A stretch of DNA of 64,000 nt from Amphritea japonica ATCC BAA-1530 (lineage in GTDB: Bacteria > Pseudomonadota > Gammaproteobacteria > Pseudomonadales > Balneatricaceae). The position numbers and the translations under genes were made by a program. Positions 1 through 64,000 of this stretch are shown piece after piece. The notes under the pieces are model-generated. The model saw nothing but the letters and a program-made list of their open reading frames with translations. It was not told the DNA's origin and did no database searches. Where the stretch lies: NCBI RefSeq assembly GCF_016592435.1, contig NZ_AP014545.1, forward strand, positions 1,744,693 to 1,808,692, given 5' to 3'. Every line of letters begins with the position of its first letter. The first letter of the stretch is position 1.

Positions 1-61
1 AAAGCCCGCGGCGCCCGATGGGTGGAATAAATCTATTAATGATGACGGTGTAAAGTAAAAC

Positions 62-85
62 CCAGTGCTCAGGACTGGTTTTTTT
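62..85 (+). terminator. Rho-independent terminator of a gene upstream of the window
   Basis: A 5-bp stem CCAGT/ACTGG with a 7-nt loop is followed directly by seven T residues on the + strand. It would end a gene that enters the window from the left. All three + frames stay open to stops between 28 and 58, so the last codons of that gene cannot be assigned. The stem is short, but its placement just past the stops supports the call. Confidence 0.55.
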
Positions 86-124
86 CTTTCTAAAAGCCAG
101 AGTGGGTAAACGGATAAGTCTCTG

Positions 125-466
125 TTACAAGAACATGGCAATCTTTAAGGGTTTACTGTCGCCGAGCCACATAACGTATTTGGTGTGATCATCAAGATCG
201 TTTCCGGTTATTGGATGAAGAAAAACGGTCAGGCCGTTTCTATTCAGTGTCAGCCACGGCAGTACTTCACCAATCTTTTTAGCATCAAAGGAGAGTTGGC
301 AGCTCCACTCGGTGTGCGGTCCAACCGGTTTTTGATGAATCCTTCCCATAGACACGCCCAGGACGGCATGGGCTTGTTGACATAATTCAGTCGCCTGGTC
401 GAGGCTCTGTGCGTCGAAATAGACGTGAGCATGATAGGCTGAAATCTCTGTAGATGTTTGTGTCAT
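125..466 (-). CDS. DOPA 4,5-dioxygenase family protein
   Basis: This 113-residue protein matches the small ferredoxin-like-fold DOPA 4,5-dioxygenase family in length and layout. It has an N-terminal HAHVYFD strand, a central Gly-Pro-His-Thr segment (PVGPHTEW), and a C-terminal LHPITGND segment. In plants and fungi the family cleaves L-DOPA in an extradiol reaction, with the two His-containing strands binding the metal. Bacterial members are widespread and their substrate is usually unknown. The gene stands alone, antisense to the terminator at its left and divergent from the GlcG-like gene at 661. Family assignment is fairly sure; the substrate is not inferable. Confidence 0.75.
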   Translation of the reverse strand: MTQTSTEISAYHAHVYFDAQSLDQATELCQQAHAVLGVSMGRIHQKPVGPHTEWSCQLSFDAKKIGEVLPWLTLNRNGLTVFLHPITGNDLDDHTKYVMWLGDSKPLKIAMFL

Positions 467-660
467 GGTAATACCTGAATTTGTCGGCGGTGGCAGATCA
501 TAGATGAATGCGATTTATTGAAGCAATTATTATCGTATAACTAAAGCGCAGCAGGCAATAACAGTCAGGTAATAAAAGATCATGGCGGAGGGCCTTTGAC
601 GCAGGAAGGCCACAGGATATAGTGTGTCATGTTAAATTTCAGAGATCATAGGAATGCTAA

Positions 661-1089
661 ATGAATAAGACCCATGTACAGGTATCACTGACACTGGATG
701 CTGCTTTGGTGATCGCTCAGGCGGCCATTAGTAAAGGCAATGAACTGGGCGTTAAACTAAATGCTGTAGTAGTTGATAGTGCCGGCAACAGGCTGGTTTC
801 GTTGAGAGAGCCGGGTGCTGCAATGCCGGCGATGGACTTTGCTGAAAAGAAAGCTTATACCGCTGCAAACTTTAAAATACCAACTGAGAAATGGTCTGCT
901 GTATTAGAGGGGCAGACTGTTCTTGCCAATGGTTTGGCGCAACATGAAAAAGTAGCGCTTTTTGGGGGTGGATTGCCGGTGTTGAGCGAAGGCGTTGTTG
1001 TCGGAGCTATAGGGGTTTCAGGTGGTAAGGTAGCCGAAGATATTCAGTGTGCTGAAGCGGGAATTGAAGCGCTTAATGCGCTTGCTTAA
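661..1089 (+). CDS. GlcG/HbpS family heme-binding protein
   Basis: This 142-residue protein belongs to the GlcG/HbpS (DUF336) family. It has the usual N-terminal LTLDAALVIAQAAI helix, the VVVDSAGNRLVSLRE strand-turn, a mid-protein YTAANF segment and the Gly-rich C-terminal strand GAIGVSGG. The length is normal. Members bind heme or act as small accessory proteins beside glycolate, redox or cobalamin genes; no such partner is adjacent here. No signal peptide is visible, so a cytoplasmic site is likely. The start ATG lies 60 nt after a GGCCTT/AAGGCC inverted repeat (591-611) whose role is unclear. Function beyond the family is unknown. Confidence 0.8.
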   Translation: MNKTHVQVSLTLDAALVIAQAAISKGNELGVKLNAVVVDSAGNRLVSLREPGAAMPAMDFAEKKAYTAANFKIPTEKWSAVLEGQTVLANGLAQHEKVALFGGGLPVLSEGVVVGAIGVSGGKVAEDIQCAEAGIEALNALA

Positions 1090-1146
1090 ACCGTAAGGAT
1101 CTTCTTTCATTACTGAGCAGAGCGGCAGAACGGGTCTTCAAAGCTG

Positions 1147-1180
1147 TAGTAGAAACTGACGCAATGGTCAGTTTCTACTA
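1147..1180. terminator. 14-bp perfect hairpin between convergent genes
   Basis: Two 14-nt arms (TAGTAGAAACTGAC and its exact complement) surround a 6-nt loop, between the GlcG-like stop at 1089 and the kinase stop at 1186. No T-run follows on either strand, so a classical intrinsic terminator is uncertain. A shared convergent terminator or 3' end stabiliser is the simplest reading. Confidence 0.4.
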
Positions 1181-1185
1181 AGGCT

Positions 1186-2430
1186 TCAGGCTGTACGGCT
1201 CTGTTCTCTGAGCTGTAGATACTTTTTACTGAGTCGGTCTTCTGTTGTGCAGATACTTAACAAATCATCGATGAAATGGTTAAGTGCACGCTGCTCAATC
1301 TGTTTGATCTGCTGCTGTTGTGTCTCATTGAGCATGTGATACATAGTAGCTGCACCAAAATCACCTACGATGATGTTGGCCTCCTCATCAAACAGGGCGT
1401 TATGCGCGTATAAGTCGCCATGGCACACCTGGTTCAGGTGTATATGTGCAAATACACTTTTCATTTGAGTAACAATTTTTTCAATTTGCTCAATGGTTAA
1501 AGTGAAGCCAAGTGGAAAGTTATCCCGTGTGCAGCTTTGAAAGCAGGGGGGTAAGCCTAAATTACTGTAGTGGGAAGGTATCAGCTCCATCAGTAATGCT
1601 AAATAGCCGCTTTCATTTACCTGTGCCAAAGACTTAACTAAATTCGGATGATGGCCCGCTTTCAGACAGGCTTGTAATTCGTCTTTTGGGTAGCCGTCAC
1701 TGGTGATCTGTCCCTTAAATACTTTAACGGCAATTTCATCAGGGAAATTAGACGGTTGTTCATTCCAGTGAGCCTTTGAAATAATGCCTGACGCGCCGCG
1801 GCCAAGGATCTCTTGTAATGAGTAGCTGGATGATGGTATTTCTGGAACTGAGTGGGTATTTTCATCTGACAGGCTAAATGGGTTGCCCGAAAAGGCCAGC
1901 CATGCGAGTTTAGGCAGATTTAGCAATTGATCCGGGCACTCAGCTAACTGGTTAGCTGAAATACGCACTAACTCAAGGTTTTTCGACTGAGCTAATGTTT
2001 GAGGCAGCTGTGTTAAACGATTACCCGCTAACGCCAGTTTCTGCAGTCGGGGGCGCTCGCCTAAAGAGTCAGGTAGTGTGCTTATCTGATTGTCGGTTAG
2101 AATGAGCCAGCGTAACTCTGTCGGCAATGAATTCTCAGGAACATGGCCAATTTTGTTTGATTTAAACCCTATCATCTCTAAGCTGGCACATTGCCCGAGC
2201 GCTTCCGGCAATGTTTCAAAATGATTGTTTGATGCAAATAATATTTTAAGCTTTCGCAGCTGAGCGAGTTCTTTTGGTAATGAGGTCAGCTCGTTGTTGG
2301 AAAGGTCAAGAATTTCTAAGGTATCAGCAAGAGATAGGATTTCCAGAGGGAACGATGTTAGGTTTTCTGATAATGTTAAGTGCTGAATGCCTGATAATTT
2401 GCCAGATTTAAGTTCAGAAAGCGTATGCAA
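1186..2430 (-). CDS. Leucine-rich repeat protein kinase
   Basis: This 414-residue protein has two halves. Residues about 12-185 form roughly seven to eight leucine-rich repeats of about 23 residues (pattern LxxLxLxxNxLxxLP, for example LDLSNNELTSLP). Residues about 203-395 form a eukaryotic-like protein kinase domain: glycine loop GRGASG at 210-215, ATP lysine K236 in AVKVF, catalytic HGDLYAHN at 337-344 (D339, N344) and DFG at 357-359. The catalytic loop has HGD in place of HRD, and Tyr instead of the usual Lys two residues after Asp. No signal peptide or membrane segment is seen, so it should act in the cytoplasm. The C-lobe is short. It diverges from the Rho paralogue at 2713. An active Ser/Thr kinase is likely from the conserved K/D/N/DFG set; the target is unknown. 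Confidence 0.85.
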   Translation of the reverse strand: MHTLSELKSGKLSGIQHLTLSENLTSFPLEILSLADTLEILDLSNNELTSLPKELAQLRKLKILFASNNHFETLPEALGQCASLEMIGFKSNKIGHVPENSLPTELRWLILTDNQISTLPDSLGERPRLQKLALAGNRLTQLPQTLAQSKNLELVRISANQLAECPDQLLNLPKLAWLAFSGNPFSLSDENTHSVPEIPSSSYSLQEILGRGASGIISKAHWNEQPSNFPDEIAVKVFKGQITSDGYPKDELQACLKAGHHPNLVKSLAQVNESGYLALLMELIPSHYSNLGLPPCFQSCTRDNFPLGFTLTIEQIEKIVTQMKSVFAHIHLNQVCHGDLYAHNALFDEEANIIVGDFGAATMYHMLNETQQQQIKQIEQRALNHFIDDLLSICTTEDRLSKKYLQLREQSRTA

Positions 2431-2712
2431 AATGGTAAGTTCCTGCTGAAGTTAACTACAAAAAATTACGCTAGTTTACTAGAAAAAAGATCAATGAGTG
2501 TAGTCTGGTCGTCGAGAGAATTGTAAATATAGCTATTTATGTTTGTCCGACGGAATTGGCTGGCTGTAGCCGCTTGTCACAAGTAACTAACCAGTCATTT
2601 TTCTGTTTAAATGTTTACCCGCTCTACATGCCCGTTAATAAGAGTAATAGTTACATCACAATAGTTTATTTAATCCAAAACCCCTGATTCTGAAGAGCTA
2701 TAAACCGACACT

Positions 2713-3669
2713 ATGACCAGAAAAATATTGTCTTTGAAAACAAAGAGAAACAAAGACACAAAACCTGTGGATGACGAGACCCGGGACGAGTGTCAGGGTG
2801 ACCCGGAAAAACGTTTTATGAGTGGTGTCGCTATCCATCCTGCTCCGCAGATCTGTCTGGAGTCGGGTTCTCAACAACTCTCTATGCGAGCGATGGATCT
2901 GATCACGCCCATCGGAATGGGGCAGCGGGGGCTGATTGTTGCTCCGCCAGGGTCTGGAAAAACCACTACGTTAAAGCATATTTGTCAGGCAGTGGGTAAG
3001 GCTTATCCCGAGATAAAGCTATACGCGTTACTTATTGATGAGCGTCCGGAAGAGGTGACCGATTTTAAGCGTAGCGTGACGGCACAAGTGCATGCCTCAT
3101 CTTCGGATGAAAGCTATGCTCAACATGTCCGTGTAGCAAATGACCTGCTTAAAGTTGCCCGAAAAGAAGCGGGTGAAGGTCATGATGTAATGATTGTGAT
3201 TGATTCTCTCACAAGGCTTTCGCGTGTACATAATGCAGAGCGGAAGAGTAGTGGCCGGACGATGTCGGGTGGGGTTGATGCCAGAGCGTTAGAGATCCCC
3301 CGGAAACTGTTTGGTGCAGCCAGAAATATTGAGAATGGCGGATCGCTTACGATTTTGGCGACCGTGCTTGTCGATACAGGAAGCCGGATGGATCAGGTCA
3401 TATTTGAAGAGTTCAAAGGCACCGGTAACATGGAAATTGTTCTATCACGGGAGATTGCTAATTACCGGGTTTTTCCCGCACTGGATATTGCCAAAAGCAG
3501 CACCCGGCGGGAGGAGCTTCTGTTGAATGCGAAAGATATTCAAAACATCAGGGCATTGCGAAGGGGGCTCACACATCTTAAGCCTGTCGAGGGAGCCAGA
3601 AAGCTGGTTGAATTATTAGAGCAGTTTCCAACAAACGCAGAGCTGTTGAGCGCTACCTCAAGCGATTAG
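2713..3669 (+). CDS. Rho-like transcription termination ATPase lacking the N-terminal RNA-binding domain
   Basis: This 318-residue protein aligns with the C-terminal two thirds of Rho, which is about 420 residues long. Motifs seen: GMGQRGLIVAPPGSGKT (Walker A, K83), LLIDERPEEVTD (107-117), IDSLTRLSRVHN (163-174), GGVDARALE (Q-loop region), DTGSRMDQVIFEEFKGTGN (R-loop) and RVFPALDIAKSSTR. The N-terminal helix bundle and the cold-shock OB fold that give Rho its primary RNA site are absent; only about 36 basic/polar residues precede the ATPase core. Rho's usual PPKAGKT is PPGSGKT here. It is a paralogue, since the essential Rho would need the OB domain. It may form a hexamer, modulate Rho, or act as a separate ATPase; this is inference. 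Neighbouring DUF2164 gene follows at 55 nt. Confidence 0.85.
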   Translation: MTRKILSLKTKRNKDTKPVDDETRDECQGDPEKRFMSGVAIHPAPQICLESGSQQLSMRAMDLITPIGMGQRGLIVAPPGSGKTTTLKHICQAVGKAYPEIKLYALLIDERPEEVTDFKRSVTAQVHASSSDESYAQHVRVANDLLKVARKEAGEGHDVMIVIDSLTRLSRVHNAERKSSGRTMSGGVDARALEIPRKLFGAARNIENGGSLTILATVLVDTGSRMDQVIFEEFKGTGNMEIVLSREIANYRVFPALDIAKSSTRREELLLNAKDIQNIRALRRGLTHLKPVEGARKLVELLEQFPTNAELLSATSSD

Positions 3670-3723
3670 ACACAGTGATATTACTATTTGACCTTTCATG
3701 GTTACCTCTGGATGAGAGAGAGT

Positions 3724-3969
3724 ATGAGCGAGATTAAATTTACCAAAGACGAGACCGATCAGATCGTGGCGAAGGTGAAGGCCTACTTCAATGATGAGCT
3801 GGGGCATGAAATCGGTGGCTTCGAGGCGGAGTTTCTGATCGATTTTTTTGCGAAAGAGATAGGCCCTCAATTCTATAATCGTGGTTTATCTGATGCGCAG
3901 AGGTTGTTCGCAGAAAAGTCTGATGAGTTGGGGTATTTGATTGATGAGCTTGAAAAGCCAACGCTCTGA
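3724..3969 (+). CDS. DUF2164 family protein
   Basis: This 81-residue protein resembles DUF2164: an N-terminal FTKDE segment, KAYFNDELGHEIGGFEAEFL, then FFAKEIGPQFYNRGLSDAQ and an acidic tail. The start chosen is the ATG at 3724, preceded by a GAGAGAG ribosome site; an upstream in-frame extension to 3688 lacks one. DUF2164 proteins are short, cytoplasmic and of unknown role, found singly in many gammaproteobacteria. It lies 55 nt behind the Rho paralogue and could be co-transcribed with it. Confidence 0.8.
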   Translation: MSEIKFTKDETDQIVAKVKAYFNDELGHEIGGFEAEFLIDFFAKEIGPQFYNRGLSDAQRLFAEKSDELGYLIDELEKPTL

Positions 3970-4043
3970 CGTTGCTGAGATCATTCTGGTATTTGTCAGC
4001 TGCACCAGAGGCATCATAATTGACGCAGGTAATAAATGAGATC

Positions 4044-4574
4044 ATGAATATCCGGCTAGCTAGTAGTAAGGATCGCGCTGGTATCCAGCGTGTGTATCAG
4101 TCTGCCTTTTCTGAAGATGAGGCTATCATCGTTTCAGAACTGGCGGTTGAATTGATTGATGAAAATGCTACCCCGCCGATATTCTCGTTTGTTGCCGAAG
4201 CAGCAGGGGAGATCATCGGTCATGTTGCATTCAGTCCAGTCAAAAGTGATGACGCTGAAAACTTCCTTGGCTATATTTTAGCGCCACTGGCTGTCCATCC
4301 AGATTATCAAAAGCGCGAGGTTGGCTCGCAATTAATTGCTCAGGGCATGCAACAGATATCAAGTATGGAGGTCCATGTTGTTTTTGTTTATGGGGATCCT
4401 GGGTATTACAGTCGTTTTGGTTTCAGCGCTGAACCGGCCTGCCAATACGCACCAGGATACCCGTTGGAATATCCATTCGGCTGGCAAGCAAAAGTATTGA
4501 GTAAGTATGAAACTGATAAATCGCCGCTAGCGATAACCTGTGTGGCCCCTTTGTGTGACCCCGATTTATGGTAA
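4044..4574 (+). CDS. GNAT family N-acetyltransferase
   Basis: A YhbS-like GNAT of 176 residues. It shows the MNIRLAS start typical of the family, a central strand LAPLAVHPDYQKREVGSQLI (acetyl-CoA motif A, with the usual Gln-x-x-Gly-x-Gly loop degenerate), and GDPGYYSRFGF near the C-terminus, which is characteristic of the YhbS group. It should transfer acetyl from acetyl-CoA to an amine; the substrate is unknown. The ATG at 4044 matches family starts. A TTG at 4020 has a better-spaced AGAGG and would add eight residues, so the start is uncertain. Confidence 0.8.
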   Translation: MNIRLASSKDRAGIQRVYQSAFSEDEAIIVSELAVELIDENATPPIFSFVAEAAGEIIGHVAFSPVKSDDAENFLGYILAPLAVHPDYQKREVGSQLIAQGMQQISSMEVHVVFVYGDPGYYSRFGFSAEPACQYAPGYPLEYPFGWQAKVLSKYETDKSPLAITCVAPLCDPDLW

Positions 4575-4731
4575 GTGGTCTTTAGCGCTGACTGACAGCT
4601 CAGCAAAATCGCTATTGATCTTCATTGATGAGAAATCGCTCAACGATAAGCTTTAAGTTTGCGCTTAAATCTCCGCAATCATCTGGCTGATCTGCTAAAC
4701 TCGCGCCTATTCTAATGTATGGATATTGGTT

Positions 4732-5940
4732 ATGAGTTTCGCGTCATTTGGTTTGAATCCCGCTTTACTGCAGGCTATTGAAAGTAAGGGTTATAGTCAG
4801 CCGACCCCGATTCAGTCAGAAGCGATTCCTGCCATCCTGAACCGACAGGATGTGATGGCCGGGGCTCAGACAGGTACCGGCAAGACAGCCGCGTTTGCAT
4901 TGCCAATCCTTCATTTGTTAGAGGCTTCAGAAGAGGTCAATGCTCGTGTGCAGGCGTTGGTGTTAACGCCAACCCGGGAGCTGGCTCAGCAAGTGGGTAA
5001 GAGCTTCCAGCAATATGGCGCGCATACATCACTACGTACGGTAGTCGCTTATGGTGGTGTGAGTATCAACAATCAACTCAGTGTGGTTAAGCAAGGGGTG
5101 GATATTCTGGTCGCCACGCCTGGGCGATTGATTGATCTGCTTGGTCGTCAGGCGATTGATCTGAGTTGTTTGTCGTTCTTTGTCCTGGATGAAGCTGACC
5201 GGATGCTGGATATGGGGTTTATAGATGATATTAAGCGCATCCTCCGATCCGTACCGGAAACCCGTCAAACGCTATTATTCTCAGCAACATTTGATGACGC
5301 CATTTTTAAACTCAGTCAAAAGTTATTACATGATCCGGCTTTGATTGAGGTAGATCAGCGGAATGCAACGGCCAGTCAGGTCGAACAGATTGCCTACGAA
5401 GTTGATAAGCACCGTAAACGTGAAATCACCTCTTTTCTTATTGGCTCTAAAAACTGGCAGCAGGTACTGATCTTCACCCGGACCAAAAAAAGTGCAGATG
5501 ATCTGGCCAAAGAGATGTGCAAAGATGGCTTAAAAACGGAAGCGATACACGGCGATAAGTCACAAGGGGCGCGTGAACGTGCATTGGAAGGGTTTAAAGA
5601 TGGCTCAATTCGGGTGCTGGTGGCGACGGATGTTGCTTCACGTGGGTTAGATATTCCGCAGCTCAGTTATGTTATTAATTACGAGTTACCGCACAACGCT
5701 GAAGACTATATTCATCGTATTGGCCGTACCGGACGGGCGGGCGAAACGGGGCTGGCTATTTCCTTGCTCAGTGCTGATGAAACCTGGTTACTGGATGAGA
5801 TACATAAAATTATCGACACCCGGCTAATGCAGCAATGGTTACCAGGATATGAACCTAGTCTTGAACAGGATTTTGCTCAAAAGCCTAAGGCCGGGCGCGG
5901 GAATCGAAATAAAAACCGGGGTCGATCACGACGACGTTAG
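4732..5940 (+). CDS. rhlE: DEAD-box ATP-dependent RNA helicase, RhlE type
   Basis: A 402-residue DEAD-box helicase. The first RecA domain carries the Q motif (GYSQPTPIQ), AQTGTGKT, PTRELAQQ, ATPGRLID, VLDEADRMLDMGF and the SAT motif. The second has IFTRTK, the VATDVASRGLDIP motif and HRIGRTGR. The tail is a short basic Arg/Asn/Gly segment typical of RhlE and suited to RNA binding. RhlE-type helicases remodel structured RNA in ribosome assembly or RNA decay, often at low temperature. The ATG at 4732 is preferred over a TTG two codons upstream. The gene appears monocistronic, 157 nt after the GNAT. Distinguishing RhlE from other small DEAD proteins rests on the LDMGF motif and the short basic tail. 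Confidence 0.85.
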   Translation: MSFASFGLNPALLQAIESKGYSQPTPIQSEAIPAILNRQDVMAGAQTGTGKTAAFALPILHLLEASEEVNARVQALVLTPTRELAQQVGKSFQQYGAHTSLRTVVAYGGVSINNQLSVVKQGVDILVATPGRLIDLLGRQAIDLSCLSFFVLDEADRMLDMGFIDDIKRILRSVPETRQTLLFSATFDDAIFKLSQKLLHDPALIEVDQRNATASQVEQIAYEVDKHRKREITSFLIGSKNWQQVLIFTRTKKSADDLAKEMCKDGLKTEAIHGDKSQGARERALEGFKDGSIRVLVATDVASRGLDIPQLSYVINYELPHNAEDYIHRIGRTGRAGETGLAISLLSADETWLLDEIHKIIDTRLMQQWLPGYEPSLEQDFAQKPKAGRGNRNKNRGRSRRR

Positions 5941-5977
5941 GATGTGCTTGAATCTGTAAGGTTGGGAGGTTTGGCTG

Positions 5978-6301
5978 ATGTTGCAAAATTTTCTTTTCTT
6001 ATTAATTGTTTCGCTTCCCGTTGTTGGCTTTATCTCGATGTGCCGTTCATTCCTCTGTGCATACCGAAGTTATAAAGCTAGCAAAGTAATCCAGGTCATT
6101 ATTTGTGCTGCCTTTGTCTTCATAATGCTAGCCGTGCTGGCGTTCGATCTGGTGGTGCTGTTTGGTTATGGCGTTGCGCATACCGGGAAAAACAGCACAA
6201 ATGATTTCATTGTTCTCATGGTTACTGTCATTCCTACTTATGCCGCCGCTTATGGTCTCTGGCTAATATGTCGTTATATGGAAAAACCGGTGTTTAATTG
6301 A
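5978..6301 (+). CDS. Small integral membrane protein, unknown
   Basis: A 107-residue protein with three hydrophobic segments (about residues 2-24, 36-60 and 75-97), so probably an inner-membrane protein. A strong GGGAGG ribosome site sits 9 nt before the ATG. The gene starts 38 nt after the helicase and may share its transcript. No domain is recognised. Confidence 0.6.
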   Translation: MLQNFLFLLIVSLPVVGFISMCRSFLCAYRSYKASKVIQVIICAAFVFIMLAVLAFDLVVLFGYGVAHTGKNSTNDFIVLMVTVIPTYAAAYGLWLICRYMEKPVFN

Positions 6302-6449
6302 TTAAGAGGTAGGCCAGGCTTACCGACTTACCATAGTGAGATGTTTGCGGCAGGGGCGATGATTAAAGGTGCTGAAAATTTAGCCTTATGGATATGGAAT
6401 CATAAATACTTACTAGGTATCATAAGGTTATCGTATCGGAGACGTTTAT

Positions 6450-6788
6450 ATGAGTTACACTTTACCTTTGCCAGCCGAAAAGAAATTATTGGTAACGTAC
6501 CGGGTAGAGTCGGGCTGTCTTGGGCCTGAGGGTGAGTGTTACGTGCCTGCTTTTTGTGACTTCGCGCAAGGTAAGATTCAATCTTTTAATTCTGACTTTA
6601 TCGCCTGGAATATAATCTCCAGAGAAGACAAACAACAGCCTGAAATTCAATATAACCTTGCCAGTAAAAGAGTGAATAGCTCGCAGGCGACGCGTTACTT
6701 TGCGCTTTTCGGTCAAAGCCTGGAACAGTTTGAAGCGGATCTGGCTGAAAAGCTCGCAGAGCTGATCGATGAATTTATGGGGCACTGA
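6450..6788 (+). CDS. Conserved hypothetical protein
   Basis: A 112-residue soluble protein with no signal peptide or membrane segment and no recognised domain. It has a GGAG ribosome site before the ATG. Visible features are an N-terminal strand pattern (KKLLVTYRVESGCLGPEG), three cysteines in the first third, and an amphipathic acidic C-terminal helix. Codon use resembles its neighbours, so the gene looks real. The overlapping frame at 6341-6529 lacks a ribosome site and is rejected. Confidence 0.55.
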   Translation: MSYTLPLPAEKKLLVTYRVESGCLGPEGECYVPAFCDFAQGKIQSFNSDFIAWNIISREDKQQPEIQYNLASKRVNSSQATRYFALFGQSLEQFEADLAEKLAELIDEFMGH

Positions 6789-6926
6789 ACGGATCCTGCT
6801 GCCTAATATAAACTCTTATTACCTCTTCAATTTTATTCCTTGTTTGGCCTTTAGTTGACTCTCTTTATCTGATCTGTTCCTCTCTTCTTCTATAGCTAAA
6901 ATCGTTGGTGTAACAGGAAATACATA

Positions 6927-7844
6927 GTGCAGGATATTTTAGACGAAATTGTTGCAACAATCGGGGCTAGTGACAGCCGTGGTCAGCCGGCAAATTATAT
7001 ACCGCAGTTAGCCTGTATCGACCCTAATCAGTTTGCTATCACCGTAGCTATGGCTGATGGGCGTGTTTATAGTGCCGGCCACAGTAATCAACTGTTCTCT
7101 ATTCAGAGTATCTCTAAGGTTTTTACCTTGACGATTGCGTTAGGAAAGCTTGGGGATTCGGTCTGGTCTAAGGTAGGTCGTGAACCGTCTGGAGACCCTT
7201 TTAACTCTATTGTGCAGCTTGAGCATGAGCACGGAAAACCTAGAAATCCATTCATTAATGCGGGTGCGATAGCGATTGCCGATGCGATTCTTATGGGTCA
7301 TCAGCCGAAAGAAACATTGGCAGAAATTCTCCAGTTCGTCCGCTTTATTGCCGACGATGACAGCGTTAGTATCGATGATAAAGTTGCTCAGTCGGAATTG
7401 GCGACCGGGGATCGTAATGCTTCGTTAGCTCACTTTATGGCTTCTTTTGGTCGCCTGGATAACCCTGTCGATTGTGTTCTAGGGACTTATTTTCATCATT
7501 GCTCAATTGCGATGACGACTGAACAACTGGCGAAAGCAGGTTTGTTTTTGGTGGATGATGGCCGCAACCCGGTAACCGGTGCCCGGGTTGTGTCTCCACA
7601 ACGCGCCCGAAGAATTAATTCCCTGATGTTGATGTGCGGTCATTATGATGGCTCCGGTGAATTTGCCTTCCGTGTAGGCCTGCCCGGTAAGAGTGGTGTG
7701 GGCGGTGGTATCTTAGCGATCGCGCCAGGTAAAGCTTCGATCGGGGTGTGGTCCCCGGGGTTAGATGATGTTGGTAACAGTAAGCTGGGTACCGAGGCGC
7801 TGGAGAAGCTGGTGGAGCATACCGGCTGGTCTATTTTTGGTTAG
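6927..7844 (+). CDS. glsA: Glutaminase A
   Basis: A 305-residue serine-dependent beta-lactamase-fold glutaminase that hydrolyses L-glutamine to glutamate and ammonia in the cytoplasm. Visible signatures are the catalytic Ser61-x-x-Lys64 (QSISKVF), the [11 protein letters not shown] segment, [11 protein letters not shown], and the C-terminal [12 protein letters not shown] loop. Length is normal for the family (about 300-310). Translation begins at a GTG preceded by AGGA at 8 nt spacing. It lies 924 nt upstream of the convergent glutamine synthetase III gene, so glutamine synthesis and breakdown genes sit close together, though not in one operon. Confidence 0.93.
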
Positions 7845-7990
7845 TAAAGTGTAAGCTGCCATTTACGCTGAAAATTAGTGAATCTCCTGAGTGATTTGTG
7901 CTCATACGTGTTAAAGTGCGCCGATTATTACTGGCATTATCTGGCAGCTGCTAAGTTACCGGCAAGCCTGTTTCACTTTATGGAATCATT

Positions 7991-8281
7991 ATGAAAAAGA
8001 CGTTTAAGTTGTCTCACCCAAAGCTGGCTGTTGCAAGGCATGTTGATGCAATCAAACACGAAGTTAAAAAGTACATAAAAAGAGAGCGTAATAAGGCGCT
8101 GTCTGAGGGTGTTGATTACTGGGATTTTGATTGCCGCTTTGGTGCAGATGAAGCGTCGAGTGAAGTCATTCATCTTTCAGAAATTAGTAAATATATTACG
8201 CAGGCTGAAGCAGATCAGGTCGAGTCTTTTTATTTAGAAATCATGGCTAAGCCGGGGTATCGCAACCAAAAAGCAGATTGA
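7991..8281 (+). CDS. DUF6172 family protein
   Basis: A 96-residue soluble protein that resembles DUF6172 members: KKTFKLSHPKLAVARHVDAI at the start, a basic KKYIKRERNKAL helix, then DYWDFDCRFG and an acidic middle. The highly charged composition suggests a nucleic-acid or ribosome-associated role, but none is established. It is preceded by about 145 nt without a gene and followed by another short conserved gene at 8356. Family name is from memory of its N-terminal pattern. Confidence 0.65.
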   Translation: MKKTFKLSHPKLAVARHVDAIKHEVKKYIKRERNKALSEGVDYWDFDCRFGADEASSEVIHLSEISKYITQAEADQVESFYLEIMAKPGYRNQKAD

Positions 8282-8355
8282 GCTGTTTGTAGGACTTGTA
8301 CTCAGAAACGCAGCTTGCATATTGATACTCAATGAACACATATCAGGGGCGCTCT

Positions 8356-8640
8356 ATGAATTTGGATAAAGCAAAAAAGCGTATTGCTAAGTACGTCAAG
8401 AAAGGTTTCAAAGGCTATCCGCAAATAGCGCTGAGTTATTTTGGTGAGACCTCTGATATTGCTACCCAGGTGAGTGTTCAGTTTGTGTTAGAAGAGGGGG
8501 CTGAGGTTCAGGAGCAGCGCTTCAGCGGTGAAACTGATGTCAGAGAAGATGATGTTATTCAATCTGCTATCGTGAAAATTATAGAGCGTGCTGAAGTTCA
8601 AACGGTATTGGTGTCCGATACTGTCTTAATTCTTGAATAA
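8356..8640 (+). CDS. Conserved hypothetical protein (gammaproteobacterial)
   Basis: A 94-residue protein beginning MNLDKAKKRIAKYVKKGFKG, a strongly basic helix, followed by alternating beta-strand segments and an acidic second half. The ATG at 8356 has a well-placed AGGGG 7 nt upstream; an in-frame ATG at 8332 would add eight residues without a ribosome site. Similar proteins occur in other marine gammaproteobacteria, but no function is known to me. It ends just before the bidirectional terminator at 8689. Confidence 0.65.
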   Translation: MNLDKAKKRIAKYVKKGFKGYPQIALSYFGETSDIATQVSVQFVLEEGAEVQEQRFSGETDVREDDVIQSAIVKIIERAEVQTVLVSDTVLILE

Positions 8641-8688
8641 TTTAGACATTTTTTAGTAGTCTCTCAAACCGCTAATTTTCTATACACG

Positions 8689-8725
8689 AAAAAAAAGCAC
8701 TGGCCGTCAGGTCAGTGCTTTTTTT
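8689..8725. terminator. Bidirectional intrinsic terminator
   Basis: A 9-bp perfect stem (AAAGCACTG / CAGTGCTTT, 8694-8702 and 8713-8721) is flanked by an A-run on the left and a T-run on the right. It can therefore terminate both the + strand gene ending at 8640 and the - strand glutamine synthetase ending at 8768. Confidence 0.8.
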
Positions 8726-8767
8726 ATGCCCCCGGCTTCATCTGCATGAAACCGGGTGAGGAAGCTG

Positions 8768-10918
8768 TTATTTAATAAATAACATTTCACGATACTTAGG
8801 CAGAGGCCACAAGTTATCGGCAACCAGTGTCTCAAGCGTATCAGCCGAGGCGCGTACTTCCAGCATCAGACCGCATACGTCTGAAGCAAGGAAGTTCATG
8901 TGAGCTTCTTCTGAATCGAATTCAGCTTCCAGGGCGGCGCTCAGTTTCTCAACAGATGCCATCATAGCCGATGCGGTCTTGGCAACGCGATCTGCGGGAG
9001 AGTGCTCTAGTTGCAGACCGGTAGAGGCGATGCTGGACAGGTAGTTGATAGCGGCTGGGTAGATCATGGTAGTCGCCATCTCTACAACCAGCTTAGCTTC
9101 TACTTCGATTGACAGAACATACTGTTCTGCATAGACCTCAAAACGACTAGCCAGCTCAACAGGGCTTAAAACGCCAGTGCTTGAGAACAGCTCAATCACT
9201 TCAGGGGTCTTGAAAGCTGGAAGCGCGTCAGCAGTGGTAGGGATGTTCTTAAGGCCACGCTCGTCAACGGCCTTTGTGTGCCACTCAGATGAATAGCCGT
9301 CACCACCAAACACAACGTTACTGTGCTCTTCCATCAGCTCTTTCAGCACAGCGAAAACCGCTGCTGTTTTGTCAGAGTTGCTTTGCAGTTCAGTTTCCAG
9401 CTTAGCAGCGATCCACTCCAGTGAGTCAGCCAGCATGGTATTCATGGCTACCAGTGGGCCAGAAACTGACTGAGAAGAACCTACTGCGCGGAACTCAAAA
9501 CGGTTACCGGTGAAAGCGAACGGTGAAGTACGGTTACGGTCACCTGAATCGCGATCAAACTTAAGAATCTGAGACAGCCCCAGATCCATCTGACCGCCGG
9601 TGGTAGGAACGTGTAGTTCACCAGTGCGGATGTCATCAAATACTTTTTCCAGTTGTGTGCCCAGATAGACAGACAGGATGGCTGGAGGTGCTTCATTGGC
9701 ACCCAGACGGTGATCGTTGGCTGCGGAAGCGATTACTGCACGCAGTAGTGGTCCAAATTTGTGCACTCCGCGAATTACTGCACCACAAAAGAGCAAGAAA
9801 TTCAGGTTTTCGTTTGGAGTACAGCCTGGATCAAGCAGGTTGCCCTGGGTTGCGTTACCTACAGACCAGTTTACGTGCTTGCCTGAGCCGTTTACGCCAG
9901 CAAATGGCTTCTCATGTAGCAGGCAGATGAAGCCGTGAGCTTTTGCAGTACCTTTCAGGAGAGTCATCATCATTTGCTGATGATCGGCAGCAACGTTGGC
10001 TGCTTCAAAGTAAGGCGCAATTTCAAACTGACCAGGCGCTACTTCGTTGTGGTGAGTTTTTGCTGGGATACCCAGGCGGTAAAGCTTGTCTTCCAGGTCT
10101 TGCATGAATACCTGAACTCGCTCTGGGATAGCGCCGAAGTAGTGGTCATCAAACTCCTGGCCTTTGGCAGGTGATGCACCAAAGAGTGTTCTGCCTGCTA
10201 ATAGCAAGTCAGGGCGCGCGTTTGCAAACTTCTCGTCTACCAGGAAGTATTCCTGCTCAGCGCCACAGCTGGAGTTCAACGTAGCAATTTCTTCTTCGCC
10301 CATCAGGGTCAGAACTTTCTGTGCTGCAGCGTTCATTGCTGAATTTGAACGCAGCAGAGGGATCTTCTTATCAAGCGCTTCACCGGTCCATGACATGAAT
10401 ACGCTTGGGATCATCAATACAGCGCCGTTAGCGGTATGCATCATGTAAGCTGGGCTGGTAGGGTCCCATGCGGTATAACCACGGGCAGCGTTGGTCATAC
10501 GCAGGCTACCGTTAGGGAATGAAGAGCCGTCTGGCTCACCCTTAATCAGCAGGCTACCGGTGAACTCGGTGATAGCGCCGCCATCAGAGTTAGTAACAAC
10601 AAAGCCATCATGCTTTTCAGCAGTGGCGTTGGTCATTGGGTAGAAGATATGAGAGAAAAACTTAGCGCCTCTGGTCATGGCCCAGTCTTTCATTGCAGCA
10701 GCAACCATATCAGCGACAGCAGGCTCTAGAACTGCACCGGACTGTACGGTTTTCTTGATCGCTTTGAATGCAGACTTAGAAAGTGACTCTTCCATCTGCT
10801 CTAAGCCAAATACATCGCATGCCCAGATATCTTTAAGCGGCTTTGTCATTGATGTTTCAAATGGCGCTGCGTTGGTGATTTCGTTTATCGCGTTCAAACG
10901 AGATTCATTTCCGCTCAT
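8768..10918 (-). CDS. glnN: Glutamine synthetase type III
   Basis: A 716-residue type III glutamine synthetase, which makes glutamine from glutamate, ammonia and ATP as a dodecamer. The N-terminal GSIII domain is followed by the catalytic core with GAEQEYFLVD, KTHHNEVAPGQFEIAPYFE, the HEKPFAGVNGSGKH metal and ATP segment, and NRTSPFAFTGNRFEFRAVGSS. Length is typical of GSIII (about 700-730). The start is the ATG at 10918, with AGGGGAAG directly upstream; a longer frame to 10978 lacks a site. A possible sigma-54 promoter lies about 100 nt upstream, which would fit nitrogen control. It ends at the shared terminator at 8689-8725. Confidence 0.92.
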   Translation of the reverse strand: MSGNESRLNAINEITNAAPFETSMTKPLKDIWACDVFGLEQMEESLSKSAFKAIKKTVQSGAVLEPAVADMVAAAMKDWAMTRGAKFFSHIFYPMTNATAEKHDGFVVTNSDGGAITEFTGSLLIKGEPDGSSFPNGSLRMTNAARGYTAWDPTSPAYMMHTANGAVLMIPSVFMSWTGEALDKKIPLLRSNSAMNAAAQKVLTLMGEEEIATLNSSCGAEQEYFLVDEKFANARPDLLLAGRTLFGASPAKGQEFDDHYFGAIPERVQVFMQDLEDKLYRLGIPAKTHHNEVAPGQFEIAPYFEAANVAADHQQMMMTLLKGTAKAHGFICLLHEKPFAGVNGSGKHVNWSVGNATQGNLLDPGCTPNENLNFLLFCGAVIRGVHKFGPLLRAVIASAANDHRLGANEAPPAILSVYLGTQLEKVFDDIRTGELHVPTTGGQMDLGLSQILKFDRDSGDRNRTSPFAFTGNRFEFRAVGSSQSVSGPLVAMNTMLADSLEWIAAKLETELQSNSDKTAAVFAVLKELMEEHSNVVFGGDGYSSEWHTKAVDERGLKNIPTTADALPAFKTPEVIELFSSTGVLSPVELASRFEVYAEQYVLSIEVEAKLVVEMATTMIYPAAINYLSSIASTGLQLEHSPADRVAKTASAMMASVEKLSAALEAEFDSEEAHMNFLASDVCGLMLEVRASADTLETLVADNLWPLPKYREMLFIK

Positions 10919-11018
10919 ATACTTCCCCTGACTATCCAATATTTGTTTGTGAACTTTGGCATCGGTTGATTGTGACAACCGAATAAGCCAATAGCTAGCA
11001 AGCTATTGCGTGTTTAAT

Positions 11019-11034
11019 AGCAATAATCAAACCA
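11019..11034 (-). promoter_or_regulatory. Candidate sigma-54 promoter of glnN
   Basis: On the - strand the sequence reads TGGTTTGATTATTGCT. It fits the -24/-12 consensus TGGYAYRNNNNTTGCW at all fixed positions except one (A to T in the -24 element). It sits about 100 nt upstream of the glnN ATG, a plausible distance for NtrC-type control. A single motif match is weak evidence. Confidence 0.35.
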
Positions 11035-11386
11035 ACTTATAAAAAAATGTATGTTTATCGTTATTTTTTTGATGATGAAGGTGTTCTGGATGTTAGAAGG
11101 GGGCCGCTTTAGCCCATTTTGACTGCTTGTTTAGTAGGGGGTGTTATCAGCTTTAATGGGGTTCTGTTGATCTGAAAGTCATATATACCGGTACTTACGA
11201 AGTGTTGGGCAAGGTTGTTGTTAGCAGTTTATCTGACGTGCAGCGTCATCGCCGTCAATGTTCTTAGTAAAGGAAGGTTGCTGAGGCAGTATTGCACTGG
11301 TTTTTTTCAGTGTCTTTAAGGAGACTGTGATTTTATGATTTTATCGCACCATTCTGGTGCGATGGTTTTATGGGGCCATTTCGGTA

Positions 11387-11420
11387 TTGAGCCGGCGGAA
11401 TGACGAGTTCCGCGGCTCAA
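11387..11420 (-). terminator. Hairpin after nhaD
   Basis: Arms TTGAGCCGGCGGAA and TTCCGCGGCTCAA pair with one bulged G around a 7-nt loop, 13 nt past the nhaD stop. No T-run follows on the - strand, so it may be a weak or Rho-assisted terminator. Confidence 0.4.
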
Positions 11421-11432
11421 TGTCATGGCTAT

Positions 11433-12668
11433 TCAGAGAACCAGCTTTGTGAGTCCCATCACGGCAAGGTAGCCAACGGTGTAGGCGATCAGTAGCCAAT
11501 GGATAAAACGCAGGTAAGAGATGAAAGACAGCTCTTCAAGTTTGCTTAGCGCGATAACCCCCGCGGCAGAGCCGACAATCAGAATCGATCCACCGACACC
11601 GACCGCATAAGTCAGCCCGAGCCATTCGGCCTGTGTCATATGGATATCGGATTGAAGGATGGCTGCGGTTAATGGGACGTTATCAACCAGTGCCGAAAGG
11701 ATGCCGATAAAATAGTTGGCAAAGGCGGGCGGCATGTATGTATAAAGCTCTGGTAACAGTTCAAGTACTGACAGTTCTTTTAACATACCCACAAGAAGTA
11801 AAACGCCAAGGAAGAAGAGCAGCGTGTCGAATTCGATTTCGCGTACGTACTCAAGCACATTGGGGTTTTGTTCTTTACGGAACAGAATTTGATGGACAAT
11901 AAACATCAGTGCCAGGCCAAACAGGAATGTCAGTACCGGTGGGACTGAGAACATAACGCTCAGGTACAGCGTGCTGAGGATGGTCAGCAGGAAGAGCGCA
12001 GCAATAAGCTTATCCCGTCTGCCAATAGGGCGCTTAAACTTAGGCAGTGTGATTATCTCGTTGCAGCCTTGCATCAGAATCAGCGCAAGGATTGCGACCC
12101 CTGCAATAGCTGGCAGAACTAAAAGCATCAAATTCAGAATCGTTACTTTCCCGTTCAGAAAGATCATTAGGGTGGTGACATCGCCAGTAATCAGTGAAAC
12201 GCCGCCGGAGTTGACGGCAAAGACAATCAGCGCGGCAAACTTGAGCGTATCTTTTTTCTCAAGCTTAAGGGAGGCGAGCAGTGAGAGCATGATAAGAGAT
12301 GCGGTGATGTTATCAGCCAGAGATGAGAATAGCAGGCCGAGTAGCGCTATCAGAATCATTAGGGTGCTGAGTTTTAACTCGCTGGGCAGCATTCGATAGA
12401 CCAGCTGGGTGATCAGGCCTTTTTCGTTAAGGTAGGCTACGAATGTCATTGCGGCCATCAGAAACAGCCAGAGGACGGCGATATCGAGTAGTTGTTCGTT
12501 TAGCGCTTCCTGGATGGCCTGGGGAGATTTTTCAGGAAAGACAAAGGCCAGGATCCAGACCAGGGTGCCAATAAAGAGGGTGGACTTCGCTTTGTTAAGG
12601 TGAACAACATCTTCAAAAACGATCAGTAGAAAGGCGAGGGTGATCAGACCCAGCAATAGATAATGCAT
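11433..12668 (-). CDS. nhaD: Na+/H+ antiporter NhaD
   Basis: A 411-residue polytopic inner-membrane protein of the NhaD/ArsB-type ion transporter superfamily, with about 11-12 hydrophobic segments. Signature stretches are SSLADNITASLIMLSL, the glycine-rich VNSGGVSLITGDVTTLMIFL, and LVDNVPLTAAILQSD, each matching NhaD. It exports Na+ (and Li+) in exchange for protons at alkaline pH, consistent with a marine host. Length is a little under that of Vibrio NhaD (about 470), since the N-terminal signal-like segment is short. It is a single-gene unit, divergent from the aldehyde dehydrogenase at 12906. Confidence 0.88.
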   Translation of the reverse strand: MHYLLLGLITLAFLLIVFEDVVHLNKAKSTLFIGTLVWILAFVFPEKSPQAIQEALNEQLLDIAVLWLFLMAAMTFVAYLNEKGLITQLVYRMLPSELKLSTLMILIALLGLLFSSLADNITASLIMLSLLASLKLEKKDTLKFAALIVFAVNSGGVSLITGDVTTLMIFLNGKVTILNLMLLVLPAIAGVAILALILMQGCNEIITLPKFKRPIGRRDKLIAALFLLTILSTLYLSVMFSVPPVLTFLFGLALMFIVHQILFRKEQNPNVLEYVREIEFDTLLFFLGVLLLVGMLKELSVLELLPELYTYMPPAFANYFIGILSALVDNVPLTAAILQSDIHMTQAEWLGLTYAVGVGGSILIVGSAAGVIALSKLEELSFISYLRFIHWLLIAYTVGYLAVMGLTKLVL

Positions 12669-12905
12669 CTCTGGTTCCTGTAGTGGAATTATTCAGGCGG
12701 CTATTCTCCATCTTTGTATCAGATGAATACAATAGTGATATCGCGCTGTAGGATAAGGTTTTCGGATTAATACTTTCGTGTTGATGTGGTCTTGGCTTGC
12801 TATTGATTCGATGTCAGAATAAGGGTAATTACTTATTGTAACGCTTAGGCTGCAGTTGTCGCCAGCAATAAGTATTAAACGATTATAAAGATAGGGATAA
12901 TGCAA

Positions 12906-14339
12906 ATGTCAGATTCACGCCTTTTTTATATTGATGGTCGCTGGGTTGAGCCAGCTCAATCGAACGATTTTGAAGTGATTAACCCTTCAACAGAAGAGGT
13001 GTGTGATGTTATCTCTTTAGGTGCTGAAGCCGATACCAATGCCGCTGTTGAGGCAGCGCGACGGGCTTTTGATAGCTGGAGTCAGACATCAAAAGATGAC
13101 CGGGTTGCTCTGCTAGAAAAACTACTATCTATCTACAGTGACCGGGCTGATGAGATGGCTCAGGCTATTTCTACTGAGATGGGTGCGCCGATTGCCTTGT
13201 CGCGTACCGCTCAGTGTGGTGCTGGCGCTGCGCATATTAAGAATCTGATTCGTGCACTGAAAGCCTATGAGTTTGAGCGTCCATTAAATGACCGTGCGTT
13301 GGATAACCGAATTGTCCATGAGCCTGTCGGTGTCTGTGCGTTGATCACGCCCTGGAACTGGCCGATGAATCAGGTGACGCTGAAAGTGGTCGCTGCACTG
13401 GCTGCCGGCTGTACTATGGTGCTTAAACCTTCAGAGATCTCTCCGCTTTCATCTATGCTGTTTGCTGATATGGTTGATCAGGCAGGATTCCCGGTGGGGG
13501 TGTTTAATCTGGTTAATGGTGACGGTATGGGGGTGGGGTCTCAGCTTTCAGGGCACGCAGAAGTGGATATGGTTTCGTTTACCGGATCGACCCGGGCGGG
13601 TATCGCCATTTCTAAAAATGCCGCTGATACAGTGAAGCGCGTCGCGCTCGAGCTTGGGGGTAAGGGTGCCAATATTGTGTTTGCTGACGCTGATGAGAAA
13701 GCGGTTACCCGGGGTGTACGTCAGTGCTTCAATAATAGTGGTCAGTCTTGTAATGCGCCAACCCGGATGCTGGTGGAGCGCAGTGCCTATGATCAGGCGG
13801 TTCAGGTAGCAGCAGACGTCGCCTCCAAAACCACAGTTGATCTGTCTGAGATCGATGGGCGGCATATTGGTCCCGTCGTTTCGCAGCTGCAGTATGACAA
13901 GATACAAGCGCTGATTGAGAAAGGCATTGCTGAAGGTGCTCGTCTGGTAGCTGGTGGTCCGGGTAAGCCTGATGGGCTCGATAAAGGTTACTTTGTTAAG
14001 CCTACGGTGTTTGCTGACGTGAATAATCAGATGAGTATTGCCCAGGAAGAGATATTTGGCCCGGTGTTGACGATCATTCCGTTTGATACCGAAGAGGATG
14101 CTATACGTATCGCCAATGATACGCCCTACGGATTAACGAACTATCTTCAGACGCAGGATGGTGAGAAAGCTAATCGCGTTGCCCGTAAGCTGCGTTCAGG
14201 CATGGTGCAGATCAATGGTACATTCCTGGCGGGCGGTTCGCCCTTCGGTGGCTATAAGCAATCAGGAAATGGCCGCGAAGGTGGTGTCTGGGGGCTGGAG
14301 GATTTTCTTGAGGTGAAAGCGATCTCTGGCTGGAGTTAA
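12906..14339 (+). CDS. NAD(P)-dependent aldehyde dehydrogenase
   Basis: A 477-residue aldehyde dehydrogenase that oxidises an aldehyde to its acid. Catalytic Cys282 lies in NNSGQSCNAPTR, the general-base Glu in LELGGKGANIVF, the NAD site in PWNWPMNQ and SFTGSTRAG, and the C-terminal EEIFGPVLTI motif is present. It resembles the broad group annotated as betaine-aldehyde or aromatic-aldehyde dehydrogenases, but substrate specificity cannot be read from sequence alone. The start at 12906 is preferred because AGGGA then has 8-nt spacing; the ATG at 12900 has only 2 nt. It stands alone and is closed by the hairpin at 14359. Confidence 0.88.
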   Translation: MSDSRLFYIDGRWVEPAQSNDFEVINPSTEEVCDVISLGAEADTNAAVEAARRAFDSWSQTSKDDRVALLEKLLSIYSDRADEMAQAISTEMGAPIALSRTAQCGAGAAHIKNLIRALKAYEFERPLNDRALDNRIVHEPVGVCALITPWNWPMNQVTLKVVAALAAGCTMVLKPSEISPLSSMLFADMVDQAGFPVGVFNLVNGDGMGVGSQLSGHAEVDMVSFTGSTRAGIAISKNAADTVKRVALELGGKGANIVFADADEKAVTRGVRQCFNNSGQSCNAPTRMLVERSAYDQAVQVAADVASKTTVDLSEIDGRHIGPVVSQLQYDKIQALIEKGIAEGARLVAGGPGKPDGLDKGYFVKPTVFADVNNQMSIAQEEIFGPVLTIIPFDTEEDAIRIANDTPYGLTNYLQTQDGEKANRVARKLRSGMVQINGTFLAGGSPFGGYKQSGNGREGGVWGLEDFLEVKAISGWS

Positions 14340-14358
14340 CTAAAACGAAACACCATAT

Positions 14359-14392
14359 TAAGCTTCGTCGGGGTAAGTCCCGACGAAGCTTA
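14359..14392. terminator. Convergent 14-bp hairpin
   Basis: A perfect 14-bp stem (TAAGCTTCGTCGGG and complement) with a 6-nt loop lies between the aldehyde dehydrogenase stop (14339) and the FUSC gene stop (14435). The following sequence is only mildly T-rich on each strand, so it is a probable shared terminator rather than a textbook one. Confidence 0.55.
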
Positions 14393-14434
14393 TTACTTTA
14401 CAGGCCGATGAGTCATTCATAGCGTCCCCCGGCT

Positions 14435-15509
14435 TTATCTTAAAGCTGTCCACTTTTGAATTGTCTGAACAAACCTTGGGTGATGGATAATCCAGCCTCC
14501 CAGGTATCCAATGAAGCTTCCCAGGGCTATATCAAAAATGCGAGAGAGTATCAGCTGATTAGGTTCTGCTGTAGCAACTGTTGCCTCAGCGAATATTACT
14601 GTCAGCGGCGTGATGAAAATAACCGCTAATCCATAGTTTCGGGTGATCAGAAGCTCGATGATAAAAGTGAGTATCATGATTAGTCCGGCCAGCCCCCATG
14701 GCCCGGGAGCGAGTGAGAAAATCATCCAGGCGAGCGCCATTCCAATGACTGTGCCAAATATTCTGTGAACGTTTCGTTGCCAGATTGCTCGAAAAGTTGC
14801 GCCCTGCATGATGGCTGCAGTAGAGATTGGAACCCAGTAAGGATTCTCCAGGTTGGTCAGTAAAGCCAGTAAGTAACCTCCACCGACAAAGATACTGATA
14901 ACGGCTGATTCAATGCTAATAGCTAAGACGTGCTGGTCTTCAGTCTGGCAGGGTTTTATATCGATACTTTTAGAGAAAAATTTCTGAGCGAGTCCATAGC
15001 TAAGGGCTAGCAGGCAAGACCACATGGAGCCAAACATCAGTATACCGGTTCGCTCGGCGGTCAGAGAGATGTCAAAGGGAAGGGTGCGGGCAAGGCATGC
15101 GGCTACGATGAAGAAGAAGCTTCCCGGGGGTGGGATTGAATAGAATCTGCAGATTGTGGTTGCGAGGAATACCGTCAGCAGAAGTGTGAAAGCTGACAGG
15201 TATGGGTCGAAGCTCGTTAAGACGCCAAGTGCAAAGCTTAATGAAAATCCGAAAGCGCAGGTAGCCAGGGTCATCATACGGTGGGGAATATTCGTTTGCC
15301 GCATATATACAATAATCAGACCGCCCATACAGGCCAGCATGCCAGCAGAAAACTCTCCTAACCAGGCGGCAAAAAAATGCAGGAATACCCACTCCGAGTG
15401 CTGAAACGATAAGGTAGCCTAATGGGCGTTTGTGATCGTTCCATTCAAACAAAGGCTTTATCTGGTTCCAGAATCTAAGTCGTAAAGTGGATTGAGGGTC
15501 TGTGCTCAA
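14435..15509 (-). pseudogene. FUSC family inner-membrane protein, frameshifted at a 7-A tract
   Basis: Read through, this would be a 357-residue FUSC-family membrane protein (relatives of YccS/AaeB efflux components). The first 44 codons from ATG 15509 (MSTDPQSTLRLRFWNQIKPL onward) run into a wrong frame at the A7 tract 15371-15377. Removing one base there restores A-F-F-A-A-W-L-G-E-F and joins the 301-codon downstream frame. That frame has about nine hydrophobic segments and the NPYWVPISTAAIMQGATFRAIWQRNVHRIFGT core typical of FUSC. Both pieces have good composition, so the break is recent, a phase-variable tract or a sequencing error. The C39-like gene lies 116 nt upstream in the same direction. 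Confidence 0.8.
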
Positions 15510-15625
15510 CAGGGTGCTTCCTAATCAATGTAATACTTTAATAAAAAAATATAAGTTACTGTTTATAAATGAATGCTTGTATTTTTAATAAGGATGTTAG
15601 TGATGTTTTTTATGATCACTGCCCG

Positions 15626-16036
15626 TCAGGCTGATACCGAAATATACCATGTAGGCTTGATCGCGGAGAAATCTGTTATTTCGTTATTGTCTAAATAGGC
15701 TGCTGAATCTAGCAGCACTTCACCTGCAGATGTTCGTTTAAAAACGACCCAGTGCCAAAAAGGTTTGCCGTTCTCGTAATGGTGTTTAATCGATAGCAGT
15801 GCGGTATTGGGTAGCGCATTCCAGCCGGCGAAAAGAGTTTCGTCAGCAGAAGTTTTTACACCGTAGGCATCGAGTAAACGGCGCATGTAGGCAGTATCGC
15901 TGAACAGTGCTTCATCAGAGGCATAGATGCCCATTGAGTTGGCCGTGGCCTTTGCCTCAGCGTATGACAAACCAAGTATATTAGCAGCAGACGCAATGCC
16001 GCATCCGGTCGCTTCTTCTTGAATAACTACAGACAT
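15626..16036 (-). CDS. Stand-alone C39-like papain-fold protein
   Basis: A 136-residue protein with the signature of the peptidase C39 fold. An oxyanion Gln6 and nucleophile Cys12 lie in QEEATGCGIASAANIL, His95 in PFWHWVVFKR, and Asp110 in EVLLDSAAY. This matches the Gln/Cys/His/Asp set of double-glycine leader peptidases. In bacteriocin exporters that domain is fused to an ABC transporter; here it is free, with no signal peptide and no transporter or precursor gene nearby. It could be a housekeeping cysteine hydrolase or a bacteriocin-unrelated protease. Domain call is from motif spacing, not a database hit. Confidence 0.6.
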   Translation of the reverse strand: MSVVIQEEATGCGIASAANILGLSYAEAKATANSMGIYASDEALFSDTAYMRRLLDAYGVKTSADETLFAGWNALPNTALLSIKHHYENGKPFWHWVVFKRTSAGEVLLDSAAYLDNNEITDFSAIKPTWYISVSA

Positions 16037-16065
16037 GTTTTTCCCTAATCAGAAGGGTTCTAAAA

Positions 16066-16101
16066 CAAAAAAAACCGCACATCCCGATAGAAGAAGTGCG
16101 G
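16066..16101 (-). terminator. Intrinsic terminator of the TVP38/oxidoreductase gene
   Basis: Arms CCGCAC and GTGCGG (16075-16080, 16096-16101) flank a 15-nt loop. On the - strand the stem is followed by eight T residues. It lies 25 nt past the stop of the fusion gene at 16126. Confidence 0.75.
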
Positions 16102-16125
16102 CAGGCAGATCTATATTAAGCTTTT

Positions 16126-18261
16126 TTAGCCTCTTTTCCAGCTATGGAATTTCTCTAACCAGCCGAGAATTTTCTGTGGAGCATGTTTCTTTTTCCATTC
16201 CCCGGCGACAAAGCGGTTGGCTTCATTGAGGGTGGGGTAGGCGTGTAGCGTGCCGAGTATCTTATTCAGTCCCAGCTTATTTTTCATCGCCAGCGCGAAC
16301 TCGGGCAGCATTTCAGCGGCATGTTCACCCACCAGGGTGACGCCGATTATCTTGTCGCTGCCGGGTTTCAACAGGACTTTGACGAAGCCGTAGGCGGCCT
16401 CGTCAGTAATCGCACGGTCAAGTTCGTCGAGGTTGTACCGTACCGCTTCGTACGCAACTCCCTGATCGATTGCTTGTTTCTCATTCAAGCCTATGCGGGC
16501 GACTTCCGGGCTGGTGTAAGTCGTGAAGGGGATGAATGAATAGTCGATTTTGAACTGCTTAAACTGTCCAAACAGCGCGTTCACTGAGGCATACCAGGCC
16601 TGATGAGCAGCCGCATGGGTAAACTGATAGGGGCCGATTACATCGCCGCAGGCCAGAATGTTGGGTATCTTGGTACGCAGGTATTCATCTACCTCAATAG
16701 TGCCGCCGGGTGCTGCAGTGATACCCAGCTCTTCAAGGCCGAAACCGGTTACATTGGCTGTGCGGCCAGTAGCGACCAGCAGCTTGTCAAAGCCGATACG
16801 TTTTTCCTGTTTGTTATGAGTGCATACCAGTTCGTAACCTTGCTCAGTTACTTGGAAGTGAGTTGGGGTATGCCCGGAACAGATGTTGATGCCGTCTTGT
16901 GTCAGGCGCTCCTCAACAACGGTTGCGGCATCGCGGTCTTCGCGGGTTAATACCTGGCTGCCACGGAACAGTATTGAAACGTCGCTGCCGAGTCTGGCGA
17001 AACACTGACCCAGCTCACAGCCTATCGCGCCAGCACCGAGCACCAGCAATCGTTCCGGGCGTTCGCGCAGTGCCCAGATAGTATCTGAGGTTAACGGTTC
17101 AACGAGTTCGATGCCGGGAATTGGAGGTAGCGCGGGGCGTGCACCCGTTGCGATCACTATGTTTTGCGTTTTAAGGATTTGACCGTTTACTTCCACTTCC
17201 CAGGGGCTAATGATTCTAGCGCTGCCGGTTACGCAGTCGACTCCCAGGGATTCGTAGCGCTCGATTGAATCATGGGGCTCGATGGTCTCGATAACCCGTT
17301 GAACCCGTTCCATCACTTCAGCGAAATCGTATTCAACCTCGGCATTGCGGATACCCAGGTCTCTTGCGTCACGCACATCCGCCAGAAAGTGCGTCGTGCG
17401 GATCAGTGCCTTGGAGGGAACGCAGCCGGTATTCAGGCAGTCGCCGCCCATCTTATGGCGTTCAATCAGAGTGACTTTGGCTTTTGTTGCGGCGGCAATA
17501 TAGGAGGTTACCAGGCCGCCCGCGCCTGCGCCGATGACCACCATGTTGGTGTCGAACTGTTTAGGTTTGTTGTACTGGCTATATACTTTGCGTTTTTGCA
17601 CAGCGCTGACTATCGCTTTGGCAATCCAGGGAAAAATCCCTAGCAGACAGAATGACAGTATCAGCCCGGGAGAAAGAATGTCGCCGGGTTGTTCGATAGC
17701 CGCAAGCTGTGTGCCTGCGTTAACAAATATAGCGGTGCCGGGAAGCATGCCTAACTGGCTTACCCAGTAAAAGGTCCCGGCTCTCATGCGGGTAAGGCCC
17801 ATCACGGCATTGATGACGAAAAACGGAAATAGGGGTACCAGTCGCAATGTGAACAGGTAGGAGATACCGTCTTTTTCGATGCCTCGGTTAACGGGGTCGA
17901 TATAGTTGGAAAACTTGTTGGTCAGTGGTTCGCGGAACAGATAACGGGCGACCAGAAAAGCGAGCGTCGCGCCGATAGCGCTGGCAAAGGACACCATGAT
18001 TAAACCGGCGAACAGGCCAAAAATTGCACCCCCTACCAGAGTCATGACCGCTGCACCGGGGAGGGACAGGGCGGTCACGGTAATGTAGATCAGCATGAAC
18101 GCACCGAAAGCCAATAGGGTGTTTTCTGTTACCCAGCCTTGCAAGCTGTCTTGTTGTGACTTGATGTACTCAAGGTTCAGATAGTTGCCAAGATCAAAGA
18201 TAAAAAATGCACTGACCAAGGCTGCAATTATCAGGATGAGGGCTAATTTTTTACTATTCAT
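16126..18261 (-). CDS. TVP38/TMEM64 membrane protein fused to FAD-dependent disulfide oxidoreductase
   Basis: A 711-residue fusion. Residues 1-220 form a TVP38/TMEM64 (DedA-superfamily) membrane domain, with SLPGAAVMTLVGGAIFG and the FLVARYLFRE and RLVPLFPFFVINAVMG motifs. From about residue 238 follows a group I pyridine-nucleotide disulfide reductase like mercuric reductase or lipoamide dehydrogenase. It has the FAD motif GAGAGG (244-249), redox pair Cys275/Cys280 in GGDCLNTGCVPSK, an NAD motif GAGAIGCELG, and the dimerisation domain near the C-terminus. The enzyme domain would face the cytoplasm on a membrane anchor. Such fusions recur in gammaproteobacteria; the substrate is not established. 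The gene is monocistronic with its own terminator. Confidence 0.87.
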   Translation of the reverse strand: MNSKKLALILIIAALVSAFFIFDLGNYLNLEYIKSQQDSLQGWVTENTLLAFGAFMLIYITVTALSLPGAAVMTLVGGAIFGLFAGLIMVSFASAIGATLAFLVARYLFREPLTNKFSNYIDPVNRGIEKDGISYLFTLRLVPLFPFFVINAVMGLTRMRAGTFYWVSQLGMLPGTAIFVNAGTQLAAIEQPGDILSPGLILSFCLLGIFPWIAKAIVSAVQKRKVYSQYNKPKQFDTNMVVIGAGAGGLVTSYIAAATKAKVTLIERHKMGGDCLNTGCVPSKALIRTTHFLADVRDARDLGIRNAEVEYDFAEVMERVQRVIETIEPHDSIERYESLGVDCVTGSARIISPWEVEVNGQILKTQNIVIATGARPALPPIPGIELVEPLTSDTIWALRERPERLLVLGAGAIGCELGQCFARLGSDVSILFRGSQVLTREDRDAATVVEERLTQDGINICSGHTPTHFQVTEQGYELVCTHNKQEKRIGFDKLLVATGRTANVTGFGLEELGITAAPGGTIEVDEYLRTKIPNILACGDVIGPYQFTHAAAHQAWYASVNALFGQFKQFKIDYSFIPFTTYTSPEVARIGLNEKQAIDQGVAYEAVRYNLDELDRAITDEAAYGFVKVLLKPGSDKIIGVTLVGEHAAEMLPEFALAMKNKLGLNKILGTLHAYPTLNEANRFVAGEWKKKHAPQKILGWLEKFHSWKRG

Positions 18262-18417
18262 ATGCAGGTCTGCTTTGCGAGTGATGGCGGTAAGGTTGAG
18301 GGGATAGTCGCATAGAAAGCTGAAAATATCCTGAAAGAGTGACGATAACTGACTGTATCAGTTGAAAATATTTGTCTGGCTGGCGTATTGCTATTATAGG
18401 TAATTTCAACGGCCCAA

Positions 18418-18466
18418 TAAAAAAGGCCTTTTACCGACTCCTTTAATAAGGTGAGTAAAAGGCCTT
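18418..18466 (-). terminator. Intrinsic terminator of folD
   Basis: A 12-bp perfect stem (AAGGCCTTTTAC at 18423-18434 and its complement at 18455-18466) with a 20-nt loop is followed on the - strand by a T-run. It lies 18 nt past the folD stop. Confidence 0.78.
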
Positions 18467-18483
18467 GATTGATAATAACGAAT

Positions 18484-19335
18484 TTAGTCGTTGTTATTGG
18501 CTGCTTCCAGCGTGTTTTCCATCAGTGTAGCGACGGTCATAGGGCCAACACCGCCGGGTACGGGGGTTATCCAGCCGGCTCTTTCAACGGCGATGTCATA
18601 TTCTACATCCCCGACTAAGCGACCATCATCAAGACGGTTAATACCCACATCAATAACCATGGCGCCAGGTTTAATCCATTCGCCTTTGACTAAACCTGGG
18701 ATGCCAACACCCACGACAACAATATCAGCACGCTGTACATGTCCCGCCAGATCTTTGGTGAACCGGTGGGTTGTGGTTGTTGTACAGCCAGCGAGTAATA
18801 GTTCCAGTGTCATCGGGCGGCCAACAATATTGGATGCGCCGACGATAACGGCATCTTTACCACGGACGGTTTCGCCGGTGGACTCGAGTAACGTCATTAC
18901 GCCCTTAGGTGTGCAGGGGCGCAGGGCCGGCAAGCGTTGTGCCAGGCGTCCCAGATTGAAGGGATGGAAGCCATCAACATCTTTATCCGGGCGAATACGT
19001 TCGAGGATCTCATTCGCTTCGAGATGCTCAGGAAGAGGGAGCTGAACCAGTATGCCGTCTATTTTCGGGTCGGCATTGAGCTCATCTACCAGTTCTAGCA
19101 GTGACTGTTGACCGGTTTCTGCGGGCAGGTCGTAAGAAACAGACTCGATGCCTACTTCTTTACAGGCATTCTTCTTGTTTCTGACATATACCTGAGAGGC
19201 GGCGTCGAAGCCGACCAGTACTACTGCCAGGCAAGGTGCGCGTTTACCCGCTTCTATACGAGCTTTTACACCCACGGCAACCTGTTCGCGGACATTTCGG
19301 GCAATCTGTTTGCCATCGATTATCTGAGCGCTCAT
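18484..19335 (-). CDS. folD: Bifunctional methylene-THF dehydrogenase/methenyl-THF cyclohydrolase
   Basis: A 283-residue FolD, interconverting 5,10-methylene-, 5,10-methenyl- and 10-formyl-tetrahydrofolate in the cytoplasm. Visible motifs are the [14 protein letters not shown] region with the catalytic Tyr and Lys, [13 protein letters not shown], the PCTPKGVM segment, the NADP-binding [13 protein letters not shown], and the C-terminal [13 protein letters not shown]. The start is the ATG at 19335 ([13 protein letters not shown]), matching family N-termini; the open frame extends to 19404 without support. Its stop is followed by a strong terminator. Upstream lies a MITE, and beyond it the tRNA cluster and tig, an arrangement also seen in pseudomonads. 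Confidence 0.93.
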
Positions 19336-19449
19336 CTTTCGAATGTTTTCCTCAGTCATATTTTTGATGGCGCGGATTGTCTCATGGTTGTCGCTTTCCT
19401 CCAAGGGGAATTGCCAGAAGGGCTTCTTTATTTAGAGCAGCTAAACTAA

Positions 19450-19714
19450 GGAACCTGCGAACAAGTCCAATTCGTGCTCTGCAAACCCTGAAGTCTGCAG
19501 ATGCAAGGCGAAGTACGCCATTAATGGCCATAGTCCTTGATAAGGACTTCAACGAAGCAAATGCTGGCTTCAGGGCTTGCCCTGCGGGGCTTACGGGAAA
19601 GCTCACACTCGGTGTCAGAACTTATTATAAGGTCTAGACATTACGGCAAAATTCTTCCTTGATTGTGAACTCTCCCGTAAGCCAGAGTACCGTTAGGACT
19701 TATTCGTAGGTTCC
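19450..19714. mobile_element. 265-bp MITE with IS5-like terminal inverted repeats
   Basis: The element begins GGAACCTGCGAACAAGTCC and ends with the complement of GGAACCTACGAATAAGTCC, so the 19-nt termini match at 17 positions. Both ends are flanked by CTAA (19446-19449 and 19715-19718), a target duplication matching the CTAR target preferred by IS5-group elements. The ends resemble those of E. coli IS5 as I recall them (GGAAGGTGCGAA...). Inside is a second inverted pair around GGCTTACGGGA (near 19589 and its complement near 19675). No transposase is encoded, so it is non-autonomous and would need an IS5-family transposase elsewhere in the genome. It lies about 115 nt upstream of folD and could affect its transcription. 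Confidence 0.8.
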
Positions 19715-19874
19715 CTAAAGAGTCGACAATAAGTGTCCCGGTTCATATAACAGAGGTTATCGGTGACAGGTTGAGCCTTCTGTTACCGGCAAGCCGGTGG
19801 GGCTCTATGGGCTGATCAGAGTCGATCTTATTTTGCCTAAGTCTCTTATTTTATTAAAAAATTAAAAAAGGGTG

Positions 19875-19903
19875 TTGACGGAACATAAAGCGATATATAT
19901 TAT
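19875..19903 (+). promoter_or_regulatory. Sigma-70 promoter of the tRNA cluster
   Basis: TTGACG and TATTAT are separated by exactly 17 nt. The following discriminator is GC-rich (GCGCTCC), a feature of stringently controlled stable-RNA promoters. The upstream flank is A/T-rich and could act as an UP element. The first tRNA begins 74 nt downstream of the -10 box. Confidence 0.75.
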
Positions 19904-19977
19904 GCGCTCCACCTTGAAGAGAGGCAGGCAACGAACTCTGTGTCGTTACTTCTTTTAGATAGGTCGGGCAGTGTCAG

Positions 19978-20053
19978 GCGCCCGTAGCTCAATGGATAGA
20001 GCACTCGCCTTCTAAGCGAGCGGTTGCAGGTTCGACCCCTGCCGGGCGCGCCA
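19978..20053 (+). tRNA. tRNA-Arg (anticodon TCT)
   Basis: A 76-nt cloverleaf with 7-bp acceptor stem GCGCCCG/CGGGCGC, anticodon stem CTCGC/GCGAG with loop CTTCTAA (anticodon TCT), a standard T-arm GGTTCGACC and an encoded CCA. It decodes AGA, and AGG by wobble. It is the first of four tRNAs before tig. Confidence 0.96.
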
Positions 20054-20081
20054 GTAAGGTCTGACAAAGTGTATTGATATG

Positions 20082-20157
20082 GTGGGCGTAGCTCAGTTGG
20101 TAGAGCTCCGGATTGTGATTCCGGCGGTCGTGGGTTCAAACCCCATCGTCCACCCCA
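20082..20157 (+). tRNA. tRNA-His (anticodon GTG), copy 1
   Basis: A 76-nt cloverleaf with acceptor stem GTGGGCG/CGTCCAC, loop TTGTGAT with anticodon GTG, and encoded CCA. The base at 20081 is G and faces C73, giving the G-1 identity element of tRNA-His. The mature sequence is identical to the second copy at 20326. Confidence 0.96.
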
Positions 20158-20213
20158 ATACAACGTCATAGGAATCTTTACCAGCTTCCTGCTAATGACA
20201 AAAAATGTTTTAT

Positions 20214-20298
20214 GCGAGTGTGGCGGAATTGGTAGACGCGCTGGTTTTAGGTACCAGTATCTTACGGTGTGGGAGTTCGAGTCTCCCCACTCGCACCA
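20214..20298 (+). tRNA. tRNA-Leu (anticodon TAG)
   Basis: An 85-nt type II tRNA with acceptor stem GCGAGTG/CACTCGC, anticodon loop TTTAGGT (TAG), a long variable arm, and encoded CCA. It reads CUA and probably other CUN codons by wobble. Confidence 0.96.
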
Positions 20299-20325
20299 TC
20301 TAACTTCTTCGGAAGTACCTCTTTG

Positions 20326-20401
20326 GTGGGCGTAGCTCAGTTGGTAGAGCTCCGGATTGTGATTCCGGCGGTCGTGGGTTCAAACCCCATCGTCCACCCC
20401 A
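20326..20401 (+). tRNA. tRNA-His (anticodon GTG), copy 2
   Basis: This copy has the same 76-nt sequence as the copy at 20082, again with G at the -1 position (20325) and encoded CCA. It is the last tRNA of the cluster and lies 256 nt before tig. The repeated unit includes the flanking G and the AATA after CCA. Confidence 0.96.
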
Positions 20402-20657
20402 ATATCCCTCAGTTTTTTACCTTTTCTTCTGTCTGTTTTCTGTACATAAAATACTACCTCTTTGATTTGTTTCGATTTTGCCCTGTATCCATTGATATTC
20501 AACGCTTTTCGCTTGACTAATAGCAGCGCTTCCCGGACAATTTCCGCCTTTAGAAATTCTGGTACCTGTTGGGGCCTGTCTTCTGCAAAACAGAAGGGGT
20601 AAACAGCAGGTCAATTTTCAGATTTGTAACGATACAAATAATTTTGTGAGGAATTCC

Positions 20658-21983
20658 ATGCAAGTATCCGTAGAAGCCACTACTGGTCTTGAACGTCAGA
20701 TGACCGTTGTTGTACCCGCTGAGCGTGTAGATAGCGATGTAGCTAAACGTGTTCAAGATACAGCCCGTACCGTTCGCCTGGATGGTTTCCGTCCTGGTAA
20801 AGTGCCGGTTAAAGTAGTTAAGAAGCGCTACGGTCAGGGTATCCGTCAGGAAGTTATCGGTGAAGTTGTACAGCAGAGCTTCTATGAAGCCGTACAACAG
20901 GAAAAGCTGACGCCTGCTGGCGGTCCTAACGTTGAGTTTAAGAATGATAAAGAGGGTGAAGAGTTCTCTTACACCGCTACTTTTGAAGTCTATCCTGAAA
21001 TCGCCCTGGCTGATTTTTCAACTGTTGAGCTTGAAAAAGCATCTGCTGAAGTAAAAGATGCAGATCTGGAACAGATGATTGAAACTCTGCAGAAGCAGCA
21101 AGCTGCTTTTGAAGAAGCTGATAAAGCTGCTGTTGAAGGCGATCAGCTGAATGTTGATTTCGAAGGTTCTATCGACGGTGAAGCATTCGACGGTGGCACG
21201 GCTACCGGTATGGATCTGGTTCTGGGTTCTAACACCATGATCCCTGGTTTCGAAACTGCGCTGGAAGGTGCTAAAGCGGGTGAAGAGAAAGAAGTTAACG
21301 TTACTTTCCCTGAGGAATACCACGCTGAAAACCTGAAAGGTAAAGATGCTAAGTTCAACGTTAAGGTGAACAAGGTTTCTGTACAGGTTCTGCCTGAACT
21401 GAACGAAGAGTTCTTCGCTAAGTTTGGTATCGAAGAGAAGAGCGTTGAGAGCTTCAAGGTTGAAGTACGTAAGAACATGGAGCGTGAGCTGACTCAGGCC
21501 CTGACCGCTAAACTGAAAGAAGCAACTTTCGGTAAGCTGGTTGAGCTGAACGCTATCGACGTACCTTCTGCACTGATTGATGGTGAAGTTGACGCGATGC
21601 GTCGTCAGGCTATCCAGCAGTTCGGTGGTCCGGATGCGAACATCGATCCAAACATGCTGCCAAAAGAGATGTTTGAAGCTCAGGCTGAGAAGCGCGTTAA
21701 AGTAGGTCTGTTGGTTGCTGAAGTAGTTAAAGCCAACGAGCTGAAAGTAGACGAAGATCGTGTACGTAGCACGGTTGAAGAGCAAGCCGCTACTTACCAG
21801 GAGCCTCAGCAGGTTATTGACTGGTACTACGGTAACCAGGAAATGCTGAGCCAGATCCAGAATCTGGTTCTGGAAGATCAGGTACTGGACCTGCTACTGA
21901 GCTCTGCTAAAGTTAGCGAGACTGAAGTAAGCTACGAAGATGCAATCAAGCCAGCGGCACCGGCTGCTGACGAAGAGGCTTAA
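20658..21983 (+). CDS. tig: Trigger factor
   Basis: A 441-residue ribosome-bound chaperone and peptidyl-prolyl isomerase. The N-terminal ribosome-binding domain (1-about 110) carries the GFRPGKVP signature. The FKBP-type PPIase domain (about 150-245) holds GDQLNVDFEGSIDGE, MIPGFE and GAKAGEEKEV. The C-terminal helical chaperone arms follow. The ATG at 20658 follows AGGA at 5-nt spacing; the open frame begins 12 nt earlier at a GTG inside that site. It leads the tig-clpP-clpX block and is closed by its own terminator. Codon use is strongly biased, as expected for an abundant protein. Confidence 0.96.
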   Translation: MQVSVEATTGLERQMTVVVPAERVDSDVAKRVQDTARTVRLDGFRPGKVPVKVVKKRYGQGIRQEVIGEVVQQSFYEAVQQEKLTPAGGPNVEFKNDKEGEEFSYTATFEVYPEIALADFSTVELEKASAEVKDADLEQMIETLQKQQAAFEEADKAAVEGDQLNVDFEGSIDGEAFDGGTATGMDLVLGSNTMIPGFETALEGAKAGEEKEVNVTFPEEYHAENLKGKDAKFNVKVNKVSVQVLPELNEEFFAKFGIEEKSVESFKVEVRKNMERELTQALTAKLKEATFGKLVELNAIDVPSALIDGEVDAMRRQAIQQFGGPDANIDPNMLPKEMFEAQAEKRVKVGLLVAEVVKANELKVDEDRVRSTVEEQAATYQEPQQVIDWYYGNQEMLSQIQNLVLEDQVLDLLLSSAKVSETEVSYEDAIKPAAPAADEEA

Positions 21984-22014
21984 TTGCCCTTCAGCTTAAT
22001 TGCGTTTATAAAAG

Positions 22015-22051
22015 AACGGCTGTCGGCTTAGGTCGGCTGCCGTTTTTTTTC
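22015..22051 (+). terminator. Intrinsic terminator of tig
   Basis: AACGGC at 22015 pairs with GCCGTT, followed by a run of eight T residues. It lies 32 nt past the tig stop and before clpP, so clpP probably also has its own promoter or receives read-through. Confidence 0.7.
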
Positions 22052-22095
22052 TTAACCTGTGTTTATAGGTTTATAAGGACTTAGGAGAGCATTCA

Positions 22096-22716
22096 ATGTC
22101 GGATTTTTATAATGGGCCTACCGTAATAACGAACAGTGGCCTGGTACCCATGGTTGTCGAGCAGACTGCCCGTGGTGAACGTTCATACGACATCTACTCC
22201 CGATTACTGAAAGAGCGCGTTATCTTCATGGTAGGCCAGGTTGAAGACCATATGGCAAACCTGGTTGTTGCTCAGCTGCTGTTTCTGGAATCAGAGAATC
22301 CAGACAAAGATATTCACCTGTATATTAACTCTCCGGGTGGTTCCGTCACCGCAGGCTTGTCCATTTATGACACGATGCAGTTCATCAAGCCGGATGTTAG
22401 CACCATGTGTATTGGTCAGGCGGCCAGCATGGGCGCGTTACTGCTAACCGGTGGTGCTGAAGGTAAGCGTTACTGCCTGCCTCACTCTCGCATGATGATT
22501 CACCAGCCATTGGGTGGCTATCAGGGTCAGGCGACTGATATTGAGATCCATACCCAGGAAATTCTGACGATTCGTGAGAAGCTGAATACCATTATGTCCC
22601 ATCATACGGGTCAGGATATGGAAACGATCGGTAAAGATACTGACCGTGATAACTTCATGTCGCCGGAGCAAGCGGTTGAATATGGCCTGATTGATCAGGT
22701 GATGAAGAGTCGCTAA
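22096..22716 (+). CDS. clpP: ATP-dependent Clp protease proteolytic subunit
   Basis: A 206-residue serine peptidase subunit. Nucleophile Ser lies in [11 protein letters not shown], catalytic His in [11 protein letters not shown], and catalytic Asp in the acidic T-D-R-D-N segment near residue 180. An N-terminal stretch resembles the propeptide and axial-loop region ([21 protein letters not shown]). It forms a double heptamer fed by ClpX or ClpA. TAGGAG precedes the ATG. It is followed 132 nt later by clpX. Confidence 0.96.
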
Positions 22717-22848
22717 GGTTGCAGGTGCGTGGCACCGCACTTGAATTTTGATTCAAAGCGGTGCACATTATCCGCTATACTTTGCGCAAAGCAGTTGAAA
22801 AATTATTGGTCCGGGGCCGGTATGCTCTGGATATACTGAGGAAGTTTA

Positions 22849-24144
22849 ATGTCCGACGATAACAACGGCAAAGAGGGTGGCGATGACAGCAAACTGCTGT
22901 ATTGCTCTTTCTGTGGTAAAAGCCAGGACGAAGTTAAGAAACTGATAGCAGGTCCGTCTGTCTTTATCTGTGATGAATGTGTCGATCTGTGTAACGACAT
23001 CATCAAAGAAGAGATTCAGGACGCTGAAGAAACTCAGGAAGAGAGTGATAGTCTGCCGACTCCGGCTGAAATTAAATCCAATCTTGATGAGTATGTTATT
23101 GGTCAGGAACGGGCTAAGAAAGTACTCTCCGTGGCGGTTTATAACCACTATAAACGTCTGCGTTTTCAGGCAACGGCGGGTGATACCGGTGTTGAACTGG
23201 GTAAGAGTAATATCCTGCTGATCGGTCCGACCGGTAGTGGTAAGACACTGCTGGCGCAAACGATGGCGCGGATGCTCAATGTTCCCTTTACGATTGCCGA
23301 CGCTACCACGCTGACTGAAGCGGGTTATGTGGGTGAAGATGTCGAGAACATCATTCAGAAGCTGTTACAGAAGTGTGATTACGATGTTGAGAAGGCCCAG
23401 CTGGGTATTGTTTACATCGATGAGATCGATAAGATCTCCCGTAAGTCTGACAACCCATCTATCACCCGTGATGTAAGCGGTGAAGGTGTGCAGCAGGCAT
23501 TGCTGAAACTGATCGAAGGCACGGTTGCATCGGTACCGCCTCAGGGTGGTCGTAAACACCCACAGCAGGAGTTTTTGCAGGTAGATACCTCAAATATTCT
23601 GTTTATCTGTGGTGGTGCATTTGCCGGTCTGGATCAGGTGATCAAGAATCGTAGCGAGAAAAGCTCGATCGGCTTTAACGCCTCTGTCAGCAGTAAGGAA
23701 GAAGATGACAAGGTCACCAATGTGCTGGCTGATCTTGAATCGGAAGATCTGGTTAAATACGGTCTGATTCCTGAGTTTGTTGGTCGTCTGCCGATGATCG
23801 CAACACTGGGTCTGCTGGACGAAGACGCACTGATACAGATTCTGACCGAGCCTAAGAACTCACTGACGAAGCAGTATGCCGCCTTGTTCGGTATGGAAGG
23901 TGCAGATCTTGATTTCCGTGAAGAGGCGCTGAAGGCGATTGCTAACAAAGCACTGGAACGTAAAACCGGTGCCCGTGGCCTGCGGTCTATCCTTGAAGAG
24001 AACCTGCTGGACATCATGTACAGCCTGCCATCGCAGGAAGGTATCTCTAAGGTTGTCATCGATGAGGGTGTGATCACGGGTGACTCTGATCCTATTCTGA
24101 TCTACGAAAACCTGGATGCGCCTAAAGCGGCGGCTGAAGAGTAA
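22849..24144 (+). CDS. clpX: ATP-dependent Clp protease ATP-binding subunit ClpX
   Basis: A 431-residue AAA+ unfoldase. The N-terminal zinc-binding domain has CSFCGK and CDECVDLC. The AAA+ module has Walker [13 protein letters not shown], Walker [12 protein letters not shown], and GYVGEDVE (pore loop). The IGF loop that docks on ClpP reads KSSIGFNA here. The C-terminal small domain carries [11 protein letters not shown]. It feeds tagged substrates into ClpP. The gene has its own terminator, and the lon gene found next in many relatives is not present. Confidence 0.96.
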
Positions 24145-24155
24145 AAGTTGAAAAG

Positions 24156-24184
24156 ATAAAAAACGCGCCCCGGGCGCGTTTTTT
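24156..24184 (+). terminator. Intrinsic terminator of clpX
   Basis: AACGCGCC/GGCGCGTT forms a GC-rich stem with minimal loop, preceded by A residues and followed by a run of T residues, 12 nt after the clpX stop. Confidence 0.82.
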
Positions 24185-24321
24185 GTATGTATATCATTGA
24201 ACCGGTGATTAGCCTGCATAAGGCAGGGTATCTGTGGGTATATTCCCGGTATTCACTAGAGCTTAGGCGGGCCAGCGATTAGAATGTGCCTCTGCCTTTA
24301 AAGTAAAAAAGAGATGTTTCA

Positions 24322-25044
24322 ATGGGAAGAAAGTTTGAAGTGCGTAAGGCTTCCATGGCGAAGACGCAGGGAGCTAAATCCAAGGTATATGCCAAGTACG
24401 GTAAAGAGATCTATGTGGTTGCCAAAAATGGTGGCGTAGATCCTGAAGGTAATCTTTCACTGCGTCGTCTTATCGAGAAAGCAAAGAAAGATCAGGTTCC
24501 GGCACATGTTATCGATAAGGCGATCGACAAAGCAGCAGGCGGTGGTGGCGAAGACTTCGTCCCGACGCGCTATGAGGGCTTCGGTCCGGGCGGCTGCATG
24601 GTCATCGCTGATTGTCTTACCGATAACAACAATCGTACCTTTGGTGATGTCCGTGTGGCGTTCAACAAAGGTAAAGCGAAACTGGGCGGTCAGGGCACAG
24701 TAGCCCACATGTTCGATCATCAGGCGGTATTCGTATTCCCCCATGAGGATGAAGATGAAATCCTTGAAATGCTGATGGAAGCCGACGTCGATGTGACCGA
24801 AGTTGAAAGCGAAGAGGGTAATGTCACGGTTTATGCCCCGCATACGGAATTCTTTAAAACCAAGACCGCGCTGCATGAAGCTTACCCGGATCTGGAAGTA
24901 GACGTGGAAGAGATCACCTTCATTCCACAGACCTACGTCGAGCTGGCCGGTGAAGACCTGGAACAGTTTGAAACCTTCTTAGAGATGCTGAACGACGTCG
25001 AAGATGTTCAGGAGATCTACCATAACGTTGAGATGCCGGATTAA
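24322..25044 (+). CDS. YebC/PmpR-family protein, YeeN-like
   Basis: A 240-residue YebC/TACO1-family protein. Signatures include [19 protein letters not shown], the [14 protein letters not shown] helix, [19 protein letters not shown] and [13 protein letters not shown]. The N-terminus [15 protein letters not shown] and the [11 protein letters not shown] spacing place it nearer E. coli YeeN than YebC, so it may be a paralogue. Family members help ribosomes through proline-rich stretches or act as transcription regulators. The gene is monocistronic with a terminator at 25069. Confidence 0.88.
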
Positions 25045-25068
25045 TTTCGGGACGATCTTCGTTGGATA

Positions 25069-25102
25069 AAAAGGGCCGGTGTTGATGCATCGGCCTTTTT
25101 TT
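25069..25102 (+). terminator. Intrinsic terminator of the YebC-family gene
   Basis: GGCCG (25074-25078) pairs with CGGCC (25091-25095), extended by A-T pairs, and is followed by seven T residues. It lies 25 nt past the stop. Confidence 0.78.
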
Positions 25103-25119
25103 ATGGGGCGAGGAAAGTG

Positions 25120-25177
25120 GCTAGATCGCGGCTTCGCCGCTGGCTAGTGGTTAGAACGTCGCTGCGCGACTTGCTAG
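25120..25177. repeat. Two tandem hairpins bounded by GCTAG
   Basis: Three GCTAG pentamers (25120, 25143, 25173) bracket two short hairpins, GCGGC-ttc-GCCGC (25128-25140) and GTCGC-tgc-GCGAC (25158-25170). The pattern suggests a small palindromic repeat family that spreads as units. Other copies would be needed for proof. Confidence 0.5.
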
Positions 25178-25241
25178 AAGAAGCGAAGGAAAAACCGTAG
25201 AGACAGCTGTTTAATATCGGTTAAATACTGCGATAGGTTCA

Positions 25242-25266
25242 TGTAGGAGCTGCTTCCAGCAGCGAT
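25242..25266. repeat. REP-like palindrome, copy 1
   Basis: It begins TGTAGGAGC and contains the inverted pair GCTGC/GCAGC, ending GCGAT. This is the layout of pseudomonad-type REP sequences (TGTAGGAGC followed by a palindrome and GCGA). Confidence 0.6.
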
Positions 25267-25290
25267 GCAGACATAAGTTTTGGTTTGTTC

Positions 25291-25316
25291 TGTAGGAGCC
25301 GTGCCCTCACGGCGAT
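25291..25316. repeat. REP-like palindrome, copy 2
   Basis: It begins TGTAGGAGC, holds a palindrome GCCGTG/CACGGC, and ends GCGAT like copy 1. The outer sequence is conserved while the stem differs, as in REP families maintained by compensatory change. Confidence 0.6.
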
Positions 25317-25323
25317 TGGTTCT

Positions 25324-25346
25324 TGTAGGAGGCGCACCCTGCGCCG
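25324..25346. repeat. REP-like palindrome, copy 3
   Basis: It begins TGTAGGAGG and has the palindrome GGCGCA/TGCGCC, followed by G and T residues. It is the most diverged of the three copies and might terminate transcription because of the T-run. Confidence 0.5.
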
Positions 25347-25370
25347 TTTTTTAACTTTGGTTTAATTCTC

Positions 25371-26069
25371 AGTGGATATACTATTGAGTTCGAGCTGTTG
25401 GCATGGAAGCGGCCCCTTCTACTGGAAGTAGGTACTAAATCTCTTTGTTGTTCTGTTAATCAGCCCGATGCTGACAACTACGCTGTGTGGGAGGCCGTCA
25501 GAGGGACAAGCGCCGCCCCCATCTATTTCCCAATTGCCAATGTCGGTGGAGGAACATCCCCCAGATCATCAGCATCCAACAAATGGGTAGTGGACGGTGG
25601 AACTATGTCGAATAATCCGGCAATCTGGGGTGTAACTGAAGCCTTGAGAACCGGCATAGCCTCACGTTTGGAAGATATAATTGTTATTTCTCTGGGAACG
25701 GGAATCTATGAAGGTGGTGCGGGTGTTGGTATTGATAGTAATGCAGTAAAAGATATCGTTCCTAAGCAAGGTAACTGGAGTACGCTGCCCTGGATGGTCG
25801 AGAAACTGGATGATCTTGAAGGTTCCGATCACAGCAGGGGAGTACTAATAAGCATATTTTAGATGCCGTACAGTCGGTTAACCGCATTGAAACAGGTTGG
25901 ACTCAAATATTATCGTCTGGAACCAAAACTCACATACAGTCAAAGCCAGATGGATAATATCGATCCGAATAATATCCAGTCTTTAATGACGACGACCAAA
26001 ACGTACTTAAAGGGTGAAGGGGCAGCAATAATTGAGGCTGTTATTAATGAATTACAAAGCTCACCTTAG
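25371..26069 (+). pseudogene. Patatin-like phospholipase remnant
   Basis: This is a decayed patatin-like lipase. The frame ending at 25862 holds VWEAVRGTSAAPIYFP and WVVDGGTMSNNPA, the latter carrying the catalytic Asp of the patatin Ser-Asp dyad (DGG). The N-terminal half, with the oxyanion Gly-rich loop and the GxSxG nucleophile, is missing; REP-like repeats begin just upstream. After about 25845 the homologous frame shifts twice, first to one with HILDAVQSVNRIETG and then to the one ending at 26069 (KYYRLEPKL...). It cannot make an active enzyme. Whether it derived from a CapV-type defence lipase or an ordinary patatin is not resolvable. Confidence 0.75.
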
Positions 26070-26195
26070 TGTGGAAGTAGAAGAAATTTACATATCCTGC
26101 AGGAATACGGCAACAAGAAACTGGCATCGCGATGAAACAGTGTTTGGGTCTGTACGAGCAGAAAGGTAGTAATCATTGAGTTGTAAAATGAAATC

Positions 26196-27239
26196 ATGAA
26201 AATAATAACTTCTCTGCACGAAACAGATTTTCATCTTAAATCCACGTTCTGGCTTTGTATCACTGCCGGAACCCTGGTTTTGCCTTTTGCTTATTATCAT
26301 TTGGTATATCAAGACCTGGGAATCGGTATCGGCGGGCTGATAACCTCGCTGAGTCTTTTCCTGGTTGCCGGGCTCATTTACAGGAAGAGCTATAAAACCA
26401 TTTACACCTTTATCTGGCTGACTCCTTTCACGACCGTTTTTGTCGCTTACCTGACGAATAAAATTGGAATCAGTGGTACCTACTGGTGCTATTCAACGGT
26501 ATTGTTGTATTACTTTATGATGTCGGAGCGACAGGCTTGGTTGTCCAATCTCTTATTTATACTGGTCAATTTTCCTGTCGTGTGGCAACTTCTGGAGACA
26601 ACCGAGGCCATCCGGTTCACGGTCACATTCCTGTTAGTCTGTATCTACTCGGCTATTTTTCTGCGCGTCATCACCAAGCAATATAGTGAACTTACCCATC
26701 AGGCGATCACCGATAAGCTCACCGGTCTGTATAACAGAACACTGCTTCAGGATTCGTTGACTCATGCGATCCGTAAAACCAAGCGTACCCAAACGGCATT
26801 TACGCTCATCGTCATGGATATCGATCATTTCAAGAAGATAAATGATGAACTGGGCCATGATATGGGTGATCAGGTTCTGGTGCAGCTCGGGGCGTTTTTA
26901 AAGGGCTTCTTTCGCGAGAGTGACAAGGTATTCAGAATCGGCGGAGAGGAGTTTTTGATACTGGCCTACAACACCGTGGAAACCGACTGCGTCCACCAGG
27001 CGGAAGAATTACGGAGGAGTATCGAAAGCCTTTCATTGATACCCGACCGACAGATAACCGTCAGCATCGGGGTGGCTGGCCTGGATTCAGCGGAAGACTG
27101 GAAGCAATGGATGAAGGCCTGCGACATGCAACTGTATGAAGCCAAGAAGGGTGGGCGTAACCGGGTGGTTGCCAGTTCGATTGACCAGTTGAACAAAAAG
27201 AGTTTTCCTGGTTTAAAAGTTAGTTCTACCCCTGTTTGA
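26196..27239 (+). CDS. Membrane-anchored diguanylate cyclase (GGDEF)
   Basis: A 347-residue protein. Residues about 15-165 contain six hydrophobic segments, an inner-membrane sensor region of no recognised family. Residues about 172-330 form a GGDEF domain, with DKLTGLYNR at the start and the active-site signature GGEEF at 249-253. The inhibitory I-site RESD lies at 240-243, five residues upstream, so product inhibition by c-di-GMP is likely. It should make c-di-GMP from two GTP. No phosphodiesterase or effector gene is adjacent. It sits in the accessory stretch just after the patatin remnant. Confidence 0.88.
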   Translation: MKIITSLHETDFHLKSTFWLCITAGTLVLPFAYYHLVYQDLGIGIGGLITSLSLFLVAGLIYRKSYKTIYTFIWLTPFTTVFVAYLTNKIGISGTYWCYSTVLLYYFMMSERQAWLSNLLFILVNFPVVWQLLETTEAIRFTVTFLLVCIYSAIFLRVITKQYSELTHQAITDKLTGLYNRTLLQDSLTHAIRKTKRTQTAFTLIVMDIDHFKKINDELGHDMGDQVLVQLGAFLKGFFRESDKVFRIGGEEFLILAYNTVETDCVHQAEELRRSIESLSLIPDRQITVSIGVAGLDSAEDWKQWMKACDMQLYEAKKGGRNRVVASSIDQLNKKSFPGLKVSSTPV

Positions 27240-27398
27240 TCTGTAGTAATCAATGGGTCCAGAGTCGTTGATTTCTCTATAGTTCCTGATCAGACACTTA
27301 AGGGCTGTGACAGCTATCAACCACATTAATAATTGCTCCGCTTCGCTGCATTGAACGCGAGACTACCGGCTTAAGGAAAGTCTTAGGGACGTAACAAC

Positions 27399-27728
27399 AT
27401 GACTCACAAGAATCTTCATAAGCTATGCGATATTGTGACTGATGCTCATACGAGCTTTCAGGTAGAAATAGCAGACATTGATCCCATTGTTGGCGTCAGT
27501 CAAAACATGCGCGCGAATGGCGTGCCAGCTGATGCACTGACGATCGATTGTCTGAAGAATGACAGGAGGATTATCCTGATATTGCATGATGCACACCCTG
27601 ATGTGATCAACTATCAGTTCGCTTGGCGTAACAAAGATCCTGAGAATGGTTTCACGGAAGTATCCTTTGATGAGGTGACGGCAGATAAAGTTTTAGATTG
27701 GATGAAAAGCTATTTTGTTATTGGATAA
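27399..27728 (+). CDS. Hypothetical protein
   Basis: A 109-residue soluble protein with no recognised domain, signal peptide or membrane segment. It has an AGGGA site upstream of the ATG and neighbour-like codon use. The pattern of strands (RRIILILHD, VINYQFAWR) and a C-terminal helix suggests a small alpha/beta fold. No function can be assigned. Confidence 0.5.
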   Translation: MTHKNLHKLCDIVTDAHTSFQVEIADIDPIVGVSQNMRANGVPADALTIDCLKNDRRIILILHDAHPDVINYQFAWRNKDPENGFTEVSFDEVTADKVLDWMKSYFVIG

Positions 27729-27750
27729 TGCTTAATAAATAAAGAATATA

Positions 27751-27774
27751 TGGGGTCAGAGTACATTTATTTAC
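27751..27774. repeat. Fragment of a GGGGTCAGAGTACATT repeat
   Basis: The motif TGGGGTCAGAGTACATTTAT follows the hypothetical gene. As I recall, the same phrase flanks REP-associated tyrosine transposase (RAYT) genes in many proteobacteria. No RAYT gene is present here, so it would be a leftover terminus. Confidence 0.4.
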
Positions 27775-27855
27775 CTGCGGGCCATATCTGTTACAGTTGT
27801 CATCTTAGCTTGTACTCACCACAGACCTTGTAGATGAAAATCGGGAGCGTCAATC

Positions 27856-28338
27856 ATGCAGCTCGAAGGTTCATGTCATTGCGGTTGCGTCCGCTTCAGC
27901 GTTGATTCCAGACAGCCCTATCCATTTAATCACTGTTACTGCTCTATTTGCCGTAAGACGGCGGGCGGGGGTGGTTATGCTATTAACCTGGGTGCGGACT
28001 ATTCAACCCTTCAAGTTAAAGGGGAGGAGTACATCAGTGTCTATCAGGCGATGATTGATGACCCGGAAACCGGAGGTAAGAGGGAAAGCCCCGGGAAGCG
28101 GCATTTTTGTAAACAGTGCGGCAGTGCGCTCTGGTTATGGGATCCAAGGTGGCCGGATCAGGTGCATCCATTTGCCTCGGCTATCGATACGGAGCTTCCA
28201 ATACCGCCAGAGCGCACGCATATGATGTTGGAATCAAAGGCTTCATGGGTAAAGGCTAGTGTTGAATCAACAGACAGTCAGTTTACACTGTACCCGCAAG
28301 AATCGCTTGCGGAGTGGCATCAGCGAGTTATTAAGTAA
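27856..28338 (+). CDS. GFA family (CENP-V fold) zinc protein
   Basis: A 160-residue GFA/CENP-V protein. The two zinc sites are visible: CHCGC near residue 8, the CYCSICRKT pair at about 33-39, and CKQCGS at about 92-95. The family was named for glutathione-dependent formaldehyde activation, but most members have no proven reaction. It is in tandem with the DUF3817 gene downstream (76 nt gap) and follows the repeat fragment at 27751. A second GFA gene lies at 31652. Confidence 0.85.
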   Translation: MQLEGSCHCGCVRFSVDSRQPYPFNHCYCSICRKTAGGGGYAINLGADYSTLQVKGEEYISVYQAMIDDPETGGKRESPGKRHFCKQCGSALWLWDPRWPDQVHPFASAIDTELPIPPERTHMMLESKASWVKASVESTDSQFTLYPQESLAEWHQRVIK

Positions 28339-28413
28339 CGCTAAGAATTGAAATCAACATGGCAGATAAAAAGGGCTTTGATCTTTTTACGTCGTTATTA
28401 GAAGGGTTATAAA

Positions 28414-28710
28414 TTGAAATTGTTTAGATTGGTGAGTCTGTCAGAAGGTATCTCTTACCTGCTGATACTGAGTGTTACGCTGGGTTTCATTAGTCGGGAT
28501 TATGTTTCCGTTTTGGGTATGGCGCATGGTGTCCTGTTTATGGTGTATATGATGTTATCGCTTAATGTCTCCAATAAACAAAACTGGTCTGTCGCTGTCT
28601 GGTTGCTTGTTTTCGTTGCTTCTCTGGTTCCGTTTGCATTTATAGCCGTTGAGTTCTTTCTGCGAAAAGAAGCCGGTGAGGTTGAGGCTGTCGAACCATC
28701 ATTACAGTAA
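28414..28710 (+). CDS. DUF3817 family membrane protein
   Basis: A 98-residue inner-membrane protein resembling DUF3817, with three hydrophobic segments. It has the LFRLVSLSEGISYLLIL opening and the conserved GMAHGVLFMVYMM segment in the middle. Translation probably starts at TTG 28414 with AGAAGGG upstream; no in-frame ATG is available early. An acidic tail follows. Role unknown. Confidence 0.75.
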   Translation: MKLFRLVSLSEGISYLLILSVTLGFISRDYVSVLGMAHGVLFMVYMMLSLNVSNKQNWSVAVWLLVFVASLVPFAFIAVEFFLRKEAGEVEAVEPSLQ

Positions 28711-28812
28711 TCAGCACGTAAGCACTTAAGAAGCAGATCAATGGCTGCTCCCCCAAAAAGCGCTATGGCTGCGGATACCGGGAGCAGAGTCAATGTTCAA
28801 AGGTAGTCAGAG

Positions 28813-29265
28813 ATGATCGATACAGACAAAATACCTGCAGAGTTTCTAGCGATCTTAGAGGAACACTTTAAAGGGCTGACCGACGAGATAGTCTTTCCGC
28901 CGCCGGTATTTGAAGCACTGAGAGGCGAGATTATTCGTTATGACGTTGAGAGCACAACGTTAGTAAATAGATTCCCCGTATTAGACGAACACCTGAATCC
29001 ATACGGCAGTATGCAGGGCGGTATCGTAGCGGCAGCGGTTGATAATACGATTGGCCCGCTGAGTATGCTGGTGTCACCGCCTAACTTTACCCGTCATATG
29101 GAGATGAAATACGGGAAAGTTGTCACGCCTGATCTTGGTTATATCTATGTGACCGCAACATTCATTGAGAAAAAGAAACGTCAGCTGTTTTTCGAAGCGA
29201 CTGTCGAAGATAGCGAGGGTAATAAGCTGGCCTCTGCAAAATCCATGCATTGGGTTATTGATTAA
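28813..29265 (+). CDS. PaaI-like hotdog-fold thioesterase
   Basis: A 150-residue hotdog protein. The PYGSMQGGIVAAAVDNTIG segment is the classic hotdog helix, where a conserved Asp or Gly position contacts the thioester. It is followed by the strand pair MEMKYGKVVTP and IEKKKRQLFFEATVED. It probably hydrolyses an acyl-CoA thioester; the substrate is unknown. The gene is isolated between small unknown genes. Confidence 0.75.
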   Translation: MIDTDKIPAEFLAILEEHFKGLTDEIVFPPPVFEALRGEIIRYDVESTTLVNRFPVLDEHLNPYGSMQGGIVAAAVDNTIGPLSMLVSPPNFTRHMEMKYGKVVTPDLGYIYVTATFIEKKKRQLFFEATVEDSEGNKLASAKSMHWVID

Positions 29266-29368
29266 GACTCTGTGTGATCTAAGGGGCAGGTGAAAGGGGG
29301 CAGGTGCTGGCAGGTTCAGCATGTTGGTTTCTCAAGGAAGGTTTTTTAAAAACCTAAGGAGATTTAGG

Positions 29369-29689
29369 TTGGCTAAATGGATTGCATTTATTTTTGGTGT
29401 GTTACTGCTAGTTACAAATGGGTTGTGGATCTATTCTGCAGTTGATCTTGCGGTTACCGAGAAGTATCGGCAGCAGGGTGAGTATGAGGCGAGGAATAGA
29501 ATTGAGGCACTGGAGAGTCTGTGTAATAAACTCGTCAGTGGTTTGCCAAAGCCAGAGGCTATAGAGATACTTAATGAGCTTTCGCCTGACTTTGCAGCAT
29601 ATGAAAAAGAGGGGCGTCTCAATACCCTCTGGTTATCTTTCAAACTCAATGAGCAAGGTCATATTACTCAGGACGCTGCGTGCCAGTAA
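29369..29689 (+). CDS. Small membrane-anchored hypothetical protein
   Basis: A 106-residue protein with one N-terminal hydrophobic segment (about residues 3-25) and a mostly helical periplasmic or cytoplasmic tail with several Glu and Cys. I choose the TTG at 29369 because TAAGGAG lies 7 nt before it, near ideal; an ATG at 29321 would add 16 residues but has no good site. No domain recognised. Confidence 0.5.
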   Translation: MAKWIAFIFGVLLLVTNGLWIYSAVDLAVTEKYRQQGEYEARNRIEALESLCNKLVSGLPKPEAIEILNELSPDFAAYEKEGRLNTLWLSFKLNEQGHITQDAACQ

Positions 29690-29770
29690 ACGGATCAAAG
29701 GGTCTGTGCTAACTTTCTGGGTTAAAGGGTTGGTTAAAGTGTTAGTTAAAGGAGGAGGTTAACGGTGTCA

Positions 29771-29826
29771 GAGCCCTTTAAGTCATTTAACGTTTTTCTC
29801 CGTGCCCTCGGTGTTCTCTGTGGTGA
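29771..29826. repeat. 57-bp duplicated segment, copy A
   Basis: From GAGCCCTTTAAG to GTGGTGA this matches 31527-31583 at all but one substitution and one indel. The core CGGTGTTCTCTGTGGTGA resembles a phrase found between genes in many bacteria. A second segment downstream is also similar to the region before the GFA gene at 31652. Confidence 0.75.
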
Positions 29827-29905
29827 CCTCTTTATATCTACGCTCTTCTACCGCATCAATTATCTTAACCAGCCATATAGAGAGGCCGGTATCGCTACTT
29901 AAGAG

Positions 29906-29968
29906 GTCAATGAAGCCAGCAGTGCCTGCGGCAGTGTGAAAATCGAGACAGCTGACATCAACTTCAAG
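29906..29968 (+). pseudogene. Decayed 5' fragment of a GFA-family gene
   Basis: Twenty-one codons read VNEASSACGSVKIETADINF, matching the start of the GFA gene at 31652 (INKASCVCGSVKIEVADINP). The start codon is gone, the first zinc Cys is Ser, and similarity ends abruptly. With the repeat at 29771 it forms a partial, decayed duplicate of 31527-31740. Confidence 0.7.
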
Positions 29969-29988
29969 TATCTAATAAATTCATCGCA

Positions 29989-30117
29989 GTGAAACTTAAA
30001 GTTGGTCAATTGAACACCCGTTTATTGACCTGGGTAATGATGATGTTTGTGGTTTATCTATATATTGAGTCGCGGCTAAAGGCACCGTCAAAAGACAATG
30101 TAGAAAAGTTGCCATAG
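29989..30117 (+). CDS. Possible 42-residue membrane peptide
   Basis: A GTG-started ORF of 42 codons with one hydrophobic segment (LLTWVMMMFVVYLYI) and a charged tail. No convincing ribosome site. It could be a fragment of a lost gene or chance; low confidence. Confidence 0.2.
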   Translation: MKLKVGQLNTRLLTWVMMMFVVYLYIESRLKAPSKDNVEKLP

Positions 30118-30195
30118 CATACAAATTGCACGGCTTAACTGCGGATAATATCCGTGCATCAGAATAGAATGGTTCAACGAATTAAGGGAGATGAA

Positions 30196-30255
30196 ATGAC
30201 TGAGAAAACACGGTGTGTTTTTCTGTCGAGCCTCTGCGGCGTTCATTATTTATAA
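30196..30255 (+). CDS. Possible 19-residue leader peptide upstream of the LprI-like gene
   Basis: An ATG with a strong AAGGGAGATGAA site opens a 19-codon frame (MTEKTRCVFLSSLCGVHYL). Its stop TAA overlaps the AAGGGA site of the next gene, whose ATG is 10 nt later. This would allow translational coupling. There is no attenuator hairpin, so a leader role is speculative. Confidence 0.3.
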   Translation: MTEKTRCVFLSSLCGVHYL

Positions 30256-30265
30256 GGGATAAAAT

Positions 30266-30709
30266 ATGCGCTTACCATTTTTTTTACTTTCAGTACTCGC
30301 TTTAACGACAGCGTCGGTATCTTGTAATGCTGAGTCAAAACAGCCTTTGGAATCTGAAGTTGTATCTCAGCCTGTCGCTTCGGAACAGGCGAATGCCTGT
30401 CGAGGAAGCTCACACATTGAGCAAGTTCAATGCCTTAGCCTTAAACTTAAAGAGCAGGATGTAGCGTTAAATCAGTTATATGACCGGGTTATTGAGCGTC
30501 TCCCGGAAAATGATGAGTCTGACCTTCGAAAAGAGCGCCATCAACTAGTATCGGCGCAGCAGGCCTGGTTGAAATATCGTGATGAGCATTGCGCTTTTGT
30601 TGGCGCACAGGAAGGCGGCAGTAATCTTTGGGTTACCCATTTCGTTTCGATATGCGTTAAAGAAGAGACCGATAAACGTATTGAGTTTCTAAACAGCTTC
30701 GTTAATTAA
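30266..30709 (+). CDS. LprI-like (DUF1311) exported protein
   Basis: A 147-residue protein with an N-terminal signal peptide (hydrophobic FFLLSVLALTTASVS, cleavage near Cys20) and a DUF1311/LprI domain. Its hallmarks are CRGSSHIEQVQCLSLK, two paired cysteines, and the QAWLKYRDEHCAF motif. LprI inhibits host lysozyme in mycobacteria; most bacterial members are uncharacterised. The lipobox is poor (Ser at -3), so it may be soluble in the periplasm. It follows the possible leader peptide at 30196. Confidence 0.8.
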   Translation: MRLPFFLLSVLALTTASVSCNAESKQPLESEVVSQPVASEQANACRGSSHIEQVQCLSLKLKEQDVALNQLYDRVIERLPENDESDLRKERHQLVSAQQAWLKYRDEHCAFVGAQEGGSNLWVTHFVSICVKEETDKRIEFLNSFVN

Positions 30710-30792
30710 TATAAAGCGCTAGCGATCATTCAAGCAGGACAGTAATACTGTCCCTAATATGGATTGCTCTCGTTATACAGTGATGGACCACA

Positions 30793-31104
30793 ATGGATAA
30801 GAAAAGCAAAAAGATACTAAGAATTACCGTGTACAGTCTTGCCATTATTCTACCGTTAATGGCAACGTTTAATTGTAGCGGCTGGGGTACAAACGACATG
30901 AGCGTCAGTCAATGCATCATTGATACGTCTTTTTTACGACTAGTATCGGAGAGCTTGTATGGCGTGCTCTTTATTTCAATTTTTCTATTGGGTGCACCGG
31001 TTATCGTATACGCTGTTTTTATCATTCTATTAGTAGAAGGAGTTATTTATCTTTCTTCAAAGAAGCAAAAAAAGGAAGCATTAGAGGGGGAGCTAAAGGG
31101 CTAG
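30793..31104 (+). CDS. Hypothetical membrane protein
   Basis: A 103-residue protein with two hydrophobic segments (about 10-26 and 55-85), a loop between containing two Cys, and a Lys-rich C-terminus. This suggests a small bitopic or hairpin inner-membrane protein. No domain recognised; codon use like its neighbours. Confidence 0.5.
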   Translation: MDKKSKKILRITVYSLAIILPLMATFNCSGWGTNDMSVSQCIIDTSFLRLVSESLYGVLFISIFLLGAPVIVYAVFIILLVEGVIYLSSKKQKKEALEGELKG

Positions 31105-31206
31105 GCAAAGGGAGTCAAGTGTTAAAGAGGACAGAGTCCTTTAAACTTTGAGTTTAGCTAACCTTAAAAAGTCAAAGTGTGCTTCTTGTGAGAGGTCATT
31201 ACTTCA

Positions 31207-31518
31207 ATGCGCTGTAGGAATATAAAGAAAGCAAAAAAAATCGTTATCTACGCCATTCTTGTAATGGCATCCACCAGTTGTACGGGCATTGATAAACAGA
31301 ATGATAAAATTGCGGGCTGCTCGCATGAATGGTTTACCCTAGTAGAGAAGAAGGTTCCAACCGGTGATGGCCAGGGGCATGGGCCCGATTCAGGTTCTCT
31401 GGAGTGGCGCTCAGTTGTTGAGTTTAAGCTTGGTATACGAGGTAATGCTGAGGTGCCGGTTCGTGACTCCGAAGCATGGTGCAACTATATAAATAAGCAT
31501 TTCATTGATCGGCGTTAA
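31207..31518 (+). CDS. Hypothetical lipoprotein
   Basis: A 103-residue protein. After a basic start (MRCRNIKKAKK) comes a hydrophobic stretch ending in the possible lipobox ASTSC, so the mature protein may begin at Cys25. The mature part has two further Cys and the segment WRSVVEFKLG. No family recognised. It ends 8 nt before the 57-bp repeat copy B. Confidence 0.5.
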   Translation: MRCRNIKKAKKIVIYAILVMASTSCTGIDKQNDKIAGCSHEWFTLVEKKVPTGDGQGHGPDSGSLEWRSVVEFKLGIRGNAEVPVRDSEAWCNYINKHFIDRR

Positions 31519-31526
31519 AGGAGTTG

Positions 31527-31583
31527 GAGCCCTTTAAGTTCATTTAACGTTTTTCTCTGTGCCCTCGGTGTTCTCTGTGGTGA
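31527..31583. repeat. 57-bp duplicated segment, copy B
   Basis: This copy pairs with 29771-29826. It sits 69 nt upstream of the intact GFA gene at 31652; the same spacing holds in copy A with its decayed GFA start. That points to duplication of a segment covering repeat plus gene. Confidence 0.75.
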
Positions 31584-31651
31584 ACCTTTGTATTAAAAGG
31601 CTGTTTTACTGTATCAATTACCTTTCACCCAAAGCATAGCAGGGTATCATC

Positions 31652-32077
31652 ATGAGCGATTCAAAGATCAATAAAGCCAGTTGCGTCTGTGGCAGTGTGA
31701 AAATCGAAGTGGCTGATATTAACCCAAAGTTTACCGTCTGCCATTGCGATAGCTGTCGCCAGTGGGGTGGTGGGCCGCTATTTGCGGTGCAGTGTGGGAC
31801 CGGTGTTAAGTTTGAGGGGGCTGAATCGGTTAAAGAATACGATTCTTCGGCCTGGGCATCACGGGGTTTTTGTGCCAATTGCGGAACCCATCTCTTCTAT
31901 CGTTTAAAAAAGACGGGTAGTTACAATATGCCGGTAGGTTTGTTTCCCGATTTAGAGGGGCTGGAGATGAGTATGCAATACTTCAGCGATAAACGCCCTG
32001 GGTATTACTGCTTTGCGAATCAGACCGCAGAGATGACAGAGGCCGAGATATTTGCCTATTTTGCCGATCAGCTGTGA
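31652..32077 (+). CDS. GFA family (CENP-V fold) zinc protein
   Basis: A 141-residue GFA/CENP-V protein with the expected cysteines: CVCGS near residue 10, CHCDSCRQW at about 30-36, and CANCGTHLFY at about 76-79. It is diverged from the other GFA gene at 27856 and is the parent of the decayed fragment at 29906. Reaction unknown. It faces the LysE gene convergently, with 20 nt between the stops. Confidence 0.85.
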   Translation: MSDSKINKASCVCGSVKIEVADINPKFTVCHCDSCRQWGGGPLFAVQCGTGVKFEGAESVKEYDSSAWASRGFCANCGTHLFYRLKKTGSYNMPVGLFPDLEGLEMSMQYFSDKRPGYYCFANQTAEMTEAEIFAYFADQL

Positions 32078-32097
32078 TCTGACAGGTTCTTACCAAA

Positions 32098-32709
32098 TTA
32101 TAAGGTGACGACTCTGGCGGCCAGGGCTATCAGTATCCCCCCGGTTAATCGATTTACCAGCTGACTGCGCCGCTGCAGCGCTTTAAGCACCGGGCCGTGG
32201 GATAGCAGTAGTGCAACGATGCTGTACCAGATACCGTCTACCAGGGCTGCTGTGGCGGTCATAATCAGCTGATCGACTATGCCTGCATCGGGGCTGATGA
32301 ATTGCGAAAACAGGGCGATAAAAAATATCGCCAACTTAGGGTTAAGCACTGAGATCATCGCACCTTCAAACCCTGCTGATAATATTGTGCCTTTTTCGGT
32401 GCTTTCGACTTCAAGATTACCGCTGCGCCCAGCCCGAATCGCTTTCACACCGATCCATGCCAGATATCCGGCACCGAGCCAGGTGATGATTTTGAAAGCT
32501 ATCTCAGATTGCTCTACCAGAATAGCCAGACCGGAAATAGTCGCAAAGGCCCAGAGGCCGACACCAGCAGCATGGAACCAGCTAGCCGCCAAGCCATGAC
32601 GGCGACTGTTGCCGACGGTTTGCTTCAGCACTACCGCCAGACTTGGGCCGGGTGACATCGCCCCCAGGCAACAGATGGCGAGCAGTGAAAGCCAGGCAGT
32701 TAAAGTCAT
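32098..32709 (-). CDS. LysE family exporter
   Basis: A 203-residue inner-membrane protein of the LysE/RhtB family, which exports amino acids such as lysine, threonine or homoserine. It has about six hydrophobic segments, the opening CLGAMSPGPSLAVVLKQTV, the NSRRHGLAASW loop, and NPKLAIFFIALFSQFI. The substrate is not predictable. Transcribed alone. Confidence 0.88.
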   Translation of the reverse strand: MTLTAWLSLLAICCLGAMSPGPSLAVVLKQTVGNSRRHGLAASWFHAAGVGLWAFATISGLAILVEQSEIAFKIITWLGAGYLAWIGVKAIRAGRSGNLEVESTEKGTILSAGFEGAMISVLNPKLAIFFIALFSQFISPDAGIVDQLIMTATAALVDGIWYSIVALLLSHGPVLKALQRRSQLVNRLTGGILIALAARVVTL

Positions 32710-32912
32710 AAAGCATCCTTGGTGACGAGTGTTTAAAAAGAGATATTGTCCCTGCTCAGCGTAATGGCTTAAACCGGACTAAGCTGATAGAGAGAATTAT
32801 ATTGCAGTGATGTGGCAGGGGCTAGGGGGCTGAATCGTTAATCTTGATTTAGGGGCTTTGCCAGCGTTCGCTTTAAGATAATCTGTAAACTTAGCCTGGA
32901 GCTGAGGTGTCA

Positions 32913-33107
32913 ATGATGCAAAGTCTGGAAACTGTGTCTCGTTCCTGCCCTTATTGCGGCGAGCCGATTGAATTATTACTGGATTGTACAGAAGGGGATC
33001 AGCAATATATTGAAGACTGTCAGGTATGTTGCAGACCGATAACCGTTGATCTGCAACTGGAAGGCCCTGAGCCTGTGGTTATGCTGACTTGCGAAAACGA
33101 TGCATAA
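32913..33107 (+). CDS. CPXCG motif-containing cysteine-rich protein
   Basis: A 64-residue zinc-ribbon-like protein with CPYCGEP and CQVCCRP pairs, typical of the CPXCG family. The ATG at 32913 has GAGG at 5-nt spacing; a GTG two codons upstream overlaps it. Role unknown. The stop is immediately followed by a bidirectional terminator. Confidence 0.85.
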   Translation: MMQSLETVSRSCPYCGEPIELLLDCTEGDQQYIEDCQVCCRPITVDLQLEGPEPVVMLTCENDA

Positions 33108-33110
33108 AAA

Positions 33111-33142
33111 AACGCCGCCTCTTAGCAATAAGAGGCGGCGTT
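33111..33142. terminator. Bidirectional intrinsic terminator
   Basis: A perfect 14-bp GC-rich stem (AACGCCGCCTCTTA and complement) with loop GCAA sits between an A-run and a TTTT tract. It serves the CPXCG gene (+) and purC (-). Confidence 0.85.
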
Positions 33143-33168
33143 TTCTATCGACTTACGGGGAATGATGA

Positions 33169-34272
33169 TTAATCGATCAGGCCGTAGTCAGTACGCAGGA
33201 TCTCAACGATCTCTGCTTTAGGGTTTTCAGACAGCGTCAGCTTCTCGCCGGTAATCTTCTCAGCAATACCCACATAAGTGTCAGACACTTTCTGCAGCAG
33301 AGCAGCAGGCAGCGCATTGTCTTCTGCTAGCGCGTAACGCTCTTCCATGCGGTCTTTGTTGATCAGGATATCCGGATCCGGGAAGTGGTTCAGCAGTTCC
33401 TGACGGAATACTTCTTTGGAGTTTTCAACCACTTTACCTTCACGGTAAGACGCGCCATCCCAGATACGGGAGGAGTCAGGGGTGCCGACTTCGTCCATAT
33501 AAATCAGTTTCTCAGTGCCGGATGCATCAGTCACATAACCGAACTCGAATTTAGTATCGACGAATACCTGGTCGATTTTCTCAAGTTCGTTGCTGATCAC
33601 ATCAAAGCCTTCTTTAAGCAGCTTCTCGTAAACAGCGATATCGTCCTGGGTACGGAACTGGAACGCTTCGTGGTTATTAACGATGTCATCACGGGTAATG
33701 TTCACATCATCAACTTCGGGCACGCCAGGGATATCTTTAAGAATGCCTTTGGTGGATGGCGTAATCAGCAGCTCTGGAAGCTTCTGATCTTTTTGCAGAT
33801 CGTCGGCTATCTGGATACCACAGAACTCACGCTCGCCTTTGGCATAAGAACGCCACATAGACCCGGTGATGTACTGACGGCAGATCGCTTCGATCATAAC
33901 CGGTTTAGCTTTCTGTACGATCCAGACAAACGGATGGGGGATATCCAGAATATGGCTATCGGCCAGACCGTTCTCACGGAACAGTTTGAACCAGTGGTTA
34001 GAGATTGCGTTAAGTGCTGCACCTTTACCCGGCACACCGTTCATACCGCCTTCACCGTGCCAGATGCACTCGAATGCGGATATACGGTCACTGATGACCA
34101 TAATTGCCAATGGCGCATCTTCAGCAACGTCATAGCCTTTTTCTTGAATCAGGCGGCGACTGTCGGCTTCGGTTAGCCAGTAAACGGAACGTACTTTACC
34201 ACTGTGTACCGGCAGGTCGGTACGGATCGGCAGATCATTGTTTACTGCCAAAACCTTATCAGCAAGACTCAT
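33169..34272 (-). CDS. purC: Phosphoribosylaminoimidazole-succinocarboxamide synthase
   Basis: A 367-residue SAICAR synthetase, which joins CAIR and aspartate using ATP in purine synthesis. The length matches the long form found in Vibrio and marine relatives rather than the 240-residue E. coli form. Signatures are SGKVRSVYW at the start, [29 protein letters not shown] and a C-terminal [10 protein letters not shown]. The start ATG at 34272 (MSLADKVLA) follows AGGA; the frame remains open to 34548 but that part has no coding character. Monocistronic, terminated at 33111. Confidence 0.93.
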
Positions 34273-34588
34273 TGCAAACTGTCCTGTATAGCTTAATAAA
34301 TAGAGAGTAGGGTACCAGAAAGCCGCTGCTTTTCGCGGCGGGTAGTGCGTCAATAGCACCGGGGTGGGCGTGATAGCTGGGTTCATTGCAGAGCTGGATG
34401 AACGGCGCTGTTTATCGTCCGATTCTGGAACAGGGATATTACACAGAATTACTATTAGCTGCCACTTTTTGTCCGCTGAGTCTGGTTTTACAATCGGGTT
34501 TATAGATAGTTGTCTTAAAGCGTCACCGCCAGGGTATTTGTCGCGCATCTAGCTGCTATACTGCCGCCTCTGTCAAAGAGGTCTGTCT
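34273..34588. other. Divergent purC / MFS promoter region
   Basis: This 316-nt gap between divergent genes carries both promoters. A TATACT box at 34557-34562 lies 26 nt before the MFS GTG and may be its -10 element. No purine operator is obvious to me. Nothing else recognised. Confidence 0.4.
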
Positions 34589-35992
34589 GTGTCTTCAAAC
34601 GAAACGTTGTTCTATCAAGCCAACCCCCGGGCGGTCTGGTTTGTATTAGCCAGTATCTGCCTGGCGATGTTATTAATCCCCATGACCCTTTCGTCGGTTA
34701 ATATGGCGTTGCCTTCGATCGCTATCGACCTGCAGGCTGATGCGGTATTAGTCAGCTGGATACCCTCGGCAACGTTGTGGGGGAGCATTGTGCTGTTGCT
34801 ACCGGCTGGCAGGGTCGCCGATATGGTTGGCCGAAAGCCGATCTATCTTATCGGTGTGGTGGGCTATTCGCTGTCATCCCTGATGATTTTTGCCGTTGAT
34901 TCTATCGAGTTTCTACTCCTCGTTCGCGTACTGCAGGGATTGTTCAGTAGTCTGGTATTTGCCACGGCGATGGCGATTATTGCTGCGGTCTTCAGTGACC
35001 GGAGTCGGGGAACGGCGCTGGGATTAGGCGCAACGTCCGTTTATCTGGGGCTTACCTGTGGGCCGCTTATCGGTGGCTGGTTAACCGAGAGCCTGGGATG
35101 GCGCAGTGTCTTTTGGGCGCCGGTGACACTGGCACTGGTGGCTATCGTATTGGCGATGATCTATGTCAGAAACGATCGGGATAAAGACAAGCCTATTCAA
35201 CCCCTCGATTGGCAGGGTTCTCTGCTGTTTGTTGTATTGGCGACATTGTTATTGTTTGGCTTGTCGGGTTTGCCGGGGCTCCTCAACTGGTTAATGCTAC
35301 TGGCAGGTATCGGGTTGCTCTTTGTGTTTGTCTGGCAGCAGAATCGTTGTGAATACCCTCTGGTGCGCTTCAGTCTTCTGGCGGCGAACCGGGTTTTAAA
35401 CCGCTCGCTGCTGGCCAGTTTTTTTATGTACGGCGCGCATTTTCCGGTGCTTTTTTTACTCAGCCTCTACCTACAATATCTGCAGGGATTATCCCCCAGC
35501 GAGGCCGGCCAGCTGATTCTGTTACAGGCGCTTATTATGGCGATTCTGGCGCCGATATCAGGGCGCTTGTCTGATCGTATAGAGCCCCGTCTGATCGCCA
35601 CCCTGGGTTGTATTTTCTTTGGCCTGGGCTTTGCGACACTAATTTTCCTTCAGTCAGATAGCGCGCTCAATCATGTGATTGTCTCGCTGTGTCTGCTGGG
35701 GATTGGCTTTGGTTTGTTCTCTACGCCAAATAATAATGCGGCGCTGGGCTCGGTGCCTAAAGACCGGCTGAGTATCGCGTCGGCACTGCTCAACCTGTCC
35801 CGGACCAGCGGTAACATGTTTAGTATGGCGATAATTATGTTGCTAATGAGTCAATGGCTGGGAAGTGAACAGATCATGCCAGAGCGTTACCCTGACCTGA
35901 TGATAGTGGTGAAATTAGGCTTTGCCATTGCCTGTGCGTACAGTTTTATGGCGGCCTGGTTTTCTTATAGCCGGGGTAAGGTTAGCCGTTAA
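34589..35992 (+). CDS. MFS drug exporter, DHA2 type
   Basis: A 467-residue MFS exporter of the DHA2 group (EmrB/QacA-like), with about 14 hydrophobic segments. The motif region [11 protein letters not shown] lies after segment 2, LQGLFSS and the antiporter signature [12 protein letters not shown] follow. It should export drugs or metabolites in exchange for protons. Translation starts at GTG 34589 with AGAGG upstream. Its stop overlaps the convergent ppsR stop by 4 nt. No adaptor (EmrA) or TetR gene is adjacent. Confidence 0.87.
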
Positions 35993-36807
35993 TTTAGCCG
36001 GCGTTCCAGACCTCTCTCGGCAATGATACGTGTGGCAATCTCTTCAATTGAGAACAGGGTGGTGTTGATGTGGGGTAGTTTTTCGGTGCGGAACATCCGC
36101 TCGACGATACGGACCTCATCTTCACACTGATCCAGGGAAGAGTAACGGCTGTTAGGGCGGCGTTCATGGCGTATCGACGCCAGTTGAAAAGGGTCGATCG
36201 TCAGCCCGTAGAGCTTATCCCGATACGGTAGTAGTGTTTCGGGGAGTTTGTCGCTGGCCAGGTCCTCGTCGGTCAACGGGTAGTTAGCCGCTCGCACCCC
36301 GAACTGTAGTGCCATATAGAGACAGGACGGGGTTTTACCGCAACGGGAAACGCCGGTGAGAATGATATCGGCCTTATGGTAGTGCTGAGTTCTGGCGCCA
36401 TCATCATTATCGATAGCAAAGTTAACCGACTCAATTCGATCCATATAGCTGGTGACTTCGTTTATCGCATGGGATTTACCGACGCTATATGAGGAATGAC
36501 TACCGAGCTCCAGTTCCAGCGGTTTGAGAAAGGCTGAGAAAACATCAATTTTATAGGCGCCGCTGGTGGAAATAACCTCACGGGTGGCTTCGTCTACGAC
36601 GGTATCAAAGACGATCGGACGTTGTCCGTCTTCCTCCATCACCTGGTCTATCATATCAACTGCGGCGACCGCTTTTTCGATACTGTCTATATAGGGCAGG
36701 GTCACCTTATTGAACGCGATTGAGCCAAACTGAGCGAGTAGACTGTTGCCCAGCGCTTCAGCGGTTATGCCGGTACCATCAGAGATAAAAAAAGCGGTGC
36801 GTTTCAT
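35989..36807 (-). CDS. ppsR: PEP synthetase regulatory protein (kinase/pyrophosphorylase)
   Basis: A 272-residue DUF299 protein. In E. coli it inactivates PEP synthase by ADP-dependent phosphorylation of a Thr and reactivates it by Pi-dependent dephosphorylation. The P-loop [15 protein letters not shown] and the N-terminal [15 protein letters not shown] are clear. It is divergent from ppsA, its substrate, at 129 nt upstream, which confirms the pairing. Stop overlaps the MFS stop. Confidence 0.93.
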
Positions 36808-36990
36808 AAGATAAAGAGATCCTGCTTCATCAAAATGTATTGAAGGGCCTCTATTATTGCGGCAACCGTCTTCTGTGTATAGCCAGTAAATAGATTAAGC
36901 TTAAAATTGATCTGCTAACTGCCACAGGCGGGTGATTTGAAGTATGATGCGGCTATAACAAAAAGTAGCGCAATTCAGGAGTGCAGCATT

Positions 36991-39372
36991 TTGCAGGATT
37001 ATATCGTTCGTCTGGATCAGGTAGGTATGGGTGATATTGAGCAGGTGGGTGGCAAAAATGCCTCACTTGGCGAGATGATCACTGAGCTTTCTGAAGCGGG
37101 TGTTAAGGTACCAGGTGGCTTCGCTACGACCGCTACTGCATTCCGGGATTTCCTTGCCCATAATCAACTCGATAAACGCATCAATGATATTCTGGCGGAG
37201 CTTCAGTCTGACGACGTTAATGCGCTGGCTAAAACCGGTAGTCTGATTCGTCAGTGGATACTGGAAACGCCTTTTCCTGAGGCGCTGGATAAGGCCATAG
37301 AAGAGGCCTTTGCCGAGATGGTGGGTGATAGCGATATGGCCGTGGCTGTACGTTCCTCAGCAACCGCTGAAGACCTTCCGGATGCGTCTTTTGCAGGCCA
37401 GCAGGAAACCTTCCTCAATATTAGCGGACTGGACAATGTCAAAGCCGCCATACACGACGTCTTTGCGTCACTCTATAATGATCGCGCTATCTCTTACCGG
37501 GTACATCACGGCTTTGAACATCATGAAGTAGCCCTGTCTGCCGGTATACAGCGCATGGTACGCAGTGAAACCGGTGCCAGCGGCGTCATGTTTACCCTGG
37601 ATACTGAGTCCGGCTTCCAGCATGTTGTGTTTATTACTTCAGCGTATGGTCTGGGTGAAACGGTGGTTCAGGGCGCCGTTAATCCTGATGAATTTTATGT
37701 TTATAAACCGACCTTGCGTCAGGGGGCTCCGGCTATTCTCCGCCGTAGTATCGGCACGAAAGCGATAAAAATGGTTTACGGCAGTGAAGGCACTACCGCA
37801 AACGCAGTCGAGACGGTGAAAGTGCCGGCTGAAGAGCGCATGCGCTTCTCTATTTCTGATAATGATGTTGAGGAACTGGCATCGATTGCGATGACCATTG
37901 AGAAACATTATGGCCGTCCGATGGATATTGAATGGGCCAAAGATGGCGATGACGGTGAGCTGTATATCGTACAGGCACGTCCTGAAACTGTTAAAAGCCG
38001 CGATAAAGCGGCGGTTATCGAGCGTTATCTGCTAACTGAAACCGGTAAGGTACTGTTGGAAGGGCGTTCTATCGGCCATCGAATTGGCAGTGGCCCGGTG
38101 CGTATTGTTGAGAGTCTCAGCGATATGGATAAGATTCAGCCCGGCGATGTGCTGGTAACGGATATGACCGATCCGGACTGGGAACCGGTGATGAAGCGCT
38201 CTTCTGCTATCATTACCAACCGGGGCGGGCGTACCTGCCATGCTGCGATCATCGCCCGTGAACTGGGCATTCCTGCGATTGTGGGTTGCGGTGATGCGAC
38301 TGAGCGTCTGACAGACGGTCAGGATGTGACTGTCTCCTGCGCTGAAGGTGATACCGGTCGCGCTTATGAAGGCCGTCTTGATTTTGAGCATCAGACCAAT
38401 AAGGTCGATTCGATGCCGCCGTTACCCTTCGATATTATGATGAACGTGGGTAATCCTGATCGGGCATTCGATTTTCAGGCATTGCCGAACGCCGGGGTAG
38501 GGCTTGCCCGCCTGGAATTCATTATCAACCGCATGATCGGTATTCACCCAAAGGCGCTGATTAATTTTGATCAGTTAGACAGTGGTCTGCAAAAAACTAT
38601 TGAACGACGCATTGCTGGTTACCCCAGCCCTATTGAATTTTACGTTGCTAAGCTGGTGGAGGGTATCTCGACGCTGGCGGCTGCCTTCTATCCGAAGAAA
38701 GTCATTGTGCGGATGTCAGACTTTAAGTCCAATGAGTATGGCCACCTGATCGGTGGTGATGCGTATGAAGCTCACGAAGAAAACCCGATGCTCGGCTTCC
38801 GGGGGGCAAGTCGTTATATTTCAGACTCGTTCCGTGAATGTTTTGAGTTAGAGTGTCGGGCACTGAAGTATGTGCGCGATGTGATGAAGCTTACCAATGT
38901 TGAAGTGATGGTACCCTTTGTTCGTACTGTTGGTGAAGCCAAACAGGTTTCCGAATTATTGGCTGAGAACGGTCTTCGCCGAGGCGAGAACGGTTTACGG
39001 CTGATTATGATGTGCGAGATTCCCTCAAATGCGTTGCTGGCAGAGCAGTTCCTTGAGTATTTCGATGGCTTCTCCATCGGTTCGAATGACCTGACACAGC
39101 TTACGCTGGGTCTGGATCGTGATTCCGGTATTATTGCCCATCTTTTTGATGAGCGAAATGAAGCGGTACGTAAGTTGTTGTCGATGGCTATCGAAGCCTG
39201 CAAAGCACAAGGCAAGTATATTGGTATCTGTGGCCAGGGCCCGTCAGATCATCCGGATCTTGCGCAGTGGTTAATGGAACAGGGGATTAGCTCGGTTTCT
39301 CTTAACCCTGATAGTGTTCTGGATACCTGGTTTTTCCTGGCGAATGACAGTGACGATAGTCCGGTTAATTAG
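36991..39372 (+). CDS. ppsA: Phosphoenolpyruvate synthase
   Basis: A 793-residue PEP synthase, making PEP from pyruvate and ATP for gluconeogenesis. It has the N-terminal ATP-grasp domain ([33 protein letters not shown]), the swivelling domain with the phospho-His in [15 protein letters not shown], and the PEP/pyruvate domain with [11 protein letters not shown] and CGQGPSD. The preferred start is TTG 36991, with CAGGAG at 9-nt spacing; the frame is open upstream to 36937 but the family begins near this point. Divergent from ppsR. Confidence 0.93.
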
Positions 39373-39417
39373 TTAGCTGAATTATTTATACCGTTATCTA
39401 CATGCTCTGTATTTCCA

Positions 39418-40107
39418 ATGCGCCTCGCTAAGTTTCTCCAGTTAAACAGCCCGTACAGTCGACAGCAGATACAACTGCTGTTGGCTAAAGGGCAGGTGAC
39501 AGTGGCTGGGAGTGTGGTAACTGAGGCTACTTTTGAGGTCGACCGGTTTATTCGGGTTGAACTGGAAGGGCGGTTACTACAAGAAGTACAAGGGCATTAC
39601 TTCATGCTCTATAAGCCTGCGGGCGTTGTTAGTGCGACAGAGCATCCCGAGCATCGAACAGTGATTGATCTGCTCCCTGAGACGGTACGATCCGATATTC
39701 ACCTTGCCGGCCGTCTTGACCTTAAAACCACAGGACTGATGTTACTGACCAATGATGGCCGCTGGTCTCGCCGGGTGACGCAGCCGGAATCAACCATTCC
39801 CAAAGTTTATCGGGTGACAACTAAAGATCCGGTTGCCAGCGATGCGGAAGCGGTCTTTTCCCGTGGGATCTATTTTAGTTACGAAGATATCACCACCCGC
39901 CCGGCAGAGCTTGAACGGCTAGGGCCCTGTCAGTCACGTCTGACAATCCATGAAGGACGTTACCATCAAGTGAAGCGAATGTTTGGTTACTTTGATAACG
40001 AAGTCACAGAGCTGCATCGTGAACGTATCGGAGATTTGGTACTTGATCCGTCATTGAGGCCTGGAGAATACAGGCCTTTGACGGCTGCCGAGATTGCGCT
40101 GTTTTAA
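39418..40107 (+). CDS. rsuA: 16S rRNA pseudouridine synthase RsuA
   Basis: A 229-residue RsuA-family synthase, which converts U516 of 16S rRNA to pseudouridine. An S4-like RNA-binding domain (1-about 60, RLAKFLQLN...) precedes the catalytic domain with the signature GRLDLKTTGLMLLTNDG (catalytic Asp) and YHQVKRMFG. Length normal. It lies 45 nt after ppsA and could share its transcript. RluE/RluF are less likely from length and the S4 start. Confidence 0.88.
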   Translation: MRLAKFLQLNSPYSRQQIQLLLAKGQVTVAGSVVTEATFEVDRFIRVELEGRLLQEVQGHYFMLYKPAGVVSATEHPEHRTVIDLLPETVRSDIHLAGRLDLKTTGLMLLTNDGRWSRRVTQPESTIPKVYRVTTKDPVASDAEAVFSRGIYFSYEDITTRPAELERLGPCQSRLTIHEGRYHQVKRMFGYFDNEVTELHRERIGDLVLDPSLRPGEYRPLTAAEIALF

Positions 40108-40171
40108 GTTATTAGCGGTGATACAAGTGACTCTTGTTGGTCTGATCGGTATATAGCTTGTATAGCCCTTG

Positions 40172-41302
40172 TTATTTCAAATGATAAGGCTCTTTTTCCT
40201 CTTCCAGGATCTCTTCATCAAGTGGTTTGAACACAAAAATTCTGGCCATCATGAAATTAAAGCCCATACCGACTAATACACCAATAATCAGGGCACTAAA
40301 CTTATGCTCGATAAAGAATGGTACGTAAGAGGTTAGTACCGTGTATGTACCAAAATTCATCGCAAAGCCCGCAAGAGAAGTGGTTATAAATGATAACCAT
40401 TGCGTTACGTGGTGCGTTTTTTTACGATCGGTAAAGGTAATTGTTCGATTCCAGAACCAGTTCCAGGTTGCTGCTGGCCAGAAAGAGATCGCTCGTGAGA
40501 GGTTGTGACCGAGGCCAAAATAGAGCTGCAGAGCAAAATAGATCAAACTATCAACAATAAAACCTGTTCCGCCTACAATGCCAAATTGTGCAAATTCAGA
40601 GACCGTGGGGTATTTGAATTTATATAAGCGACGAAGATGCCTCAGGTACAGAAACTGCTCTTTTAAGCTCAGCTTACTTTCACCATGCTCTCTGTCTTTA
40701 AAGTGTATTGGATGCTCTCCAGGCGTATTGAAATCGCCTTTGACCATGATCTCCAGGCCGATTTTGTAACCCGCAGGCGTCAGGTGTGCGCAGGTTTCAA
40801 ACTTTTCCCGTTCAAAGGCGAAAAAGCCAGACATCGGATCTTTAATATGGCAAAGGGGTAGGGCCAGCCAGGTAGCAATTTTTGAATTAAGAAGCCTGAA
40901 GAAGCCCCAGTCATCATCAAACGAGCCACCCTGAATGTACCGGGAGCCCACGACAAAATCGTTTTGATTAGTCTCCAGCTTTTCTACCATTGGCTGGATG
41001 GCCGTTGAAGGGTGCGATAGATCGCAATCCATAACGACAACATATTTTCCCTTAGCCTCTTCAATACCCCTGATTACTGCAGTAGAGAGGCCGCGTTCTT
41101 CCGTACGGACAATAATTCTGGCAGGAATCCTGTCAGAAATGTTTTTTACTGCTTCGCAGGAGCCATCCTCAGAGTTGTCATCAACAAAGATAATTTCGAA
41201 CGATTGACCATCCAGTGAACTGGAAACCTGTTCACAAATCAGAGGAATGTTCTGAACTTCTTTATAGGTTGGTATTACGATGGAAATCTTTATGTCAGAC
41301 AT
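40172..41302 (-). CDS. GT2 glycosyltransferase with C-terminal GtrA membrane domain
   Basis: A 376-residue fusion. Residues 5-235 form a GT2 domain of the DPM1/dolichyl-phosphate-mannose-synthase kind, with VIPTYKEVQNI, IIFVDDNSEDGS, and the DxD-type MDCDLSHP. Residues about 238-365 form a GtrA domain with four hydrophobic segments, which is proposed to help flip lipid-linked sugars. It would load a hexose onto undecaprenyl phosphate at the membrane. The adjacent divergent gene at 41524 is a candidate partner that transfers the sugar onward. No polysaccharide cluster surrounds the pair. Confidence 0.87.
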   Translation of the reverse strand: MSDIKISIVIPTYKEVQNIPLICEQVSSSLDGQSFEIIFVDDNSEDGSCEAVKNISDRIPARIIVRTEERGLSTAVIRGIEEAKGKYVVVMDCDLSHPSTAIQPMVEKLETNQNDFVVGSRYIQGGSFDDDWGFFRLLNSKIATWLALPLCHIKDPMSGFFAFEREKFETCAHLTPAGYKIGLEIMVKGDFNTPGEHPIHFKDREHGESKLSLKEQFLYLRHLRRLYKFKYPTVSEFAQFGIVGGTGFIVDSLIYFALQLYFGLGHNLSRAISFWPAATWNWFWNRTITFTDRKKTHHVTQWLSFITTSLAGFAMNFGTYTVLTSYVPFFIEHKFSALIIGVLVGMGFNFMMARIFVFKPLDEEILEEEKEPYHLK

Positions 41303-41523
41303 ATATCGCTATATCACTCAGGGAAAAATAGGATAATGCTATAGATATCAAGATAATAATACAATTAATACTGCTATGGTCGCGAACACTGAGTTTTAAT
41401 CCGTGGCGCTTTCTTCAGGGGGATCATTGAAGTGTGCAAAGCGCTTCCGCCTGTCACTTGTTATACCATCTTCAACAAATTATTATGCCGGTCTCTAATA
41501 AGTAATTTCAGCAATGGATTTAT

Positions 41524-42681
41524 ATGCCAAAGACAGCCCCATCAAAATTACTTGACGTGATTCTTTGCGTATACGCAGTCGTAGTACTGATTGCCAGCTT
41601 TCTAATTGCGCCTATGCATGATTATGCGCTCTATTTTGCTCATTGGGATCTGATTTTGAGTGGTGGAGACCCCTGGGCAAAAATCGATGCCCCTAACGCA
41701 TATGGTCCTGTTTATAATATTTTTGCATTGCCCTACGCGCTGCATAGCCAGCTGCCTAAGTTGATCTTTGTGAGTTGTTGGCTGGCCGTAGCGCTCTATA
41801 CGGTTCGTTATTTCAGTGCTCTGAAAAACGTAAGTGCTACGGTGAAGTGGTTCTTTGCGGCGTTCTGGTTGTTAAATCCGTTCTTTATAGTCAGCACCTC
41901 TTTTTACGGTTTTAATGATAGTTTGGTGGGTATGCTCTGTTTTCTTGGGGTATTGTTTGCTGTTAAGGGTAATGGCAAGACATCGCTATTAATTCTGACA
42001 ATTGGTGTTCTAACCAAAATTTATCCGCTCTTTCTGTTGCCGTTTTTAAGCAAAAGCTGGAAGAACATCCGCCGCAATATTCTTATCTTTATGGTGGTGT
42101 TGTTGGCGGTGTATTTGATTACCTATCTTATCTGGGGGCCTTCGTTCCTGGTTGCTTTCGGTAAGGCTAATGGTCGAAATCCAACACTATTTTCGATTAT
42201 GATGTTTTTGTATAGTGATTATTTTCCATTCCAAAGCATTAGTAATTTATTGATTTCATTAAATAAGCCGCTTGCCATCGGTACGGTTTTCTTCGTATTT
42301 ATGCGTTTTCGTAAAGGAAAACTGGAACAACATGCCGCCTTTCTAGCGGGTTTTACCGCGCTCCTTATGTTCTATAAGGCCGGACAGCAGCAGTTTTACC
42401 TGACTTATTTCGCCATATTTGCCGCCTGGGTTTTGATTGAGTTCCGTAAAGAACTACCAAACCTTAAAGCGTTTTATGCGGTTCTTATGCTCGGTGTCTG
42501 GATGATGCTGATGGCGGGTATTGTTTATCCTGCGACCTCTTACATGAGTGGTGAGCATGTTTGGATACGCCAGGTGATCGGTCTTCCAACCTTTATTCTG
42601 CTATGCGTTATTTTCAAACAGCTTGTCTTTCCTATCGCTATAAAACAGACTGAATTTGAGACCGACCCACTTTTACAGTAG
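41524..42681 (+). CDS. Polytopic membrane glycosyltransferase-like protein (GT87/DUF2029 type)
   Basis: A 385-residue protein with about ten hydrophobic segments. The first periplasmic loop contains GGDPWAKIDAPNAYGPVYNIF, typical of GT-C transferases that use a lipid-phosphate sugar donor, and a later KIYPLFLLP segment resembles mannosyltransferases. The catalytic acidic residue is probably one of the Asps in that loop. It diverges from the GT2-GtrA gene, which could supply the lipid-linked sugar. Acceptor unknown. Family call is from topology and loop motifs. Confidence 0.65.
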   Translation: MPKTAPSKLLDVILCVYAVVVLIASFLIAPMHDYALYFAHWDLILSGGDPWAKIDAPNAYGPVYNIFALPYALHSQLPKLIFVSCWLAVALYTVRYFSALKNVSATVKWFFAAFWLLNPFFIVSTSFYGFNDSLVGMLCFLGVLFAVKGNGKTSLLILTIGVLTKIYPLFLLPFLSKSWKNIRRNILIFMVVLLAVYLITYLIWGPSFLVAFGKANGRNPTLFSIMMFLYSDYFPFQSISNLLISLNKPLAIGTVFFVFMRFRKGKLEQHAAFLAGFTALLMFYKAGQQQFYLTYFAIFAAWVLIEFRKELPNLKAFYAVLMLGVWMMLMAGIVYPATSYMSGEHVWIRQVIGLPTFILLCVIFKQLVFPIAIKQTEFETDPLLQ

Positions 42682-42709
42682 GGGTTAAAGGTATTTGTTT
42701 GTACATTAC

Positions 42710-43342
42710 CTAAGCTGGTTTATTCATATCACGTGCTTTGGTCATCGGTATAAACAGGCAGCATAAGCCGCCCAATACTCCGGCAAGGTGTGCCGCTGGA
42801 TAGGGTGGCCAGGGGCTCTGGCTTAACAGCGCCTGGCCGCTAAACTGCTCCCAGATGACTTTACCTATGCAGATCAGCATCGGCAGCCAGCCACTCAATG
42901 ACGGTTGTTTGCGTGCGAATAGCAGTAGACTGATAAACAGCGGGGCAAAGAGAATGCCTGATAACCCTGCGTAGCTGCTGACACCGCTCCAGGGTGATAA
43001 CAGTAACCCGTTTACAGTGATCAAACCTCCCAGTATTGATAGTAATAGCAGCCTTTTTGAATACCTTTCCAGATAGCCAGCTGCCAGTGCAAAAGCGAGG
43101 ATATCCCAGCTGAGATGGCTTGTTGATGTATGGCTTAGATGTCCTGAGATAAGCCGCCATAATTCACCTTCACTAATCAGTCTCTGGTCGAAGTAGCCTA
43201 GCTGGAAGAGTTCAGTTGAGAGGCTGAATGGGAAAGCGAGAAAGATGATACTGAGGGTAATCACCGGTATGAAGCTAACACCTCCCGCATAAGCGGGAGG
43301 GTGCTGTTGTCCAGTGAGTGTATTATATAGCCAGAGGTTCAT
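42710..43342 (-). CDS. rrtA: Rhombosortase
   Basis: A 210-residue rhomboid-type intramembrane serine protease of the rhombosortase group. The nucleophile Ser128 is in YAGLSGILFA, and His185 in YPAAHLAGVLGG forms the dyad. The GHLSHTSTSHLSWD segment, with three His, is typical. Six hydrophobic segments are seen. Rhombosortases cleave proteins with a C-terminal GlyGly-CTERM tail. The gene starts 7 nt after the vWA gene stop with GAGG in its end, so the two are translationally coupled; that protein has a matching tail. Confidence 0.88.
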   Translation of the reverse strand: MNLWLYNTLTGQQHPPAYAGGVSFIPVITLSIIFLAFPFSLSTELFQLGYFDQRLISEGELWRLISGHLSHTSTSHLSWDILAFALAAGYLERYSKRLLLLSILGGLITVNGLLLSPWSGVSSYAGLSGILFAPLFISLLLFARKQPSLSGWLPMLICIGKVIWEQFSGQALLSQSPWPPYPAAHLAGVLGGLCCLFIPMTKARDMNKPA

Positions 43343-43349
43343 AGTCGCC

Positions 43350-45482
43350 TCAAGACCGCTTACGGTTGCGATTGTTACTGAATTGAACCAGTAGCAGGGC
43401 AGCGATCAGGAGAAGTACCCAGTGACCGATAGCGCCAGAACCACCGCCCAGGGTTGCCCGGTTATTCGATGGGTTAAACATAGGTTTCTGGTTGTCAGCC
43501 CGTACAGTTTTTACCGGTTGCTGTAGCCGTTGTTGACGGGCGTTGTTTTCAGTATCCGTACGTTGCTGGTTATTTCTGTCTATATTGAGTTGTTTAAACA
43601 CTTCGTCCCTGACAATCAACATAGAGGTGTAGTTTGTTACGAGGTCATACTGGATGGCCAGATCGGTGATCGCCTGTTGAGTATCTTCGTTACTACTTTC
43701 CCCAAGATAATCCATTTTAGCTTGCATGTTTTCAATGCTGGAATAGGCCCAGATTCGCTCCAGCTCGGGATGTAAAAGGCTGCTTTCCGGGAGCGTTACT
43801 TCAGTACTGTATAGTCGTTTTTGATCACCAATTTTACCTGTAAGTGTGACCTGTACGGGCCCTGGTTTGTGGTAGTGTCCTGCGATTGTTAGCTGCTCGC
43901 CCCGATAGAGGGAATTAATCTGCTCAGGAGTCAGATCGGTAACTCTGCCGCCATCAATTTTCAGTTCAACATCCCGAAGCGCCTGATGTGTCATCTTACT
44001 GGTGGCCAGCATTAGCTGACCAACGATGTCATCGGCATTAGAGACGCTGATTGCAAACCCGTTAGAGACATCGGTCATACCATCCAGCAGAGGACGGTTT
44101 GCACTATTACCCATCACGAAAGTGAACAGTCGGATATCGGCTTTTTCCATCAGCGTCAGAAAGCGTTTTTTCTCGGTAACACCGACATTAGCAACACCAT
44201 CGGTGACCAGTATCATCGCGTTGCTTCGGTCTGCATCCAGGTGCTTTAAGCCTTCTGATATACCGGCATAGAGGTCGGTGCCGTCATGGGGCTTATACTG
44301 TTCCAATTGATTTAATAGTGGATTAATAATTTCGGGAGTGGCTGCCTGAAACCCCTTCGAAAAGTCAGTTGCTGAATTGTTAAACAGAACAATCTTGAAA
44401 CGGTCATCTGACTGTAATTTCCCCAGCCCTTGTCGTACGCCTTCAACCAGAGTGCTGTATTTACCCTGCATCGAACCGGATACGTCCAGCACAAAGATCC
44501 AGTCTCGTCCTCCCTGAACAGCCGCAAGGTCGTCTCCAGGGGTCAGAGTCATTAAAAATGTGCCTTGAGAGTCCGTCGCTTTTTTATAACTTATCAGATC
44601 GACGCTACCGGGAAGATCTTGCTTAAGGCGCCAGTAAACAACGATATCCTGATTAAGACTGGCTGCGGGCAATATCCCGGCTGTTTGCGCCAGGACAGGG
44701 TTTAACTGCTGTACTTCTGGATCCTGCTCAATAGGTTGAGGCTCATCTGATGCTAAAGCGTCTGTTGAAAGGGCCCCTGACTGGTTCGCCATGCTGATCT
44801 GCCATTGGGTAGGGTTAAGCTGCTGAATCGATGCCTGAGGCTGTTGTGGGAGGCGGATAGAGTCGACCGGGTAACCTGAACCCAGCGTCATGTTGAAGCT
44901 GAATTTTTCATCGACGACTTCATTTCTGCTCCAGAATGCGTTTTTCTGGTCATCAACGCCGCCATCTTCTAGTGGGTAAACATAGCGTCCGATGCCGGAA
45001 TCGACATGAGCAGGCTGAATATAGACTAACTTGATTCGCACATCACTGTTTGGCTGTACTGGTGTGACGCTAATGTCGAAGGTTTTATGGCTGTCTTTCT
45101 CAACTAATGCTGTCTCTCGTCCTGCCTGTTTTTCCTGCTCATAAATTTGCCGTGCCTGTTGTTTCTTTACGACTTCGCCGGTAACGGGCCTACCATCAAT
45201 CCAGTAGGTAAACTCGCCAACGGCCGCATGCTCAGGTACTGGAAAACTATATATCGCTTCGAGTGCCTTATTACTGGGGTTATGAAATACCTGTTCTACG
45301 CTGGTGACAGCATAACTGTGTTCAAGCACCACATTGACATGGTGTTCTTTGATGCTCAGATCGGGCTGGCTTGAATTGGCTGGTTTTAGTAACCCTGCTG
45401 CGTCAGCAGAAGATGTGACTACGGAGCCTGCGGTAAGTGTAACGGCTATGGCGATAGCGCCGGAAAGTGATTTGATGTTCAT
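43350..45482 (-). CDS. VIT and von Willebrand factor A protein with GlyGly-type C-terminal sorting signal
   Basis: A 710-residue exported protein. It has a signal peptide (1-about 29), a VIT domain (about 38-165), a von Willebrand A domain with MIDAS motif DVSGS at 333-337, and a C-terminal tail (673-710). The tail has LGGGSG at 678-683, a hydrophobic segment WVLLLIAALLLVQF and a basic end RNRKRS. This is the layout of GlyGly-CTERM proteins processed by rhombosortase. The VIT-vWA pair resembles the marine proteobacterial sortase target proteins, which normally carry an LPxTG-like tail beside a sortase gene; none is here. Start at 45482 with AGAGGA. Downstream rrtA is coupled. Confidence 0.85.
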   Translation of the reverse strand: MNIKSLSGAIAIAVTLTAGSVVTSSADAAGLLKPANSSQPDLSIKEHHVNVVLEHSYAVTSVEQVFHNPSNKALEAIYSFPVPEHAAVGEFTYWIDGRPVTGEVVKKQQARQIYEQEKQAGRETALVEKDSHKTFDISVTPVQPNSDVRIKLVYIQPAHVDSGIGRYVYPLEDGGVDDQKNAFWSRNEVVDEKFSFNMTLGSGYPVDSIRLPQQPQASIQQLNPTQWQISMANQSGALSTDALASDEPQPIEQDPEVQQLNPVLAQTAGILPAASLNQDIVVYWRLKQDLPGSVDLISYKKATDSQGTFLMTLTPGDDLAAVQGGRDWIFVLDVSGSMQGKYSTLVEGVRQGLGKLQSDDRFKIVLFNNSATDFSKGFQAATPEIINPLLNQLEQYKPHDGTDLYAGISEGLKHLDADRSNAMILVTDGVANVGVTEKKRFLTLMEKADIRLFTFVMGNSANRPLLDGMTDVSNGFAISVSNADDIVGQLMLATSKMTHQALRDVELKIDGGRVTDLTPEQINSLYRGEQLTIAGHYHKPGPVQVTLTGKIGDQKRLYSTEVTLPESSLLHPELERIWAYSSIENMQAKMDYLGESSNEDTQQAITDLAIQYDLVTNYTSMLIVRDEVFKQLNIDRNNQQRTDTENNARQQRLQQPVKTVRADNQKPMFNPSNNRATLGGGSGAIGHWVLLLIAALLLVQFSNNRNRKRS

Positions 45483-45556
45483 ATTGTCCTCTGTAGATCG
45501 GCTGATCAATGTCGGAGGGATAATGGGATATGAACAAACAGAACAGTAGATAAACA

Positions 45557-45584
45557 GTCGGGGTATCAGATAGTGATACCCGAC
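45557..45584 (-). terminator. Possible terminator of the HTH regulator gene
   Basis: GTCGGGGTATCA pairs with TGATACCCGAC with one bulge and a 5-nt loop, 38 nt past the stop of the regulator at 45623. On the - strand only a short TGTTTAT follows, so it is weak. Confidence 0.35.
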
Positions 45585-45622
45585 GTTGAGGAAATTACAC
45601 CTTAACTAACAGAAACATCCTG

Positions 45623-46357
45623 TCAGCTTTTACGATAGTTTTTAAACAGGCTGTATTGCCATTGACGAATCGCCAGCACCATAGTGTTGCCATGTTTCTG
45701 TTCCATCGGCAGGGGAGCATCATCGCGAATCTGACTGTTAAACTCTTCTGCGATCCGTTCCATCTTTTTCTGCATAGCGAGATTAGCTTCAGGTGTTAAG
45801 ACGCCGTTCAAAACGATTAGCTTTTCATGTTGCTTATCAAACCGTGAGCGAAAGAAATCCTGTTCTACTTTCTGTTGGAAAAACTGTTGGATCGGGCCAT
45901 TGGGTAACCAGGAAAAGTTAAGGTCGACCAACAGTTTTACCCGGTTGTTGGGCTGGAGCTCTATTATTTTTAGTCGATCAAGCTGTGCAAGCTTGCGAAT
46001 GCACTGATGCTCATCCAGCTCGTAATGGGTAATAATGTCAGAATAGCTAAAGCCATTGATGACACTGACGGCTACCAGCAAGAGTTCCAGATCTGAGGCG
46101 ATCTCTTGTTCCTGTTCCCGGGTCAGGCATGTCAGTCGTTGTTGTTCCTGTGCCATGAGCCGAAACAGCCCGGTCAATTCCAGTCCGGCTAGTTCTGAAA
46201 TTACCTCAAGGCGTTGCAGCGTAAAGTTCTGCTCTGAAAATAGTCGTTTAACAGAGGCTTCACTCAGATCCAGGGCGGCAGCGACATCGATGTAGGTTTT
46301 ACCCTGAGCTTTAAGCTGTTTTTTTAATGTTTGTACCAATGCAGCGGTTTGAGCCAT
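45623..46357 (-). CDS. XRE-like helix-turn-helix transcriptional regulator
   Basis: A 244-residue protein. The N-terminal XRE-type HTH (about 5-65) reads KAQGKTYIDVAAALDLSEASVKRLFSE, a clear helix-turn-helix with recognition helix SEASVKRLF. The rest (about 80-240) has no recognised domain and may bind a ligand or dimerise. Start at MAQTAAL (46357). It is the upstream neighbour of the vWA/rhombosortase operon in the same direction (140 nt gap) and could regulate it; this is inference. Confidence 0.8.
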   Translation of the reverse strand: MAQTAALVQTLKKQLKAQGKTYIDVAAALDLSEASVKRLFSEQNFTLQRLEVISELAGLELTGLFRLMAQEQQRLTCLTREQEQEIASDLELLLVAVSVINGFSYSDIITHYELDEHQCIRKLAQLDRLKIIELQPNNRVKLLVDLNFSWLPNGPIQQFFQQKVEQDFFRSRFDKQHEKLIVLNGVLTPEANLAMQKKMERIAEEFNSQIRDDAPLPMEQKHGNTMVLAIRQWQYSLFKNYRKS

Positions 46358-46605
46358 CACAGATATTCCGAGCAATTATAAAGTTGTGTTTTAACATAGA
46401 ATTAGCCGTAAATCTCAGGGAACGTATTATATTGTGATATTTATACCGTTATCAGTCTTTAGGTCTTAATAATATTTGAGGGTAGGTTAGCAGTGTAATC
46501 AGCGTAGGCTCTTTAAGGATCAGTTACGTCTTGGTATAACAGCTGTAGCTAGCGCCAGGCTAAACGGGTTCGCTGACTGTAACGACTATCAAATTGGAGA
46601 TGTAA

Positions 46606-47160
46606 GTGACATATAAAACACCTGTACAGGTGCAAACTGCAAGGTTGCAACTCGATAAAGTTAACATCGATGACTGGCCTGAGCTGCATAAGTACTACCG
46701 GGATATCGAGTCGACACGGTATACCACTGGCCGTCCTTTAAGCGAAGGAGAAAGCTGGCGTATCGTTGCTGCGCTTATTGGGCATTGGGAGATCCATAAC
46801 TACGGGCCTTATACGGTTAAGCTTAAAGACTGTGGTACGGTGGTTGGTGTTATCGGGCTCTGGTATCCAGGTGACTGGCCTGAGCCCGAAATAATGTGGG
46901 CATTAATTCCTCAATTCACTGGCCAGGGCTATGGCCGGGAAGCTGCAGATGCTGTCAGAATCATGGCGGCAGAGTTCTTACCAGAACTGCATCTGATTAG
47001 TCTTATCTTCGAGAAAAATTTACCGTCAAGAACGCTGGCGGAAGCCGTGGGCGCGAGGTTTGAAAAGCGGATGCTCTTTCGCGATAAAGAAGCGATGATT
47101 TATCGTCACATCTCACCGCGAAATGCGGGTAATGGCGATACCAGCGAGAATTCCAGCTAA
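46606..47160 (+). CDS. GNAT family N-acetyltransferase (RimJ/RimL-like)
   Basis: A 184-residue GNAT resembling the RimJ/RimL group (acetylation of ribosomal proteins or small amines). The RLQLDKVNIDDWPELHKYY opening, the EIMWALIPQFTGQGYGREAA acetyl-CoA motif and the RTLAEAVGARFEKRM segment are clear. GTG start with GGAG upstream. The 3' end overlaps the convergent EamA gene by 48 nt, so the last residues may not be fixed. Confidence 0.83.
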   Translation: MTYKTPVQVQTARLQLDKVNIDDWPELHKYYRDIESTRYTTGRPLSEGESWRIVAALIGHWEIHNYGPYTVKLKDCGTVVGVIGLWYPGDWPEPEIMWALIPQFTGQGYGREAADAVRIMAAEFLPELHLISLIFEKNLPSRTLAEAVGARFEKRMLFRDKEAMIYRHISPRNAGNGDTSENSS

Positions 47161-47997
47161 GGCTATCAGGCCTGCGGAAGGGACAGCGTCACCCAGAATC
47201 AAAGTGCCCGCGAAATACGCTACCACAGGGATGAGAAAGTTGCAGTTCGAGAGAAAACTGGGGCCAGCGCGGTTCACAACGATGAAGTAGATGATAGAAG
47301 CAAAGCCTGCCGGCATTAGTCCCAGCCAGGCCACTGCCATGAGAGCATCCGCAGTTGCTGCATATATCAACTCATCAAAAATATTCCCCAGATCAGAAAA
47401 TACCAGTGGCAGTGTTAGCAGAAGGCCGCATATCAACATGCCTGCGCCTGCCACTAGCGGATTAAACGTAGGCAGTAGTCTTATTAGTACTGTGTTTATT
47501 GCGTAGCTGCTGGCTGCTGCCAGAATGGCGAGTGCGCCTAACAGGTCTACACTACCTGCCGCAAAAGGGTTGAGTAAAATAGTAACGCAGGTAAAGGCGA
47601 GAATAAAACCGATGATTTTGTAGCGGTTTAATTGTTCACCTTTAACGAAATAGTGCGCGATTAGCATGGTAACAAAGGGCATGACAGCCATCAGCACACC
47701 GGTACTGGCTGATGGAACTGATTGCTGTCCCCATGAAATAAGCATAAATGGGAGGGCGCTGCCGAACAGTCCCAGTAGCATAAAACAACCCCAGCTCCTG
47801 GCATTCAACGGTAAGCGCAGTCCTTTTGAATAGGCAAATAGCGTGACGACTAACGCACCTAAACCGACACGAAGCAGGGTAATGGTAACTGCTGTGAGGC
47901 CTCCTTCGATCGCAATGGAGGTCACCATAAAGGAGGTGCCCCAGATAGCAATCAGGATACTGAGAAGGAGCCAGTTCATCAGTTGAGGGCTTAGCAC
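47113..47997 (-). CDS. EamA family DMT transporter
   Basis: A 294-residue inner-membrane exporter with ten hydrophobic segments in two EamA repeats (residues about 5-140 and 150-290). The first repeat opens IWGTSFMVTSIAIEGGL. Such proteins export amino acids, metabolites or drugs; no substrate is inferable. Convergent with the GNAT gene, overlapping by 48 nt. Confidence 0.85.
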   Translation of the reverse strand: MLSPQLMNWLLLSILIAIWGTSFMVTSIAIEGGLTAVTITLLRVGLGALVVTLFAYSKGLRLPLNARSWGCFMLLGLFGSALPFMLISWGQQSVPSASTGVLMAVMPFVTMLIAHYFVKGEQLNRYKIIGFILAFTCVTILLNPFAAGSVDLLGALAILAAASSYAINTVLIRLLPTFNPLVAGAGMLICGLLLTLPLVFSDLGNIFDELIYAATADALMAVAWLGLMPAGFASIIYFIVVNRAGPSFLSNCNFLIPVVAYFAGTLILGDAVPSAGLIALAGILAGIAITRISR

Positions 47998-48132
47998 TGT
48001 TTTAGGTCAGATTCGCTATGATTGGGAGAGGGCTAGTTTATACTAGGTATTCACAGATTGCTTATATGGGTGATCTATACCGTGTTCGGCTAGTCCCGGT
48101 ATTGCAGGCTGCTTTTCATTCTGGGTATTGAA

Positions 48133-48597
48133 ATGAAACAATTTATTATAATCGCGCTCGTCGCTGTATTGGGGCTGATATTGCTTATATCAGGCTATCT
48201 GATGCTTCAGGGGTATCTTTCTCGAAGTGATAGCCCTCCCGGCTTATCTGATGGCAGATTAACCCCCTGTGGTGAAAAACCGAATGCAGTGTGCAGTGAA
48301 ACGGGTACTGATACTGCGCACTTTGTTGAACCGGTGGGTCTGTGCTTGCTTAGCATGTCTTCAGTCGTAGCTGATGTCGAGTCTTTGGGCGGTAAGGTCA
48401 TCCATGTTGAAACCGGTTATCTGGCTGCAGAGTTCAGCTCCAGTGTGTTTGGTTTTGTCGATGATCTGGAGTTACGCAAAGACAGCGTAGCCGGTGTGAT
48501 CCATATTCGTTCTGCTTCCAGGGTGGGTTATTCCGACATGGGGGTGAATCGTAAACGGGCAGAGCAGCTACGGGCATTGCTGGAAGGGCAACAATGA
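48133..48597 (+). CDS. DUF1499 family protein
   Basis: A 154-residue protein with an N-terminal membrane segment (about 4-26) and a DUF1499 domain, marked by CGEKPNAVCSETG and a strand-rich remainder ending in RIRSASRVGYSDMGVNRKR-like form. Role unknown; possibly a periplasmic membrane-anchored protein. Its stop overlaps the next ATG in ATGA, so it is translationally coupled to the metallopeptidase. Confidence 0.83.
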   Translation: MKQFIIIALVAVLGLILLISGYLMLQGYLSRSDSPPGLSDGRLTPCGEKPNAVCSETGTDTAHFVEPVGLCLLSMSSVVADVESLGGKVIHVETGYLAAEFSSSVFGFVDDLELRKDSVAGVIHIRSASRVGYSDMGVNRKRAEQLRALLEGQQ

Positions 48598-49106
48598 GCA
48601 GGACTAAAAAAGTTGATTATCTGGCGGGCTATGCAGCCGAGCTGCAACAGCAGGCTGATACACTTATAGAGTCAGGAAAATTACCGGACTATCTTCGCAA
48701 GCGCTATTCCGGTCACCACTCTGTCACCAGCTCGAAAGCGTTATATCACTATACACTGGAGCTAAAGAGTAGTTACCTGCGGCAATCAGCACCTCTGAGC
48801 AAGGTTGAGTATGATGATAAAATCGATGTCATCCAAAATGCGCTGGGGTTACATACTCATATCTCTCGTGTGCAAGGGAACAAGCTGAAAGCTAAAAAGG
48901 AGATCCGTATCGCTTCGCTGTTTAAGCGTACTCCTGAGCCTTTCTTACGCATGATCGTCGTGCATGAACTGGCGCATATTCGGGAAAAACAACACAATCG
49001 TGCTTTCTATAAACTCTGCCAGCATATGGAACCTGACTATCATCAGCTCGAGCTGGATCTGAGGCTTTATCTCACCTGTATAGACCGCTTTGGCCCGGTC
49101 TTCTGA
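48594..49106 (+). CDS. M48/YgjP-like zinc metallopeptidase
   Basis: A 170-residue protein with the zinc motif HELAHIREKQHN (HExxH) at about 123-134 and a downstream His/Glu region HQLELDLRLYL. It resembles the YgjP/DUF45 group, with a C-terminal HExxH rather than a membrane protease. It could be a cytoplasmic metalloprotease or a non-peptidase zinc protein. Coupled to DUF1499 upstream (ATGA overlap) and followed closely by the DCC gene. Confidence 0.8.
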   Translation: MSRTKKVDYLAGYAAELQQQADTLIESGKLPDYLRKRYSGHHSVTSSKALYHYTLELKSSYLRQSAPLSKVEYDDKIDVIQNALGLHTHISRVQGNKLKAKKEIRIASLFKRTPEPFLRMIVVHELAHIREKQHNRAFYKLCQHMEPDYHQLELDLRLYLTCIDRFGPVF

Positions 49107-49116
49107 GTGAGTGTGC

Positions 49117-49491
49117 ATGGCTATGTCTGCTAAAGATTCGATAACCGTTTTTTATGATGGATCCTGCCCTTCTTGCGAGCGGGACCGGCGGTACTACGAG
49201 TCTTTGCGGGCCGCAGATGATCAAAGCGTTATTTGGTTTGATATTACAGGACAGGAGCAACAGCTAAGAGAGTGGGGGATTGATCCGCATAAAGCCTTGC
49301 TGGAGCTACATGTTCGTGACTCTCAGGGTAAACTCTATTCTGAGCTGGCGGCTTATCGCTTGTTGATGGGCCGGGTACCACGTCTGAAGTGGCTTGGCTG
49401 GCTGCTCGGCCTGCCGATAGTTCGAACGTTAACCAGCTATCTGTACCACTGGTGGGTCGAGCGGCGGCTACGCAGAGAGGGCCGTCTATAG
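49117..49491 (+). CDS. DCC1-like thiol-disulfide oxidoreductase family protein
   Basis: A 124-residue DUF393 (DCC) protein. The opening VFYDGSCPSCERDRRYY carries the CxxC redox pair, with the family aspartate at D-G-S. The ATG at 49117 is chosen; an open GTG lies two codons upstream. Function unproven. It lies 10 nt after the metallopeptidase, forming a three-gene unit. Confidence 0.85.
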   Translation: MAMSAKDSITVFYDGSCPSCERDRRYYESLRAADDQSVIWFDITGQEQQLREWGIDPHKALLELHVRDSQGKLYSELAAYRLLMGRVPRLKWLGWLLGLPIVRTLTSYLYHWWVERRLRREGRL

Positions 49492-49629
49492 AATCCGCAG
49501 AGGCTATATCGTCAGTGCTGTAAAGCTCAGGTTGGAATGACCGTAGATGTTACTTTTCTGACAGAATATGTCCTTTTTCCGCCTTGAGGCTCGGGTTAAA
49601 TTGTTTCTTTCTAATTAGAGGAACAGATT

Positions 49630-50061
49630 ATGCCTATCTGGAAAACAGAGATGAGTGTCGATCAACTACAGTCTTTTGTCAAAAATACCCTGGTCGATCA
49701 TCTGGGGATTGAGATCACTGAAATCGGCCCTGACTATGTTTGTGCTTCTATGCCGGTTGATACCCGCACTCATCAGCCAATGGGCTTGCTACACGGTGGC
49801 GCATCAGTGGTATTAGCTGAGACGCTGGGCAGTGTTGCTGCACAGTTAGCAGCTGAACCCGGGCATGCATGTGTGGGTCTTGAAGTGAATGCTAATCACC
49901 TGTCTGGTATCAGTACCGGATATGTTTATGGCAAAGCATCACCGATACATATTGGTCGTTCAACTCAAGTTTGGGATATCCGAATAAAAGATGAAAATGG
50001 CAAAGCGATCTGTATTTCTCGACTGACGATGTCGGTGCTTAGTAATCGTTTATTAACATAG
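49630..50061 (+). CDS. Hotdog thioesterase (MenI/YdiI type)
   Basis: A 143-residue hotdog thioesterase aligning with E. coli YdiI. The catalytic region THQPMGLLHGGASVVLAETLGSVAA matches, with the active Glu. YdiI hydrolyses DHNA-CoA in menaquinone synthesis and other aryl- or acyl-CoAs. No men genes are nearby, so general acyl-CoA hydrolysis is equally likely. It ends before a strong terminator at 50155. Confidence 0.83.
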   Translation: MPIWKTEMSVDQLQSFVKNTLVDHLGIEITEIGPDYVCASMPVDTRTHQPMGLLHGGASVVLAETLGSVAAQLAAEPGHACVGLEVNANHLSGISTGYVYGKASPIHIGRSTQVWDIRIKDENGKAICISRLTMSVLSNRLLT

Positions 50062-50154
50062 ATTAAATTTTAGTTAAAACGTCTTTGGTTATGTCGTAAT
50101 TAGATAATTATATAGTGTTTCATTTTCAGTTGTGGTGCTAGACTGCCCTCATAC

Positions 50155-50188
50155 AAAGCTGGCTTAAGAAGCCGGCTTTTTTGTTTTT
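50155..50188 (+). terminator. Intrinsic terminator of the YdiI-like gene
   Basis: AAAGCTGGCTT (50155-50165) pairs with AAGCCGGCTTT (50169-50179) with one G-T pair, followed by a run of T. It lies 94 nt past the stop and 42 nt before the MFS GTG. Confidence 0.72.
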
Positions 50189-50230
50189 TTTGAAACCTTT
50201 ATTCAGACAAAGTCTTAGAGAATACGTTTA

Positions 50231-53119
50231 GTGCGAAATACCCTGTTGCCATTAATCACCTTGTTTGCCAGCGCAGTGATTCTTTATCTGGGCATCGGGC
50301 TTATGAATATTTTGGTGCCCTCCCGAATGGGGCTGGAAGGCATGTCTACCGATACCATCGGTATGGTTTTGTCGATGTTTTTTGTCGGACTGTTTGCCGG
50401 TGCCATCTATAGTAAACAGCTGGTTAAACGTGTCGGTCATATTCGGGCCCTGGCTGGTAGCGTCGCCATTGAAGCGATCTGTATTCTCGCCTTTACACTA
50501 GACACCAGCCCCTTGCTTTGGGGCGTTTTACGGGTGTTGTTGGGCTTTAGCCATGCCTGTCTGTTAACGGCGATGGAAAGCTGGCTGAGCGATAGTGCTT
50601 CTGAAGAAAATCGGGGCAAAGTGCTAGCGGTCTATAACGCTTGTATTCTGGGCGGGCTATTTGGCGGACAGTTTCTGATGGGGGTGGCAGAGCCCTCTGA
50701 TAACACGTTATTCATCATTGTTGGAATGCTTTTCTGTATGGCTGCATTGCCCATACTTTTCAGCCGCGTACAAGGGCCTGTTATTGAAACGATTGCTCCG
50801 ATGTCTGTCATCTCACTATTTAAAACCTCACCGCTGGGGGTGGCTACTTGCCTGACCGCAGGGGCTGTTTATTCTGCGTTGTTTAATATGCTGCCGGTGT
50901 TTGCCGCGGAATACCATATAAACGGTTTTCAACTCTCTCTGTTTATGGGGTGTGCGATTATTGGCGCCTTTACACTACAGTTTCCGGTAGGACTGTTGTC
51001 CGATCGCTTCGATCGTCGTTCAATTTTATTTGTGCTGTTGTTGCTCTCGTCTGTTTTGGGAATCGCGGTTATTCCGTTGGCTGAACGAGAGATGACGATC
51101 GGCATTTTTATAGTTAATGGTATAGCTGCAGGTATCATTACCTGTTATTACCCACTGAGTGTTGCCGAGTCTTTTGATAAGTTGAAAAAGTCCGAGATGG
51201 TTTCAGCAATGGGAAGTCTACTGCTGGCATTTGGTATTGGTGGGGCAATCGGTCCTTATGCTGCTTCAGTGGTGATGCAGGTCTTCGGAAGTTCCAGTTT
51301 GTTTTACTTCCTCGCTATTCTTCAGATTTTATTAGCACTGTTTACGCTGTATCGAATGACTGTCAGTAAGGCGCTACCGGTGTCCGATCAGGAAGATTTT
51401 GTCATGCAGAACGCAGCGCTTTCTACCTCGGTTAATCTGGATCCACGAACCGAGTATACCGAGCCAGATGCAATCCCCAGTTCCGCGGCGAAAACAGCTG
51501 TTCTGATTGCTGAATCCGACCCTGCAGCGGCGGTAAAAATGGCGCGCGCTTTAACCCTGAATAACCCGGAGAAAGGCACCGAAGTGGCCGCAGCGGTAGC
51601 AAGCGTACCGGGTATAGATGTTATGCGACTCTATGAGGTTATGAAAGAGACGGCCCCTTATCAGATACTAGAGATTACCCAGGCCATTGTGAAAGCCAAG
51701 CCAGAGCTTGCACCTGAGTTGATATCACAACTGGCAGAATGGTATCCGCAACAGGTGATAGCGGTGGCTATTGAAGTGGGTAGAGTGTTTCCAGATATGC
51801 GGATTGAGATGGCGCGAATTGCTGTGGCATCAGCACCAGAATCAGCGACTCAGGTTGCAGAGTATTATTCAGGGTTGTTAGCTGAAGAGCGGGAAGCGAT
51901 CCGTCCAGCGGATAGAGAAGAGGATACCAGTGAATCTGATGTAATGAACATCGCATCTGAATTGTGGGATGCTAACCCTGATCAGGCGTTAGATATTGCG
52001 GTAACCGTGGCAGAATCATTCCCTGATGCGGCGGTTCCAATGACCGAAGAGTATATGGTGAATTATGAGCAGGATACTGATGAGAGTAGCGTTTCATTAG
52101 ATAAAGGAGAGGCCGAGCCCGGTGAGTATTCAGATGCGGTTGAATGGGTCTCAAGGATGTCAGAGGCTGCACCGGATCAGGCGCTTGATATAGCCGTTGC
52201 GGTAGCCGAGTCAGTACCTGAAACGGCAGTGCCAATGACTGAAGACTACATGGCGCACTATGAACCTGAGGGTACAGAGGATGAAAGCCTGAAAGGTGAC
52301 GTGAGCGCTGAAGCAGTAGGCGATGGTGAGCATCCCGCGGCGGTGGAGTGGGTATCCCGGCTGTCAGAAGCAGCACCGGATCAGGCACTGGATATTGCGG
52401 TTGCGGTTGCTGAATCGGTACCGGAAACCGCAGTGCCAATGACAGAAGAGTTTATGTCTCAATATGAACAGGATTCTGTCGAGGGGAGCATGTCGGCGGA
52501 ATCTAACTTGTCGGAAATGGACTCAGAAGAGTATTCAGATGCGGTTGAGTGGGTTTCGAGACTGTCAGAAGCAGCCCCTGATCAGGCAATGGATGTTGCT
52601 GCAACTGTGGTTGAAGCGGCACCGGAATCTATGCTCGAGGTCACGGAGGAATACCTGTCCGTTTCCGAGGAGGATCAAGAGGTTGCCGACGAGATCAATG
52701 AAGTGTCAAATTTAAGTGAAGAAGAAACGGAAGTTGAGGATGAAGAGCACCAAAAAGCCGTCGAGTGGTTAACCCGCATGTCAGAATTGTCACCGGAGAT
52801 GTCCCTTAATCTTGCGGTTAAAATTGTTGAAGCAGTGCCTGAGAGCGCCGGCTATGTAGCGGCTGAGGTCTCCAGATTGTTGCATGAAAGCCATAATGAA
52901 GAGAGTAGTGGGATTGTCGAAGAGCCTGCCAGTGAAATTGAAGAGGCAGTAGAAGTGGTGAACAGGCTCAGTGAAGCTGCTCCGGATAATATCGAAGATG
53001 TTGCCATCGCAGTGGTTGGAAATATTCCCGATGCAGCCTCTGAGGTTGTCGACGCGATCAGCGATGGTAGTGAAGCTCGGGAAGGCGAGTGGGTCGAGTC
53101 GATAGATAAAAATAGCTGA
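50231..53119 (+). CDS. MFS transporter (YcaD-like) with a ~590-residue acidic repeat tail
   Basis: A 962-residue protein from GTG 50231. Residues 1-about 380 form an MFS transporter of 12 hydrophobic segments resembling YcaD (FVGLFAGAIYSKQLVKRVGH, GLLSDRFDRRS). From about residue 385 to the end runs an acidic, soluble, helical tail. Six units of 63-72 residues share a core like AVEWVSRLSEAAPDQALDIA followed by AVAVAESVPETAVPMTEEYM, with acidic linkers. Units begin near residues 573, 636, 704, 771, 843 and 906. Weaker repeats are visible earlier. The tail should lie in the cytoplasm, as it follows an even number of segments. I know no MFS family with such a tail. Transported substrate unknown. 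Confidence 0.85.
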   Translation: MRNTLLPLITLFASAVILYLGIGLMNILVPSRMGLEGMSTDTIGMVLSMFFVGLFAGAIYSKQLVKRVGHIRALAGSVAIEAICILAFTLDTSPLLWGVLRVLLGFSHACLLTAMESWLSDSASEENRGKVLAVYNACILGGLFGGQFLMGVAEPSDNTLFIIVGMLFCMAALPILFSRVQGPVIETIAPMSVISLFKTSPLGVATCLTAGAVYSALFNMLPVFAAEYHINGFQLSLFMGCAIIGAFTLQFPVGLLSDRFDRRSILFVLLLLSSVLGIAVIPLAEREMTIGIFIVNGIAAGIITCYYPLSVAESFDKLKKSEMVSAMGSLLLAFGIGGAIGPYAASVVMQVFGSSSLFYFLAILQILLALFTLYRMTVSKALPVSDQEDFVMQNAALSTSVNLDPRTEYTEPDAIPSSAAKTAVLIAESDPAAAVKMARALTLNNPEKGTEVAAAVASVPGIDVMRLYEVMKETAPYQILEITQAIVKAKPELAPELISQLAEWYPQQVIAVAIEVGRVFPDMRIEMARIAVASAPESATQVAEYYSGLLAEEREAIRPADREEDTSESDVMNIASELWDANPDQALDIAVTVAESFPDAAVPMTEEYMVNYEQDTDESSVSLDKGEAEPGEYSDAVEWVSRMSEAAPDQALDIAVAVAESVPETAVPMTEDYMAHYEPEGTEDESLKGDVSAEAVGDGEHPAAVEWVSRLSEAAPDQALDIAVAVAESVPETAVPMTEEFMSQYEQDSVEGSMSAESNLSEMDSEEYSDAVEWVSRLSEAAPDQAMDVAATVVEAAPESMLEVTEEYLSVSEEDQEVADEINEVSNLSEEETEVEDEEHQKAVEWLTRMSELSPEMSLNLAVKIVEAVPESAGYVAAEVSRLLHESHNEESSGIVEEPASEIEEAVEVVNRLSEAAPDNIEDVAIAVVGNIPDAASEVVDAISDGSEAREGEWVESIDKNS

Positions 53120-53130
53120 GCAAAAGTATT

Positions 53131-53178
53131 CAGAGATCGGCCAAACTGGGTGCAGGTTGTGCAATCCGCCGATCTCTG
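53131..53178. terminator. Possible convergent hairpin
   Basis: CAGAGATCGGC (53131-53141) and GCCGATCTCTG (53168-53178) form a perfect 11-bp stem with a 26-nt loop between the MFS stop and the aminotransferase stop. No T-run follows on either strand. Confidence 0.45.
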
Positions 53179-53200
53179 TATGTTTAATGGTTCAGGTCAT

Positions 53201-54358
53201 TCAGAATGATCGTCTTAATCTGGATACGGCCTCAGTAATATTAATGGGGTCGGTATTACTAAAATTAAGCCGAATAGCGTTATCCTCTACGATTTGTCCC
53301 TTAGGGTAAAAGGCCGCTCCGGGTACTACCGCCAATTTGTGTGTTAAGGCTCTTTCAGCAACTTCAGAGCCGCTGCCAGTGGTTAGCTTGAGCCAGATAA
53401 ACATACCCCCCTCGACCACTTCAATCTGAACTTGTTTTTCCATTTGTCGAATGAGTTCGGACGTAAGTTGCTGATAGCGTTCTCTATAGCTGTCTTGTAA
53501 ACGTGCTAAATGGTTGGGATATTCAGCATGATTCAGCAGAGTGTTGATCATCGCTTGCTGCGGTAAACCCGTATGCAGGTCAGTTGCTTGCTTAATACGT
53601 TCAGCAATGGTGATAAATTCAGCCGGCCCATTCATCGCACCCATTCGAATACCAGGAAAACCGGTTTTTGAAAATGACTTAAGCTGGATACAACCTTCCG
53701 GGTATAGTGTTATCAGCGAAGAGTGTTGATCCCCACTGAAGCGTAATTCCCGGTATGGCGCATCTTCAATAAGGGTAATGCCATAATGGCGGCACAAGGT
53801 GCAAACCCCAGTTCGAGTCTCTTCTGACCATACACGCCCAGTGGGGTTGTGAAAATCTGGTACGGCATAGAACAGCTTTACCCTGCCTGTTTTGAAATGG
53901 TTTTCAAGTTGAATGAGGTCCGGCTGTGATTGATTGTGGCTTTTCTCACTGCCCTGGTACAGCGGGTATATTTCAGCGCCCGCCAGTTGAAAACTTTGTA
54001 GTGCACCTAGATATGCTGGAATTTCTGCAACTACGCCGTCCCCATGATTCAGGAATGCACGTGAGATCAGATCCAATCCCTGTTGGCTGCCGTTACAGAT
54101 AAGCCATTTATCATTCTGTTCTGGATGCTGCTTCGTTAGTGTTTCGATGAGAGGAGCGTAGCCACGACTGGCACCGTATTGGAACAGCTCTGTCTTATCG
54201 GTGAGTAATACACATGATGCACGGATAAGGTCTACCGGCAGTAAGGATGAAGCAGGTAAACCGCCTGCCATTGAGATCATTTCTGGTTGGCTCGCGGCCC
54301 TTAAAATCTCTCTAATATAGGATGGCTGCAGGGAGTCTGCGGATCTGGAAAATTCCAT
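53201..54358 (-). CDS. PLP-dependent aminotransferase (class I/II)
   Basis: A 385-residue aminotransferase of the AAT-like fold resembling 2-aminoadipate transaminase LysN-type enzymes. The PLP lysine is in QLKSFSKTGFPGIRMG. Other features are GSQQGLDLI (PLP-phosphate loop), PDFHNPTG and DAPYREL. The reaction is transamination of an amino acid with a 2-oxo acid; substrate unclear. Divergent from the AraC regulator at 54507 (148 nt apart), which could control it. Confidence 0.83.
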   Translation of the reverse strand: MEFSRSADSLQPSYIREILRAASQPEMISMAGGLPASSLLPVDLIRASCVLLTDKTELFQYGASRGYAPLIETLTKQHPEQNDKWLICNGSQQGLDLISRAFLNHGDGVVAEIPAYLGALQSFQLAGAEIYPLYQGSEKSHNQSQPDLIQLENHFKTGRVKLFYAVPDFHNPTGRVWSEETRTGVCTLCRHYGITLIEDAPYRELRFSGDQHSSLITLYPEGCIQLKSFSKTGFPGIRMGAMNGPAEFITIAERIKQATDLHTGLPQQAMINTLLNHAEYPNHLARLQDSYRERYQQLTSELIRQMEKQVQIEVVEGGMFIWLKLTTGSGSEVAERALTHKLAVVPGAAFYPKGQIVEDNAIRLNFSNTDPINITEAVSRLRRSF

Positions 54359-54506
54359 AATAAGGTTACTCAGGATGCATTATTTAATTACTGCCAGAGT
54401 CTATACCTGAGAAAGGCAGTAAATTTATTCATTTATGCTTTGTTAATTATCCAAATATGATCTATTTTTTATTCAAATATGCTAATCGGTTATTTACTGA
54501 GTCTAT

Positions 54507-55376
54507 ATGGTTGCCATACAACAAGACGCGCGAATTAATGATGTTCTGTATTATATTCATCGGGATCTGAGTGCTCCGCTAACTGGGGCTGTTCTAGCGC
54601 GTGTTGCTGCTTATTCAGAACAGCACTTTCACCGTGTATTTCAACGTGTTACCGGTGAGTCTCTACATCGGTATATTCGGCGGATTCGATTAGAGCAGGC
54701 GGCAAATCTGTTGATGTTTGAACCCGATTCGCCGGTACGTGATATCGCTTTGAAGTCTGGCTATAGTTCTTTAGCTTCTTTCACCCGGATATTTGGCGAG
54801 CAATTTGGAATCAGTCCCGGTCGTTGGCGACATCAGGAAACTCCGCAGATGCTGCCTTATAATACTGATCCCGAAATTGCAGCGGGTGCCAAACGAATAG
54901 CCGGGTACCCGTTACCTGTACCAGACCTTCTTGAGCTACCAGATCAGCCGGTGGCCTATATTCGTCACTTGGGTTACGGCCGTTCGATCAAAACAGCCTG
55001 GCAAATTCTGCAAGCCTGGGCTGTCGCTGAAGGTCGGCCTTTTGGTCCGCAGATAGGGCTGCATCATTCTAATCCGGCATTAACGCCATTAGACCAGTGC
55101 CGTTATGTTGCCTGCCTCGGTATTGATCGGCCAATTTCCCGCCGAGGTCTGGTAAACTCACTGGTCATTCCTGGTGGGCTCCATGCAAGGTTCAGATTTA
55201 GTGGACAGTATGGTGATTTGTTACCTTGGATTACTCGCTTGCAGAACGAGTGGTTATCACATTCCGGACTTAAAGCTGGTGTGACGCCCGCGTTTGCAGA
55301 ATATCAGCGTAACCAGTTTATCGACGCACAAGAGCATTTTGAACTCTGCTATTACCAACCGGTTTCCCTATATTAA
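54507..55376 (+). CDS. AraC-type regulator with GyrI-like effector domain
   Basis: A 289-residue protein. The N-terminal AraC DNA-binding domain (about 8-110) has two HTHs, with LTGAVLARVAAYSEQHFHRVFQ and PVRDIALKSGYSSLASFTRIFGEQFGISPGRWR. The C-terminal part (about 130-289) resembles GyrI/BmrR-type small-molecule-binding domains, with the strand LPDQPVAYIRHLGYG. It should sense a small amphipathic ligand. The GNAT gene follows in 15 nt and may be in its operon. Confidence 0.83.
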   Translation: MVAIQQDARINDVLYYIHRDLSAPLTGAVLARVAAYSEQHFHRVFQRVTGESLHRYIRRIRLEQAANLLMFEPDSPVRDIALKSGYSSLASFTRIFGEQFGISPGRWRHQETPQMLPYNTDPEIAAGAKRIAGYPLPVPDLLELPDQPVAYIRHLGYGRSIKTAWQILQAWAVAEGRPFGPQIGLHHSNPALTPLDQCRYVACLGIDRPISRRGLVNSLVIPGGLHARFRFSGQYGDLLPWITRLQNEWLSHSGLKAGVTPAFAEYQRNQFIDAQEHFELCYYQPVSLY

Positions 55377-55391
55377 AAAAGGAATATTTTA

Positions 55392-55799
55392 ATGAGCATA
55401 GACATCAGCCTGAATGACACTCTTGCGCAGAGTGAGGTAATCGATATTTACCGGGCTAACGTTTGGTCTGCCGCTGATAAACCCGAAAAACTGATGGCTG
55501 CTTTGAAGGCTTCCCATAGCCTGGTAACGGCCCGGGACTGCGGTAAGTTAATCGGGCTTGGAAATGCAATATCTGATGGCCATTTAGTGGTGTATTATCC
55601 TCATCTACTCGTTCTGCCTGAATATCAGGGGCAGGGCGTTGGAAAAGAGCTTATGCGGGTTATGCAGCAGCGCTATCAGGGTTTCCATCAACAGATGCTG
55701 ACTGCTGATGGCGATGCTGTTGGCTTTTATCAGGCGCTGGGCTTTACCCGAGCAGGGAAAACCGAGCCGATGTGGGTTTATGCGGGTAATGATCACTAG
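55392..55799 (+). CDS. GNAT family N-acetyltransferase
   Basis: A 135-residue GNAT. The acetyl-CoA motif LVLPEYQGQGVGKELMRVM and the C-terminal AVGFYQALGFTRAG are textbook. AAGGA precedes the ATG. Substrate unknown. Cotranscription with the AraC regulator is likely from the 15-nt gap. Confidence 0.85.
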   Translation: MSIDISLNDTLAQSEVIDIYRANVWSAADKPEKLMAALKASHSLVTARDCGKLIGLGNAISDGHLVVYYPHLLVLPEYQGQGVGKELMRVMQQRYQGFHQQMLTADGDAVGFYQALGFTRAGKTEPMWVYAGNDH

Positions 55800-55849
55800 T
55801 CATTAGCGTTTCATCCTTAGATTAATTACAACTGTTTTATTTAGAACCG

Positions 55850-56749
55850 GTGACCTCCGTGAGCCATTCCCGTTTTGCTCGTTTAGTACCTTTGTTTTTT
55901 GTTCTGCTCTGGAGCACCGGCTTTATTGGTGCAAAGTACGCGCTACCTTATATAGAGCCCTTTTATCTGCTGTTTATTCGGATGTTGCTAACTCTGGCGG
56001 TGTTTACGGGTCTGGCGTTGGTGTATCGTTCCCAATGGCCCTCGTTACGACAGGGAGGGCATCAGGCGGTTGTTGGGTTCCTCGTGCATGCCTGTTACCT
56101 GGGTGGCGTTTTTGCAGCGATTAAGTGGCAGATGCCGGCAGGTATTACCGCGATCATTGTTGGCTTACAGCCCTTGCTAACCGCTCTGATTGGCTGGCAG
56201 TGGCTGGGGGAACGGTTACGCTCATTGCAATGGATTGGTTTGATATTAGGTCTGTTGGGTGTCATCGCTATTCTGCTCAGCGGTCAGAATAGTGACACGC
56301 TGATCATTCGGCCGGAGGCTATTGTTGCCGCACTGTTGGCTCTGGTGGGTATTTCGCTGGGTACGCTGTATCAGAAGCGTTTTGGTGGGCAGGTTGACCT
56401 TTTGACCGGCTCAATCTGGCAGTATCTGGCTACTGCGGTAGTGATGGGGATACTGGCATTTTTCTTTGAAGAGCGCCATGTGGTGTGGAGCCCAACTTTA
56501 TTGCTGGCTCTTGGCTGGTTAGTGTTTGGTCTGTCTATCTCGGCAATACTGCTGCTTATGTTTATGATTCGCGAAGGTGAGGCTGCCCGTGTGGCAAGTT
56601 ATTTTTACCTGGTCCCCCCCGTGACGACACTGGAAGCCTGGATTCTCTTTGGCGAATCGTTAAATTGGATTCAGGTGGCCGCCATTATGGTTACTGTTTG
56701 CGGTGTATATCTGGTACTGAAACCTGGTGCAAAAATAAGATCGGCATAA
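55850..56749 (+). CDS. EamA family DMT transporter
   Basis: A 299-residue inner-membrane exporter with ten hydrophobic segments in two EamA repeats, with the family opening LLWSTGFIGAKYALPYIEPF. GTG 55850 start, with a second GTG three codons later as alternative. Substrate unknown; it could export a compound acted on by the adjacent GNAT. Confidence 0.85.
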   Translation: MTSVSHSRFARLVPLFFVLLWSTGFIGAKYALPYIEPFYLLFIRMLLTLAVFTGLALVYRSQWPSLRQGGHQAVVGFLVHACYLGGVFAAIKWQMPAGITAIIVGLQPLLTALIGWQWLGERLRSLQWIGLILGLLGVIAILLSGQNSDTLIIRPEAIVAALLALVGISLGTLYQKRFGGQVDLLTGSIWQYLATAVVMGILAFFFEERHVVWSPTLLLALGWLVFGLSISAILLLMFMIREGEAARVASYFYLVPPVTTLEAWILFGESLNWIQVAAIMVTVCGVYLVLKPGAKIRSA

Positions 56750-56798
56750 GCTTTACTTACATCCTCAATTGATTATTTTCTGATCTATCGGACATCTT

Positions 56799-58613
56799 GT
56801 GAATATTGAAGTGCTGTTTGTTTTCGCTTTGCTATTGGTCACTATCGGTTTATTTATCTGGGATCGTATCCGGATGGACCTGGTGGCAATGATGGTTGTT
56901 GTGGCTTTGGCCGTTTCAGGCATTATCACTCCGGCTGAGACGGTATCTGGCTTTGGCCAGTCACTGGTCGTGATGATTGCTGGTTTGTTTGTGGTGGGTG
57001 AAGGGTTGTTTCGTACCGGTGTTGCCGCTGCTGTCGGTAACTGGATTATGCGGATGGGCGGGCAGAGTGAGAAAAAATTGCTACTGGTGTTAATTCCGGT
57101 CGTTGCGGGTATGTCTGCCGTGATGAGTTCCACCGGTGCCGTAGCTCTGTTTATTCCAGTGGTATTGAGTATCTGCCGCTCAGCCCGACTTCAACCTTCG
57201 CGAATGCTGATGCCGCTGTCGTTTGCATCACTGATCGGTGGCATGATGACGCTGATCGGTACACCACCGAATATGGTTGCCAGTACCCAGTTACAGGTAG
57301 CCGGGCTGGAACCCTTCAGTTTTTTTGATTTTACGCCGATTGGCGGCATTATCCTGCTCGTTGGTACTCTGTACCTGGTCTTTATTGCTCCCGCATTATT
57401 GCCTGACTCGGGTGTGAGGGAAGCGGTCCATCCCTATTTGAAAGAGTTTGCTGAACGTTACGGTATTCAGGATAACCTTTATCGACTGAGAGTCAGAAAT
57501 GATTCAGAGCTGGTTGGCAAAACCGTTTCTGAGGCCCGTCTTCGCACCCAGTTCGAGGTGACAGTTTTTGCTATTCGGCGAGATGGAAAGCTCCTGTCTT
57601 CGTTGATGCCGGTATTAAGTGAGACGCTCATAGAAAGGGGTGACATCCTGCTCGCATATAGCGAGCCGGAAGGGATAGAAAAGATGTGCATTCAAACCGG
57701 TTGCATGTTTTTTGGCTTTCCGGACGATGAACGTACCCGAATGGATAAAGAATTTGGGGTAGCCGAGGTGATGCTGCATAACCGATCGCCCATTGTTGGC
57801 AAAACCATTCAGGGGGCCCGGTTCAGGGAGCAATACAATCTGAGTGTGATTGGTGTATTACGCGACGGCAAGCCACTTACCACCCGTTATAACGGAGAGC
57901 CGCTTGCTTTTGGTGACACACTGCTTTTGGCCGGAGGCTGGCGTTATATCGAGGCGCTGGAGGAACGGCATAACTTTGTTGTCTTGGAAACTCCTGCTGA
58001 AATGACGGAAAAATCCGCACGATGGGGGCATGCTCCGGTCGCACTATTTATCATGCTCAGTATGCTGGTGTTAATGATCAGCGGTGTATTGTCGAGCCTG
58101 AGTGCTATTTTACTGGCTGCCGTTGCGATGGTTCTTACCGGTTGCATCAATATGAATGAAGCCTATCGCTCGCTAAATGCAACCAGTCTGGTGTTGATTG
58201 CCGGTATGCTGCCTTTGGCGCTGGCGATACAGAAAAGTGGCGCTTTGGATCTTATTGTAAATGGGTTGCTCTCGATATTGGGCAGCAGTACACCGATCCT
58301 TATCTGTGCGGGTCTTTTTGTGCTTACCTCGGTATTGAGTCAGTTTATTTCTAATACAGCCACGACGGTTTTGATTGCTCCCATCGCGATTGCGATAGCC
58401 CAGGGGCTAGGCATGAACCCAGAGCCCTTTATGATGACCGTTGCAATAGCAGCGTCAACCGCGTTTTCTACGCCAATAGCGTCTCCGGTGAACACCTTGG
58501 TGTTGGTGCCGGGTAATTACCGTTTTATCGATTTCGTGAAGGTGGGGTTACCGTTACAGATTATGGCGATGATCATCACTTTGCTGATAACGCCGCTGAT
58601 ATTCCCGTTTTAA
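56799..58613 (+). CDS. SLC13 family permease with two RCK_C domains
   Basis: A 604-residue ion-coupled permease. The N-terminal transport half (1-about 195) and the C-terminal half (about 405-604) are each strongly hydrophobic, and have the SLC13-type hairpins SSTGAVALFIPVVLS and SNTATTVLIAPIAIAIA. Between lie two RCK_C/TrkA-C regulatory domains (about 205-290 and 305-390). The substrate may be a dicarboxylate, sulfate or similar anion. GTG start. It is 49 nt after the DMT gene. Confidence 0.87.
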   Translation: MNIEVLFVFALLLVTIGLFIWDRIRMDLVAMMVVVALAVSGIITPAETVSGFGQSLVVMIAGLFVVGEGLFRTGVAAAVGNWIMRMGGQSEKKLLLVLIPVVAGMSAVMSSTGAVALFIPVVLSICRSARLQPSRMLMPLSFASLIGGMMTLIGTPPNMVASTQLQVAGLEPFSFFDFTPIGGIILLVGTLYLVFIAPALLPDSGVREAVHPYLKEFAERYGIQDNLYRLRVRNDSELVGKTVSEARLRTQFEVTVFAIRRDGKLLSSLMPVLSETLIERGDILLAYSEPEGIEKMCIQTGCMFFGFPDDERTRMDKEFGVAEVMLHNRSPIVGKTIQGARFREQYNLSVIGVLRDGKPLTTRYNGEPLAFGDTLLLAGGWRYIEALEERHNFVVLETPAEMTEKSARWGHAPVALFIMLSMLVLMISGVLSSLSAILLAAVAMVLTGCINMNEAYRSLNATSLVLIAGMLPLALAIQKSGALDLIVNGLLSILGSSTPILICAGLFVLTSVLSQFISNTATTVLIAPIAIAIAQGLGMNPEPFMMTVAIAASTAFSTPIASPVNTLVLVPGNYRFIDFVKVGLPLQIMAMIITLLITPLIFPF

Positions 58614-58687
58614 AACCTTCTACTTAAGTCTGGTAACGGGGTATTATCCGTGCTGAATAAAAAAATAATTTGATAGGTTTTAAATTC

Positions 58688-59248
58688 ATGAGTGAACGCG
58701 AGTATAGAACAGTTAAAGCATCTCAGACGGTACTTAAAGAGCTGATGGTGCCATCCTATGCAAACTTTGGTGGTAAGGTTCATGGCGGTTTTATACTATC
58801 GTTGATGGATAAGATCGCTTATACCTGCGCAGCATCACATGTGAAAGGTTACTGTGTTACGGCCTCTGTTGACTCTGTCGATTTTTTAAATCCAGTTGAA
58901 GTAGGTGATCTTCTCACCCTATCGGCTTCGGTTAACTATGTCGGTAATTCGTCACTTGAGATCGGCATTAAGGTTGTTTCTGAAGACTTTCGCCTCGGGA
59001 TAGTGAAGCATACAAATACTTCCTATTTCACTATGGTGGCGATGGATGAAGATACTCGTAAGCCTGTGCCTGTCCCCGGCCTAATTCTTGAAGATGAACA
59101 AGAGATCAAACGTTTCATCGAAGGAAAGATTCGTAAGAGCCTTAAAACCGGACATCGAGCGGAGATGAAAAAGATCCGTAAGGGCCTGGATATGATCAAA
59201 GAGATCAATGCGCTTGAGGGTGAAAACTGTCGACTTTATAAGCTCTGA
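58688..59248 (+). CDS. Acyl-CoA thioesterase (hotdog, BACH type)
   Basis: A 186-residue hotdog thioesterase resembling YciA/BACH, with YANFGGKVHGGFILSLMDKIAY (active Asp) and VKGYCVTASVDSVDFLNPVEVGD. It would hydrolyse medium or long acyl-CoA. The last 60 residues are basic and helical, an extension beyond YciA length. The ATG at 58688 is chosen over an upstream TTG at 58670. Confidence 0.8.
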   Translation: MSEREYRTVKASQTVLKELMVPSYANFGGKVHGGFILSLMDKIAYTCAASHVKGYCVTASVDSVDFLNPVEVGDLLTLSASVNYVGNSSLEIGIKVVSEDFRLGIVKHTNTSYFTMVAMDEDTRKPVPVPGLILEDEQEIKRFIEGKIRKSLKTGHRAEMKKIRKGLDMIKEINALEGENCRLYKL

Positions 59249-59294
59249 TTTTGGTCTATTTGATTTTTAACGTCTGAATCTAAAAGAACACTAC

Positions 59295-60245
59295 TTAGTC
59301 TGTTTTCTCCGCAAGGCTTTCCAGATATGCCGGCAGTTGCATATTGAAAAGATAGTCTCGGGCCTTGCTGAGCAAAGTAGAAGCGGCCGGGCTCAGTGAG
59401 CGGCCTTTACGGCTGACGAGACAGATTTCCCTGCGCATAAGGGGATCAATTAAAGGTACGAAGCGTAGTTCTTTAAACGACTCAGTACTGGCTGCCAGGG
59501 CGGGTAGTACTGAGATTCCGATCCCTTGCCTGATTAGTGCGGCCATACCGGCTGGATTCGATACTTCAAGCATCGCTTTTCGATCTGACAGCTTAAACTG
59601 GCCGGCTTGCTTAAATTGATTCAATTGAGCCCGAATGCCGGTATCGGCGGAAAGAAACAGCAAGTCTTCTTCAACCAATTGTTGCCAATTAATGTTTTGT
59701 AGCAAGCTAAATGGATGGGTTGCCGGCACGACCACGCCGTATCGATCTGTTAGCACGGGCTGATAGTTGAGTTCCGGGTGGGCTGAATGGTTGGCTCCGA
59801 TCCCGAAATCAACGTTGTTATCCAATACTTTCTGTTCGATCTGTCCGGCGCTATCATCGTGTAATGAGATAGCAATATCCGGAAACTGTTTACGGTAATC
59901 ATCCACCACGGGCGGTAGCAGGCGGCTGATGGTAGAAGGGGAGGCAGCGATGGCAACTTGTCCTTGTTGTTGCCCCGCAATCGCTTTCAGGTCGTTTATG
60001 CCGGTATCAAAATCAGAGATCAGCTTTTCGGCCACCGGACGAAATTGTTCGCCTTCGTGGGTCAGCAGTACCCGCCGGGTGGTTCGGTCAAACAGGGTTA
60101 ATCCAACCGATTGCTCCAATTGCTTAACGGTGGCTGTAAGACTGGATTGGGTCAGGTGAAGCCTGTTGGCAGCCTGAGTAAAGCTGCCGCAGTGAGCGAC
60201 TTCTGTGAATGCTCGCAGATGGCGTATTGAGAGATTTCCGGACAT
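59295..60245 (-). CDS. LysR-type transcriptional regulator
   Basis: A 316-residue LysR regulator. The N-terminal winged HTH holds FTQAANRLHLTQSSLTATVKQLE, and the C-terminal substrate-binding domain ends at about 300. Monocistronic and divergent from ydiJ with 107 nt between starts. Regulation of ydiJ by its own divergent LysR is the usual pattern but is not proven. Confidence 0.87.
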   Translation of the reverse strand: MSGNLSIRHLRAFTEVAHCGSFTQAANRLHLTQSSLTATVKQLEQSVGLTLFDRTTRRVLLTHEGEQFRPVAEKLISDFDTGINDLKAIAGQQQGQVAIAASPSTISRLLPPVVDDYRKQFPDIAISLHDDSAGQIEQKVLDNNVDFGIGANHSAHPELNYQPVLTDRYGVVVPATHPFSLLQNINWQQLVEEDLLFLSADTGIRAQLNQFKQAGQFKLSDRKAMLEVSNPAGMAALIRQGIGISVLPALAASTESFKELRFVPLIDPLMRREICLVSRKGRSLSPAASTLLSKARDYLFNMQLPAYLESLAEKTD

Positions 60246-60352
60246 TTATTGTTTGTGCCAATTAATTGATCATATTTTATCGTTTGAATGATAAATGATT
60301 TTTCTGCATTATGACCAGCAATTTAGTTACCACTGATCCGACAGGTTGAAAG

Positions 60353-63300
60353 ATGATTCCACGCATTGCTGAGATTGATAACACCCAGAAACATTATCTG
60401 GAATTCATTGAAGCCTTAAAAAACAGTGGCTTTGATGGTGAACTTAATCCTGATTATGCGAACAGAGTTGTACTTTCTACGGATAACAGCATTTATCAGG
60501 TTCTGCCGCAGGGTGTTGTTTATCCTAAATCAGTTGAAGATTTGGTTGTCTTGGCAGGCCTGGCAGCGGAGCCTCGCTTCAATGGAATAGTGCTCAGTGC
60601 CCGGGGTGGAGGTACGGGTACCAATGGTCAGTCATTGAGTGATGGTTTGATTGTCGATGTATCCCGGCATATGAATCAAATTCTAGAAATCAACGCTGAG
60701 GAGCGCTGGGTCAGGGTTCAGGGTGGGGTGGTTAAAGATCAATTGAACCTTGCTTTAAAGCCTTACGGACTATTTTTTGCGCCGGAGCTTTCCACCAGCA
60801 ACCGGGCAACGATTGGCGGCATGATCAATACTGATGCCAGTGGCCAGGGCTCATGTATGTATGGAAAGACCCGGGATCACGTACTTGAGCTAAAATCTGT
60901 CTTTCTTGATGGTACTCTTTGGCGTTCTGGCCCGCTTGATGATGAAGCGCTCGAGCAGGTTAAACAACGTGATGACCGTGTTGGTGATGTGCATCGGGTT
61001 GTTGATGAGGTTTTTACTGAGAACAGCGAACTGATCGATGCAAAATTTCCCAAATTAAACCGCTGCCTTACCGGCTATGACCTGGCTCATATTCGTGATG
61101 AAGAGGGACGCTTTAATCTTAACTCTGTTCTTTGTGGTGCCGAGGGTTCGCTTGCCTTTATTGCCGAAGCGAAACTGAATGTCTTACCAATCCCTAAATA
61201 CTCGGCCTTAGTCAATCTTAAGTACGCCGGTTTTCAGGCGTCACTCGAAGACGCGGCTGATCTAATGACATGGGGGCCAACCTCCATCGAAACCGTTGAC
61301 TCTAAAGTGTTGAATCTGGCGATGAATGACATTATCTGGGAGTCAGTCAGAGACTATTTTCCTCAGCAAGAGGGAGAGCCCGCTATTCAGGGAATCAATC
61401 TGGTCGAGTATACAGGTGATGATGAGGCGTCTTTACGGCAAAAAATCGATAAGTTAACCGCTTATCTGGATACGGTTTCAGATCAGCCCGGGAAAGCTTT
61501 CGGCTATTCCGTTGTATTCGGATCAGTCGAGGTTAATAAAATCTGGGCGATGCGAAAGAAATCGGTAGGTCTGTTGGGTAATGCTAAGGGTGAACAGCGT
61601 CCAATTCCCTTTGTTGAAGATACGGCTGTTCCACCAGAAAATCTTGCTGCCTATATCAAAGAGTTTCGTGAACTGCTCGATAGCCACAATTTAGCCTACG
61701 GCATGTTTGGTCATGTTGATGCCGGTGTATTGCATGTGCGGCCAGCGATCGATATGAAAAATGAGGTTGAAGAGGGGTTGATTCGGATTATCTCCGACGG
61801 GGTTGTGGCTCTGACTCAGAAATATAATGGTTTGATCTGGGGAGAGCACGGTAAAGGGGTTCGTTCTGAATACGCGCCCGCTTTTTTCGGTGAGCTCTAC
61901 CCACAACTGCAGCGTATTAAAGGTACTTTTGATCCGGCGAATCAGCTGAATCCGGGTAAAATTTGTACCCCGATGATTGATGGTGCTGAACTGCTTAAGA
62001 TTGATGAGGTCCCTACGCGAGGTCAGTTTGATCGTCAGATTCCTGCTGCTGCCCGTGATGAATATACGCAGGCGATGTTTTGTAATGGTAATGGCGGCTG
62101 TTATAACTTTGATCCGAATGATGCTATGTGTCCTTCCTGGAAAGCTACCCGAGAGCGTAAGCATTCACCGAAAGGGCGCGCGTCATTGGTTCGGGAGTGG
62201 TTGCGCCTGATGTCCTTGCAAGGGGTCGATATTGTCGCCGAAGGCCGTAAGGTGCGTTACGGCTCTTTTCTGGGCAGTTTGCCAGAAAGAATGAAGAACA
62301 GCTGGCGTAAAAAACAGGGGCAGTATGACTTCAACCACGAGGTTCATGAGGCGATGATGGGTTGCCTGGCATGTAAATCTTGTGTGGCTCAGTGCCCGAT
62401 AAAAGTTAATGTTCCTGATTTTCGTTCCCGTTTTCTGGAAGCCTACTACAGTCGTTATCTGCGGCCGATGAAGGATTATATGGTGGGCGGGCTGGAATAT
62501 ATGATTCCTTATCTGGCGCGTTTCCCGGCGATCTACAACGGTACGATGAATAACAGCGTTATTCGCTCAGTGTTCAAACGATGGGTGGGTATGATCGATA
62601 GTCCTCCTATCTGTACTAACAGCTTAAAACAGGGCATGGATGAGCGTAATGTACAATTTGCCAGCGCTGAAGCACTATCGGCAATTGCACCTGATCAGCG
62701 TGATCGTTCAGTTATTATCGTCCAGGATGCTTTTACCAGCTATTTTGAAACCCAACTGGTGCTAGACGTTATCGAGTTTTTACAGCGCACCGGGTTTAAC
62801 GTGCTGATAGCACCGTTTAAGCCTAATGGTAAGCCGTTGCATGTACATGGTTTCAAAGGCGCATTTAATAAAGCAGCCGATGCCAATACGCGGATGTTAC
62901 AAGAGTTTACCAGCAGTGGAATACCGATGATTGGTATAGACCCTTCTATGACATTGACCTATCGTCAAGAGTATGTCGATGATGGGACTCGTCTTAAAAT
63001 AGAGGTGCAGTTATTGCAGGAGTGGTTGGTTAAGCACTGTGATCAGTTAAACCTCAAAGCAGCTGATCTTCCACAAAATAGCTATAAACTGCTGGCGCAT
63101 TGTTCCGAAAAAACATCTGCAGCCGCCTCTATGGCAGATTGGAAACAGGTCTATCAGGCTTTAGGGCAGACTCTTGAGCTTCAGGCGACCGGCTGTTGCG
63201 GTATGGCAGGGACTTATGGCCATGAAACTGAGAATTTCGATACGTCCAGAAAGATCTATGATCTGAGTTGGGCTGAAGTGGTGGCTGATCCTGCTAATGA

Positions 63301-63415
63301 AGATAAGCTTGTTGCCAGTGGTTATTCTTGTCGTAGTCAGGTTAAGCGCTTAGATGAAAAGCAGATTCCTCATCCGGCCCAGGTGTTGTTAAGTCTTTTA
63401 AAGACACCTGTTTAA
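60353..63415 (+). CDS. ydiJ: FAD/Fe-S D-2-hydroxyacid dehydrogenase, YdiJ type
   Basis: A 1020-residue flavoprotein matching E. coli YdiJ (about 1018). The FAD-binding domain (about 45-220) has SARGGGTGTNGQSLSDGLIVDVSRH, a C-terminal flavin domain follows (to about 560), and then a 4Fe-4S ferredoxin domain near residue 670 with CLACKSCVAQCPI. The end has a CCG-type cysteine domain with TGCCGMAGTYGHE. YdiJ oxidises D-2-hydroxyglutarate or related D-2-hydroxyacids and passes electrons to the quinone pool. Divergent LysR gene upstream. Confidence 0.9.
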   Translation: MIPRIAEIDNTQKHYLEFIEALKNSGFDGELNPDYANRVVLSTDNSIYQVLPQGVVYPKSVEDLVVLAGLAAEPRFNGIVLSARGGGTGTNGQSLSDGLIVDVSRHMNQILEINAEERWVRVQGGVVKDQLNLALKPYGLFFAPELSTSNRATIGGMINTDASGQGSCMYGKTRDHVLELKSVFLDGTLWRSGPLDDEALEQVKQRDDRVGDVHRVVDEVFTENSELIDAKFPKLNRCLTGYDLAHIRDEEGRFNLNSVLCGAEGSLAFIAEAKLNVLPIPKYSALVNLKYAGFQASLEDAADLMTWGPTSIETVDSKVLNLAMNDIIWESVRDYFPQQEGEPAIQGINLVEYTGDDEASLRQKIDKLTAYLDTVSDQPGKAFGYSVVFGSVEVNKIWAMRKKSVGLLGNAKGEQRPIPFVEDTAVPPENLAAYIKEFRELLDSHNLAYGMFGHVDAGVLHVRPAIDMKNEVEEGLIRIISDGVVALTQKYNGLIWGEHGKGVRSEYAPAFFGELYPQLQRIKGTFDPANQLNPGKICTPMIDGAELLKIDEVPTRGQFDRQIPAAARDEYTQAMFCNGNGGCYNFDPNDAMCPSWKATRERKHSPKGRASLVREWLRLMSLQGVDIVAEGRKVRYGSFLGSLPERMKNSWRKKQGQYDFNHEVHEAMMGCLACKSCVAQCPIKVNVPDFRSRFLEAYYSRYLRPMKDYMVGGLEYMIPYLARFPAIYNGTMNNSVIRSVFKRWVGMIDSPPICTNSLKQGMDERNVQFASAEALSAIAPDQRDRSVIIVQDAFTSYFETQLVLDVIEFLQRTGFNVLIAPFKPNGKPLHVHGFKGAFNKAADANTRMLQEFTSSGIPMIGIDPSMTLTYRQEYVDDGTRLKIEVQLLQEWLVKHCDQLNLKAADLPQNSYKLLAHCSEKTSAAASMADWKQVYQALGQTLELQATGCCGMAGTYGHETENFDTSRKIYDLSWAEVVADPANEDKLVASGYSCRSQVKRLDEKQIPHPAQVLLSLLKTPV

Positions 63416-63448
63416 ACTCTGTTATAAGGCCATCATAAAGCTGAAGTA

Positions 63449-63682
63449 CTACTTTGTATTTTGGCTTTTTTCTTTTTGGGCTTCGATATATTTTCGATCC
63501 ATCTCGCCATATTGACGTTCGTAGGACTTGGGGTCTGAGCGCCACAGACGAAAAAGCTTACGATCATTGCTAGCCATGGGGGGCGGATTTAGCTTTCGAC
63601 GCTGTAGTGCCTGCCAGGTGACAGGAATAAACATGACCGCAACAAATATAATGACGATAATCAGTTTGTATTCTTCAAACAC
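63449..63682 (-). CDS. Small single-span membrane protein
   Basis: A 77-residue protein from GTG 63682 (MFEEYKLII). One hydrophobic segment (about 7-22) is followed by a basic tail rich in Arg, Lys and Gln. No domain recognised. Convergent with ydiJ (33 nt between stops). Confidence 0.6.
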   Translation of the reverse strand: MFEEYKLIIVIIFVAVMFIPVTWQALQRRKLNPPPMASNDRKLFRLWRSDPKSYERQYGEMDRKYIEAQKEKSQNTK

Positions 63683-63753
63683 AGGATGCAGTCTCTCAGC
63701 TAAATTTAGCTTATATTAACCTTAAATGACTTTAACTTCTGCGGAAAAATGCG

Positions 63754-64000
63754 ATGACAGATACTGATGGTAAGGCGGCTGATAGATCTGCGCTTTGGAA
63801 TACACGTTATCGCAGTAAAGCGAAAATGATTGCCCCATTGCCTACCGGATTACAGGCAAAGTTGCAGCAGCTGCGTAAGGGCAGAACGCTGGATCTGGCT
63901 TGTGGAGAGGGGGCCGCTTCGCTACAGCTTGCTGCAGAAGGACATGATGTTGTTGCTGTTGATTTTGCACAAGAGGGGTTGAATCGATTGCAACTGTTTG
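63754..64000 (+). CDS. Class I SAM-dependent methyltransferase (partial)
   Basis: The window ends inside this gene; 82 codons are visible. The SAM motif I DLACGEGAASLQLA and the following acidic VVAVDFAQ (motif with Asp) are clear, as in small TehB-like methyltransferases. Substrate unknown. Confidence 0.75.
   Translation, partial: MTDTDGKAADRSALWNTRYRSKAKMIAPLPTGLQAKLQQLRKGRTLDLACGEGAASLQLAAEGHDVVAVDFAQEGLNRLQLF

Follow-up and report, generated by a model that had tools for sequence, protein, structure and literature searches.

A VIT-vWA protein with a GlyGly-like tail and its adjacent, clade-specific rhombosortase in Amphritea japonica

VIT/vWA homologues with GlyGly-CTERM, LPXTG or PEP-CTERM tails have been described by Haft and Varghese 2011 (PMC3237569), who also listed dedicated adjacent pairs of rhombosortase and GlyGly-CTERM protein (Table 3, e.g. 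Neptuniibacter caesariensis) and assigned a His at four residues after the catalytic Ser (Ser+4) to virtually all rhombosortases. The pair described here, from Amphritea japonica ATCC BAA-1530, resembles those dedicated pairs in its single target, adjoining rhombosortase and tripartite Gly-rich tail, but possesses Phe132 at Ser+4 and a tail that is missed by TIGR03501. As given in the available text of PMC6219818 and PMC11389362, RssP of Vibrio cholerae is likewise a Ser/His rhombosortase and cuts after a Gly of the GlyGly-CTERM tail, with six GlyGly-CTERM proteins counted for it; compared with that portrayal of RssP and VesB, A. japonica has one known target, in cis, with GSG-A instead of SGG-S and with other residues around the active site. 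The targets of family TIGR03788, accompanied by an adjacent sortase, share with the A. japonica protein the VIT and vWA domains, a C-terminal tripartite tail and an adjoining processing enzyme, whereas the latter belongs to a separate clade, falls below the cut-off of the model, and has a GlyGly-like tail and no sortase.

The pairing of VIT-vWA protein and rhombosortase is itself already known. Locus L084 of N. caesariensis MED92 is such a pair, of the same clade, and by its species and the single-pair listing of PMC3237569 is probably the pair of Table 3. What is new is a distinct VIT-vWA-linked branch of rhombosortases that has no His at Ser+4 and carries a residue signature. The features of the locus are given below in coordinates of the window, that is, the whole analysed stretch of 64,000 nucleotides.

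43350..45482, minus strand: VIT-vWA protein gene, 710 aa from ATG, with a signal-peptide-like N-terminus and a GlyGly-like C-terminal sorting tail
45021..45353, minus strand: VIT domain, residues 44-154 (Pfam PF08487, 8e-34)
44028..44498, minus strand: vWA domain, residues 329-485 (Pfam PF00092/PF13768), with the motif DVSGSM
43353..43448, minus strand: C-terminal sorting tail, residues 679-710, consisting of GGGSGA, a hydrophobic segment and a basic end
43343..43351, minus strand: VIT-vWA stop to rhombosortase ATG, 7-nt gap, with GAGG overlapping the stop TGA (direct reading)
42710..43342, minus strand: rhombosortase gene, 210 aa, with Ser128 and His185; Trp79, Asp80, Phe132 and Trp178 mark the VIT-linked clade
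45626..46375, minus strand: HTH regulator-like gene, a candidate regulator, upstream on the same strand (HTH_3 at E 0.00044; its 20.7 bits fall short of the Pfam cut-off, 23)

The two genes lie in the order VIT-vWA gene, then rhombosortase gene, and both frames read through, which bears out the extents and the adjacency given in the original prediction. It had also called the genes translationally coupled; the 7-nt spacing and the GAGG over the stop fit such coupling, although they do not prove it. Promoters and terminators were set aside as evidence, five of each being predicted where shuffled sequence gave 5.7 and 3.6 on average. Of the 61 GlyGly loci with an adjacent enzyme, 28 have an HTH relative upstream in the same orientation, whereas response-regulator-like genes, named by eye, stand beside several of the sortase loci.

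The N-terminal signal peptide of the VIT-vWA protein was judged from inspection and hydropathy only, and the DVSGSM motif of its vWA domain is presumably MIDAS-like. Orthologues with 56-90% identity were found in 15 of 56 other genomes of relatives. Plasmid carriage was considered and rejected, all 20 matching plasmid records being below 60% identity; the 10 listed of these 20 range from 22.6 to 24.6%, and five are annotated as sortase targets. The protein ends in ...LGGGSGAIGHWVLLLIAALLLVQFSNNRNRKRS, a Gly/Ser motif followed by a hydrophobic stretch (residues 683-699, mean Kyte-Doolittle 2.39) and a basic end. Together with the signal-peptide-like N-terminus, the Gly-rich motif, single transmembrane segment and basic cluster at the extreme C-terminus make up the tripartite GlyGly-CTERM layout, so that the tail is GlyGly-like, as had been predicted, though TIGR03501 misses it. 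Neither the whole protein nor the tail alone reached any NCBIfam sorting model, TIGR03501 (cut-off 15.5 bits) included, and a genome search with TIGR03501 gave no match at the position of the tail. Gly681 and Gly683 are invariant among 15 aligned proteins, and the cut is predicted after Gly683 by analogy with VesB. Neither of the two findings that would have spoken against the original prediction was made: no LPxTG-like motif was detected in the tail by LPXTG models or the pattern P.T[AGS], and the genome contains no match to the sortase model PF04203.

The adjacent enzyme matches TIGR03902 (109.9 bits, cut-off 84) as well as Pfam Rhomboid, and its catalytic residues are the predicted ones, Ser128 in TM4 and His185 in TM6. 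The WRxxS/T motif is present as WRLIS at 62-66, while the His of SGxxH is replaced by Phe132. This weakens the description as a typical rhombosortase but not the membership in TIGR03902, since PMC3237569 allows exceptions. Its predicted fold (mean pLDDT 89.1) is best matched in the PDB by GlpG 5f5k_A (Z 17.7, rmsd 2.9, 164 aligned residues), with the Ser motifs of the two aligned. Six further structural matches to iRhom and Derlin entries (Z 12.3-15.5) indicate the same superfamily and add nothing more. The fold and the catalytic Ser/His region are shared with E. coli GlpG, but the rhombosortase is short, while GlpG, as the available part of its description has it, possesses an N-terminal cytoplasmic domain. 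In the eight rhomboid rows compared, E165 and W178 are absent and K161 is not among the letters shown.

One rhombosortase above the cut-off was found in the A. japonica genome, and a tail model built from 61 loci recovered the VIT-vWA protein alone above chance (next match E 1.16); as far as the models used detect, the relationship is one enzyme to one adjacent target. A lone weak TIGR03501 match, rejected as a further target, lies below cut-off within a frame that looks COX15-like by eye. The genome also encodes GspD (473 bits) and a second, GlpG-like rhomboid (L003, 45.9 bits), which could share in tail processing.

The arrangement recurs among relatives. In the family of A. japonica (36 genomes, itself included), 15 genomes possess the target and 14 of these the adjacent rhombosortase, the contig of the fifteenth ending within the target gene, and a rhombosortase occurs in none of the 21 target-less genomes. 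Recurrence in 14 of 15 shows that the arrangement is not due to chance. In the class sample, a rhombosortase above cut-off is present in 22/22 genomes with a GlyGly-type VIT-vWA protein and in 104/347 others, uncorrected for relatedness.

The pair is probably a dedicated GlyGly-CTERM/rhombosortase module of one enzyme and one substrate, its enzyme belonging to a VIT-specialised clade, its target to one of two parallel lineages, and the placement of the enzyme changing between cis and trans. The VIT-vWA protein would be exported by Sec, in keeping with its signal-peptide-like N-terminus, with its tail then anchoring it in the inner membrane. The rhombosortase, whose gene follows after 7 nt and which belongs to a clade apparently specialised for VIT-vWA targets that has kept the Ser-His dyad, would next cleave the tail close to Gly683, adjacent to but not within the hydrophobic segment, if it acts as RssP does on VesB. 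The new C-terminus would probably become attached to a lipid head group that contains ethanolamine, and the type II system, for which the GspD gene is present, may move the protein to the cell surface.

In the tree, whose bootstrap is unsettled, rhombosortases encoded beside VIT-vWA genes form one clade. Of 144 and 197 rows, 50 and 83 went into the careful trees of rhombosortases and of VIT-vWA proteins, respectively. His at Ser+4 is found in 0/62 VIT-adjacent enzymes against 106/127 other rhombosortases collected, most of the 62 having been reached through searches with the VIT-vWA protein and not by even sampling; the class sample alone gives 0/10. Identical ORFs and those below 65 bits were excluded, and L350, at a contig end, is counted as VIT-adjacent. 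The missing His is one inherited state of one clade, and the 62 rows therefore do not count as independent cases; a test of His against adjacency on independent pairs has only two of them and hence no power. The position is occupied by Phe, Tyr, Asn or Cys in the VIT-linked clade; His is also missing from 21 of the 127 others, and two of 14 trans enzymes (L326 and L042) have Tyr. By contrast, Trp178 (62/62) and Trp79 (61/62) are fixed in the VIT-adjacent enzymes, the pair being present in 61/62 of them and in 0/127 others, and the position aligned with Asn154 of GlpG is usually Asp. This signature sets a private, VIT-vWA-linked branch apart from the other rhombosortases collected, and it differs at the hallmark position named in 2011. 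The absence of His as a rule of dedicated enzymes is stated here for VIT-vWA targets only, the tail detector being too coarse for a wider statement: of 61 known cis tails it recovered only 40, while it flagged 170 out of 1838 background ORFs.

The adjacent enzyme may also be viewed as an ordinary rhombosortase that lost the His by neutral drift and has no special pairing beyond co-expression. The catalytic Ser and His, W62, H71, H76, K161 and E165 are common to VIT-linked and most general enzymes, the residue at Ser+4 varies within the clade as under relaxed constraint, and non-rhombosortase rhomboids have Tyr or Phe at this position, as do 8/8 rows compared. We consider drift rather unlikely in view of the fixed Trp79 and Trp178 and of the tails, which differ as well: TIGR03501 matches fewer cis (17/61) than trans tails (27/38), and the variant model TIGR03867 more (16/61 against 1/38).

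Beyond the dedicated module, an orthogonal system can be proposed tentatively, as a possibility that we rate below even chances. Enzyme (Trp79, Trp178, Asp at the Asn154 site, no His at Ser+4) and tail (GSG-A-x-x-x-W in Amphritea, mostly outside TIGR03501) would have diverged together; where a genome has two rhombosortases, as G405 does, each would handle its own target only; the lineage would have moved repeatedly between private and general enzyme; and the GlyGly and sortase VIT-vWA systems would be partners in the same envelopes.

A downstream adjoining rhombosortase accompanies 61 of the 104 GlyGly rows, 38 have none in at least 2 kb, and five are undecided. These counts belong to a collection of 177 VIT-vWA rows from which rows below 150 bits, below 550 aa or identical were excluded, so that the frameshifted gene L221 of G090 is absent. 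Trans genes, defined by the absence of a rhombosortase within 2-4 kb, have no adjoining enzyme but an ordinary rhombosortase elsewhere in the genome, which is the putative enzyme for their tails. Within the GlyGly lineage there are six or more changes between cis and trans, and what switches therefore appears to be the kind of rhombosortase, clade-specific in cis and ordinary in trans. In the class sample, the 10 VIT-adjacent enzymes score 86.9-113.2 bits against TIGR03902, and those from 14 trans genomes score 125.6-161.5; where a genome has no GlyGly VIT-vWA protein, its general enzyme may overlap with the former range (e.g. 108.7 and 106.7 bits). This offers a natural comparison within one target family, between genomes where the gene adjoins its own enzyme and genomes with a general one alone, encoded at a distance.

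The original prediction had placed the VIT-vWA protein in the marine sortase-target family and proposed a swap of the sorting machinery, in which a rhombosortase took the place of the sortase while the target was conserved. The two groups do have the VIT and vWA domains and the tripartite tail in common, and often an adjoining processing gene, and by its legend Figure 3C of PMC3237569 treats them as a single family whose tails differ. Against TIGR03788 (marine proteobacterial sortase target), however, the protein reaches 240 bits where the cut-off is 551.65, and is not a member. GlyGly-type and sortase-type proteins fall on opposite sides of a very long branch (support 100/100 and 100/99), whose GlyGly part alone, as the root is drawn, amounts to 3.23 changes per column, in trees that exclude truncated rows, the large one also half of the sortase rows, and whose checks flag long branches, among them L197 next to the GlyGly group. 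Fourteen of 22 sampled GlyGly-type genomes also possess the sortase type, as does G010 of the same genus, and L129 is a single locus with both systems, head to head. No row surveyed pairs the VIT-vWA protein of one group with the enzyme of the other, apart from the two-system locus L129. A recent swap is rejected on the TIGR03788 score, the trees and the co-occurrence, and we regard the swap as originally proposed as improbable. If both lineages descend from a tailed ancestor, a very old change of machinery must nevertheless have taken place between them. By these sequence comparisons the two types are best described as two old parallel lineages, not one target with swapped machinery, and they provide evidence for coexistence rather than replacement. 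The residue signature, the cis/trans comparison and this coexistence together make rhombosortase specificity, and the question of hydrolysis versus transfer, testable.

That the tail is a mere membrane anchor, cut by the GlpG-like rhomboid or left uncut beside an incidental neighbour, is very improbable: a tail that matches no NCBIfam sorting model, the second rhomboid L003 and the cleavage of VesB by V. cholerae GlpG at a distinct site (reported in the available text of PMC11389362) would suit it, but the family-wide co-occurrence (14/15 with and 0/21 without target) and the invariant Gly681 and Gly683 argue against it.

In the sortase group, the strict motif P.T[AGS] is found in 40 of 59 tails and at least a looser form in 52, with neither in seven, and 14 VIT-vWA rows fit neither group. 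MYXO-CTERM and other sorting models weakly match some GlyGly-type tails, TIGR03901 14/61 cis and 20/38 trans, and LPXTG_anchor matches (E up to 1) occur in 5/38 trans tails. P.T[AGS] is present in 13 of 99 untruncated GlyGly tails, and in the five trans ones among these the motif leads directly into the stretch of Gly.

The pair and the regulator-like gene upstream of it are arranged in the window as follows.

43350-45482, minus strand: VIT-vWA protein gene, with VIT and vWA domains
42710-43342, minus strand: rhombosortase gene, matching TIGR03902
45626-46375, same strand as the pair and upstream of it: HTH regulator-like gene

Only 7 nt separate the VIT-vWA gene from the rhombosortase gene, and a GAGG overlaps the VIT-vWA stop codon. 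Both genes and their coordinates were confirmed, as was the assignment of the enzyme as a rhombosortase with catalytic residues Ser128 and His185, which scores 109.9 bits against a TIGR03902 cut-off of 84. Its predicted fold is confident (mean pLDDT 89.1) and matches GlpG (5f5k_A; Z 17.7, rmsd 2.9, 164 residues). The tail, originally predicted to be of GlyGly type, does combine a Gly/Ser motif with a single hydrophobic segment and a basic end, yet no NCBIfam sorting model recognises it.

The window genome is complete (3.83 Mb) and contains a single rhombosortase above the TIGR03902 cut-off, plus a GlpG-like rhomboid that falls short of it. A sortase elsewhere acting on this tail had been named as the contrary case; the profile search gave no sortase match in this genome. 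No further GlyGly tail exceeds the TIGR03501 cut-off there, and a model built from 61 VIT-vWA tails finds no second tail (next match E 1.16). With a single enzyme above cut-off, no sortase match and no other GlyGly tail, the pair forms, within the reach of the models used, a one-to-one system.

The closest named match of the VIT-vWA family is from Amphritea sp. (89%). Close VIT-vWA proteins are found in 16 of 57 genomes, the window genome counted, the other 15 being 56-90% identical to that of the window. A rhombosortase adjoins the gene in 14 of the 16. The exceptions are G004, where a contig end falls inside the target gene, and G041, whose 56%-identical orthologue has a GlyGly tail and is accompanied by a general rhombosortase on another contig, with none adjoining (hereafter trans, as against the cis arrangement of the window). 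Within the family to which the window genome belongs (36 genomes), 14 of the 15 genomes that encode the target also have a rhombosortase above cut-off, as against none of the 21 that lack it (Fisher p 4e-9, kinship uncorrected). Nine of the remaining 21 genomes have a rhombosortase above cut-off, and only G041 among these has a close VIT-vWA protein; rhombosortases with other targets are therefore common.

The available parts of PMC3237569 describe bacterial homologues of vault proteins with GlyGly-CTERM, PEP-CTERM or LPXTG tails (section 12, Figure 3C legend) and dedicated adjacent pairs, including one from Neptuniibacter caesariensis (Table 3). The locus of N. caesariensis MED92 pairs a VIT-vWA gene with a rhombosortase and falls in the clade of the window pair, so the central point of the original prediction is already known.

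A swap of sorting machinery, from sortase to rhombosortase, on a conserved VIT-vWA target had also been proposed; profile score, tree and coexistence speak against it. The window protein scores 240 bits against a TIGR03788 cut-off of 551.65. The 177 distinct VIT-vWA rows comprise 104 of GlyGly type, 59 with an adjacent sortase and 14 with neither. In a careful tree (50 of 144 rows), the GlyGly and sortase groups each occupy one side of a branch (support 100/100 and 100/99), the branch leading to the GlyGly group being 3.23 changes per column long, and the 144-row tree concurs, the alignment being uncertain across so deep a split and treekit giving a long-branch warning. Both types coexist, contrary to what replacement predicts: in the class sample of 369 genomes, a sortase-type protein above cut-off is found in 14 of 22 GlyGly genomes versus 36 of 347 others (p 1.7e-8, kinship uncorrected), and G010, of the same genus as the window, carries both. 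Neighbour lists show no rhombosortase at sortase-type rows and no sortase at GlyGly rows, with the exception of a Pseudohongiella locus (L129:874-6776). Here both systems lie head to head, with open frames about 190 bp apart, the sortase and its VIT-vWA protein on one strand and the GlyGly VIT-vWA protein and rhombosortase on the other. Two further VIT-vWA proteins (L194, L200) have tails that by eye are PEP-CTERM-like and fall outside both main groups.

The sorting pathway may be compared with RssP/VesB, for which the available parts of PMC6219818 and PMC11389362 give cleavage after Gly383 of SGGS. The window protein has GSGA instead, where the rhombosortase would cut after Gly, most likely Gly683; Gly681 and Gly683 are invariant in 15 aligned proteins. 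Beyond the observed genes, domains, motif, conservation and co-occurrence, and the type II secretin found above cut-off in the window genome (473 bits), we infer every biochemical step from this analogy: the VIT-vWA protein would be exported by Sec and anchored in the membrane by its tail, cleaved, probably attached to an ethanolamine lipid, and carried to the cell surface by type II export. The vWA domain suggests metal-dependent adhesion.

According to the available parts of PMC3237569 (2011), virtually all rhombosortases have His at Ser+4 (SGxxH). We collected 189 distinct rhombosortase ORFs, 62 adjoining a GlyGly VIT-vWA gene (61 by rule, plus L350, whose VIT-vWA tail was found at a contig end) and 127 others. 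His at Ser+4 occurs in none of the 62 (Asn 31, Phe 18, Tyr 11, Cys 2) and in 106 of the 127 (absent in 21), the sampling being uneven because a search with the VIT-vWA protein supplied many of the VIT-adjacent rows; restricted to the class sample, the His is missing from all 10 VIT-adjacent enzymes. Trp79 and Trp178 are found together in 61 of the 62 versus none of the 127, among which Trp178 alone occurs in three and Trp79 alone in one. The residue aligned with GlpG Asn154, which has an oxyanion role, is Asp in 45 of 61 VIT-adjacent enzymes and Asn in 16.

These enzymes form one clade. L350 is the only unlabelled row inside their common ancestor in a 197-row tree, and in a careful tree the group including L350 has support 89/86, or 95/92 with its sister L341. 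The missing His therefore counts as one evolutionary state rather than 62 separate ones. Against TIGR03902, the VIT-adjacent enzymes of the class sample (10 loci) score 86.9-113.2 bits, and the enzymes from 14 trans genomes score 125.6-161.5. Scores of 74-114 are also reached by some general enzymes whose genomes lack a GlyGly VIT-vWA protein, so the two kinds cannot be separated by score alone. No description of this branch was found in literature on rhombosortase, GlyGly-CTERM with vWA/von Willebrand, VIT domain or inter-alpha-trypsin with sortase, including the available parts of PMC3237569, PMC5300114, PMC6219818, PMC11389362, PMC13393428 and PMC12615303; the 2011 tree (PMC3237569) may already show it. 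The residue signature and the clade seem new.

L341 has Tyr at +4 and Trp178, and its genome (G366) also encodes, about 40 kb from it, a VIT-vWA protein whose tail is PEP-like. Other dedicated pairs may also lack His at Ser+4. Two rhombosortases with Asn and Ser at this position (L347, L352) adjoin proteins of about 300 aa with GlyGly-like tails, which by eye resemble rhombotarget lipoproteins.

The enzyme follows immediately downstream in 61 GlyGly VIT-vWA rows and is absent from the 2 kb or more that follow in 38; 5 rows are undecided. A rhombosortase above cut-off is present somewhere in all 22 GlyGly genomes of the class sample versus 104 of 347 others. The 14 trans genomes (13 from the class sample, plus G041) encode enzymes of the other type: 12 have His at Ser+4, 2 have Tyr, and none has the Trp pair. 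TIGR03501 matches above cut-off (in frames >=100 aa, at any position, and with the genome's VIT-vWA protein included) number at most one in each of 14 cis genomes and at least two in 9 of the 14 trans genomes, in agreement with the rule in the available parts of PMC3237569 (2011) that the two genes of a dedicated pair adjoin each other. Starred branches of the VIT-vWA tree carry at least 6 changes of the cis label, a larger tree has 11 cis/trans changes, and tails match TIGR03501 at E <=1 in 17 of 61 cis and 27 of 38 trans rows. Because the label changes repeatedly and match rates differ, VIT-vWA targets seem to have switched between private and general rhombosortases, with tails of somewhat different kind.

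Relatives of the HTH regulator-like gene lie upstream at 31 of 61 cis loci (28 on the same strand, 3 opposite), 13 of 38 trans loci and none of 59 sortase loci (within 1.5 kb, same threshold). One genome, G405 (L226, L246), encodes both a general rhombosortase (SGxxH) and a VIT-linked one that adjoins its target, and provides a natural test of orthogonality.
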